NCBI GenBank assembly: GCA_013002205.1
Contig: JABDKN010000242.1
Location: forward strand, 1 to 39,300
Direction of reading: 5' to 3'
Length of the DNA stretch: 39,300 bases
From: Granulosicoccus sp.
GTDB lineage: Bacteria; Pseudomonadota; Gammaproteobacteria; Granulosicoccales; Granulosicoccaceae
Shown one piece after another: positions 1-39,300 of the stretch. The notes beneath the pieces were generated by a model. It saw only the letters and a list, made by a program, of their open reading frames with translations. It did no database searches and was not told where the DNA came from. Both the position numbers and the translations under genes were made by a program. Position 1 is the stretch's first letter, and the number at the start of each line of letters is the position of its first letter.

Positions 1-1100
1 CCGGCATTCTCTGTCATTGCACCCCTGGTATCGGCCAGCAGGCAGGAGGCGCCTTCCAGATGGCGCTCAGGCGTGGCTTCTGCGGTATAGCGAAAGATGG
101 CAGGCGCATTGACGATGACGCTGATGCCGTGGGGTATGAACGGCGAACTGACAGCGTAGCCCTCGGTGGTGATGTCACTCATCAGGTGCGTGACGCCATA
201 GGACATCGCGTGGGGCAGATGGGTTCCAGCGTTACCAAATGCGATGCCAGCCAGCGTCGCGCCCCACATCAACTGGTCACGAGCCTCATGATCACTGGCG
301 TCATTGACACCTCGTTCAAGGTAGCGTCCGACAATACTCATCGCCTCGCGCGCGGCCATGTCACTGAACGGATTGGCTCCCTGGATGTATTGTCGTGCAT
401 TGGCTGAGTCGACTTTGTGATGACGTGTGTAGGCACGCGCGGTATAGCACTCCAGTGCATGACAGCACAGATCGAATCCGGTGGAGGCGACGACATTGGC
501 GGGCAGGCTGTCGCAGCATTGTGGATCGACAACGGCTGCCACGGGCAGCATGCACGGGCTGGCAATGACAAACTTGGTGTTCAGTGAATTGATGCGCAAC
601 ACCGAAATGGAGGTGCATTCGGAACCGGTACCTGAGGTCGTCGGACAGGCTATGTGCGGTAACAGGGGACCGGTAATGGGTTTGCCGCGACCCACCGGCG
701 GGGCGAAGTAGTCCTGCACCTCCCCACCGTGAGCCTGCAGAACCAGCGCTGCCTTGGCAGTGTCCATGACTGACCCGCCGCCTACCGAAACCACGCCATC
801 GAAGCGACTGCCCGAGAGAAACGCATGGCCACGCCTCACGGACTCGTCGTCGGGTTCCACCCGTATGTCGGAAAAGATACCGACATCGATACCCGCCTCT
901 TTAAGTGCGTTGGTTACCGTCGTGACCAGCGGTCCGGGTAAAAGAGCAGGATCGGTAAACAGCGCAACCCGTGAAAGCGCCAGTGCGGATGCTCGCTCTC
1001 CGACTTCGCGCAAAATTCCCCGACCGAAGCTCAGCCGCGGCATGGCCACGGTGAATGAGTCAGCACCCTGTTCGGTCGGGGCGAAGTATTGGCAACCCAT
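1..1100 (-). CDS. Iron-containing alcohol dehydrogenase, hydroxyacid-oxoacid transhydrogenase-like (3' end outside window)
   Basis: About 366 codons are visible; the C-terminus lies beyond position 1. Seen: an ATG at 1100-1098 preceded by GGAG six bases upstream, the nucleotide-binding GGGS (residues 107-110), the family signature TTSGTGSE (154-161), and the metal ligands expected of type III iron alcohol dehydrogenases: Asp210, His214, His297 and His324. The stretch after His214, including YIQGANPFSD (238-247) and GNAGTHLPHAMSY (289-301), resembles the mitochondrial ADHFE1/HOT branch rather than FucO-like dehydrogenases. Known for that branch: hydride is transferred from a hydroxyacid such as gamma-hydroxybutyrate to 2-oxoglutarate without net use of free NAD. 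The substrate here is inferred. A generic lactaldehyde or butanol dehydrogenase is the main alternative. It lies about 200 bases beyond the ctpA stop on the same strand, so it may have its own promoter, but I could not fix one. Confidence 0.85.
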   Translation of the reverse strand, partial: MGCQYFAPTEQGADSFTVAMPRLSFGRGILREVGERASALALSRVALFTDPALLPGPLVTTVTNALKEAGIDVGIFSDIRVEPDDESVRRGHAFLSGSRFDGVVSVGGGSVMDTAKAALVLQAHGGEVQDYFAPPVGRGKPITGPLLPHIACPTTSGTGSECTSISVLRINSLNTKFVIASPCMLPVAAVVDPQCCDSLPANVVASTGFDLCCHALECYTARAYTRHHKVDSANARQYIQGANPFSDMAAREAMSIVGRYLERGVNDASDHEARDQLMWGATLAGIAFGNAGTHLPHAMSYGVTHLMSDITTEGYAVSSPFIPHGISVIVNAPAIFRYTAEATPERHLEGASCLLADTRGAMTENA

Positions 1101-1304
1101 GCGTCACTCCAGTCGTGCCTCTGCCGGTGCAACACCACAGCGTGCACGGCGTGCCTGACTCAATGCATTTGATGCCCGCAACTATAGCAGCGCACGGGCG
1201 TGCTGTATCGGCAGCCGGCCCGGCGATGAACAACAGCAGCGCATGAGAAACTACTGATGGCTACCCGGGCTGCATCGTTCAGCAGTCGGGCAGCGATGCC
1301 ATGC

Positions 1305-2621
1305 TCAGCTGGTTTTCTTGCTCAGAATGGTCAGTCCCTTGAGTAGATTCAATGCCTCGAACAGTTGATAGTCGTCGTACACCAGGTTGTCTTCGTTACC
1401 TGCCTCCGCGTCCCCGGGCGAGTCGTCACCGGACCCGTCGACAGTCGTGTTGGTCAGGGCGCCCCGCAGGCTGGACTCGGTCAGTGGTGAGAAACTCTCA
1501 CTCTCTGGGCGGGTCCACGAGCCGGGTTTGGTGGCAATGTCCGGCTCGATACCGAGAGCCTGGATGGAGCGACCATTGGGTGTGTAGTAGCGAGAGGTGG
1601 TCAGTTTGACCGCACCGCCGGTGGGCAGGTCCTGAATGGTCTGTACCGAGCCCTTGCCGAAAGTCTTGCTGCCCAGCACTATGCCGCGACTGTGATCCTG
1701 CATGGCGCCTGCGACGATTTCAGAGGCCGATGCCGATCCCCCATTGACCAGGACCACCAGCGGTGCGCCGTCCAGCACATCACCGTCGGTAGCGTCATAG
1801 CGTAGCTTGGAGTCGGATTCCCGGCCGTCGGTGTAGACGATCATGCCGTCGTTGAGAAAAGCATCGGACACACCCACGGCACCCGACAGTACACCTCCCG
1901 GGTTGTTTCTCAAGTCCAGCACCATGCCCTTGAGCGTGCCGCCGGACTCCTTTTTCATGGCCTTGATGGCCTTGAGCATGTCCGAGGTGGTTTTTGTCTG
2001 GAAGTTTGAAATTCGCAGATAGCCATAACCGGGTTCCAGCATGCGATTGCGCACGCTGGTGACCTTGATGATGTCCCGTACGATGTCGATGGTCAGCGGC
2101 TTGTCTGCACCCTCGCGAATAACCGTGAGCGTCAGCGTGCTCCCCGGCTTGCCGCGCATGAGTTTCACGGCATCGTTCAGGGAAAGTCCCTTGACGGGCG
2201 TGTCATCCAGGCGAATGATCAGATCACCCGCCTGAATGCCTGCACGCGCTGCCGGTGTATCGTCGATCGGGGAGACCACCTTGACGAAACCATCTTCCAT
2301 GCCCACCTCGATGCCCAGGCCACCGAACTCCCCGGTGGTACCAATTCGCAGCTCGTTGAATTCTTCTGTGTTCAGGTAGGCCGAGTGCGGATCCAGGCCG
2401 TTGAGCATGCCGCGGATGGCGTGTTCGAGCAGTTCCTCATCGGATACTTCCTCGACGTAGTCGCTCTTGATGCGCGTGAACACATCGGTGAATGTGCGCA
2501 TCTGTTCAAGCGGCAGTTCGTTGGCGCTGCGGGCCCCCAGCACGTGCTGACCGAGTGTCAGCGATCCACCGATGACTGTGCCAATCAGTACCAGCGTAAC
2601 CGATCGTGAATTTACCTTCAT
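1305..2621 (-). CDS. ctpA: C-terminal (tail-specific) processing protease, S41 family
   Basis: A 438-residue periplasmic serine protease that trims or degrades proteins from their C-termini. Order of parts: an N-terminal membrane or signal segment (residues 7-24), an N-terminal helical region, a PDZ domain (about 99-170) containing GGLGIEV, then the S41 catalytic core. In the core, GGSASASE (294-301) and FGKGSVQ (321-327) give a Ser298/Lys323 dyad whose 25-residue spacing equals that of plant CtpA (Ser372/Lys397). The frame is open further upstream to 2786, but the ATG at 2621 is preferred. It has GGAG about a dozen bases upstream, it puts the hydrophobic segment at the N-terminus, and it leaves 148 bases after the envC stop. 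Length is normal for gammaproteobacterial CtpA. Family knowledge: such proteases often work with a lipoprotein adaptor and control peptidoglycan hydrolases. The position after envC agrees with that, but specific targets are inference. Confidence 0.93.
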   Translation of the reverse strand: MKVNSRSVTLVLIGTVIGGSLTLGQHVLGARSANELPLEQMRTFTDVFTRIKSDYVEEVSDEELLEHAIRGMLNGLDPHSAYLNTEEFNELRIGTTGEFGGLGIEVGMEDGFVKVVSPIDDTPAARAGIQAGDLIIRLDDTPVKGLSLNDAVKLMRGKPGSTLTLTVIREGADKPLTIDIVRDIIKVTSVRNRMLEPGYGYLRISNFQTKTTSDMLKAIKAMKKESGGTLKGMVLDLRNNPGGVLSGAVGVSDAFLNDGMIVYTDGRESDSKLRYDATDGDVLDGAPLVVLVNGGSASASEIVAGAMQDHSRGIVLGSKTFGKGSVQTIQDLPTGGAVKLTTSRYYTPNGRSIQALGIEPDIATKPGSWTRPESESFSPLTESSLRGALTNTTVDGSGDDSPGDAEAGNEDNLVYDDYQLFEALNLLKGLTILSKKTS

Positions 2622-2769
2622 TGACGTATTACTCCGGGGTTTAATTTCTCGCGTTTGGCAAAACAGGACCCACTTCCCGTCCAAATGGGGCGATCCTCGC
2701 AGCATTCGGTCAGTCGAATGCAACTGTGATGACATTGAGTCTAACGGGTTCTGTACCCGAAACGATGAC

Positions 2770-3981
2770 TTACTGGCGCCTGGCAACCTGAAAATCAGGA
2801 CTCAACCACTCTTCCGGGTCCACAGCTTCGGCATTGTGTCGAATTTCAAAGTACACACCGCTGTCGTTCTGACCATCTGAGTCTCCAACAGTTGCAATTG
2901 TTGCACCGGAGTCAACCCATTGTCCTGTGGGGACCGTCACATTACGATTTCCACCGTACAGGCTGGTATAGCCATCACCGTGATCCACGATCACCAGCAT
3001 ACCGAAGCCTTGCAGGAAATCACTATAGACCACTTCTCCATCGGCTACCGCCCTGACACGCTGGCCCTGGCTGGCGCGGATGAACAGGCCTTGCCAGCGA
3101 AGTTTTCCGACTGATTTGATGTCACCAAAGTGTGCTGAGACGACACCGCTGACGGGTGCCGGATAGCGACCTTTCCCGGCCGCAAAATAACCCGACTGAG
3201 CACTTTGCAGGGCCTTGAGCTCTTCCATGAGGTTCTGCAGTCGCTGCTGATCCGCCCGCAGTTCAGCAACCGTACGCGTCTTGCTGTCCAGTCCGGCCTC
3301 GACCTCACCGAGCGTCTGCTGCTTCGCAATGGCGGTGCTGGCATAGTTTTCTCTTTGTTGGCTTGCTTTTTTCTTGATGTAATTCAGCCAGTTACGGTCT
3401 TTCAGTGCGCTCTTCTGAGCATCCCTGAAGCGTGCCAGGATGGCACTCTGTGCGGTGATGGCTGCATTTTGCGCCTTGAGTACGTGTTCGGTGTAGACCG
3501 CCAGGCGATCGGCCAGCGCCGGGTCATCATTCTGCAGGACGATTTTCAGGGTGGTCTGCTGGCCGATTGCCTGGGCGTTGCGCAGCGCTCTGGCCAGAGC
3601 CTGCTCTCTGGCCTCCACGCCAGACCGGGCATCGGCGATCGTGGATTCCAGAGAATCGAGTTTCTGGTTGAATCTGGCGATATCTCTGTCCAGTTGCCGT
3701 AAGCGTTCCTCGCGTTCGCCTACCCGGGACTGTGCTGTTTCCAGCGCTTGCCGAAGCTGCTCCTTGAGCACCCTGCTGCTGGCAATCTCGTCATCCAGCG
3801 CCTTGAGTCTGGCTGACGTATCGAGAATCTGTCGTTCCACGTCCTCGAGAGTTCGCGGTGTTTCCGCCAGACTGTCGGCAGGCAGCAGGAGCGAGCCGCT
3901 CAGGCACGCCAATACGACTGCCAGGGCCGGTAGCACTGGTCTGCAGGGATGTTGGCGGTACGTGCGCAGCTTGCGGAGCAT
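2770..3981 (-). CDS. envC: Murein hydrolase activator EnvC (coiled coil plus degenerate LytM domain)
   Basis: A 403-residue exported protein: signal peptide (residues 1 to about 39, hydrophobic core followed by SLAE), long charged coiled coil (about 40-250), then a C-terminal M23/LytM fold (about 280-395). The LytM zinc ligands are missing. Where active enzymes have H-x3-D the protein reads WQGLFI, the YxHL motif is YTSLYG, and the final HxH motif is VYFEIRH. This matches the pattern of E. coli EnvC, which is a non-enzymatic activator of the amidases AmiA and AmiB at the division septum. The amidases are not in this window. The frame extends to a GTG at 4044, but ATG 3981 is chosen because it begins directly with the positively charged n-region of a signal peptide. 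No strong Shine-Dalgarno is visible for either. The gpmI gene often seen upstream of envC-ctpA in related bacteria is absent here. Confidence 0.92.
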   Translation of the reverse strand: MLRKLRTYRQHPCRPVLPALAVVLACLSGSLLLPADSLAETPRTLEDVERQILDTSARLKALDDEIASSRVLKEQLRQALETAQSRVGEREERLRQLDRDIARFNQKLDSLESTIADARSGVEAREQALARALRNAQAIGQQTTLKIVLQNDDPALADRLAVYTEHVLKAQNAAITAQSAILARFRDAQKSALKDRNWLNYIKKKASQQRENYASTAIAKQQTLGEVEAGLDSKTRTVAELRADQQRLQNLMEELKALQSAQSGYFAAGKGRYPAPVSGVVSAHFGDIKSVGKLRWQGLFIRASQGQRVRAVADGEVVYSDFLQGFGMLVIVDHGDGYTSLYGGNRNVTVPTGQWVDSGATIATVGDSDGQNDSGVYFEIRHNAEAVDPEEWLSPDFQVARRQ

Positions 3982-4068
3982 AGGGATAAAGTGTAGCCGC
4001 CATCGGCCGTCGTCGCCACCGATGGCACAGTCCAGCCAGGGCACTGGTGGACGGCTATGCCCGGGCGT

Positions 4069-4515
4069 CTACTTGCCGGCGTGGGGATGACGGAATGGTT
4101 CCCTGGCATGGCGCTGGCGCATCCAGTTCAATGATTTGAAAACCTGCGGCCGGGTGGCGAGATAGATCAGCAGGCGGTGCTTGCCCGGAAACTGTGCCAC
4201 CGACAGGCCCAGTAACAGCATGATGACGCCAGGGCCGGGCGTGACCATCATGATCAGGCCCAGGCAAACGATAAACAAACCCAGTATTGCTCTGAGGCCT
4301 GAGAACATAAGGCTGGGTACATCGCGCCTGAGAGGCTGGTCAAGTCGGTTCAGCAGGTAATCGGCGGGCAGGTGCGACACGACACGGGGAATCGCCAGAA
4401 CGGTCAGGGCCAGTAAGACGACCGAGCCGCTCGCCAGTGAGCTGACGACCAGCGAATTCTCGGACAGCCAGCTAAGTAGCGTATGCATAGGGGCCAGAAC
4501 AGTATCAGGTGCCAT
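4069..4515 (-). CDS. PGPGW-type small integral membrane protein
   Basis: A 148-residue protein with an N-terminal hydrophobic segment and a second long hydrophobic stretch that runs into TPGPG, followed by a hydrophobic segment and a basic tail. The TPGPG turn between membrane segments is the hallmark of the putative transmembrane PGPGW family, although here the Trp is replaced by Val. Function of the family is unknown to me. Start is uncertain. ATG 4515 has a weak GGAT eight bases upstream. ATG 4488 (139 residues) and TTG 4527 are alternatives. It lies about 30 bases after the stop of the metzincin-like gene and 87 bases before envC, all on the same strand, so co-transcription with the envelope cluster is likely. 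There is no visible catalytic motif, and a structural or transport role cannot be decided from sequence. Confidence 0.75.
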   Translation of the reverse strand: MAPDTVLAPMHTLLSWLSENSLVVSSLASGSVVLLALTVLAIPRVVSHLPADYLLNRLDQPLRRDVPSLMFSGLRAILGLFIVCLGLIMMVTPGPGVIMLLLGLSVAQFPGKHRLLIYLATRPQVFKSLNWMRQRHAREPFRHPHAGK

Positions 4516-4544
4516 CGCATGATCCAATGCCCACGGCCGAGCCT

Positions 4545-5321
4545 CTATTGTATCCAGTTGATCTCGCGTGCAGTGAACGGATTCACGATCACGCTGCGCA
4601 GACTCTCTGCCATGTAGGCGTTGCCCGGCGACGTCGGGATACGCCCGGCCATGATCTCTGCATTGCGCTGTGGGTACAAGGGCATCCGTGTCGGATTGGC
4701 AAAACCCACGGGCAGCATTGGCGAACCGTAGGCATCGTACTTGTCGATGGCGCCCACTGTGTGCAGCAGTTCGTGCGCGATCACGACATTATTCTGCGCG
4801 GTCTGCCTGTCCAGGCTATAGGCATAGACCAGCCCCATCAGACCTTTCTGCATGCCCAGGGAATGCTTCAGAGGCTGATTGTCCTCACCGGTCTGGTAGA
4901 CGATGAACAGGCGTACTCGAGTGAGCTCGCCTTCATCGGGTGTGTTGCGCCATGCCCAGTAGCGAAAGCGCAGCCCCCAGGCCAGTGCGTCGACGGCATT
5001 GGCGTTGTCGGGGAAGTGAGGAGGCTGTTGTGCGATGGACTGGCCGAGCGTAACGTCGAAGGGCCTGGCAAGGTCCAGGTCGTGGCGTCTGGCTTCGCGC
5101 TCCCCCCAGGTGTTTATCGGGGAAAAATCCTCATCGGTAAGTTGCTGTATATAGGCATCGGTCGCCAGATGGCCATCGCCATTGATCGGGTAGATGACGG
5201 CATTCAGGGTCTGATTCCAGTTGCGTGTATAGACGTGCTGATGGGCACTGGTGAAGCCGACAATGGTAAGGCAGGCGAGCAGCAGGGTGATCCTGACCGT
5301 GGCAAATCGGGGAAGGGTCAT
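4545..5321 (-). CDS. Membrane-anchored or exported metzincin-like zinc metalloprotease of unknown family
   Basis: A 258-residue protein. Seen: a short basic start and a hydrophobic segment (residues 10-26) that can serve as signal peptide or anchor, and HELLHTVGAID at 183-193. This reads exactly as HExxHxxGxxD, the extended zinc site of metzincins whose third ligand is Asp, as in snapalysin-type enzymes. A further 31 residues on is AEIMAGR (221-227), whose Met224 is a fair candidate for the Met-turn that closes metzincin active sites. I do not recognise a characterised family. The assignment rests on these two motifs in correct order and spacing. The longer frame to 5426 lacks a good reason to be coding, so ATG 5321 is used, though no clear Shine-Dalgarno precedes it. 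Neighbours are a PGPGW protein, EnvC and CtpA, which suggests a periplasmic, envelope-related protease. Substrate unknown. Confidence 0.7.
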   Translation of the reverse strand: MTLPRFATVRITLLLACLTIVGFTSAHQHVYTRNWNQTLNAVIYPINGDGHLATDAYIQQLTDEDFSPINTWGEREARRHDLDLARPFDVTLGQSIAQQPPHFPDNANAVDALAWGLRFRYWAWRNTPDEGELTRVRLFIVYQTGEDNQPLKHSLGMQKGLMGLVYAYSLDRQTAQNNVVIAHELLHTVGAIDKYDAYGSPMLPVGFANPTRMPLYPQRNAEIMAGRIPTSPGNAYMAESLRSVIVNPFTAREINWIQ

Positions 5322-5571
5322 CGGCGAGGAAACTCGGATGGAAGCCGTTGTTGCTCCATCGAGGAAGACGGCTGCATCATGGTTGAGATGGTTGGTGTAG
5401 GCTTCCTCCTGTTGGCGGAACGCCAAGCAAAAGTCTTGAGCCCGGACTGCGGCGACGGTGCAATCAGTCTCGAAGCATCTGCTGCAAGCAACGACTGTTT
5501 CACAGTCCGTTGCGCGGGTACCCGCTGCACCTTGGTTGACAGGAAATCAAAGAGAAGGAAATCAATTGAAC

Positions 5572-8235
5572 ATGAACAAACCGGTAGCCGTTCACCGACT
5601 GGACTATCAACCAGTCAACTGGCTGATCGAGCACGTCAGCCTGGATTTCGAATTGGAACCTGCTGCCACGGTAGTTAGCAGTCAGCTGGCGCTGGCACGT
5701 GTTTGTGGAATGGCGGACGCGCGCGCCGGTGCCCAGTTCACCGGTATCGCCCTGCAAGGCAGCGACTTAAAGCTTCTTTCAGTGGCGGTGGACGGTGTTG
5801 AACTGGCTGCCTGCGACTATGTTCAGACGGATACCGAACTGCGAATTGCTGACCTGCCGGAGCGGTGCCTGTTGAGCATCGTCACCTGCATCGATCCCGA
5901 CTCCAATACTGCGCTGGAAGGTCTGTACCGTACCGGTGGCAACTACTGTACGCAGTGCGAGGCCGAGGGTTTTCGCAAGATTACCTACTATCTCGATCGA
6001 CCCGATGTCCTGTCCGTATTCGACGTCACGATAACGGCTGATCCTGTCCAGTGTCCTGTCCTGCTGTCCAATGGCAACCTGTTGTCGATCGAGACGCTGG
6101 GTGATGGACGTCACCGTGCTCATTGGCATGACCCGCATCCAAAGCCGAGTTATCTGTTTGCGCTGGTTGCCGGTGTGCTGGCACACATCGAGGATCACTA
6201 CACCACGGTCAACGGGCGCGAGGTGCTGTTACAGATCTATGTGGAGCAACACAATATTAAGCGTTGCGACTATGCCATGCAGTCACTGAAGGCTGCGATG
6301 CGCTGGGAGGAGGACGTGTATGGCCTCGAGTATGACCTGGAGCGATTCATGATCGTGGCGGTCGACGACTTCAATATGGGTGCCATGGAGAACAAAGGGT
6401 TGAACATATTCAACTCCCGGTATGTCCTGGCCGATGCCCAGAGTGCTACCGATGCGGATTACATGGGTATCGAATCCGTCATTGCACACGAGTATTTTCA
6501 TAACTGGACGGGTAACCGGATCACCTGCAGGGACTGGTTCCAGTTGAGCCTCAAGGAAGGTTTGACCGTGTTTCGTGACCAGAGCTTTTCCAGCGACCGG
6601 CATTCGGCAAGCGTCAAGCGCATCGAGGACGTCCGCCTGCTACGGTCCCGGCAGTTTGCCGAGGACAGTGGCCCCATGGCGCATCCGATCAGGCCAGACA
6701 GTTACATCGAGATCAACAATTTCTACACATTGACTGTCTACGAGAAAGGCGCCGAAGTGATCCGCATGTTACATACACTGCTCGGAGCCGATCGCTGGCG
6801 CCGGGGGATGGACGTGTATGTCAGCAGGCATGATGGCAGCGCGACGACGTGTGATGCCTTTGTCGATGCCATGCAGTCCGTTTCCAATATCGATCTGAGC
6901 AGGTTCCGGCGCTGGTACTCGACGGCAGGTACGCCGCGCATTCACGTCTGCGAACACTACGATGCACGACAGGCACGTTATCAGTTGACACTGACACAGT
7001 CCTGTCCGGACACGCCTGGACAACGTGACAAGCCACCATTGCATATTCCGCTGGTGATGGGGTTGCTCGACAGGCAGGGCCGTAACATGCCACTGGGCAC
7101 CGGGCGGCCGGCTGGCCAGGTTGAGAAAGGCAAGCTGCCAGAGTCGGTGGTTCTCGATCTGCTTGAAGTCACCGATACCTACACATTCGATGAGATTCAC
7201 GAGAAACCGGTGCTGTCACTACTCCGGGGATTTTCTGCCCCGGTGCGGTTGGTCCACGACGTGCCGGACGAGACACTGTCCTTCCTGATGGCTCACGACA
7301 GCGATGCATTCAATCGATGGGATGCCGGACAGCGTCTGGCAACGCGGGTAATCACCGGCCTGTATGCCAATGACAGCGTTGCTGATGCCTCGCTGGATTC
7401 ACTGGTGCAAGCCTGGCACGCCATACTCGACGATGAGTCGCTGGACACGGCGTTCAAGGCTGAAGCATTGTCGCTGCCGACGATCGATACGCTGGGAAGC
7501 GAGTTTGACCAGGTGGACTACCCGGCTCTTGCCAGAGCCCACGCGACGCTGGCTGCCCACCTGGCAAAGGCACATACCGGGGCACTGACACGCATGGTCA
7601 CACACTCACGCGGCACTGGTCTGGATCTGCTGGATCCTGTTGCCATGAGTACCCGGAAAATGGCCAACACCGCACTGTCGCTGCTGAGCTATCTGCCTGC
7701 AGCGCACTGGGCGGCTCTGGCGGAACGACAGTATGATTCTGCTGACAACATGACCGACAGAGTGGCGGCACTTGCAGTGCTGTGCCACTCTGACAGCACG
7801 GCACGTGTGCGTTGCCTCGATGACTTTCGCGCACGCGCTGCCGGCCATCGCCTGGTCGTCGACAAATGGTTTGCCGTGCAGGCCATGGCCCGGCGGGAGA
7901 CTATCGTGGACGATGTCATTGCACTGACTGAACACCCGGATTTCGAGCCGCAGAATCCTAACCGGCTACGGTCGCTGGTTGCCAGTTTTGCCCTGAACAA
8001 CCCAGCGGGCCTGCACGGCGATGGAGGTCGTGGTTATCGTTTCCTGGCCGATCAGGTGATCGATGTGGACAGGCGAAATCCCCAGCTTGCCGCCGGGCTT
8101 GTGGCGCCATTGGGCCAATGGCGGCGACTACCGCCGGACGCACGGCGCCAGATGAAAAATCAGCTTCTACGAATCATTGAAATCGATCCGCTGTCAGCTG
8201 ATGTGTACGAACTGGTCAGCAAGGCACTGCAGTGA
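5572..8235 (+). CDS. pepN: Aminopeptidase N (M1 family)
   Basis: An 887-residue zinc aminopeptidase that removes N-terminal residues from peptides in the cytoplasm, a late step of intracellular protein turnover. Seen: the substrate-anchoring GAMEN (residues 270-274), the zinc site HEYFH (306-310) and the third ligand Glu329, at the normal spacing of M1 enzymes. The length is close to E. coli PepN (870). No signal peptide is present. Start choice: ATG 5572 follows AGAAGGA by about 11-13 bases. An in-frame TTG at 5566 has better ribosome-site spacing and would add two residues. The longer open frame from 5458 lies in the 5' region shared with the divergent metzincin-like gene. No strong sigma70 promoter could be fixed; a TTGACA occurs at 5536 but lacks a suitable -10. 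Confidence 0.96.
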   Translation: MNKPVAVHRLDYQPVNWLIEHVSLDFELEPAATVVSSQLALARVCGMADARAGAQFTGIALQGSDLKLLSVAVDGVELAACDYVQTDTELRIADLPERCLLSIVTCIDPDSNTALEGLYRTGGNYCTQCEAEGFRKITYYLDRPDVLSVFDVTITADPVQCPVLLSNGNLLSIETLGDGRHRAHWHDPHPKPSYLFALVAGVLAHIEDHYTTVNGREVLLQIYVEQHNIKRCDYAMQSLKAAMRWEEDVYGLEYDLERFMIVAVDDFNMGAMENKGLNIFNSRYVLADAQSATDADYMGIESVIAHEYFHNWTGNRITCRDWFQLSLKEGLTVFRDQSFSSDRHSASVKRIEDVRLLRSRQFAEDSGPMAHPIRPDSYIEINNFYTLTVYEKGAEVIRMLHTLLGADRWRRGMDVYVSRHDGSATTCDAFVDAMQSVSNIDLSRFRRWYSTAGTPRIHVCEHYDARQARYQLTLTQSCPDTPGQRDKPPLHIPLVMGLLDRQGRNMPLGTGRPAGQVEKGKLPESVVLDLLEVTDTYTFDEIHEKPVLSLLRGFSAPVRLVHDVPDETLSFLMAHDSDAFNRWDAGQRLATRVITGLYANDSVADASLDSLVQAWHAILDDESLDTAFKAEALSLPTIDTLGSEFDQVDYPALARAHATLAAHLAKAHTGALTRMVTHSRGTGLDLLDPVAMSTRKMANTALSLLSYLPAAHWAALAERQYDSADNMTDRVAALAVLCHSDSTARVRCLDDFRARAAGHRLVVDKWFAVQAMARRETIVDDVIALTEHPDFEPQNPNRLRSLVASFALNNPAGLHGDGGRGYRFLADQVIDVDRRNPQLAAGLVAPLGQWRRLPPDARRQMKNQLLRIIEIDPLSADVYELVSKALQ

Positions 8236-8331
8236 GTGTCGCCACCTTGCGGCCGGGTCGACCATGCACAAGTGCGGCGCGAGAACACGGTCGGACATTG
8301 TTAAAAAGAGTGGCAACCTCCCGGTGGAAAG

Positions 8332-8359
8332 TTGCATCCGCTTCTTCTCATGCTAGCTT
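8332..8359 (+). promoter_or_regulatory. Candidate promoter of the cold-shock gene
   Basis: TTGCAT (8332-8337), a 16-base spacer, then TAGCTT (8354-8359) preceded by TG in the extended -10 position (TGC-TAGCTT). Transcription from here would give a leader of roughly 50 bases before the ATG at 8420. Both hexamers match the sigma70 consensus only partly, and a TTGACA at 8361 without a good -10 is a competing -35, so this is a candidate only. Confidence 0.35.
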
Positions 8360-8419
8360 GTTGACATGAATTGTTCCGCGGTGCGTGTGGAGCTTTCTGG
8401 CAAAACGAAGGAGAGAGTG

Positions 8420-8638
8420 ATGGCTGATCGACTGAAGGGTACCGTCAAATGGTTTGACAACGCCAAAGGCTATGGATTCATCATCAGCCCGACGGGTGAA
8501 GATGTGTTTGTCCATTATCGGGTCATCGAAGGCGAAGGCTATCGTTCGCTGAGTGAAGGTCAGCTCGTCGAGTACAAGGCGACACAGAGCGAAAAAGGCT
8601 GGCAGGCATCCGAGGTTGTCGCACTCGAGAACGCGTAG
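8420..8638 (+). CDS. Cold-shock domain protein, CspA family
   Basis: A 72-residue single cold-shock domain, which binds single-stranded RNA/DNA and acts as an RNA chaperone. Seen: KGTVKWFD near the N-terminus, RNP1 KGYGFI and RNP2 VFVHY, and the C-terminal strand ending ASEVV. After RNP2 the usual Phe-Ser of cold-shock proteins is replaced by Tyr-Arg (VFVHYRVIEGEGYRSL), so one of the surface aromatic/loop positions is changed. The start at 8420 is fixed by a near-perfect AAGGAG six to eight bases upstream; the frame upstream of it has no family similarity. It stands alone between pepN and an MFS-acyltransferase gene on the same strand. Whether it is cold-induced cannot be told from sequence. 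Confidence 0.94.
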   Translation: MADRLKGTVKWFDNAKGYGFIISPTGEDVFVHYRVIEGEGYRSLSEGQLVEYKATQSEKGWQASEVVALENA

Positions 8639-8882
8639 GCAGGACAGTCGATCAAGCTGATCGGTAGCGGGTACCGGGTACCAAATGGCGAGTGCCCTGT
8701 CGGCAATTTTCCCTACGCCATGCACCGGGTACAGGCGGCGGGGCATCCTGGCCCCTGTTGATGAAACCCGCCATGCAATGCCGTGCGATTACACGGTGGT
8801 GGCACAACTCTTGATTCACTTGCCTGTATAGTCCAGGCCAGGATCGCCATTGAGCTGTCAGCCCTGACTGGCGTGAGAGAAC

Positions 8883-10793
8883 ATGAGTCAGGACAACACC
8901 TCGCAGGCATTACCGGTCACCCAGTTCGCACTGCTCCGCCAGCGACGATTCGCCCCGTATTTCCTGACGCAGTTACTGGGTGCGTTCAATGACAACGTCT
9001 ACAAGAATGCGCTGATTGCGCTGATTGCCTTTGCAGTCGTCAGATCAGATACCGTCGATGACGGCTCCTTGATCAACATCGCTGCCGGTCTGTTCATCCT
9101 GCCATTCTTTCTGTTCTCCGCGATGTGCGGTCAGATTGCCGACAAGTATGAGAAGTCAGCACTCATACGACGGGTAAAGCTGGCGGAGATCGGCATCATG
9201 ATCTGCGGCGTGATGGCGCTCTACCTGCACAGTCTGCCCCTGCTGTTCGCCATCCTGTTTCTGATGGGAACCCAGTCAGCCTTTTTCGGGCCAATCAAGT
9301 ACGGCATTCTTCCTCAGCATCTGCATGAGTCGGAGTTGATCGGCGGAAACGGACTGGTCGAACTCGGTACCTTCCTCGCCATACTTCTCGGTACCATAGC
9401 CGGAACACAATTGATCGCAAAAGCGGGTGATGGCAGCGTGCTGCCTGTTTCCCTCGTACTGGTCTCGGTTGCCATAGCCGGGTATCTGTCCAGCCGCCGT
9501 ATACCACCGGCCCCCGCTGGCGATCCATCACTGCGAATTCGCTTCAATCCACTGGTGCAGACCTGTCGCCTGATTCGTTCGACAGCGCAGAACCGGGTGA
9601 TATTCCAGTCGATTCTGGCCATCTCCTGGTTCTGGTTCCTGGGCGCAACCTACCTGGCCCAGTTCCCGGTATACGCTCGTGACGTGCTGGGTGGTGGCGT
9701 CGATGTGTTTACCCTGTTGCTGGCGACTTTTTCAATCGGGATTGCCTGCGGCTCGGTTCTGTGTGAACGACTCTCTGGCGGCCGAGTTGAAATCGGGTTG
9801 GTACCCTTCGGGGCAATAGGCCTGACCGTATGTGGTCTGGATCTGGTGCTGTCGACGCCTGCTACGCCCCCGGGCATGGCGCTGGCCGTCGGATCATTCA
9901 TCGCGGTACAGGGTGCCTGGCATGTACTTCTGGATATATTTCTCATCGGCCTGTTCGGCGGGTTCTATATCGTGCCGCTGTATGCACTGATTCAGAAGAC
10001 CAGCGCACCGGAGAGGCTATCGCGGGCTATTGCCTGCAATAATGTCCTGAACGCTTTTTTCATGGTTATTTCTGCCGTTTTCGCACTGGGTATGTTTGCG
10101 GCCGGTGGTTCGATCACGCAGTTGTTTGCCGTCGTGGCCGTCATGAATGCATTGGTCGCCTGTTACATATTCCGGCAGGTTCCGGAGTTTTTCATGCGTT
10201 TCCTGGTCTGGCTGCTGATTCACACACTCTACCGGGTGCGACTACGTGGCCTGCACCATGTGCCGCCGGAAGGTGCAGCCATCGTGGTAGCCAACCATGT
10301 CAGCTTCATCGATGCGCTGATCATTGCCGGATGCATCAGGCGGCCGGTGCGATTCGTTGTTTATCATGCGATATACGCTCTGCCCATACTGAACTTCATT
10401 TTTCGCACGGCCAGGGCCATTCCCATTGCCGGATACGATGAGAACAGGGCGCTCTACGATGCGGCTTTCGTGCAGATGCACGAGGCGCTGGAGGAGGGCG
10501 AGCTGCTGTGCATATTCCCCGAGGGGCAGATTACCCGGGACGGTGAAATGAATCCGTTCCGTCCGGGTATCCTGCGTGTTATCCAAGCCTGTCCGGTACC
10601 CGTGGTACCGATGGCCCTGCAAGGACTCTGGGGAAGTCTGTTCAGTCGCCAGGGAGGTCGTGCGATGATCAAGTTTCCCGGGCGTCTGTTTGCGCGTATA
10701 GGCCTTGTAATTGCTGAGCCGGTGGCCGCAGATCAAGTCACCCTGGAGACCCTGCAGGAACGCGTCGGTCAGCTGCGTGGCAGTGTGCGCTGA
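8883..10793 (+). CDS. MFS transporter fused to 1-acylglycerol-3-phosphate acyltransferase (LplT-PlsC type)
   Basis: A 636-residue inner-membrane protein. Residues about 20-430 form a multi-spanning MFS domain of the LplT-like kind, opening with FLTQLLGAFNDNVYKNAL and carrying the loop GQIADKYEKSALIRRVK. Residues about 440-630 are a cytoplasmic PlsC acyltransferase with the catalytic NHVSFID (Asn471-Asp477, His472/Asp477) and the acceptor-binding FPEG (545-548). In E. coli, LplT flips lysophospholipid inward and the separate Aas protein re-acylates it. Many bacteria fuse all three modules, with an acyl-ACP synthetase at the end. Here the protein stops after PlsC, so the acyl donor must be supplied elsewhere. 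The inferred role is lysophospholipid retrieval and repair, but the transported substrate is not shown by sequence. ATG 8883 is preceded by GAGAGA. A TATAGT at 8827-8832 is a possible -10 without a convincing -35. Confidence 0.88.
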   Translation: MSQDNTSQALPVTQFALLRQRRFAPYFLTQLLGAFNDNVYKNALIALIAFAVVRSDTVDDGSLINIAAGLFILPFFLFSAMCGQIADKYEKSALIRRVKLAEIGIMICGVMALYLHSLPLLFAILFLMGTQSAFFGPIKYGILPQHLHESELIGGNGLVELGTFLAILLGTIAGTQLIAKAGDGSVLPVSLVLVSVAIAGYLSSRRIPPAPAGDPSLRIRFNPLVQTCRLIRSTAQNRVIFQSILAISWFWFLGATYLAQFPVYARDVLGGGVDVFTLLLATFSIGIACGSVLCERLSGGRVEIGLVPFGAIGLTVCGLDLVLSTPATPPGMALAVGSFIAVQGAWHVLLDIFLIGLFGGFYIVPLYALIQKTSAPERLSRAIACNNVLNAFFMVISAVFALGMFAAGGSITQLFAVVAVMNALVACYIFRQVPEFFMRFLVWLLIHTLYRVRLRGLHHVPPEGAAIVVANHVSFIDALIIAGCIRRPVRFVVYHAIYALPILNFIFRTARAIPIAGYDENRALYDAAFVQMHEALEEGELLCIFPEGQITRDGEMNPFRPGILRVIQACPVPVVPMALQGLWGSLFSRQGGRAMIKFPGRLFARIGLVIAEPVAADQVTLETLQERVGQLRGSVR

Positions 10794-10975
10794 TTGCCGG
10801 CCCCGGTATCCGGTAGACTGCAGGGACCGTACTCATGGTTGTACTGACATGCTCGATGACGTGCTGACTACACGAGGCAGTTCCGGAATAGTCTGGGAAG
10901 ATGCGCTGACTGGACGCTCGCTACCGTTGCCCGATTCAACCAGGCGAAGGCTGCCAGTGGCGGGTAGTGCCGGCA

Positions 10976-11551
10976 ATGTCTGACGGTTTCTGTGTGCAGT
11001 GCGGCAACACGGTTCAGTTGCAGATACCCGAGGGCGACAATCGCCAGCGGAAAGTCTGCACCACCTGCGAATACATCCACTACGAAAATCCGAAGAATGT
11101 AGTTGGTTGCCTGCTTGAATGGCAGGGCAAAGTGTTGCTGTGCAAGCGTGCGATCGAACCGCGTCGCGGTTTCTGGACCTTGCCCGCCGGGTTCATGGAA
11201 AATCATGAGAGCACGATCGAGGGAGCTGCTCGTGAAGCCTATGAAGAGGCCCTGGCACGCTGTGATGAGCTGCGCCTTTTTTCTGTCTATAACCTGCCAC
11301 GAATCAGCCAGGTCTACCTGATGTTCATCGGTCAGTTGCGTGATGGGTTCGCACGGGCCAACGAGGAAACGCTCGAAGTTCGACTGTTCAACCAGTCAGA
11401 CATCCCCTGGAGCGAACTGGCGTTTCCCGTGGTGAGCGAAACACTGACCCGCTATTACGAAATGCGTGAACAGCGAGACAGGCGAGTCTACTCTGCCGAT
11501 ATTCTCAGCAGGCCGGGTGCGCCACTTGAGATCGTGCGCCACCCGCATTGA
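10976..11551 (+). CDS. Nudix hydrolase with N-terminal zinc ribbon
   Basis: A 191-residue cytosolic hydrolase expected to cleave a nucleoside diphosphate linked to another moiety. An N-terminal zinc ribbon has cysteine pairs Cys6/Cys9 and Cys28/Cys31, followed by IHYENPKNVVG, which is typical of Nudix proteins with the Nudix_N_2 ribbon. The Nudix box runs from Gly72: Gly72-x5-Glu78-x7-Arg86-Glu87-x2-Glu90-Glu91. The Gly normally near the end of the box is replaced (EEALAR). The metal-binding Glu residues are present, so activity is plausible. Substrate unknown; NADH or FAD pyrophosphatase activity is possible because of the NudC-like ribbon. ATG 10976 is used; GTG 10967 would add three residues. 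No strong Shine-Dalgarno is seen. The 180 bases upstream contain only a 45-codon ORF starting at 10849, without family similarity. Confidence 0.88.
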   Translation: MSDGFCVQCGNTVQLQIPEGDNRQRKVCTTCEYIHYENPKNVVGCLLEWQGKVLLCKRAIEPRRGFWTLPAGFMENHESTIEGAAREAYEEALARCDELRLFSVYNLPRISQVYLMFIGQLRDGFARANEETLEVRLFNQSDIPWSELAFPVVSETLTRYYEMREQRDRRVYSADILSRPGAPLEIVRHPH

Positions 11552-11567
11552 ACCGGTGCTCTCACTG

Positions 11568-11605
11568 CCAGGACATGCCCCGTGCGCAACTGCCCCGGGG
11601 CCTGG
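11568..11605. terminator. Possible bidirectional hairpin between convergent genes
   Basis: Between the ends of the Nudix gene and fadD, CCAG (11568-11571) and GCCCCG (11577-11582) can pair with CGGGGCCTGG (11596-11605), leaving a five-base bulge and a 13-base loop. There is no following T-run on either strand, so an intrinsic terminator is only weakly supported. Confidence 0.25.
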
Positions 11606-11609
11606 ACAG

Positions 11610-13274
11610 TTACAGATCCCGCAATTCCCGCCGCAATATCTTGCCCACATTGGTCTTGGGAAGCTCATCCACGAACTGGATGACTTTGGGACGTTTGTAG
11701 CCAGTCAGTTCATCTTTGCAGAAGTTTTTGACGTCCGCCTCGGTCAGCGCGGGATCCTTCTTGACGATAACCACTTTCACGGCTTCGCCGGAGTGCTCAT
11801 CCGGCACGCCGATGGCACCCGCCTCCAGGATTCCCGGGTGGGTGGACAGCACGGCCTCGATCTCGTTGGGGTAGACATTGAATCCGGAGACGAGAATCAT
11901 GTCCTTGAGTCGGTCGACGATCTTGAAGAATCCCTTTTCATTCATGATCGCAATATCGCCGGTGTGCAGCCAACCGTCTTCATCGATGGTCCTGGCCGTT
12001 TCCTCCGGGCGGTTCCAGTAGCCCTTCATGACCTGTGGGCCACGGAGGCACAGTTCACCGGTTTCACCGGCTGGCACGGGATTGTTGTCTGGATCCCTGA
12101 TGGAGGCATCGGTTGATGGCAGCGGCAGGCCTATCGAGTCATTGTAGCCGGGCAGGTCCATTGGATTGATGCACGCAGCCGGACTTGTCTCAGTCAGGCC
12201 ATAGGCTTCGATGAGTGTGTTGCCGGTAATCGATTGCCAGCGATCGGCCACTGATTTCTGGACCGCCATACCGCCACCGAGCGTGAGCTTGAGGCGGGAA
12301 AAATCCAGTTTATCGAATCCGGGTGTGTTCATCAGGGCATTGAACAGCGTATTGACACCGGTAAATGCCGTGAATTTCACCTTGCTCAGCTCTTTTACGA
12401 ATCCCGGCATGTCGCGCGGGTTGGTGATGAGCAGGTTCATGGCACCCAGTTTCATATAGGTCAGGCAATTGGCTGTCAGTGCAAAGATATGATAGAGCGG
12501 CAGCGCCGTGATAATGATCTCTTCACCTTCGTTCTGCTTGATAGCAGTGATCCAGGTCCAGGCTTGCTGGATGTTGGCAACCATGTTGCGATGGGTCAGC
12601 ATGGCACCCTTGGCCACCCCGGTGGTGCCGCCGGTGTACTGGAGAAACGCCAGGTCATCCGGCGTCAAAGTCGCCTTTGCCGGAGGCAGGTCGGCGCCCC
12701 TTGCCAGTACGTCCGGCAACCGATAGGCACCCGGCAGGGAATAGTCCGGTATCAACTTCTTGACGTACTTGATCACGAAATTGACCAGCATCGACTTGGG
12801 AAAGTCGAGCATGTCGCCGAAGCGGGTCACGATGACTTTTTCCACGGCCGTTTTGTCAATCACCTTGGCCAGGGTGTGCGCAAATGCATCGACCACGACA
12901 ATGGCAATGGCTTCGGAATCCGTCAACTGGTGTTCCAGCTCACGATCGGTATAGAGCGGGTTGGTATTGACCACTACCAGTCCGGCCCGCAATGCGCCAA
13001 ACACCACGACCGGGTACTGCAGCAGATTCGGCATCATGATGGCGATGCGATCACCTTTCTTCAGCCCCGCTTCGTGCTGGCACCAGGCGGCAAATTGTCC
13101 GGATAGCCTATCCAGGTCGCGGTAGGTGAGCGTCTTGCCCATGTTCTGAAACGCCGGCCGATCGGCAAAGCGGGTACTTGCTTCTGTATAGATATCCACC
13201 ACAGAGTCGTAGCCGCTGAGATCGACCTCCTCCGGCACGGACTCTGGGTATGACTGCAGCCAAGGTTTGTCCAT
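11610..13274 (-). CDS. fadD: Long-chain-fatty-acid--CoA ligase
   Basis: A 554-residue member of the AMP-forming acyl-adenylate superfamily. It activates fatty acids with ATP and CoA to acyl-CoA, the entry step of beta-oxidation, at the inner face of the cytoplasmic membrane. Seen: the N-terminal lead LQSYP-x-VPEE typical of proteobacterial FadD, the P-loop-like [18 protein letters not shown] (213-230), the adenylate-binding GYGLTETSP-like motif (here [10 protein letters not shown]), and [10 protein letters not shown] plus [10 protein letters not shown] toward the C-terminus. The length equals that of E. coli FadD within a few residues. ATG 13274 is preceded by AGGA at good spacing. The gene starts 27 bases after the ychJ stop, so the two are probably co-transcribed. 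No FadR-like operator could be identified with confidence. Confidence 0.95.
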
Positions 13275-13301
13275 GATGATTCCTATTGCTATCTGGCAGG
13301 T

Positions 13302-13796
13302 TTATGCGATTGCGCAGCACTTCTTGTATTTTTTTCCACTGCCACATGCACAGGGGTCATTTCTACCTTGTTTCGGCGAGTCTCGCCTGAACTGATTGAC
13401 ATCTGGCATCTCGGCGTCACGAAAGTACCATTGTCCGTGGTATTTTTCGAAAACTCCTTTCTCATGGTGAGTATGGCGCCGCCGTGCCGCATCCCGGTAC
13501 CGTGCCATGAATTCGATTCGCGCCGTACTGTCGTCCGGTTCGCCTCCGCTGATGCTGATGATGTCCAGACCCAGCCACTCGGACTCGCTGGCCCAACGGG
13601 CGGTGGCCGTTTCATCGATCTCTGCGCGGGTGGATGGATGATGCGTGGCAAAAATGAAATCCATGGAGCCAAGGGTATGTGCAGTATAACGGGCCCGGAT
13701 CAGTGCCTCGGCACGCTCGGCTTTCTGCTCGCCATCGATGATTGGCTGGCAACACTGTGAAAGAGCACGGCCGGAGCCACAGGGACAATCAGACAT
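13302..13796 (-). CDS. ychJ: YchJ-family protein with two SEC-C motifs
   Basis: A 164-residue cytosolic protein with a zinc-binding SEC-C motif at each end: CPCGSG...CC at residues 4-16 and CACGSG...CC at about 149-162. The middle carries an NTF2-like fold region ([11 protein letters not shown], then a conserved EFMARYRD) as in E. coli YchJ (about 152 residues). SEC-C motifs elsewhere, for example in SecA, bind zinc and interact with SecB or ribosomes. The role of YchJ itself is not established. The start ATG 13796 has AAGG about eight bases upstream. It precedes fadD by 27 bases on the same strand and follows the DUF3301 gene by 55 bases. Confidence 0.93.
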
Positions 13797-13851
13797 TCGG
13801 TTACCTTGCGATCAATTAATCAAACTCTCAGTTTAGCCTACTCACCGATGC

Positions 13852-14199
13852 TCAATGCACGTAGATGCGGTTTCCGTCAGAGTCGCGTGTGTACGGGAAA
13901 AACACGCTTTGCAGGCAGTGGCCACGCATCGTCACCGTCGCCTCGTCGCGAAAGTCGCCTTGATCGGTAAATTCGAATCGGTATTCGCGCTGGAATCCGC
14001 TGGCTCCGGAACCTGTGCGTACCAGGCGAAGACGACTGAGTGCGACTGTCTGGTCCAGAAACTGTAACTGGCGCTGCCGGCAGGCCTGCCTGGCATGGTC
14101 TACGGCCAGTTCCCGCGCCCGCGATCCGGTCCACCAAAGGGCCACCAGCGCTGCGGGAATTGCCAGTATCAGCAAATCGAGTAGAGGATTTCCGCTCAT
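13852..14199 (-). CDS. DUF3301 family membrane-anchored protein
   Basis: A 115-residue protein with one N-terminal transmembrane segment (residues 6-22) followed by a cytosolic-looking domain. The features I recognise as DUF3301 are RELAVDHARQACRQRQLQFLD, then ALSRLRLVRTGSG and REYRFEFT, ending with a short polar tail. Function is unknown. The open frame runs upstream to 14424, but that part is antisense to the DUF1244 gene and unlike the family, so ATG 14199 is used. No good ribosome site is visible. The gene is divergent from the DUF1244 gene with only 67 bases between starts, and these hold a good promoter for the other strand. Confidence 0.85.
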   Translation of the reverse strand: MSGNPLLDLLILAIPAALVALWWTGSRARELAVDHARQACRQRQLQFLDQTVALSRLRLVRTGSGASGFQREYRFEFTDQGDFRDEATVTMRGHCLQSVFFPYTRDSDGNRIYVH

Positions 14200-14214
14200 G
14201 AATACGAAGTGTCG

Positions 14215-14244
14215 GTTACAGACTTGTCCTGCACTCTTTATAAT
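14215..14244 (+). promoter_or_regulatory. Sigma70-type promoter for the DUF1244-DUF6231-IDH block
   Basis: A perfect TATAAT at 14239-14244. GTTACA at 14215-14220 (four of six -35 bases, spacing 18) or TTACAG one base later (spacing 17) lies upstream. The predicted transcription start near 14251 gives a leader of under 20 bases to the ATG at 14267, with the Shine-Dalgarno GGAGG at 14257-14261. It is the best promoter I see in the window. Confidence 0.6.
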
Positions 14245-14266
14245 AGGGATGAATTCGGAGGATGTA

Positions 14267-14581
14267 ATGCGCATGGCAACTATCAAGTCACTGAACGAAC
14301 AGACACAGATAGAACTCGAGGCGGCTGCGTTTCGAACGCTTGTCGGGCATTTGCAGCAGCGCACCGATGTGCAGAATATCGACCTGATGAATCTGGCAGG
14401 ATTCTGCAGGAATTGCCTTGCCAAATACTATGTCTCAGCCGCGACGGAGCGCGATATCGACCTGGAGTACGAGGATGCCCGTGAGCGCGTCTATGGCATG
14501 CCCTATGGTGAATGGAAGTCAAAATACCAGTCAGACGCTACCCCCGAGCAGTCTGCCGCCTATGATGCAAGCCACAGCTGA
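14267..14581 (+). CDS. DUF1244 family protein
   Basis: A 104-residue cytosolic helical protein. Seen: AAAFRTLVGHLQQRTDVQNIDLMN, cut by the signature GFCRNCLAKY with Cys47 and Cys50, then a conserved block of Asp/Glu-Tyr pairs (ERDIDLEYEDARERVYGMPYGEWK). This layout is that of the DUF1244 family, widespread in proteobacteria and without an assigned function as far as I know. The Cys pair could bind a metal but has no second pair in this chain. The start at 14267 is supported by GGAGG five bases upstream; ATG 14273 is possible. The stop is eight bases before the DUF6231 gene, which implies translational coupling or at least one transcript. Confidence 0.9.
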   Translation: MRMATIKSLNEQTQIELEAAAFRTLVGHLQQRTDVQNIDLMNLAGFCRNCLAKYYVSAATERDIDLEYEDARERVYGMPYGEWKSKYQSDATPEQSAAYDASHS

Positions 14582-14589
14582 AGGTTCTG

Positions 14590-15216
14590 ATGCTTCCTCC
14601 GCAGGAAAAGGTTGGCCTGGACGATGACGAACATGATCGGCAGAGCGATACGTCATACCCGGAATCAACGGCGCCCGTGGTGGACGGTACGGGCCTCGAG
14701 AGATCTCTGTCTGCCTACCTGAGATCCGCTCGTTCCGGCCAGGTCGTCGTATTGGGCAAGTCGAGTCACCCGGAGTTCTGGTCCGATTCCAGCGAGGACG
14801 ATGGGCTGGTGGTGCTGGACGTCGATGCGTTAACCGAGTGCCTGCAAACCGGATCGCTGGCCGGGAATGTGCACCGCTCAGCTCCGTCGATAGCCTGGTT
14901 GCAGCTTGACAGTGACGAGGCCTTTCGCTCTGACTGCTCGGTGCAAACCACCCTGGGCCAGGCCATGCGACTCTTTCCCGACAGACTGGTGGTCAGCACC
15001 CATTCCCCCGAGCCGGACGATGCAACATTTTTCGCCCTCGGGTTCCACCGCCTGATGTTGCCTGAACAGGGTTCGACCCGATTGTTCGAATACAGCCTCA
15101 GCGAGTATAAACAGCCCCCTGAGTGGCTCAATGCCAGGTTCTGGGCCCATCCGGAACGATTTGACCTTGACAAGGACCTGGACGACAGTGATGAGTACAG
15201 CGATGAAGAAGAGTGA
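14590..15216 (+). CDS. DUF6231 family protein
   Basis: A 208-residue acidic protein. Its C-terminal part (residues about 150-198) reads FFALGFHRLMLP, LFEYSLSEYKQPPEWLNARFWAHPERFD. This is the signature I associate with the DUF6231 family, which is often encoded next to DUF1244 in Gammaproteobacteria. Upstream, residues 40-135 look like a degenerate Rossmann/methyltransferase-like fold (VVVLGKSS near strand 1, IAWLQLD in the middle, LFPDRLVVSTHS), but no SAM-binding glycine motif is intact. The last 20 residues are almost wholly Asp/Glu/Ser. Function unknown. ATG 14590 has AAGG eight bases upstream. The end overlaps the start of the IDH-like gene by 14-26 bases, pointing to one operon. Confidence 0.75.
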   Translation: MLPPQEKVGLDDDEHDRQSDTSYPESTAPVVDGTGLERSLSAYLRSARSGQVVVLGKSSHPEFWSDSSEDDGLVVLDVDALTECLQTGSLAGNVHRSAPSIAWLQLDSDEAFRSDCSVQTTLGQAMRLFPDRLVVSTHSPEPDDATFFALGFHRLMLPEQGSTRLFEYSLSEYKQPPEWLNARFWAHPERFDLDKDLDDSDEYSDEEE

Positions 15217-16282
15217 AGGGCTGCCGATCGAGATAACAGAACTGCTGGGCGACGGAATTGGCCCGGAACTGGCCGAGTCGGTACATGCGGTTGCCGATGC
15301 CCTGCCCCTGGAACTCAACTTCAGGCAGGTGGACTGGTCCCTGGCTAACCGGCAGGCGCGCGGTGACGAGGTGATCGATGAGGCGGAAGCGTCCATGCGC
15401 CAGACGAGACTGGCTCTCAAGTACCCCACCGTGACCGATAAGGTCAGCCCCAATGCGCTGATCAGGCGACGTTGTGATTTCAGTGTGATATATCGCCCGG
15501 CCATATCCATCAAGGGAATCCACACGAACTTCAAGGAAGATGTAAACCTGCACATCGTGCGTATCGCCACCGGGGGCACCTATGACGATGCCGGCCAGCT
15601 GATTGGCAAGGATGCGGCGGTGTCACTGCGCCTGGTGGAACGCAAACCGTGCGAACAGGCGGCCCGGTTCGCCTTCGCGCTGGCCCGGTCCAAGGGTATG
15701 ACCTACGGTGACGGTCATTATTCCATGACCAGTTCTTCCAAGCACACGATTCAGCGTGTGACGGATGGCCTCTTTGAATCCGTGGTCGCCAAGGTACATG
15801 AGCAGTTCCGGGATGTGGAGCATCGTGTTGAGCTGTTCGATGCACTGCTGGCCAAGATCATCCTGGATCCGGCCTCGTTCGAGGTGGTTCTGGTGCTCAA
15901 TGAGTACGGCGACTTCCTGTCCGACATGGCCTCTGGTCTGGTCGGCAGCCTGGGAACCGGTGCCAGCGGCAATTACTCCTTCGACGAAAACGACGAGGTG
16001 GACATCGCCATGTTCGATCCGGCCGGGGGTACGGCACCGGATATTGCCGGTAAGAATCTGGCCAATCCGACTGCGGTTCTACTGGCATTCGGCATGCTGC
16101 TGGATCACATCGATCGTTATGATCTGGGGCATGCGCTGCGACTGAGTTTGCTGGGTTGTATCGAAAATGGTTACAGCACACGGGATTTGGGCGGTACACT
16201 CGATACCGACGAATTCACCAGGGCGGTCATCGATGGTATTCCAGCCCATCTGGCGAGTCAGGGCACACATGACAACCGATGA
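15191..16282 (+). CDS. Divergent isocitrate/isopropylmalate dehydrogenase family protein (probable isocitrate dehydrogenase)
   Basis: A 363-residue member of the beta-decarboxylating dehydrogenase family. Seen in order: ITELLGDGIGPEL at the N-terminus; a substrate-loop counterpart, SPNALIRRRCDFSVIYRP, retaining the family arginines; KHTIQRVTDG, which keeps the lysine of the KxNxxK element; FDALLAK and YGDFLSDMASGLVG, with the metal-binding Asp residues; and GGTAPDIAGKNLANPTA in place of HGSAPDIAGK. Thus the His that normally begins the cofactor loop is Gly, and the ENTEG element is ATGGT. The fold and metal site look intact but substrate and cofactor specificity are unclear. Its place directly before sucA-sucB favours isocitrate, since its product would be the SucA substrate; this is inference. 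ATG 15191 overlaps the DUF6231 end; ATG 15203 is an alternative. Confidence 0.75.
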   Translation: MSTAMKKSEGLPIEITELLGDGIGPELAESVHAVADALPLELNFRQVDWSLANRQARGDEVIDEAEASMRQTRLALKYPTVTDKVSPNALIRRRCDFSVIYRPAISIKGIHTNFKEDVNLHIVRIATGGTYDDAGQLIGKDAAVSLRLVERKPCEQAARFAFALARSKGMTYGDGHYSMTSSSKHTIQRVTDGLFESVVAKVHEQFRDVEHRVELFDALLAKIILDPASFEVVLVLNEYGDFLSDMASGLVGSLGTGASGNYSFDENDEVDIAMFDPAGGTAPDIAGKNLANPTAVLLAFGMLLDHIDRYDLGHALRLSLLGCIENGYSTRDLGGTLDTDEFTRAVIDGIPAHLASQGTHDNR

Positions 16283-16351
16283 AATGCACCTTTCAGTTTC
16301 AGTAATGCGCGGATGAGCACGCCAGTCAATATGCTGTACCGGCAGTTGATT

Positions 16352-16387
16352 TGCCAGTCCGCGTGCCAGTCCGCCTGCCAGTCACCT
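16352..16387 (+). repeat. 12-bp tandem repeat, three copies, before sucA
   Basis: TGCCAGTCCGCG, TGCCAGTCCGCC and TGCCAGTCACCT follow one another exactly at 16352, 16364 and 16376. They lie in the 152-base gap between the IDH-like gene and sucA, about 50 bases before the chosen sucA start. The unit length is a multiple of three, so the longer sucA frame stays open through it. Confidence 0.85.
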
Positions 16388-16434
16388 CCTATCTTGACGG
16401 GCAACCCTGCCCCGTCATGCTCCGGACATATCCA

Positions 16435-19317
16435 ATGAGCGCATCACCCAAATCCTTCGACGCCAAGGCTTCCATGCAGGAGCACTGGGACAATTCCATG
16501 CTCGGTGGAGCAAACTCACCGTGGCTGGAGCATCTGTATGAACAGTATCTGCTGGATGCCAACTCGGTGGATGAAAACTGGCGTGATTTTTTCGCCGCGC
16601 TGCCGATGGTGGCCGAGAATGCCCGCGAAATTTCACATTCGCAGATACGTGAACAGTTCCGGATGCTGGCACGCAGTCCCGGCATTCGTGCAGCCGGCCA
16701 CGGCGTCTCCGCCACTGCCGGCAGTGCAGCGGAACTCAAGCAGATCTATGTCACGCAGTTGATCAACGCCTACCGGGTCCGCGGGCACCAGCTCGCCCGG
16801 ACCGATCCCCTGGGTCGGCAAACCGAGGCACTGGTACGTGAGGTTCGGTTGCATGAAAACGGGCTGGCAGAATCGGATCTGGACACGGTTTTCCAGACAC
16901 CTTCGCTCGAGGGTATCGATCACGCACCACTCAGGGAGATTATCGCTCACCTGGAAAAATGCTATTGCGGCGCGATCGGTTACGAGTTCATGTATATCGA
17001 TTACACACCGCAGAAAGACTGGCTGCAGCAGCGCATCGAGAGTGTTGCCTCAGCGCCGACGCTGACTGCAGAAACACGTCAGTGGCTCCTGCAGCGCGTT
17101 ACGGCGGCGGAGAGCATGGAGCGGCATCTGGGTTCACGCTACGTGGGTCAGAAGCGGTTTTCCCTGGAAGGCGGTGAGAGCCTGATCGTGATCATGACTG
17201 AACTGGTGCGTCGCGCAGGCTCTCTGGGTGTAAAGGACATGGTCATCGGTATGGCGCATCGGGGGCGTCTGAACGTGCTGGTCAACATCCTGGGCAAGAA
17301 TCCGGCGGAGCTGTTTCAGGAATTTGAAGGCAAGCACAATCAAAACGAGAGCCTGTCCTCGGGTGATGTCAAGTATCACCAGGGCTTCAGCTCGGATATC
17401 AAGACACCTCATGGACACATGCACCTGTCCCTGGCATTCAATCCGTCTCACCTGGAGATCGTCTCGCCGGTGGTGGAAGGCTCGGTGCGTTCACGGCAGG
17501 ATCGCTATGGTGACAGGAATGGCGAGAAGGTCATTCCCATCGCAATACACGGTGATGCGGCTTTCGCCGGGCAGGGCGTGGTGATGGAAACCTTCAATAT
17601 GGCTGATTCCCGTGGTTTCTCCACCAAGGGCACCGTTCATATCATCGTCAACAACCAGATCGGTTTCACCACGAGCAACGTGGCCGACGCCCGGTCCACG
17701 CTGTACGCCACGGACGTGGCCAAGATGATCAATGCGCCGATCTTCCATGTCAATGGCGATGACCCGGAGGCTGTGTACTTCGTCACCCAGCTGGCCCTGG
17801 ATTTTCGCATGGCCTTCAAGAAGGATGTGGTCATCGACATGGTGTGCTATCGGCGCCATGGCCACAACGAGACGGACGAACCGTCGGTCACGCAGCCGAT
17901 CATGTACAAGGCGATCAAGGCCTTGCCCACGACACGCACGCTGTACGCTGAGAAACTGGCAACCGCCGGAATAGTCTCATCCACGGATGCTGACCAGATG
18001 GTCGAAGACTACCGCCAGGCACTGGATGACGGGAAACACGTAGCCCCGGATGTCCTGGAAGGCCTGGCCGAAGCGCCGGAGCTTGCGGTTGACTGGACGC
18101 GATACGTCGCCAGGGACTGGAAGATTCCCTACGACGCCAGTGTGCCGCTGACCAGGTTGCGTGAGCTGGCAACCAGTCTGACCACGTTGCCCGATGGCCT
18201 CGTGCTGCATTCGCGTGTCAAGAAGATTGTCGAGGATCGCCGCAAGATGACGGCTGGCGCACTGCCACTGGATTGGGGCTATGCCGAAACCATGGCGTAT
18301 GCCACTTTGCTGGACCAGGGGTATTCGGTACGCCTGTCCGGGCAGGATTGTGGGCGTGGCACTTTCGCGCACCGGCACGCGGTGCTGCACAATCAGGCAG
18401 CGATGGGTGCGCATGTTCCGTTGCGCGAGCTGACGGACAAGGCCAATTTTCTGGTCATTGATTCAGTACTGTCCGAAGAAGCCGTGCTGGGCTTCGAGTA
18501 CGGGTATGCCACGGCCGACCCGCGAACTCTGGTTATCTGGGAGGCCCAATTCGGTGACTTCGCCAACGGTGCGCAGGTGCTCATCGATCAGTTCATCAGT
18601 TCCGGGGAGACCAAGTGGGGTCGTCTGTGCGGCCTGACACTACTGTTGCCCCATGGCTACGAAGGACAGGGGCCCGAACATTCATCGGCACGACTGGAGC
18701 GCTTTCTGCAATTGTGCGCTGAAGACAATATGCAGGTCATCGTACCCAGTACACCTGCGCAGGCCTATCATATGCTGCGCCGCCAGATGCTGCGTGACAT
18801 GCGTCGCCCGATGATCGTCATGTCCCCCAAGAGCCTGTTGCGTCATCGCCTGGCAACCTCCTCGCTGGAGGATCTGGCTGAGGGGACATTCATGCCGGTC
18901 ATTCCGGAGATCGATGATCTGGAGCCTGCGGGCGTTGATCGTCTCGTGTTCTGCTCGGGTAAGGTCTACTACGATCTGCTGCAGGCACGGCGCGGGAATG
19001 AAATGAACAATGTCGCTCTGATCAGACTCGAGCAGCTATACCCGTTTCCCTACGACGAGATGAAAGCGGCGGTCAATCAGTATCCGGAGGCCAGGAGCAT
19101 CGTGTGGTGTCAGGAAGAACCACGTAATCAGGGCGCCTGGCGTTCCAACCGGCACCGTATCGAGCGGGTCCTGCCGGCAACGGTCGCCGACGTCGAATTC
19201 GCTGGTCGAGCCCCTTCGGCGTCACCCGCCAGTGGTTACATGAATCAGCACCTGATTGAACAGAAACGTCTGGTGGAAGAGGGGCTGGGCCTGATTCCCA
19301 ACAGTCAGACTCACTGA
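16435..19317 (+). CDS. sucA: 2-oxoglutarate dehydrogenase E1 component
   Basis: A 960-residue thiamine-diphosphate enzyme that decarboxylates 2-oxoglutarate and passes the succinyl group to SucB. Seen: the N-terminal E2-binding helix region with [30 protein letters not shown] (273-282); the TPP/metal site GDAAFAGQG (373-381) followed by [37 protein letters not shown] in the pyrimidine-binding domain; and [20 protein letters not shown]. The length is slightly above that of E. coli SucA (933). ATG 16435 is used because the family similarity begins soon after it. ATG 16417 and the ORF upstream through a tandem repeat are alternatives, and the ribosome site is weak (GGA, nine bases upstream). sucB follows after 46 bases. 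Confidence 0.97.
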
Positions 19318-19363
19318 TCTACACTACAGACACTGCAACCTACCTAAAAAAGGGCTCTCACGC

Positions 19364-20629
19364 ATGACTTCCGAGATCAAAGTGCCAACTCTGCCAGAAT
19401 CGATCGCCGATGCATTGATCGTCACCTGGCACAAGAAGGAAGGCGATCCGGTACGTCGTGATGAAGTGCTGGTGGATATCGAGACGGACAAGGTCGTCAT
19501 GGAAGTGCCTGCTGCCGAAGACGGTGTGCTTGGCAAGATCATCGAGGATGAAGGCGCAACGGTATCGGCCCATCAGGTCATCGGCTCCATCGAAGCCGGT
19601 AGCGCCAGTGCCGATGCGACACCTGCCGACTCCCAGGCTGCTGCGTCTGACGGTGCAGAGAGCACGGCCGCCAACGATGCAGCCGCCGCGGAACCGGGCG
19701 TGGCCGGACAGACCAGTCCTGCCGTGCGTAAACTGCTGAAGAAGCACAAGCTGCAGGCGGCGGATGTCAAGGGTTCGGGTAAGAACGGGCGTTTGCTCAA
19801 GGAAGATGTCGAAAAACATGTGGCCGTGCACACGGCACCGCAAGTCGCCACCACTACACCTGCCTCTGTACCTGCAAGCGCTTCCAGTACCGACAGCAGT
19901 GCACCTGTGCCCATCGTCGCCGACGGCGAACGTGTGGAAAAACGCGTGCCGATGTCACGACTCAGGGCGCGAATTGCCGAACGTCTGCTCTCGGCTACGC
20001 AGAACACGGCCATGCTCACCACCTTCAACGAAGTGGACATGAGTGCATTCATAGCACTGCGTAATCAGTACAAGGATCGGTTCGAGAAATCTCATGGTAT
20101 CAAGCTGGGCTTCATGTCCATTTTTCTGAAGGCTGCCACCGAGTCACTCAAGCGCTATCCGGATATCAATGCCTCCATCGATGGCAAGGATGTGGTGTAC
20201 CACGGTTACTGTGATATCGGCGTCGCCGTGTCGTCAGATCGAGGCCTGGTCGTGCCGGTATTGCGCAACACCGAACACATGACGCTGGCTGATATCGAAA
20301 AATCAATTGCTCAATTCGCGGAGAAAGCGCGCGAGGGCAAACTGTCCATTGAGGAAATGACTGGCGGTACTTTTACAGTATCCAATGGCGGTGTGTTCGG
20401 CTCGCTACTGTCCACCCCGATTCTCAATCCACCGCAAAGCGCCATTCTGGGAATGCATGCCACTCAGGATCGACCGATTGCCGTGAACGGCGAAGTGGTC
20501 ATCCGTCCGATGATGTATGTCGCCTTGAGTTATGACCACCGTATCGTCGATGGCAAGGGTGCGGTGGGGTTTCTGAAAACCATCAAGGAACTGGTCGAGG
20601 ATCCGGCTCGCATCGTGTTTGACCTGTAG
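19364..20629 (+). CDS. sucB: Dihydrolipoyllysine-residue succinyltransferase, E2 of 2-oxoglutarate dehydrogenase
   Basis: A 421-residue core protein of the complex. N-terminal lipoyl domain (1-75) with the lipoylated lysine in ETDKVVMEV (Lys43); an Ala/Ser-rich linker; the peripheral subunit-binding domain (about 115-155, [22 protein letters not shown]), which holds Lpd; a second Thr/Pro/Ser-rich linker; and the catalytic domain (about 190-421) ending with DHRIVDG (His392, Asp396). One lipoyl domain, as usual for proteobacterial SucB. An AGGG precedes ATG 19364 by about eleven bases. The gene ends 13 bases from the end of a convergent gene on the other strand, so no separate terminator fits there. 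In many relatives lpd follows directly; here 3.2 kb of other genes intervene. Confidence 0.97.
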
Positions 20630-20642
20630 CATCGACTGCGAT

Positions 20643-21680
20643 TCAATTGACGGTTTCGACTCCATGTAGTTGACGCATGCGGGCCAGAACATCCAGACCC
20701 TGCATGTTCAGCCAGTGTGGCAGATCGATGATCACCCAGTTCTCGGCCAGTTTGTCACCGTCCCGGCGATACACGTCGACGACCCGCATGTCAGCAGATC
20801 GACATCCACCGGTCATGCCAAGAAACCCGCCCGTGGGGGTGTTGGTCAGATTTGGCCAGCCAAAGAAACAACCGTAATTGCCTTCGGCGAAGCGCGCGAT
20901 GTGCCCGTTGAACGTCTTGGCCGCCAGGTTGCAGCGAAACGGGTATTGATGTTGTTGCTGATAGCGATCAATGGTATAGGTCGCACCAATGCCTTCCGGG
21001 CCGTACCAGATCATGTCGTTGTGCCAGGTTCTTGCCATGACAGCCGGGTCGACCTTGTCATCGCCGTTTTCCAGTGATTCCTGGTTGGCGGCACTCAGAT
21101 CGGCCACCATGCGATCGATCAGTTCAAGAGTCGCCTTGCCTTGCTCGAGTGAATGCGGCTGCAGCAGCAAGCCGTCATGAGTCAGCGGCCCCGGGTATAT
21201 GAACGAACTGCCCGTCTGCGGAGGAAGTGGGTACTGGCCGGCTTGCCTCATGACCCCGATCAGGTCGATGAACAACACCGTTTCGGCAATTCGATCATCA
21301 GCGATACGATGAAATTCGACAAATCGAATCATCACCATGCGTTGCGTTGGCGGAATATCGAGCCAAGGTCTGTCAAACAGGCCCATGAAATGTCCCATCT
21401 GGCACACCCACAGCGGCTCTTCGGTATCCAGTTTGTTGTGTCCCGCCAGAAAAATGTCAGGACGACGTTGCAGCCCGGCGAACGCATTGCGTAGAGGTAG
21501 CCAGAACGACTTACAGACACCCTGCTGACCTGCGATACCGTAGAAAGGATGCATGCCGCGCCAGTGGTAATCAGAAACGGTATGTCGGGACAGTGTGTCG
21601 GCCAGCTGCTCCTGTGTACTTGCATCAAAATCTGCACAGTAATCCAGCACGATCTGTTTCGCTACTTGCAGTGCATTCAT
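20643..21680 (-). CDS. Tandem SnoaL/NTF2-like domain protein
   Basis: A 345-residue protein without signal peptide. It appears to contain two copies of one NTF2-like fold. In copy 1 (about 1-150) DYHWRGMHPFYGIAG is followed by VEFHRIADDRIAETVLFIDL. In copy 2 (about 190-330) MIWYGPEGIGATYTI is followed by VDVYRRDGDKLAENWVIIDL. The pattern, an aromatic-Gly pocket entry followed by a beta hairpin with (I/L)AEx-hhIDL, is that of SnoaL-like polyketide cyclases and ester cyclases. Many proteins with this fold bind small ligands and lack proven enzymatic activity, so I name no reaction. It lies antisense between sucB and lpdA, convergent with sucB and divergent from an esterase-like gene 117 bases away. 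GAAGG lies about 15 bases before the ATG, which is long. Transfer into the suc region is an inference from context. Confidence 0.75.
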   Translation of the reverse strand: MNALQVAKQIVLDYCADFDASTQEQLADTLSRHTVSDYHWRGMHPFYGIAGQQGVCKSFWLPLRNAFAGLQRRPDIFLAGHNKLDTEEPLWVCQMGHFMGLFDRPWLDIPPTQRMVMIRFVEFHRIADDRIAETVLFIDLIGVMRQAGQYPLPPQTGSSFIYPGPLTHDGLLLQPHSLEQGKATLELIDRMVADLSAANQESLENGDDKVDPAVMARTWHNDMIWYGPEGIGATYTIDRYQQQHQYPFRCNLAAKTFNGHIARFAEGNYGCFFGWPNLTNTPTGGFLGMTGGCRSADMRVVDVYRRDGDKLAENWVIIDLPHWLNMQGLDVLARMRQLHGVETVN

Positions 21681-21748
21681 CAGTGATTCATTGAACCTTC
21701 ATATTTCATATGTAGTTATGATTTTTTCGCTAAGCTTGTGTATCGCCC

Positions 21749-21777
21749 CGGGAACGTACTTCCCGATATTTTATCGG
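21749..21777. promoter_or_regulatory. Two adjacent inverted repeats in a divergent promoter region
   Basis: GGGAA-CGTAC-TTCCC (21750-21764) is followed with a two-base overlap by CCGATA-TTT-TATCGG (21763-21777), both perfect. The second ends just before the AGGAGG upstream of the esterase gene. They lie within the 117 bases between two divergent genes. They could be operators or a small leader hairpin; the sequence alone cannot tell. Confidence 0.45.
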
Positions 21778-21797
21778 CAGGAGGCTGAACAGCCAGA

Positions 21798-23705
21798 ATG
21801 ACTATAGACATTCAGCAGGACGTTGTACGCTCTGGATTCAAGCAAAGATGCTCAAGCCCGGCTTGCGCAGACTGCAGCTTGACGCATCATGGTCCGACCC
21901 GCAGCATCGCTGCGCGATCCGGGTTCTGGCTGCACCGCGGGTTGGCGCGGGTGCAGGGCGCCATCCTCATCCTGATAATCAGTCTGGGCGCGCCCGGTGC
22001 CGTTCTTGCCGACACCCAGCCACCGAGTGCTCCGGGCAGTCTCCAGGGTATCCGTTACTCCTCCACGGCAGGTGAAATTCTGTGGACAGCAGCCACCGAC
22101 GACACCTTCGTGGTTGGCTATCGGGTAGTCCGCAACGGGCAATCGCTTGGCCTGCGCGATGCCCAGAGTGTGTATGAGCCTGCCCTGGATCCCGGGCAGG
22201 CATACACCTATCGTGTCAGCGCCGTCGATCGGCACGGTAATGAGGGTGCGGCGCTGGTGGTGCAGATAGCGGCACAACGTGGCATAAGAAATACCGGCGT
22301 ACCGGCGGCAGACACCGGCGACGATGGCGCTGACGCATCGGCTGACGCATCCGGTGGCCAGACTGGGGGTGACTCAGGCGGCGACCAGGGCAGCGACCAG
22401 GGCAGCGACACCTCGGCGGGAAGCACTGGTGGTGTTGCGGATGGTAACCTGATCCTGTACCGGAGCAAAAAGCGAGCAACCTTGGTCGAGGGGGATGCCG
22501 AGGGTGTTTCCATTAGCTTGTCTGTACATCGCCTCAAGGCAGACAAGCGCGCCGTTACGCTGTCCCTGGTAGCGGATACCGAGAGAGATATGCTCGGCCT
22601 GCGCCATGTGTTCTCGAGCAAAGTGCTGGCGTCGGGGGAATCCAGAGCAACCCTGAATCTGGCGCTGGATGTAGGCGTTGCACCCTTGATGCTGCACGTA
22701 CGTCATTTTCGTATCGTTGCCGATGATGGTGTGTCGAAAGCGGAAAAGTCACTGGTCATTGACGTGACACCAACTGCTGCTCCTGATGTCTACCTGCTGA
22801 TCGGCCAGAGTAATATGGAGGGTTACAGTGAAGTGGGCAGCCGTGAGCGATATCCCGGCGGTCAGGACGAGCGGGTAGAGCGTATCCGGCAGTTGAACGT
22901 TCAGCCCAATAGCCCGGCGATCTTCAATCGCGACGAGCTGTTTACCGATGAAGCTGCCAATACCAAAAGTCCGATATTCGTGCCAGCGGAGGATCCCCTG
23001 CACGAACCGCGCTATATCGGTGTCGATGGCAAGGGAGCAACCTTTGTCGGTTTGGGGCTGACGTTTGCCAAGGAGGCGTCCCGCGCATCCACGGCAAACA
23101 TCTATCTGGTGCCTGCAGCCTGGGGGGCGACCGGCTTCTGTGCCAATGCCAATGGCAATATCGCGTGGAACGCGGCACCAACCAGCGAAGATTTTCTCGG
23201 TGGTACGCTGCTGACTGAACGTGCGTTGACGAGATTGAACATGACGCTGCGGGAGACCGGCGGCGTGCTACGCGGGATACTCTGGCATCAGGGTGGTGCA
23301 GATTCCAACAACGCGGGCTGCGCTGCGACCTACGCTGACAACCTGGCGAAACTGGTGCGGCGTTTGCGTCGCGAAGCGCGCGTCGACGTGCGAGGTCGGG
23401 AAGCCCGCGGTGACGAGGCGACGATTCCGTTTCTCCTGGCGACCCAAAGTAAGGGAGACGATGAGCGCGGTCGGTATTCGATTTTCCATGACAGCAAGCT
23501 GCAGGTTGATGCGGCGCAGCGTTCCATTCGAAGCTATGTTGCGTATTCCGACTTCGTCAATAACGATGACCTGGTGCCGCCACAGTATCCTTGCGGGCAG
23601 TCGTCCTGCGTGCACTTCGGAGCTGACGCCCTGCGTGAGCAGGGCCGCCGGTTCTACGCAGCCATCCAGGGAATCTGGGGCGAGCTGGGCGCCTACCATT
23701 ATTGA
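21798..23705 (+). CDS. Secreted sialate O-acetylesterase-like (SASA/DUF303) carbohydrate esterase with FN3 domain
   Basis: A 635-residue exported protein. An N-terminal basic region is followed by a hydrophobic export segment (about 52-72, ending VLADT). Next come a fibronectin type III domain (about 73-160, TPPSAPGS-like start, YRVSAVDRHGNEG end), a Gly/Asp/Ser linker with two short tandem repeats, a beta-sandwich-like region (about 215-325) and a SASA esterase domain. In the esterase, GQSNMEG holds the nucleophile Ser338, WHQGGAD lies at 496-502, and VHF near the end offers the catalytic His606. Family knowledge: such enzymes remove acetyl groups from sialic acids or plant polysaccharides; the substrate is unknown here. 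The signal segment is preceded by about 50 residues, unusually many, so a later start is possible, although no better start codon with a ribosome site was found. AGGAGG lies about 13 bases before ATG 21798. Confidence 0.83.
   Translation: MTIDIQQDVVRSGFKQRCSSPACADCSLTHHGPTRSIAARSGFWLHRGLARVQGAILILIISLGAPGAVLADTQPPSAPGSLQGIRYSSTAGEILWTAATDDTFVVGYRVVRNGQSLGLRDAQSVYEPALDPGQAYTYRVSAVDRHGNEGAALVVQIAAQRGIRNTGVPAADTGDDGADASADASGGQTGGDSGGDQGSDQGSDTSAGSTGGVADGNLILYRSKKRATLVEGDAEGVSISLSVHRLKADKRAVTLSLVADTERDMLGLRHVFSSKVLASGESRATLNLALDVGVAPLMLHVRHFRIVADDGVSKAEKSLVIDVTPTAAPDVYLLIGQSNMEGYSEVGSRERYPGGQDERVERIRQLNVQPNSPAIFNRDELFTDEAANTKSPIFVPAEDPLHEPRYIGVDGKGATFVGLGLTFAKEASRASTANIYLVPAAWGATGFCANANGNIAWNAAPTSEDFLGGTLLTERALTRLNMTLRETGGVLRGILWHQGGADSNNAGCAATYADNLAKLVRRLRREARVDVRGREARGDEATIPFLLATQSKGDDERGRYSIFHDSKLQVDAAQRSIRSYVAYSDFVNNDDLVPPQYPCGQSSCVHFGADALREQGRRFYAAIQGIWGELGAYHY
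22329..22409 (+). repeat. Two 12-bp tandem duplications in the linker of the esterase gene
   Basis: GCTGACGCATCG/GCTGACGCATCC at 22329-22352 and two exact copies of GACCAGGGCAGC at 22383-22406, followed by GAC. Both units keep the reading frame and encode repeats in the Gly/Asp/Ser linker between the FN3 domain and the following region. Confidence 0.85.
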
Positions 23706-23846
23706 TGTCGGTGTCCAGCTGCGCCAAGCCGGGCGGGTCCGGAGCTGCTGCGTCATGCAGGCCGATGACAACCTGCGTGGATAGTCTTTTGAGGGCCGGC
23801 AACATGCCGGTCCGGATTGCATGCCTGGGAATGGCTCTGTTCGCGA

Positions 23847-23852
23847 TATACT
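23847..23852 (+). promoter_or_regulatory. Candidate -10 element for lpdA
   Basis: TATACT, five of six bases of the sigma70 -10, 36 bases before the GTG start of lpdA. No good -35 stands at 16-18 bases, so the element is only a candidate. It sits in the longer string GCGATATACTG, which is also found before ridA. Confidence 0.35.
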
Positions 23853-23888
23853 GTGAGGTCTGCTATCAATTCAATCTCAGGAGTCAAC

Positions 23889-25325
23889 GTGGCCGAAATC
23901 TATGACGTAATCGTGATTGGTGGAGGTCCCGCCGGATATGTAGCAGCCATTCGGGCGAGCCAATTGGGACTGAAGACAGCCTGCGTCGAAAAATGGATCA
24001 ACAAGCAGGATAAGCCGGCATTGGGCGGCACCTGTCTCAACGTTGGCTGCATTCCGTCAAAGGCACTGCTGGAAAGTACCGAACTCTACGAAACCGCTTG
24101 TCACCAATTCAAGGATCTGGGCATCAACGTCGGCGAAGTCACTCTCGATGTACCCAGAATGATCGAACGCAAGGATCAGGTCGTGATGGAACTCACCGGG
24201 GGAATCGCGATGCTCTTCAAGCAGAACGGTGTGGACTGGTTGCAGGGCGAAGGACAGCTGCTGGCTGACAGGCAGGTCAAGGTCACTGCCCTGGATGGCA
24301 AGGAAACGGTTTACGATTCAAAGAATGTGGTCATTGCGACTGGCTCGGTGCCCATCGATCTGTCCGTTACGCCGCTCAACGGCGATATCGTGGTGGAGTC
24401 TGCCGGCGCTCTGGACTGGGAATCAGTGCCGGGCAGTGTATGTGTCATTGGTGCCGGAGTCATAGGACTGGAACTGGGAAGTGTCTGGCGCCGTATGGGA
24501 TCCAGGGTGGTATTGCTCGAAGCAATGGACACCTTTCTGCCGATGGTTGACAAGGCCATCGCCCGGGAAGCTCAGCGTGCATTCACGAAACAGGGGCTGG
24601 ATATCCGGCTCTCCACACGGGTCATGGGCAGCAAGGTCAACCACGGAAAAGTGGCGGTTACGTTCAAGGATGGTGAGGGTGATCACGAGGAAACCTTTGA
24701 CAAATTGATCGTGGCAGTAGGCCGACGTGCCTTTACTGACAACGTCTGTTCTTCAGAAGCCGATGTGCTGCAGGATGAACGAGGGTTGTTCCACGTCAAT
24801 GAGTTTTGCGAAACCAATGTGCCTCACGTCTATGCCATCGGTGACGTGGTGCGTGGGCCGATGCTGGCGCACAAGGGCTCCGAGGAGGGAGTCATGGTGG
24901 CAGAGCGGATCGCGGGTGAAGAGAGCTCCGTCAACTACGATGTGATGCCCAATGTCATCTACACACACCCGGAAGTGGCCTGGGTCGGCAAGACTGAAGA
25001 GCAGGTCAAGAGCGAAGGGATCGACTATCAGGTCGGCAGTTTTCCATTCGCCGCCAGTGGTCGGGCGAAAGCCAAGGGTGACACGACTGGCATGGTGAAG
25101 ATCGTGCGGGACAGGAAAAGCGACCGCATACTCGGCGCACACATCATTGGACCCAGTGCCTCGGAGCTGCTTGCGCAGACGGTGCTGGCGATGGAATTCG
25201 ATGCGACCACCGAAGACATAGCCCACACCATTCACGCGCACCCTACACTCTCCGAGGCGGTGCACGAGGCTGCATTGAGCGCCGATGGTCGCGCCATACA
25301 TATCGGTAATCGCAAGCGTGGCTAG
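23889..25325 (+). CDS. lpdA: Dihydrolipoyl dehydrogenase
   Basis: A 478-residue FAD enzyme (E3) that reoxidises the lipoyl group of SucB and other 2-oxoacid complexes and reduces NAD. Seen: the FAD-binding GGGPAGYVAA (11-20); the redox disulfide in GGTCLNVGCIPSK (Cys49, Cys54); the NAD-binding GAGVIGLELGSVW; the second FAD motif ending YAIGDVV; and the C-terminal HAHPTLSE with the catalytic His-Glu pair given by the partner subunit. The start is GTG 23889, set by AGGAG five to six bases upstream and by the family's usual N-terminus; the open frame upstream of it is not family-like. It belongs functionally to sucA-sucB but is separated from them by an antisense SnoaL gene and an esterase gene, and may have its own promoter. 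Confidence 0.97.
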   Translation: MAEIYDVIVIGGGPAGYVAAIRASQLGLKTACVEKWINKQDKPALGGTCLNVGCIPSKALLESTELYETACHQFKDLGINVGEVTLDVPRMIERKDQVVMELTGGIAMLFKQNGVDWLQGEGQLLADRQVKVTALDGKETVYDSKNVVIATGSVPIDLSVTPLNGDIVVESAGALDWESVPGSVCVIGAGVIGLELGSVWRRMGSRVVLLEAMDTFLPMVDKAIAREAQRAFTKQGLDIRLSTRVMGSKVNHGKVAVTFKDGEGDHEETFDKLIVAVGRRAFTDNVCSSEADVLQDERGLFHVNEFCETNVPHVYAIGDVVRGPMLAHKGSEEGVMVAERIAGEESSVNYDVMPNVIYTHPEVAWVGKTEEQVKSEGIDYQVGSFPFAASGRAKAKGDTTGMVKIVRDRKSDRILGAHIIGPSASELLAQTVLAMEFDATTEDIAHTIHAHPTLSEAVHEAALSADGRAIHIGNRKRG

Positions 25326-25385
25326 ACAGTCTGCGTATTTTCCAGGCTCCGCTTAACGAATCCTCCACTTGTGACAGGACGGTCA

Positions 25386-26201
25386 ATGAATCTGCATGAG
25401 TACCAGGCCAAGGCCCTGATGAAGGCCTACGGTATGCCCGTGCCTGAGCATCAAGTGGTCAGCACACCCGCACAGGCGCGTGCAGCGGCCGAGCTTCTGG
25501 GTGCGGACAAGGTCGTGGTCAAGGCCCAGGTCCACGGCGGGGGTCGTGGCCGGGCTGGTGGTGTGAGATTGGTGGATACGCCACGTGAAGCAGAGGAACA
25601 CGCGCAGGATCTACTGGGCACGCGACTGGTCACCAACCACACCAATGCCCTGGGCCAACCAGTCAACCTGGTATCGGTTGAAAGAATCTGCGACATTGCC
25701 GCAGAGCTGTTTCTGGGAATGTTCATCAACGACTCTGGTAATGAGGCCGTTATCATTGCCTCCAGGGACGGTGGGACCGACATCGAGACCGTGGCCGCCA
25801 GGACACCGGAGAAGATACACAGTGTAGCCGTGGATCTCAGGACAGGGCTACTGGCAGCGCAGATACATCAACTGACAGAAGGACTGGGCCTGTCTGCCAA
25901 CCAGGCCGGACAATTCGAGGACCTGCTGGCGAAACTATACAGACTGTTTGTCGACAAGGATCTGACACTGGTGGAAATCAGTCCTCTGGTGATCAATACG
26001 GCAGGCGAACTGGTGTGCCTGGATGCACGAATCCATATCGACGGTGATGCGCTGGACAGACATCAGGATCTGTTCGCCATGCGCGATGTCAGTCAGACAG
26101 ATTTCAGTGCGGTACGAGAACAGCGCCGGCAAAGCCTGCAATCTGCCTGCAAGCGCGCTTGTGCTCACGCCTTTGCCTCCCGGACTCGCGAAAGGGACTG
26201 A
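25386..26201 (+). pseudogene. sucC: Truncated succinyl-CoA ligase beta subunit (C-terminal domain missing)
   Basis: 271 codons against about 388 for full SucC. The ATP-grasp part is complete and without internal stops: MNLHEYQAKAL, VVVKAQVHGGGRGRAGGV, GNEAVIIASRDGG and LVEISPLVINTAGELVCLDA. Similarity ends around residue 245 (FAMRDVSQTDFSAVRE). The next 26 residues are unrelated, and neither of the other two forward frames continues the SucC C-terminal domain, which contacts SucD. The usual EINPL is EISPL and DAK is DAR, so positions near ATP/metal binding have drifted. No sucD follows. ATG 25386 has AGGA about ten bases upstream. I read this as a broken remnant of a former suc operon end, although a stable ATP-grasp fragment cannot be excluded. 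A complete sucCD would have to exist elsewhere if the cycle is full. Confidence 0.75.
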
Positions 26202-26233
26202 CCGTCGGCGGGTCAGCGGGGGTCTGACCCCCG
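26198..26233. repeat. Three alternating complementary hexamers and a GC palindrome at the sucC break
   Basis: CTGACC (26198-26203), GGTCAG (26211-26216) and CTGACC (26224-26229) are separated by exactly seven bases each, so the middle copy can pair with either neighbour. The third lies within CGGGGGTC-T-GACCCCCG (26217-26233), an eight-base-arm palindrome. The first contains the sucC stop codon. A lower-GC stretch rich in GT follows to about 26300. No T-run is present, so it is not a classical terminator; it resembles palindromic repeat or mobile-element end sequences. Confidence 0.6.
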
Positions 26234-26338
26234 TAAGTTATTGAAATTGTGGGTTATTGTGTGTTTTGGCGGGTAAATTCGAGGCTTATTGAGGCCATTC
26301 TGGCGGCAAAACAGGTCGTTTAAGAGTATGTCGGCTTC

Positions 26339-27523
26339 ATGAAGACACGGTCGATAACTTTGCTGGTCCTGGCCGAAGTCGCCGCGATGAGCCTATGGTT
26401 CATTTCCTCGGCCACGCAGGCAGACCAGCAGGGTGAACTTGCGGTCAGTGCTTTCAGGGCAGCTCTGCTGGTATCCGGTGTGCCGGCCGGGTTCGTGTTG
26501 GGTGCGCTGTACGTGGCGATGTACGGCATTGCTGATCGTTTCGATCCCCGGCGTGTTTTTGCCACCGCCTCCCTGTCAGCTGCGGCCGCCAATGCAGTCA
26601 TGTTGCTCACCGAGCCCGGTAGTACCGTCAGTATCCTGCTGCGTATCATCACCGGTTTCTGCCTGGCCGGGGTTTACCCGGTCGGCATGAAAATCATGGT
26701 GGGTTGGGGCAAGGCGGATCGTGGATGGCTCGTCGGTCTGCTGGTCGGCGGGTTGACCCTGGGTTCCGCGTCACCTCATCTGCTTGCCTGGTTGGGTGGT
26801 ACCAACTGGCGGCTGACGACCCTGGTCGCTTCGGGTCTTGCCGTGATCGCTGCAGTGCTGGTGTCTCAGACTTCACTCGGCCCTCATCATGCCGCACAGC
26901 AACGGATGAATCCGCGCATAATCCGGGTGGCCTGGACAGACCGCCGCCTGAGACGGGCCTTTCTGGGTTATCTGGGTCATATGTGGGAACTCTATGCACT
27001 TTGGTCCTGGATCGCCCCGGCTGCGCTGGCTTCGTACATGATGCAGATGAGCCCGGCTACGGCGCTGGAATGGTCCAAGCTGACTGCCTTTCTGGCAATT
27101 GGCTCAGGAGCACTACTCTGCCCCTTTGCAGGACGCCTGGCAGATGCACTGGGTAAGGCCGAGCTGACGATTCTGGTCATGACCTGCAGTGGTTTGTCAG
27201 CACTCAGCGCAGCTGCCGTATTCGGAGGCTCGCCTCTGCTCGTGGCGGCAGTGTTCGTGGTGTGGGGGTTGTCTGTGATCCCCGACTCGGCACAATTCTC
27301 GGCACTGATTGCTGATCTTGCACCGCCCGAGATGGCCGGCAGCCTGATGGCTCTACAGACTGGCCTGGGTTTTTCCCTGACCATACTGACGGTTCAGCTG
27401 ACACCACTGGTGGCCATGAAGATGGGCTGGCCGTTTCTTTTCTGCCTGCTGGCAGCAGGTCCGTTGGTCGGTATTCTGTCCATGTGGCCACTGAGGAGAG
27501 GGAAATGGCGCCGCACGCCGTGA
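26339..27523 (+). CDS. MFS transporter
   Basis: A 394-residue polytopic inner-membrane protein with roughly twelve hydrophobic segments and a central hydrophilic break near residues 180-205 (SLGPHHAAQQRMNPR), the usual two-halves architecture of the major facilitator superfamily. The loop between segments 2 and 3 reads GIADRFDPRRVF, the counterpart of the MFS GxxxDRxGRR motif, and GRLADALGKAEL repeats it in the second half. Conserved GxLADR-type loops and small-residue membrane helices are the only family marks, so the substrate cannot be named. Start ATG 26339 has AAGAG upstream at long spacing. It lies just after the sucC break and converges with the PAP2 phosphatase gene, only eight bases apart. 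Confidence 0.85.
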   Translation: MKTRSITLLVLAEVAAMSLWFISSATQADQQGELAVSAFRAALLVSGVPAGFVLGALYVAMYGIADRFDPRRVFATASLSAAAANAVMLLTEPGSTVSILLRIITGFCLAGVYPVGMKIMVGWGKADRGWLVGLLVGGLTLGSASPHLLAWLGGTNWRLTTLVASGLAVIAAVLVSQTSLGPHHAAQQRMNPRIIRVAWTDRRLRRAFLGYLGHMWELYALWSWIAPAALASYMMQMSPATALEWSKLTAFLAIGSGALLCPFAGRLADALGKAELTILVMTCSGLSALSAAAVFGGSPLLVAAVFVVWGLSVIPDSAQFSALIADLAPPEMAGSLMALQTGLGFSLTILTVQLTPLVAMKMGWPFLFCLLAAGPLVGILSMWPLRRGKWRRTP

Positions 27524-27531
27524 CGGCATCA

Positions 27532-28290
27532 TCAGTGCGGCCAGCTGATGCCATAGCGCACTGCCTGATCACTGTAAACCAGTGCGACATGCAGACAGGC
27601 CACTACGCACAGTGCCATCAGCAGCGGTACCCGGTAACGCAGTTGCAGTGTCATGCCAATGTGAAGTTGCCAGGCAAACGCCACGATCAGAAGATAGCCC
27701 AGAGCCAGTCCCGCCAGCACATCACTGGGCCAGTGAGCCAGCAGATACACTCTGGAAAAAGCGATCGCGGCTGCGATGACAGCCGCGATCGCATAGATTG
27801 CGTATCTGCTTGCTGCCGGCTTTCGATAGGCTGCCAGAAGCGCGACCAGGCCGGCGACCAGTGCCGCCGTACACGCATGTCCGCTGGGAAAACTGAATGA
27901 GTCGTAGGTGCCGTCGATCAGTCCCGGACGGCTGCGCTCGATGACTGATTTCAGGATGGAGACACTCAACATCGCGCTCAGAGCAACGCAGCTCAGGTGA
28001 AAACCCAGCCACCACCGGCGCATACCGAAAAGGGCAAGCACCACGCAGGCTACGATGGTCATTCCATTTCGAAAATCGCCCATCAGCGTCAGTACCAGCA
28101 GCCCACGATCGAGCAGCGGGTTACGTAGCTGCTGCACCCAGTCGCTCAGCACCTGGTCCGCTGCGGACATCCCCGGAAAGAACAAGACCGCCAGTAGCAA
28201 TCCGGCGAACACCACCAGGGATATCACCCCGCCGAGGATATAGCGTGGCAGGTTCAGAACCGGCTGGTGTTCAAAGGAGACGATCGACAT
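27532..28290 (-). CDS. PAP2-family membrane phosphatase
   Basis: A 252-residue integral membrane protein with about six hydrophobic segments and the complete acid-phosphatase signature of the PAP2 superfamily: K-x6-RP (Lys114 to Arg121-Pro122), PSGH (135-138) and SR-x5-H-x3-D (Ser179, Arg180, His186, Asp190). Family members dephosphorylate phosphatidic acid, phosphatidylglycerophosphate or undecaprenyl pyrophosphate on the outer side of the inner membrane. Which of these applies cannot be seen. ATG 28290 is preferred since it leaves about 70 bases of shared upstream region with the divergent GMC gene; ATG 28344 would leave only 16. Neither has a clear Shine-Dalgarno. Confidence 0.88.
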   Translation of the reverse strand: MSIVSFEHQPVLNLPRYILGGVISLVVFAGLLLAVLFFPGMSAADQVLSDWVQQLRNPLLDRGLLVLTLMGDFRNGMTIVACVVLALFGMRRWWLGFHLSCVALSAMLSVSILKSVIERSRPGLIDGTYDSFSFPSGHACTAALVAGLVALLAAYRKPAASRYAIYAIAAVIAAAIAFSRVYLLAHWPSDVLAGLALGYLLIVAFAWQLHIGMTLQLRYRVPLLMALCVVACLHVALVYSDQAVRYGISWPH

Positions 28291-28360
28291 GCGCTTTGGG
28301 AGTACACCGGTTCGAAGCTGGATGGTGTCGGTGCGGCAGCGCATTGTATATCATCGCAAG

Positions 28361-29983
28361 ATGAGTGCCCTGACACACTTCGACTACGTGATTATAGGCG
28401 CCGGATCCGCAGGTTCCGTGTTGGCCAATCGCCTCAGTGCCTCTGGCAGGCACTCGGTGCTGGTGCTCGAAGCCGGTGGTACTGATTGCAGGCCCAGTGT
28501 GCAGATACCCATCGGTTATGGCAGGACCTACTACGACGAACGGGTCAACTGGAAATATTTGTCCGAGCCTGTTCAGCAGCTTAACGGTCGAACCAGTTAC
28601 TGGCCGCGTGGTCGTGTTCTGGGAGGCTCGAGTTCTATCAATGCCATGGTCTACGTGCGGGGCCATACACAGGACTTTGACCAGTGGGGAGCGGCTGCGC
28701 CAGGTTGGGCCTGGAAAGATCTGGAACCACTGTACCGGCGAATGGAAAACTGGCACGGTGAGCCTGATGAACGTCGAGGCAGGTCGGGTCCGCTGTCAGT
28801 CACCGACATTACAAGCCAGGCACATCCACTGTGTTCGACCTTCCTCGATGCCGCGGCCGAGCGCCAATTGCCAATGACCGACGATTACAACGCCGGTTCG
28901 ATGGAAGGTGCCACACTCTACCAGATCACTACCGATCGCGGATGGCGCGCATCGGCCGCAAAAGCCTATCTCAGACCTGCGATGCGACGCAGCAATGTCG
29001 TTGTTCAGATGCATGCCCTGGTACAGCGACTTTTACTGCACGGGCAGCGTGTAACCGGCGTCAGGTACCTGCATCAGGGTGTCGTGAAGCTGGCCATGGC
29101 CCGTGCGGATGTCATCCTGTGCGCCGGTGCCGTCAATTCGCCTCAGGTCCTGCAATTGTCCGGCCTGGGCCCGGCCGCGGTGCTCAGCGATGCCGGTGTG
29201 CCGGTAGTCCACGATCTGCCTGCGGTGGGTGAGCATTTGAGTGATCATCTGGGCGCCGACCTTGTCTGCCGTACGCGTGTGCCATCATTGAATCAGGCAC
29301 TCGGACCCTGGCATGGCAAACTTCGGGCGGTTCTGCAGTTTCTCCTGGCTGGCAAGGGTCCGTTGAGTCTCAGTCTGAACCAGGCTGGCGGATTCATCAG
29401 GTCCTCACCGCGATCCGCAGGGCCAGACTTGCAATTGTATTTTTCACCCGTGAGTTATACCCGTGCACCGCCGGGGACCCGGCCGCTGATAAGTCCAGAT
29501 CCATTCCCGGGTTTTCTGCTCGGCTACAACCCCTGCAAGCCGACCAGCACAGGTACCGTGCACATTACCCATGCGGATGCTGCGATTCCTCCGCGCATCC
29601 AGCCCAATTATCTCGATACCGAGCATGACCGGCAGCTTATGCTTGCGGGTATGCGGCTTATACGATCACTGGTCGATACGCGGGCAATGCGCAGTGTGAT
29701 CGAGGCGGAAATTCTTCCGGGGCCGGCTACGCAAAGCAATGAGCAGATGATCGAATTCATCAGGAACACTGCCTGGACGGTGTTTCATCCCTGCTGTACC
29801 TGTCGTATGGGATCGGATCCTCGAATGTCTGTGGTAGACAACTGCCTGCGGGTTCACGGTATACGGGGACTGCGCGTGGCTGATGCGTCGGTCTTCCCCT
29901 GCATTCCCACTGGCAATACGAATGCGCCGGCAATGCTGGTTGGTGAACGAGCCAGCGACCTGATACTGGCGGATGCACATTGA
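28361..29983 (+). CDS. GMC family FAD-dependent oxidoreductase (choline/alcohol dehydrogenase-like)
   Basis: A 540-residue flavoprotein. Seen: YVIIGAGSAGSVLANRLS with the GxGxxG FAD motif at residues 13-18; LEAGG; WPRGRVLGGSSSINAMVYVRG, the first GMC signature; GAVNSPQVLQLSGLGP, the second GMC signature; and near the end HPCCTCRMG with His476 and GNTNAPAM with Asn521. The His-Asn pair at 45-residue spacing is the usual GMC active-site pair. The closest general type is AlkJ/BetA, an alcohol or choline dehydrogenase linked to the respiratory chain; the exact alcohol is not shown. ATG 28361 fits the family start. The open frame extends to 28289 antisense to the PAP2 start. Confidence 0.92.
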   Translation: MSALTHFDYVIIGAGSAGSVLANRLSASGRHSVLVLEAGGTDCRPSVQIPIGYGRTYYDERVNWKYLSEPVQQLNGRTSYWPRGRVLGGSSSINAMVYVRGHTQDFDQWGAAAPGWAWKDLEPLYRRMENWHGEPDERRGRSGPLSVTDITSQAHPLCSTFLDAAAERQLPMTDDYNAGSMEGATLYQITTDRGWRASAAKAYLRPAMRRSNVVVQMHALVQRLLLHGQRVTGVRYLHQGVVKLAMARADVILCAGAVNSPQVLQLSGLGPAAVLSDAGVPVVHDLPAVGEHLSDHLGADLVCRTRVPSLNQALGPWHGKLRAVLQFLLAGKGPLSLSLNQAGGFIRSSPRSAGPDLQLYFSPVSYTRAPPGTRPLISPDPFPGFLLGYNPCKPTSTGTVHITHADAAIPPRIQPNYLDTEHDRQLMLAGMRLIRSLVDTRAMRSVIEAEILPGPATQSNEQMIEFIRNTAWTVFHPCCTCRMGSDPRMSVVDNCLRVHGIRGLRVADASVFPCIPTGNTNAPAMLVGERASDLILADAH

Positions 29984-30033
29984 ATGGCAATAAACGTTAC
30001 CCTTCTGCTGCTCCCTTGATCGCTTGACTACCT

Positions 30034-31152
30034 GTGACCGACAATTCATCACCCGTACCCGGCTGTTCAGCTGTATTTTTCTCCTGTTGCTGTGCTCTGC
30101 TGTTGGGTGCCTGCACCTCCGCTGGCAGAGTCCAGGATGGCCGGATCGACCTGCCCGATGCCGCTGATTCTGCCGTCAGCTCCCCCGCAGGAGAAGTGCC
30201 TGAAGAAGACGATACGACGGGAACAGCCGACGCGCCGGGAAGGCCGTCGGGTGGACTGTTCGCGGACAGCAATGCAGACACTGCTGCACAGGTTTCCAAT
30301 GGAGTGAATGAGGAAACTGCACAGGAACAAGGTGCCATGGGTGTTGTGACGGAGCGGGTCAGGGAGGAGCGTGAAGAGGCCTTCAATCCTTATGTTCTGA
30401 CTGCGCACAAGCACAATTTCATATTGCCCGTCAGCTACACCAATGGCATCAACGAACAGATCTACCAGCAGAATGATGTGCCGCTTCGCGAAGGTCTGCA
30501 ACCTGCCGAGGTGAAGTTCCAGATCAGTCTGAAGAGCCAGTTGAACGAACAGGACCTGTTTCTCAAGGATGATTCGCTGTCACTGGGTATCACGCTGGAG
30601 GCCTGGTGGCAGTTGTATTCAAGCGACTTGTCCAGCCCTTTCAGGGAGACCAACTACCAGCCGGAGATTTTCTACCTCGTGCCGTTGCTGTGGGGCCCGT
30701 TCGGCGGCAATACCGCCGTGGCGCTGGGTCTGGAACACCAGTCCAACGGACAGGTGCAGGGACTGTCACGCAGCTGGAACCGTGTCTACGCAGCGCTGAT
30801 CTATGAGCGAGGAGCCTTCGTGGCCAGCATCCGGCCATGGTATCGATTGCCGGAGAAAGCCAAGGAACAGCCAGGCGATGCGGAAGGTGATGACAATCCA
30901 GACATTCTCGACTACATGGGACATGGCGAAGCAGCGGTGTCCTGGCGAAATCAGAATAACGAGTTTGCCGTCCGGATCCGAGCCAATCCATCCACTGGCA
31001 AGGGTGCATTGACGCTGGGCTGGACGTTCCCTTTCTTCGCGAAGTTCAGAGGTTTCGTGCAGTTCTTCGATGGCTATGGTGATTCACTGATCGACTACAA
31101 CCATTACCAGCAACGGCTGGGACTGGGTGTGGCACTGACCAATATATTCTGA
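30034..31152 (+). CDS. pldA: Outer membrane phospholipase A with lipoprotein signal
   Basis: A 372-residue OMPLA-type enzyme that hydrolyses phospholipids in the outer leaflet of the outer membrane. The catalytic triad is complete: LEHQSNGQ gives His235 and Ser237, and LSRSWNRVY gives Asn249, spaced as His142/Ser144/Asn156 in E. coli. The C-terminal GYGDSLIDYNHYQQRLGLGVALTNIF ends in Phe as outer-membrane beta-barrels do. Unlike E. coli PldA, the N-terminus has a lipobox, LLGAC (23-27), followed by about 85 mostly acidic and small residues before the barrel. The start is GTG 30034; no ATG precedes the signal peptide and the ribosome site is poor. It follows the GMC gene by 50 bases on the same strand. 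Whether it is lipidated is inference. Confidence 0.88.
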   Translation: MTDNSSPVPGCSAVFFSCCCALLLGACTSAGRVQDGRIDLPDAADSAVSSPAGEVPEEDDTTGTADAPGRPSGGLFADSNADTAAQVSNGVNEETAQEQGAMGVVTERVREEREEAFNPYVLTAHKHNFILPVSYTNGINEQIYQQNDVPLREGLQPAEVKFQISLKSQLNEQDLFLKDDSLSLGITLEAWWQLYSSDLSSPFRETNYQPEIFYLVPLLWGPFGGNTAVALGLEHQSNGQVQGLSRSWNRVYAALIYERGAFVASIRPWYRLPEKAKEQPGDAEGDDNPDILDYMGHGEAAVSWRNQNNEFAVRIRANPSTGKGALTLGWTFPFFAKFRGFVQFFDGYGDSLIDYNHYQQRLGLGVALTNIF

Positions 31153-31189
31153 GCAGGAACCATCCCCTGCAGCGAGCGCAGGATTGCAG

Positions 31190-31235
31190 ACTAACCGACC
31201 GGACTAACCGACCGGACTACCCGACCGGGCTAACC
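31190..31235. repeat. 13-bp tandem repeat, three copies plus a partial
   Basis: ACTAACCGACCGG at 31190 and 31203, ACTACCCGACCGG at 31216, then a partial GCTAACC from 31229. It lies at the convergent ends of pldA and the glycosyltransferase gene, whose stop codon falls inside the partial copy. Not coding on the plus strand; a short remnant of slippage or a transcription-end region. Confidence 0.85.
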
Positions 31236-32261
31236 TCCCACTATGAAGTCACGGCCATCGCGCCAGGCCTGCCGGTCAAAGAACCGGAGCATTTGCCTGC
31301 GGGCTTCGGGTTGCGTGACAGTGCTGATGACCAGCGCATCCTTGCGCGCGAGAGGCAGCTCCTGGCAAGCGATTACCGCTTTACCACGCTTGGATCTGTT
31401 CGGTCCGTTCCGATGTACATCGACGAATCCCTGTACGGCGACGCCAAGAGCCGTCAACGCGTCATGCCAGAATCGCGCATTCCGTCCTGCGCCGCATAGC
31501 CAGACACTGCGACCCTCGGCAAGACCGAGACCGCTCAGAGGCTGTGCCGCTGCCCAGGCTCGGCAGCGGGCAAATGCTTCACGACTGTAGCGTCGATCCC
31601 GGTGGGTCAACCGGTCATCGTGCTCACGCCAGTCCTGCAGGACCGCTTCGGGCTTGCCCAGGGTAATACCCATCAGCATGGCGCGCAGCACGAGGTCGTA
31701 ATCCTCGGGATGGTCTGTCTCACGATAACCGGCCAGGCGCTGCCAGACGTCCCTGTGAGCCATCAGTGTCGGGTGTGGCAGCGGGCACTCGATATATCGG
31801 GATGAGCGGATCTCATCATCGGTGGTCAGTCCGTTGAGCCACTGTTGGTATCGACGATTGCCATGGCCGAGCGTATCGGTGCGCCCGTGCCGATCGATGA
31901 TCCTGATGCAGGTGCCGCACATTCGGGATCCGGAATCACCCCGCAGGAAGTCCAGCTGGCTTGCCAGGCGCGCCGGATAGGCGATGTCATCGTCGTCCAT
32001 GCGGGCAATGAACGGGGCACGGGCCTGTGCAAGACCGGTATTCAGAGCACCGACGATCCCAGGGCGCTGTCGAGACAGCAGTCGCAGACGCGGATCCTCT
32101 GGCAGTCTATCGGCCAGTTCACCCGTGTCTTCCTGGCCGATGAGCAGGATTTCCAGCGACACGAGTGTCTGCGTGAGAATGCTCTGGATGGCTTGCAGCG
32201 TTGTGTCACGCCATTCACGAACCGGCAGCAGGACAGATACCTGCGGCGTCAGGATTTCCAT
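31230..32261 (-). CDS. Glycosyltransferase family 2 protein with a C-terminal Rossmann-like region
   Basis: A 343-residue GT2-type enzyme. Residues 6-220 carry VSVLLPVREWRDTTLQAIQSILTQ at the start and the metal/nucleotide-sugar motif RMDDDDIAYPARL (Asp89-Asp92), then PHPTLMAHRDVWQRLAGYRETDHPEDYDL, with the ED pair of GT-A inverting enzymes near 178-182. Residues about 250-343 form a second unit opening VWLCGAGRNARFW and continuing VAVQGFVDV, which looks like a nucleotide-binding Rossmann start (GxGxNA). The acceptor and sugar are unknown. The start overlaps the end of the redoxin gene by 13 bases, so the two are translationally coupled. The C-terminal unit is not part of the minimal GT2 fold, and its role is open. 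Confidence 0.8.
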   Translation of the reverse strand: MEILTPQVSVLLPVREWRDTTLQAIQSILTQTLVSLEILLIGQEDTGELADRLPEDPRLRLLSRQRPGIVGALNTGLAQARAPFIARMDDDDIAYPARLASQLDFLRGDSGSRMCGTCIRIIDRHGRTDTLGHGNRRYQQWLNGLTTDDEIRSSRYIECPLPHPTLMAHRDVWQRLAGYRETDHPEDYDLVLRAMLMGITLGKPEAVLQDWREHDDRLTHRDRRYSREAFARCRAWAAAQPLSGLGLAEGRSVWLCGAGRNARFWHDALTALGVAVQGFVDVHRNGPNRSKRGKAVIACQELPLARKDALVISTVTQPEARRQMLRFFDRQAWRDGRDFIVGG

Positions 32262-32800
32262 TTGATGCTGCAGCCGACACTGGGGCGAACCCCTGTCGGT
32301 GCCGCCTTGCCCTGCAGCAGGGAGGCGCAGGCCTGTCGCAAATCGGTGCCATGAGCCTTGCCGTTGCCGGGGCGTGTTTCGTCGAACTGACCGTGGTAAT
32401 AAAGCCTGTGGGCGGAATCAAACAGAAATATGTCAGGTGTACAGACGGCACCGTAGGCACGGGCCACGGATTGAGTCTCATCAAAACAGTAGGGGAAACC
32501 GACATCGTAGCGTTGCGCCAGCGCTGCCATTTTCGCCGGGGCATCCTGTGGATAATTGACGATATCGTTCGCGCTGATGGCAATGGTCCGCACGCCTTCC
32601 TGATCGAATTCACGGGCAATGGTGACCAGTTCCTCCAGTATGTGGATGACGTAGGGGCAGTGATTGCACATGAACACGATGAGCAGCGGTTGGCCGGCGT
32701 AGCTGCTCAGCTGCACCTGCGATGCCTCCCGGGTGTCTGGCAGGGTGAACTCCGGTGCCTCCGCGCCGATGGGCAGGTTGGAAGATTCGGTTACGACCAT
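32249..32800 (-). CDS. Thioredoxin-fold redoxin (AhpC/TSA-like, CxxC)
   Basis: A 183-residue cytosolic redoxin. Seen: PIGAEAPEFTLPDT at the start, the redox motif MCNHCPY (Cys45, Cys48) after the first beta strand, ISANDIVNYPQDAP typical of the thioredoxin-family proteins annotated near peroxiredoxins, and the cis-Pro region VCTPDIFLFD. The sequence NHCP places it in a group of poorly characterised redoxins rather than classical thioredoxin (CGPC). No signal peptide. ATG 32800 has GGAAC about seven bases upstream. It overlaps the GT2 gene and is divergent from gmk, whose promoter lies in between. Confidence 0.88.
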   Translation of the reverse strand: MVVTESSNLPIGAEAPEFTLPDTREASQVQLSSYAGQPLLIVFMCNHCPYVIHILEELVTIAREFDQEGVRTIAISANDIVNYPQDAPAKMAALAQRYDVGFPYCFDETQSVARAYGAVCTPDIFLFDSAHRLYYHGQFDETRPGNGKAHGTDLRQACASLLQGKAAPTGVRPSVGCSIKWKS

Positions 32801-32806
32801 TGGATG

Positions 32807-32835
32807 TTCCGATGCAGAGGTTCAGGCACTATAGT
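32807..32835 (+). promoter_or_regulatory. Candidate gmk promoter
   Basis: TATAGT (32830-32835), five of six bases of the -10 consensus, with TTCCGA (32807-32812) 17 bases upstream, matching the -35 in only three positions. The start codon of gmk is 30 bases beyond. A good -10 with a weak -35. Confidence 0.4.
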
Positions 32836-32864
32836 AAAGAAGTTGGAATTCGGATGCGCAGTTC

Positions 32865-33488
32865 ATGCAAACCAATCAGGCACAGATGTTCATCGTTTCC
32901 GCGCCCTCTGGTGCCGGCAAGACGTCATTGGTAAAAAGGACCATCGAGGAGCTGGACGATCTCACGGTGGCCGTATCGCACACCACCCGTGAACAGCGGC
33001 CACTGGAAGAGGAGGGCAGGCACTACCATTTCGTCACTCGTGATGCGTTCCGTGACATGATCGATTCGGATCAATTCCTGGAATATGCCGAGGTGTTCGG
33101 CAACTATTACGGAACCAGCATGAGTGCAGTCGATGACGCGCTGTTTGCCGGCCAGGACGTGATCCTGGAGATCGACTGGCAGGGAGCCGCACAAGTTCGG
33201 CAGAAATTCTCGGATGTGGTGTCCATCTTCATATTACCGCCATCGCGTGCAACCCTGATAGCACGGCTCAAGGGTCGGGGCCAGGATTCCGACGAGGTCA
33301 TCCGCAGGCGCACGGCGGAAGCGGTGCTGGAGATGCGGCAGTACCACCGTGCCGATTACCTGATCATCAATGATGCTTTCGAGGTTGCCCTCATGGAGCT
33401 GAAATCAGTGGTGATCAGCCATCGGGTGCTGAAGTCGCGGCAGGCGCACCGTCATGCCGGACTCATCACCAGCCTGACACATGACTGA
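32865..33488 (+). CDS. gmk: Guanylate kinase
   Basis: A 207-residue enzyme that phosphorylates GMP to GDP with ATP, an essential step of guanine nucleotide supply. Seen: the P-loop VSAPSGAGKTSL (Lys19), the GMP-binding SHTTREQRPLEEEGRHYHFV, YAEVFGNYYGTS, and the switch region EIDWQGAAQVR followed by FILPPS and RLKGRGQDSDEVI-RR. The length is normal. ATG 32865 is used; GGATG lies about nine bases upstream. It heads the gmk-rpoZ-spoT-recG block that is conserved in Gammaproteobacteria, which links GMP kinase to (p)ppGpp metabolism, since GDP is a substrate for its synthesis. Confidence 0.96.
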   Translation: MQTNQAQMFIVSAPSGAGKTSLVKRTIEELDDLTVAVSHTTREQRPLEEEGRHYHFVTRDAFRDMIDSDQFLEYAEVFGNYYGTSMSAVDDALFAGQDVILEIDWQGAAQVRQKFSDVVSIFILPPSRATLIARLKGRGQDSDEVIRRRTAEAVLEMRQYHRADYLIINDAFEVALMELKSVVISHRVLKSRQAHRHAGLITSLTHD

Positions 33489-33608
33489 AATCGGTGAATG
33501 CCCAGCCGCGCAATCGTGAAAAAATGTTGATCCTGTAACGTGTAAATGGCGTTTTCAGTGAGTTCTGCGCAGATGACGGTGCAATCGGATAATCCCCCGC
33601 TCTGGCGT

Positions 33609-33636
33609 TTGCGTACATTACACATTACACTAGAAT
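33609..33636 (+). promoter_or_regulatory. Candidate rpoZ promoter
   Basis: TAGAAT (33631-33636), five of six -10 bases, with TTGCGT (33609-33614) at 16 bases or TTTGCG at 17. The ATG of rpoZ is at 33665, so the leader would be about 20 bases. The spacer holds a short direct repeat ATTACACATTACAC. Confidence 0.5.
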
Positions 33637-33664
33637 GTTCAGCGAACTGCAGGATTAGCCATTC

Positions 33665-33925
33665 ATGGCCAGAGTGACCGTAGAAGACAGCCTGGCAAGG
33701 GTTCAGAATCGATTCGACCTTGTCCTCATTGCCGCCAAGCGCGCCCGGAACATATCCATGGGTGCGGAAGCTCTGCTACCTGATGATAACGACAAGCCGA
33801 CAGTGATTGCGCTCAGGGAAATTGCCGAGGGGCTGGTTGGTGAGGATATCCTGCAGGAGGCCCCACCTCCCCCGTCGCCTGTCGAACCTGTCATCTATGA
33901 TAAAGATCTGCGCGAGGATTTCTGA
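33665..33925 (+). CDS. rpoZ: RNA polymerase omega subunit
   Basis: An 86-residue subunit that helps assemble and stabilise RNA polymerase and forms part of a ppGpp site. Seen: [30 protein letters not shown], the nearly invariant N-terminal half, then [15 protein letters not shown], and a short variable acidic, proline-rich tail. E. coli omega is 91 residues. The MARVTV start, which supplies the (p)ppGpp-contacting residues in E. coli, is intact. ATG 33665 has AGGA about ten bases upstream. spoT follows on the same strand. Confidence 0.97.
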
Positions 33926-34090
33926 CCGCAATCCAGGTGCACTCTGGATCCCGGCCGCTATCGACCCGCAGCGGCTCATTGATGGGTGGCCGGGCCCGGC
34001 AGTTGCCATAGTCCGTCCAGATTACGACTAGTGGCCGGCGAGACACCCATCTCCGGACTCGCACCTCCTGATTCGGACGGAAATCCGTCG

Positions 34091-36496
34091 ATGGGTACAC
34101 CCACAACTTTTTCCGGTGCCGCCGCTGACAACGGGCTGCCCATGCGTCCTGCGGACGCCATGCTGGCCGGGCAGTCGCGGCCGCAGCATTCTTCCGGTAC
34201 TGCTGCGCAGCCGGCCAATGCTGCAGACAGATCGCAGCAGTCAGCAGGCAGTGCCCCGCCGATAATGGCTGCAGGCGGATCCGGTATCGGCGGGGCCAGT
34301 GACGCCTTACCTGCCAGGGGCGGTGCGCGTGATACGGCGTGTGACTCAGCATCGGGCAGCTCCAGGTTGGAGGGTCATGCTTACAGCTCGCTGGTCGAGC
34401 AGATGAGCAGCAGATTCTCCACCGAACAGATTGCTGAAGTCGCCAAGGCCTACACGCTGGCGCGTGATGCGCACACAGGTCAGACACGCAGCTCCGGGGA
34501 GCCCTACATCACGCACCCCCTGGCCGTGGCCAGTATCGTTTTCTCCATGAAACTGGACCACTACAGCGTCATGGCAGCCCTGTTGCACGATGTGCTGGAA
34601 GATACACCGGTGAGCCGCGAGAACCTGGTCGCCGCCTTTGGTGAAGAGGTGACGCACATCGTCGATGGCGTCAGCAAGCTGAACCATCTGGAATTCCGCT
34701 CCAAACGGGAGGCCCAGGCTGAAAGCTTTCGCAAGATGCTGCTGGCCATGGTTACCGATATCCGGGTGATCATCATCAAGCTGGCTGATCGCCTGCACAA
34801 TATGCGAACCATCGATTCCCTGCGTTCCGACAAACAGCGGCGGATCGGCAAGGAAACGCTGGAGGTCTACGCACCGATTGCAGCCAGGCTCGGCATGTAT
34901 ACCATCAAGAACGAACTGGAAGATCTTGGCTTTCGTGCCTGTTATCCGATGCGTAGCCGGGTGCTCGAGGCCACCGTAGAGCAGGCGCATCGCAATCGCG
35001 AGCAGATCATCGGCCGTGTGGCTGACAGAATCGAGTCGATGCTCAGCGAGAAGGGTATCGAGGCAACGGTCACCGGCCGCGAGAAGCATTTGTACAGTCT
35101 GTACAACAAGATGCTGAAAAAGCAACTGCCTTTCCAGCGTGTGTTCGACATGATTGCGCTGCGAGTGATCGTCAGCAGCGAAGAGGAGTGCTACCAGGTT
35201 CTGGGCCTGGTCCATCAATTGTATGCGCCCATTTTCTCGCGTTTCAAGGACTACATCGCGGTGCCCAAGCAGAATGGCTATCAGTCACTGCACACCGTGC
35301 TCAACCATGGATCCGACGGCACTCCTATAGAGGTGCAGATACGAACTCAGCAGATGGATGAGCTGGCAGAGTCGGGCATTGCAGCTCACTGGTCCTACAA
35401 GGAAGGGGGCAATGCGATACCTGCCCGCAGTCGCACGCCTGACTGGCTGTCCCGCCTGGTGGATATCCAGGACAATGCCTCGGACACCGTGGACTTTGTC
35501 GAAAACGTCAAGTTCGACCTGTTTCCCGGTGAAATCTACGTCTTTACACCCAAGGGCAGAATCATCCAGTTGCCACGCAATGCAACCCCGGTGGATTTTG
35601 CCTACGCGGTCCACTCCGAGGTGGGCAATCGCTGCGTGGCTGCCAAGATCGACAGGCGCCTGGCATCCCTGAGTACGCCTCTGGAGAGCGGGCAGACCGT
35701 GGAGATTATTACCGGGCAGAAGATCGCGCCAAGTCCCATGTGGCTCAATTCGGTGATGACGGCCAAGGCGCGCTCGGCTATCCGTCACCATCTGCGTGCA
35801 CTGGATCGCACGGAAGCAGTGGAATTTGGCAAGCGCCTGCTGCGGCGTGCGCTGGGCAGGCACGAGCGATCGCTGGAAAAAGTACCGGAAAAGATCATGC
35901 ATGACATGCTGGCGGAACGACGTATGAGTACCGTGGATGACCTGTATGCCGATATCGGCCTCGGTCTGCATCTGCCCAGCCAGATCGCTGCACGACTGAT
36001 CCAGCTCGAATCGGGGGATACGGTCGACTCGGCGCAGCTGCCGGTCCTGGAGACGGCGCCGGTGCTGATCGATTCGGCTGACAGTCCGACACTGTATATG
36101 TCCCGTTGCTGTCATCCCATTCCGGGAGATAACGTCCAGGGATTTTTTACACCCGGGAAGGGCGTCGCCGTACATCGCGCGGGATGTCGCAACGTGCGGC
36201 GATACCGGCGCCGGCCCAAGGAATGGGTGGCCGTGGACTGGGCGCCGGATGTCAACGGTACCTTCGAGGTGGTTATCCTGTGTCATCTTGTCAACCAGCC
36301 AGGTGCCCTGGCGCGGGTCACTGCCACCATGTCACTGATGAGTGTGAATATCGAGAACATGGAATTCAATAACCGCAGTGAAGACGACATCAGCATCCGC
36401 TTTGCGCTGGCGGTCGAAAGTCGTGTGCAACTGGCTCGTATCGTCAGACGTCTACGTAACCTGACCGTGGTGCGCAGCGTCAAGCGTGAAAGCTGA
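34091..36496 (+). CDS. spoT: Bifunctional (p)ppGpp synthetase/hydrolase SpoT
   Basis: An 801-residue RSH enzyme with the chosen start. It hydrolyses and weakly makes (p)ppGpp, the stringent-response alarmone. Order: a Ser/Ala/Gly-rich N-terminal stretch (about 1-100) without a known domain; the HD hydrolase domain with ALLHDVLEDT (His166-Asp167); the synthetase domain with RFKDYIAVPKQNGYQS, whose R-x-K-D (Arg384-Asp387) is the mark of bifunctional RSH rather than RelA (E-x-D-D); TGS (GEIYVFTPKGRI); a zinc-finger region; and ACT at the end. E. coli SpoT begins at about residue 100 of this frame. The start is uncertain: GTG 33986, ATG 34091, ATG 34142 and ATG 34265 are all in frame and none has a strong ribosome site. 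ATG 34091 has GGACGG about ten bases upstream. It is the third gene of the gmk-rpoZ block. Confidence 0.95.
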   Translation: MGTPTTFSGAAADNGLPMRPADAMLAGQSRPQHSSGTAAQPANAADRSQQSAGSAPPIMAAGGSGIGGASDALPARGGARDTACDSASGSSRLEGHAYSSLVEQMSSRFSTEQIAEVAKAYTLARDAHTGQTRSSGEPYITHPLAVASIVFSMKLDHYSVMAALLHDVLEDTPVSRENLVAAFGEEVTHIVDGVSKLNHLEFRSKREAQAESFRKMLLAMVTDIRVIIIKLADRLHNMRTIDSLRSDKQRRIGKETLEVYAPIAARLGMYTIKNELEDLGFRACYPMRSRVLEATVEQAHRNREQIIGRVADRIESMLSEKGIEATVTGREKHLYSLYNKMLKKQLPFQRVFDMIALRVIVSSEEECYQVLGLVHQLYAPIFSRFKDYIAVPKQNGYQSLHTVLNHGSDGTPIEVQIRTQQMDELAESGIAAHWSYKEGGNAIPARSRTPDWLSRLVDIQDNASDTVDFVENVKFDLFPGEIYVFTPKGRIIQLPRNATPVDFAYAVHSEVGNRCVAAKIDRRLASLSTPLESGQTVEIITGQKIAPSPMWLNSVMTAKARSAIRHHLRALDRTEAVEFGKRLLRRALGRHERSLEKVPEKIMHDMLAERRMSTVDDLYADIGLGLHLPSQIAARLIQLESGDTVDSAQLPVLETAPVLIDSADSPTLYMSRCCHPIPGDNVQGFFTPGKGVAVHRAGCRNVRRYRRRPKEWVAVDWAPDVNGTFEVVILCHLVNQPGALARVTATMSLMSVNIENMEFNNRSEDDISIRFALAVESRVQLARIVRRLRNLTVVRSVKRES

Positions 36497-36597
36497 ATCC
36501 CGGACTCCCGGCGAGTACCGGTATGTCGATGGCCGGGATTTTCTGCTGCGCAGACTCCCAGGTATCCCCGTTCAGTGATTGATCAGTAACAAGGCGA

Positions 36598-36603
36598 TAT
36601 ACT
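36598..36603 (+). promoter_or_regulatory. Candidate -10 element for ridA
   Basis: TATACT, five of six -10 bases, 35 bases before ATG 36638. TTGATC stands only 13 bases upstream, too close for a normal -35. The surrounding string GCGATATACTG is the same as before lpdA. Confidence 0.35.
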
Positions 36604-36637
36604 GGCAATTCACACTCCCCTACTGCAGATCAGCCGC

Positions 36638-37021
36638 ATGTCTCGTCAGACCTTCAGTACCGACAAAGCTCCCAGCGCCATTGGTGCCTATTCACAGGCT
36701 GTGCGCGCGGGTGATACCGTCTACCTGTCCGGCGCCATTCCACTACTGCCCGAGACCATGGAGTTGGTCAGCAATGATGTCAGGGCGCAGGTCGTGCAGG
36801 TGTTCGATAATCTCGAAGCTGTGTGTACGGCGGCAGGCGGCTCGTTTGACCAGGTGGTCAAACTGACTGTGTATCTGACCGACCTGGCCGATTTCCCCCT
36901 GGTCAACGAGGTGATGGCTGAACGGTTCAACGAGCCTTTTCCGGCACGTGCGGCCATCGGTGTGGCATCGCTGCCGCGCAATGTCGCGGTCGAGGTGGAG
37001 GGTGTCATGTTCCTCGGCTGA
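36638..37021 (+). CDS. ridA: 2-iminobutanoate/2-iminopropanoate deaminase
   Basis: A 127-residue member of the YjgF/YER057c/UK114 family, which hydrolyses reactive imines or enamines made by PLP enzymes such as threonine dehydratase and forms trimers in the cytosol. Seen: [38 protein letters not shown], and [15 protein letters not shown] with the catalytic Arg104 and a final Glu near 120. The length is that of E. coli RidA (128). It lies between spoT and recG, as in many Gammaproteobacteria. ATG 36638 has no strong Shine-Dalgarno (GCAGATCAGCCGC upstream). Confidence 0.95.
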
Positions 37022-37074
37022 TAACCGCCTGTCAGCAACGCCGACTTTCACACCGATCCGTTCCGGGATTACCA

Positions 37075-39186
37075 GTGGTTATCGACACAGCACGTGACAA
37101 AGCGACTCTGGATGCCACCTCGGTGCTCACGCTCAAGGGCGTAGGCGAAGCCATGGCGGTGAAACTTGCGGGCATTGGTATTCACACCTTGCAGGATGTG
37201 CTCTTTCATCTGCCTTTCCGTTACCAGGATCGAACACGACTGGCGCATGTCGGCAGGTTGTCCCCCGGTCGGGAAGCCGTCATCAACGGCGAGGTCGTGG
37301 TCAGCGAGGTCGTGAGCCGCCGGCGACGATCTCTGCTGGTGCGGATCGATGATGGGACCGGGGCGATCATGCTGCGCTTCTTCCATTTTAACCAGCAACA
37401 GGTCAGACAATTTGCACGCGGAGTGCGGGTGCAGTGTTTCGGCGAAGTGAGACGTGGACCGGGCATGCTTGAAATGGTGCACCCGGAATACCGCATATTG
37501 CGCGCAGGCGCCTCCGGCGAGTCGGCACTGGAGAATACCCTGACGCCGTTCTACCCGACTACCGAAGGGGTACAGCAGCCAACGCTGCGGCGCCTGACCA
37601 GCCAGGTACTGGCACAACTCGACAGGCATTCGCTACACGAATACCTGCCTGCAAATCTGATCGGGAAACTCGGTCTGCCTGATCTGACCAGCGCCCTGCA
37701 TGTGGTGCATCGCCCGCCTCCGGGCAGTGATATCAATGCATTGATCGAGGGTGTGCATCCTGCTCATCGACGACTGGCCCTCGAGGAACTCATTGCTCAC
37801 CGTCTGGGATTGCGCCTGTTACGTGTCCATACCCAGGCGCAGCTGGCACCGGTTATCAGGCCAGCTGGACAACTGCCGCGTACTCTGCGTTCGTCTCTGG
37901 CGTTCAAGTTGACCAAGGCTCAGGATCGGGTGCTGCTGGATGTGCTGGACGACATGGGCAGCGGTGAACCCATGCTCCGGCTGGTTCAGGGCGATGTCGG
38001 GTCGGGCAAAACAGTGGTGGCCGCACTGGCTGCCGCGCAGGTAGTGGAGTGTGGCTTTCAGGTTGCATTGATGGCCCCGACGGAGATACTGGCCGAGCAG
38101 CACATGCTTAATTTTTCCGAGTGGTTCGAACCACTGGGTATCGGAGTTGCCTGGCTTACCGGCAGATTGCGCGCGGTGCAGCGACGCGCGGCGATCGAGG
38201 CGGTTGCAATGGGACATCAGCGGGTCATCGTGGGCACACATGCCTTGTTTCAGAAAGATGTGGTCTTTCAGAACCTCGGGCTTGCCATCATCGATGAGCA
38301 GCATCGATTCGGGGTGCATCAACGGCTGGCGCTGCGCAACAAGGGTACGGAAGGCAATACCCTGCCGCACCAGTTGATCATGACTGCAACGCCGATTCCG
38401 AGAACGCTGGCAATGACCGCTTATGCCGACCTGGACGCATCGGTAATCGATGAGCTACCGCCTGGGCGCAAACCGGTAACCACGGTGGCCTTGGACAGCT
38501 CACGTCGTGGGGAAGTCGTGCAACGTGTTGGATCCGCCATCGATGATGGGCGACAGGTCTACTGGGTTTGCACGCTCATCGAAGAATCGGAATCCATGCA
38601 GGCAGAGGCTGCCGAGGACACTCTGGACGCTCTCCGCGAACTCCTTCCACGCCACCGCATTGCACTGGTGCACGGACGGATGAAACCTCGCGACAAAGAG
38701 GCGATCATGCAGGCATTCAAGGCACGTGATATCGACCTGTTGATTGCAACCACGGTGATCGAGGTGGGGGTCGACGTACCCAATGCATCGCTGATGATCA
38801 TCGAGAATGCCGAACGACTCGGACTTTCTCAACTGCATCAGCTCCGTGGGCGGGTAGGTCGGGGTAGTGCACAGAGCAGTTGCATACTCCTGTACCAGGG
38901 ACCCTTGTCGGGCAATGCAAGAGAGCGCCTGGGCATCCTGCGCGAAACCAATGACGGATTCGTCATTGCCGAAAAAGACCTGTCACTACGTGGTGCAGGC
39001 GAGGTACTGGGAACGCGGCAGACCGGCCTGGCGGAATTCCGCATTGCCCAGCTTGGGCGGGACGATGATCTGCTGGACGAGGTCAGTGAGATTGCCGACC
39101 AGTTGCTGGACTCGCATCCGCAGTCGGTGCAGGGTCTCGTGAGACGCTGGATCGGTGAAGAGAGAAAAGACTACGGCGGCGTCTAG
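37075..39186 (+). CDS. recG: ATP-dependent DNA helicase RecG
   Basis: A 703-residue helicase that remodels stalled replication forks and branched DNA. Seen: the N-terminal wedge domain with LKGVGEAMAVKLAGIGIHTLQDVLFHLPFRYQDR and an OB fold; Walker A QGDVGSGKT (Gly306-Thr313); the DEAH-like box DEQH (407-410); then TATPIPRTLAM; and, in the C-terminal helicase lobe, ATTVIEVGVDVPNAS and QLRGRVGRG. The length matches E. coli RecG (693). The start is GTG 37075, with GGGAT seven to eight bases upstream. It ends the spoT-ridA-recG run; the 114 bases after its stop (39187-39300) hold nothing I recognise. Confidence 0.97.
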   Translation: MVIDTARDKATLDATSVLTLKGVGEAMAVKLAGIGIHTLQDVLFHLPFRYQDRTRLAHVGRLSPGREAVINGEVVVSEVVSRRRRSLLVRIDDGTGAIMLRFFHFNQQQVRQFARGVRVQCFGEVRRGPGMLEMVHPEYRILRAGASGESALENTLTPFYPTTEGVQQPTLRRLTSQVLAQLDRHSLHEYLPANLIGKLGLPDLTSALHVVHRPPPGSDINALIEGVHPAHRRLALEELIAHRLGLRLLRVHTQAQLAPVIRPAGQLPRTLRSSLAFKLTKAQDRVLLDVLDDMGSGEPMLRLVQGDVGSGKTVVAALAAAQVVECGFQVALMAPTEILAEQHMLNFSEWFEPLGIGVAWLTGRLRAVQRRAAIEAVAMGHQRVIVGTHALFQKDVVFQNLGLAIIDEQHRFGVHQRLALRNKGTEGNTLPHQLIMTATPIPRTLAMTAYADLDASVIDELPPGRKPVTTVALDSSRRGEVVQRVGSAIDDGRQVYWVCTLIEESESMQAEAAEDTLDALRELLPRHRIALVHGRMKPRDKEAIMQAFKARDIDLLIATTVIEVGVDVPNASLMIIENAERLGLSQLHQLRGRVGRGSAQSSCILLYQGPLSGNARERLGILRETNDGFVIAEKDLSLRGAGEVLGTRQTGLAEFRIAQLGRDDDLLDEVSEIADQLLDSHPQSVQGLVRRWIGEERKDYGGV

Positions 39187-39300
39187 TGGGTCGCGCGGAA
39201 AGTTCGGTGACAAACTTTTCGTTGCCACAGTCGTGAGGGCAAGGCGGAAAAGCGCAGGCATATCGGGCATACGTCAAGCTTTTCTAACGCAGCCATCGCG

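Follow-up and report, generated by a model that had tools for sequence, protein, structure and literature searches.

A conserved gene for a putative membrane-tethered metzincin-type protease next to envC and ctpA in Granulosicoccus

What does the gene upstream of the envC and ctpA genes of Granulosicoccus encode, and does its product work together with EnvC and CtpA? We analyzed a stretch of 39,300 nucleotides from Granulosicoccus sp. (GenBank assembly GCA_013002205.1, contig JABDKN010000242.1, positions 1 to 39,300 of the forward strand), which we call the window. Based on the letters of this DNA, the initial annotation had proposed a metzincin-like protease that carries the rarer Asp as third zinc ligand, is exported or anchored and belongs to no known family. 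It had furthermore considered the protein as a third envelope protease or regulator acting with the EnvC/CtpA pair.

The gene and its family

Translation of positions 4545–5321 on the minus strand from an ATG yields a protein of 258 residues (P0002). The HExxHxxGxxD motif and the AEIMAG segment appear as initially read, with Met224 sitting 31 residues past Asp193 (Table 1). Inspection of the sequence by eye revealed no evident ribosome-binding site at this ATG, which is therefore the likeliest start but not a proven one. A 20-codon reading frame on the same strand (5318–5380) overlaps the ATG with its end; its stop recurs at this place in loci L002–L005, whereas all 12 further loci checked lack it. 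On the plus strand, a reading frame of 389 aa (4509–5678) spans the whole gene. It was ruled out as a translated gene because in 11 of the 12 relatives checked this frame is interrupted by stops, so that the minus frame is the gene; the antisense frame is probably an effect of composition. A single match at E < 0.001 was obtained in the window's own genome, and the gene is thus single copy there.

Table 1. Positions of the gene, of predicted features of its product and of neighbouring genes in the window
Feature	Position	Strand	Basis
Gene of the putative metzincin-like protease, 258 aa, P0002	4545..5321	-	translation; homologues in same genus and class
HELLHTVGAID, residues 183–193: predicted zinc site (H183, H187, D193) and catalytic base (E184)	4743..4775	-	translation, alignment
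Y195, two residues past the Asp (Asp+2): candidate tyrosine switch	4737..4739	-	98/98 rows; spacing as in IgAse, 1c7k and two M6-type sequences
AEIMAG, residues 221–226: predicted Met-turn (M224)	4644..4661	-	M224 97/98, E222 98/98
Residues 6–26: predicted N-terminal membrane anchor	5244..5306	-	hydropathy, alignment
Residues 250–256 (TAREINW): conserved C-terminal segment, possibly C-terminal helix	4554..4574	-	E253 97/98, W256 95/98; helix only at low confidence
PGPGW small membrane protein (neighbour, partnership not implied)	4069..4527	-	PF09656, 29.5 bits, cut-off 23.3
EnvC-like M23 protein (neighbour)	2770..4044	-	PF01551, E 6.7e-25
CtpA-like S41 protease (neighbour)	1305..2786	-	PF03572, E 1.2e-55
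PepN-like M1 aminopeptidase (divergent upstream neighbour)	5572..8235	+	PF01433 and PF17432 on the 5458–8235 reading frame

Besides the window's own genome, 18 of the 23 others of the same genus and 4 of 15 more distant ones contain homologues. Across the class we found the gene in 75 of 369 genomes, or 66 of 314 when only those of good quality are considered, both counts including the window's own genome and one remnant. Beyond the class, three further genomes of the phylum carry it as well. Two more matches in the phylum (G758 and G760, E 7.7e-4) were dropped, as they cover only residues 43–90 and lack the motif. Apart from Granulosicoccus, the named carriers comprise Methylophaga thiooxydans and two Neptuniibacter. 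Four records of Acinetobacter baumannii contain a family gene too, and in one of them it is annotated as a hypothetical protein beside topA; these records are filed as plasmids, but their size of 1–4 Mb suggests the chromosome. Viral contigs contained no relative. Searches of open-licence PMC papers found none of five sequence fragments from the motif region, and the family was not described in the titles and abstracts among the matches listed for Acinetobacter metzincins or the accession, for membrane metzincins and for a Granulosicoccus or EnvC metallopeptidase.

Identity to the window protein goes down to 31%, and the motif is retained across the 98 aligned homologues: H183, E184 and H187 in all 97 rows spanning these positions, G190 in 96 of these 97, and D193 in 97 of 98 rows, the exception being the C-terminal remnant L136. 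M224 is kept in 97 of 98 rows, with Ser in L131; Y195, G206, Q218 and E222 are invariant (98/98). Outside the motif, 96 or 97 of 98 rows retain R120, S154, W35, P100 and P101, and the distance from the Asp to the Met is 29–32 residues throughout the family. Conservation in homologues was one of the two points on which the initial annotation had staked its reading, and the motif withstood it. Genome G083 contains two divergent copies, L131 and L135 (33% and 34% identical to the window protein), of which the former carries the Ser and the latter a Met in the Met-turn. In genome G208 only the remnant L136 is recognizable (a 98-residue frame, query residues 193–246), as if the gene were decaying there. 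The homologues constitute a conserved family of wide distribution without a family model of its own.

The sole strongly hydrophobic stretch of the protein lies at the N-terminus, where the 19-residue hydropathy mean is 1.93 from residue 6; the best stretch after residue 40 reaches 0.65. Within the predicted anchor helix R10 (93/98), L14 (93/98) and L18 (94/98) are conserved, whereas most neighbouring positions vary more. Being four residues apart, these three would share one face of the helix. Their conservation exceeds what a plain anchor would need and thus suggests a specific contact. A lipoprotein reading of the lipobox-like L14-L15-A16-C17 was rejected: Cys17 is present in only 5 of 53 rows and is followed by hydrophobic residues. 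From W35 onward, 85 of the 96 full-length rows contain no Cys.

Gene order around the putative protease gene

The PGPGW protein, the EnvC-like protein and the CtpA-like protease are encoded on the same strand as the putative protease, as the initial annotation had noted. For the divergent PepN-like aminopeptidase the ATG at 5572, which follows AGAAGGA (by eye), is the likelier start. The gene gpmI, described initially as absent, indeed does not stand beside the cluster, but the genome contains one match to iPGM_N (PF06415) elsewhere, on contig C262.

The cluster is tight, with 17 and 24 nt separating the ends of reading frames and with the EnvC and CtpA frames overlapping. Such an arrangement would suit a protein dedicated to EnvC and CtpA, a third protease or regulator which might, for example, trim one of the two in order to tune cell-wall cutting. 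Within the genus this is matched by EnvC lying downstream on the same strand at all 18 loci (PGPGW is present in 16 of them and the divergent PepN in 15), but among 33 loci outside the genus, read with 1.5-kb flanks of which some are cut by contig ends, EnvC is adjacent in only 3 and PepN in 6. The contiguous order protease–EnvC–CtpA does recur in L063 and L067; on the whole, EnvC and CtpA are near the protease gene in 5 of 25 larger loci (L026, L027, L063, L066 and L067), two of the five being Granulosicoccus, and absence carries little weight in three of the 25 (L072, L073 and L076), which comprise 5.8–8.3 kb only. PMC12569750 places ctpA of P. aeruginosa in an envC-ctpA-PA5135 operon and describes the degradation of cell-wall endopeptidases by CtpA. 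When 20 chosen neighbours at other loci were scanned against Pfam, their functions were either unrelated or unassigned, which also holds for the A. baumannii record; CobU, BipA, a cytosol aminopeptidase, RecQ, ScpB, ABC-transporter ATPases and cytochrome c were among them.

No fixed gene partners of the protease emerged across the loci read, and gene order rules out a dedicated partner of EnvC and CtpA as a general rule. The partnership considered initially finds no support in its general form. Since EnvC and CtpA are rarely near the protease gene outside the genus, the cluster looks like a local arrangement. Co-expression with EnvC and CtpA is possible; a dedicated partnership with them is unlikely.

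Relation to known metalloproteases

Of 53 members, 51 were scanned singly against Pfam-A, and in none of these 51 did a model reach its cut-off, which agrees with the initial view of a family without known assignment. A search for M7, M10, M12 and M57, as had been recommended, gave none of these at its cut-off. PF02031 (M7) matched 4 of 53 members with 12.4, 14.4, 12.5 and 13.6 bits (cut-off 25). PF13583 (M12B) matched 2 of 53, reaching 18.5 bits against a cut-off of 22 in L042, where the match spans residues 164–224 and includes both the HExxH at 182 and the Met at 223. PF13688, another M12 model, matched 3 of 53 and stayed below its cut-off of 27 bits as well (L003 with 12.8 and L036 with 12.6 bits). 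Neither M10 nor M57 was among the 23 Pfam models matched by the 53 members at E up to 10, a scan in which the HMMER filters drop most matches above 0.1, and PF05547 (M6) was likewise absent from the models matched. The non-metzincin model M56 was weakly matched by three members. An eCIS_core match of P0002 (E 0.15) was discarded because it covers only the HExxH stretch.

Among NCBIfam models ten matched the 53 members, some plainly by chance, and none matched the window protein. The commonest weak match of any profile was TIGR03296 (M6 domain), found in 35 of 53 members with a best E of 0.0063; NF033628 (snapalysin) was found in 7 members (best E 0.074) and the non-metzincin FzlA in 4 (best E 0.009). 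As far as sequence goes, the weak M6 matches would favour the Asp-type reading. Profile–profile comparison gave 77.8% against 20 M12-type sequences, 70.4% against an M48 control (29 sequences), in both cases for the HExxH region only, and 32.2% against two M6-type sequences; it does not discriminate between M12, M48 and M6. The PDB, searched by sequence and by profile, gave no match apart from a chance one (E 0.69). Among the genomes of relatives only 1 matched M7 and 4 matched M6, which does not suffice for a good profile. The window's own genome (G000) also contains two separate reprolysin-like frames over the PF13583 cut-off, on contigs C292 and C129 (L142 and L155).

Structure models were computed from six sequences, for the full-length protein and, without templates, for the domain (residues 34–258), and reached mean pLDDT values of 59.7 and 58.8, respectively. 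The domain model reaches block means of 67–92 over its first 60 residues and about 50–65 in the HExxH helix; residues 188–258, which comprise the surroundings of the third ligand and the Met-turn, are below 50 in both models. In the domain model a strand (39–47), a helix (63–79), a strand (88–92), a helix (109–126) and two strands (136–143 and 162–168) precede the HExxH helix (175–188), an order that resembles the upper subdomain with its mixed sheet, backing helix and active-site helix, described in PMC12237041. Foldseek returned for the domain model ADAM/TACE, fragilysin, snake-venom metalloproteases or OgpA in all 50 matches listed. The best had an E of 7.8e-4 and a probability of 0.99 and was the only one listed below E 0.001; TM-scores to the query were 0.32–0.40 with rmsd values of 6–12, and these low TM-scores weaken the fold evidence. 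VIA-align, which warns of common arrangements at Z values at or below 8, listed 49 of 50 matches at Z 6.5–8.0, aligned to model residue 160 or beyond. These were the proteins of the Foldseek list or ADAMTS, 6o38, BF3526 and 3p1v, all of them metzincins. Its top match was a GPI-transamidase chain (Z 8.4). The full-length model had no significant PDB match, the best (E 0.22) being a chaperone–substrate complex, presumably that of the metzincin CpaA. Snapalysin was not among the 50 matches listed by either structure search, which excludes nothing. The models partly show a metzincin fold of the N-terminal half.

The metzincin clan is characterized by the motif HExxHxxG/NxxH/D, a Met-turn and a C-terminal helix, as outlined in PMC12237041, and the aligned family contains this motif as well as a conserved Met C-terminal to it. 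The same paper names snapalysins, thuringilysins and IgAse as enzymes with an Asp ligand, IgAse having a Tyr near the zinc at Asp+2. With the M6 thuringilysins (TIGR03296, PF05547) the family shares HExxHxxGxxD, and with two M6-type sequences (L087, L089) the pattern D-x-Y-D with a Met shortly after; in the latter two, however, the Met comes sooner than here and the frames are 514–888 residues long. Snapalysins (M7; 1c7k, 4hx3) have the same HExxHxxGxxD, the Tyr at Asp+2 and E-x-M-x-G at the Met, and by eye 1c7k also shows V/I-N and then Trp near the C-terminus. In contrast, their chains have 132–134 aa, the Met of 1c7k follows 10 residues past the Asp (about ten in snapalysins according to PMC3890501), and the tail shown contains two Cys, whereas the family has a much longer segment, no conserved Cys and a membrane anchor. 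The igalysins (M64; IgAse and 3p1v, the latter at Z 6.5 in the list above) resemble the family in the Asp ligand, the Tyr at Asp+2 and a long segment before the Met-turn, but have an extra residue before the Gly (HExxHxxxGxxD), and IgAse is large and multidomain (PMC12237041). Adamalysins, ADAMs and bacterial M12-like proteins account for most of the fold matches listed for the domain model, but their third ligand is a His where the family has Asp. Mini-zincins (PF06262, Acel_2062) share HExxHxxGxxD; they differ in their size of about 110 aa, in ending near the motif and in having no Met-turn, as stated in PMC3890501.

The invariant E222 and the low confidence of the models around the zinc site leave some room for a glu-zincin, in which E222 rather than D193 would be the third ligand and M224 would be structural only. 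The M48 control, which nearly equals M12 in the profile–profile comparison, would fit such an enzyme, but the combination of D-x-Y and E-x-M-x-G is also found in snapalysin, an Asp-ligand enzyme according to PMC12237041. Since furthermore G190 and D193 are almost as conserved as E222 at metzincin spacing, the commonest weak profile match is an M6 model and the fold matches listed are of metzincin type, we consider a glu-zincin improbable. Least probable of all is a protein that retains the site without cutting, as a pseudoprotease or a zinc-binding scaffold: we found no activity described for any family member and L131 carries Ser in place of the Met of the Met-turn, but E184 is kept in every covering row, and the Glu of HExxH is required for catalysis, not for zinc binding.

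A probable membrane-tethered protease of the envelope

The best explanation, to which we assign a probability of about 0.7, is a metzincin-type protease tethered to the inner membrane, which would cut membrane-proximal envelope proteins; we infer zinc binding, catalysis, topology and substrate. The assignment to the metzincins relies mainly on the motif, the spacing of the Met, the Tyr at Asp+2, the repeated weak M6, M7 and M12 matches and the partial fold. The initial proposal of a metzincin-like, Asp-type and probably membrane-anchored protease is supported. Its N-terminal helix would act as a signal anchor holding the protein N-in/C-out. As the first strand of the domain is predicted to start about 12 residues past this helix, a pro-domain would not fit in between and the active site would lie near the membrane. 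H183, H187 and D193 would bind one zinc, E184 would activate the attacking water, Y195 may stabilize the intermediate and M224 would form the base under the zinc. The enzyme may then cut one envelope protein or a few of them in a membrane-proximal stretch, either as a sheddase or as a quality-control protease. We file the family as metzincin-like, with M6 and M7 as the nearest families with an Asp ligand and with membership shown in neither.

A more far-reaching proposal, which we put forward tentatively and at somewhat less than even odds, is that of a new metzincin family: Asp-type, devoid of a pro-domain, tethered in the inner membrane, recognizing a membrane partner or substrate via the R10/L14/L18 face of its helix and serving in many Gammaproteobacteria, Acinetobacter baumannii among them, as a stand-alone sheddase of the periplasm. 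Of the class genomes sampled, about a fifth (66 of the 314 of good quality) carry the gene, which has only weak NCBIfam matches. If its product is an active membrane-tethered metzincin, the envelope proteases known from well-studied species would gain a further one, in a lineage to which a clinical pathogen belongs, and the rare Asp ligand would be represented by a compact enzyme that apparently has no pro-domain.
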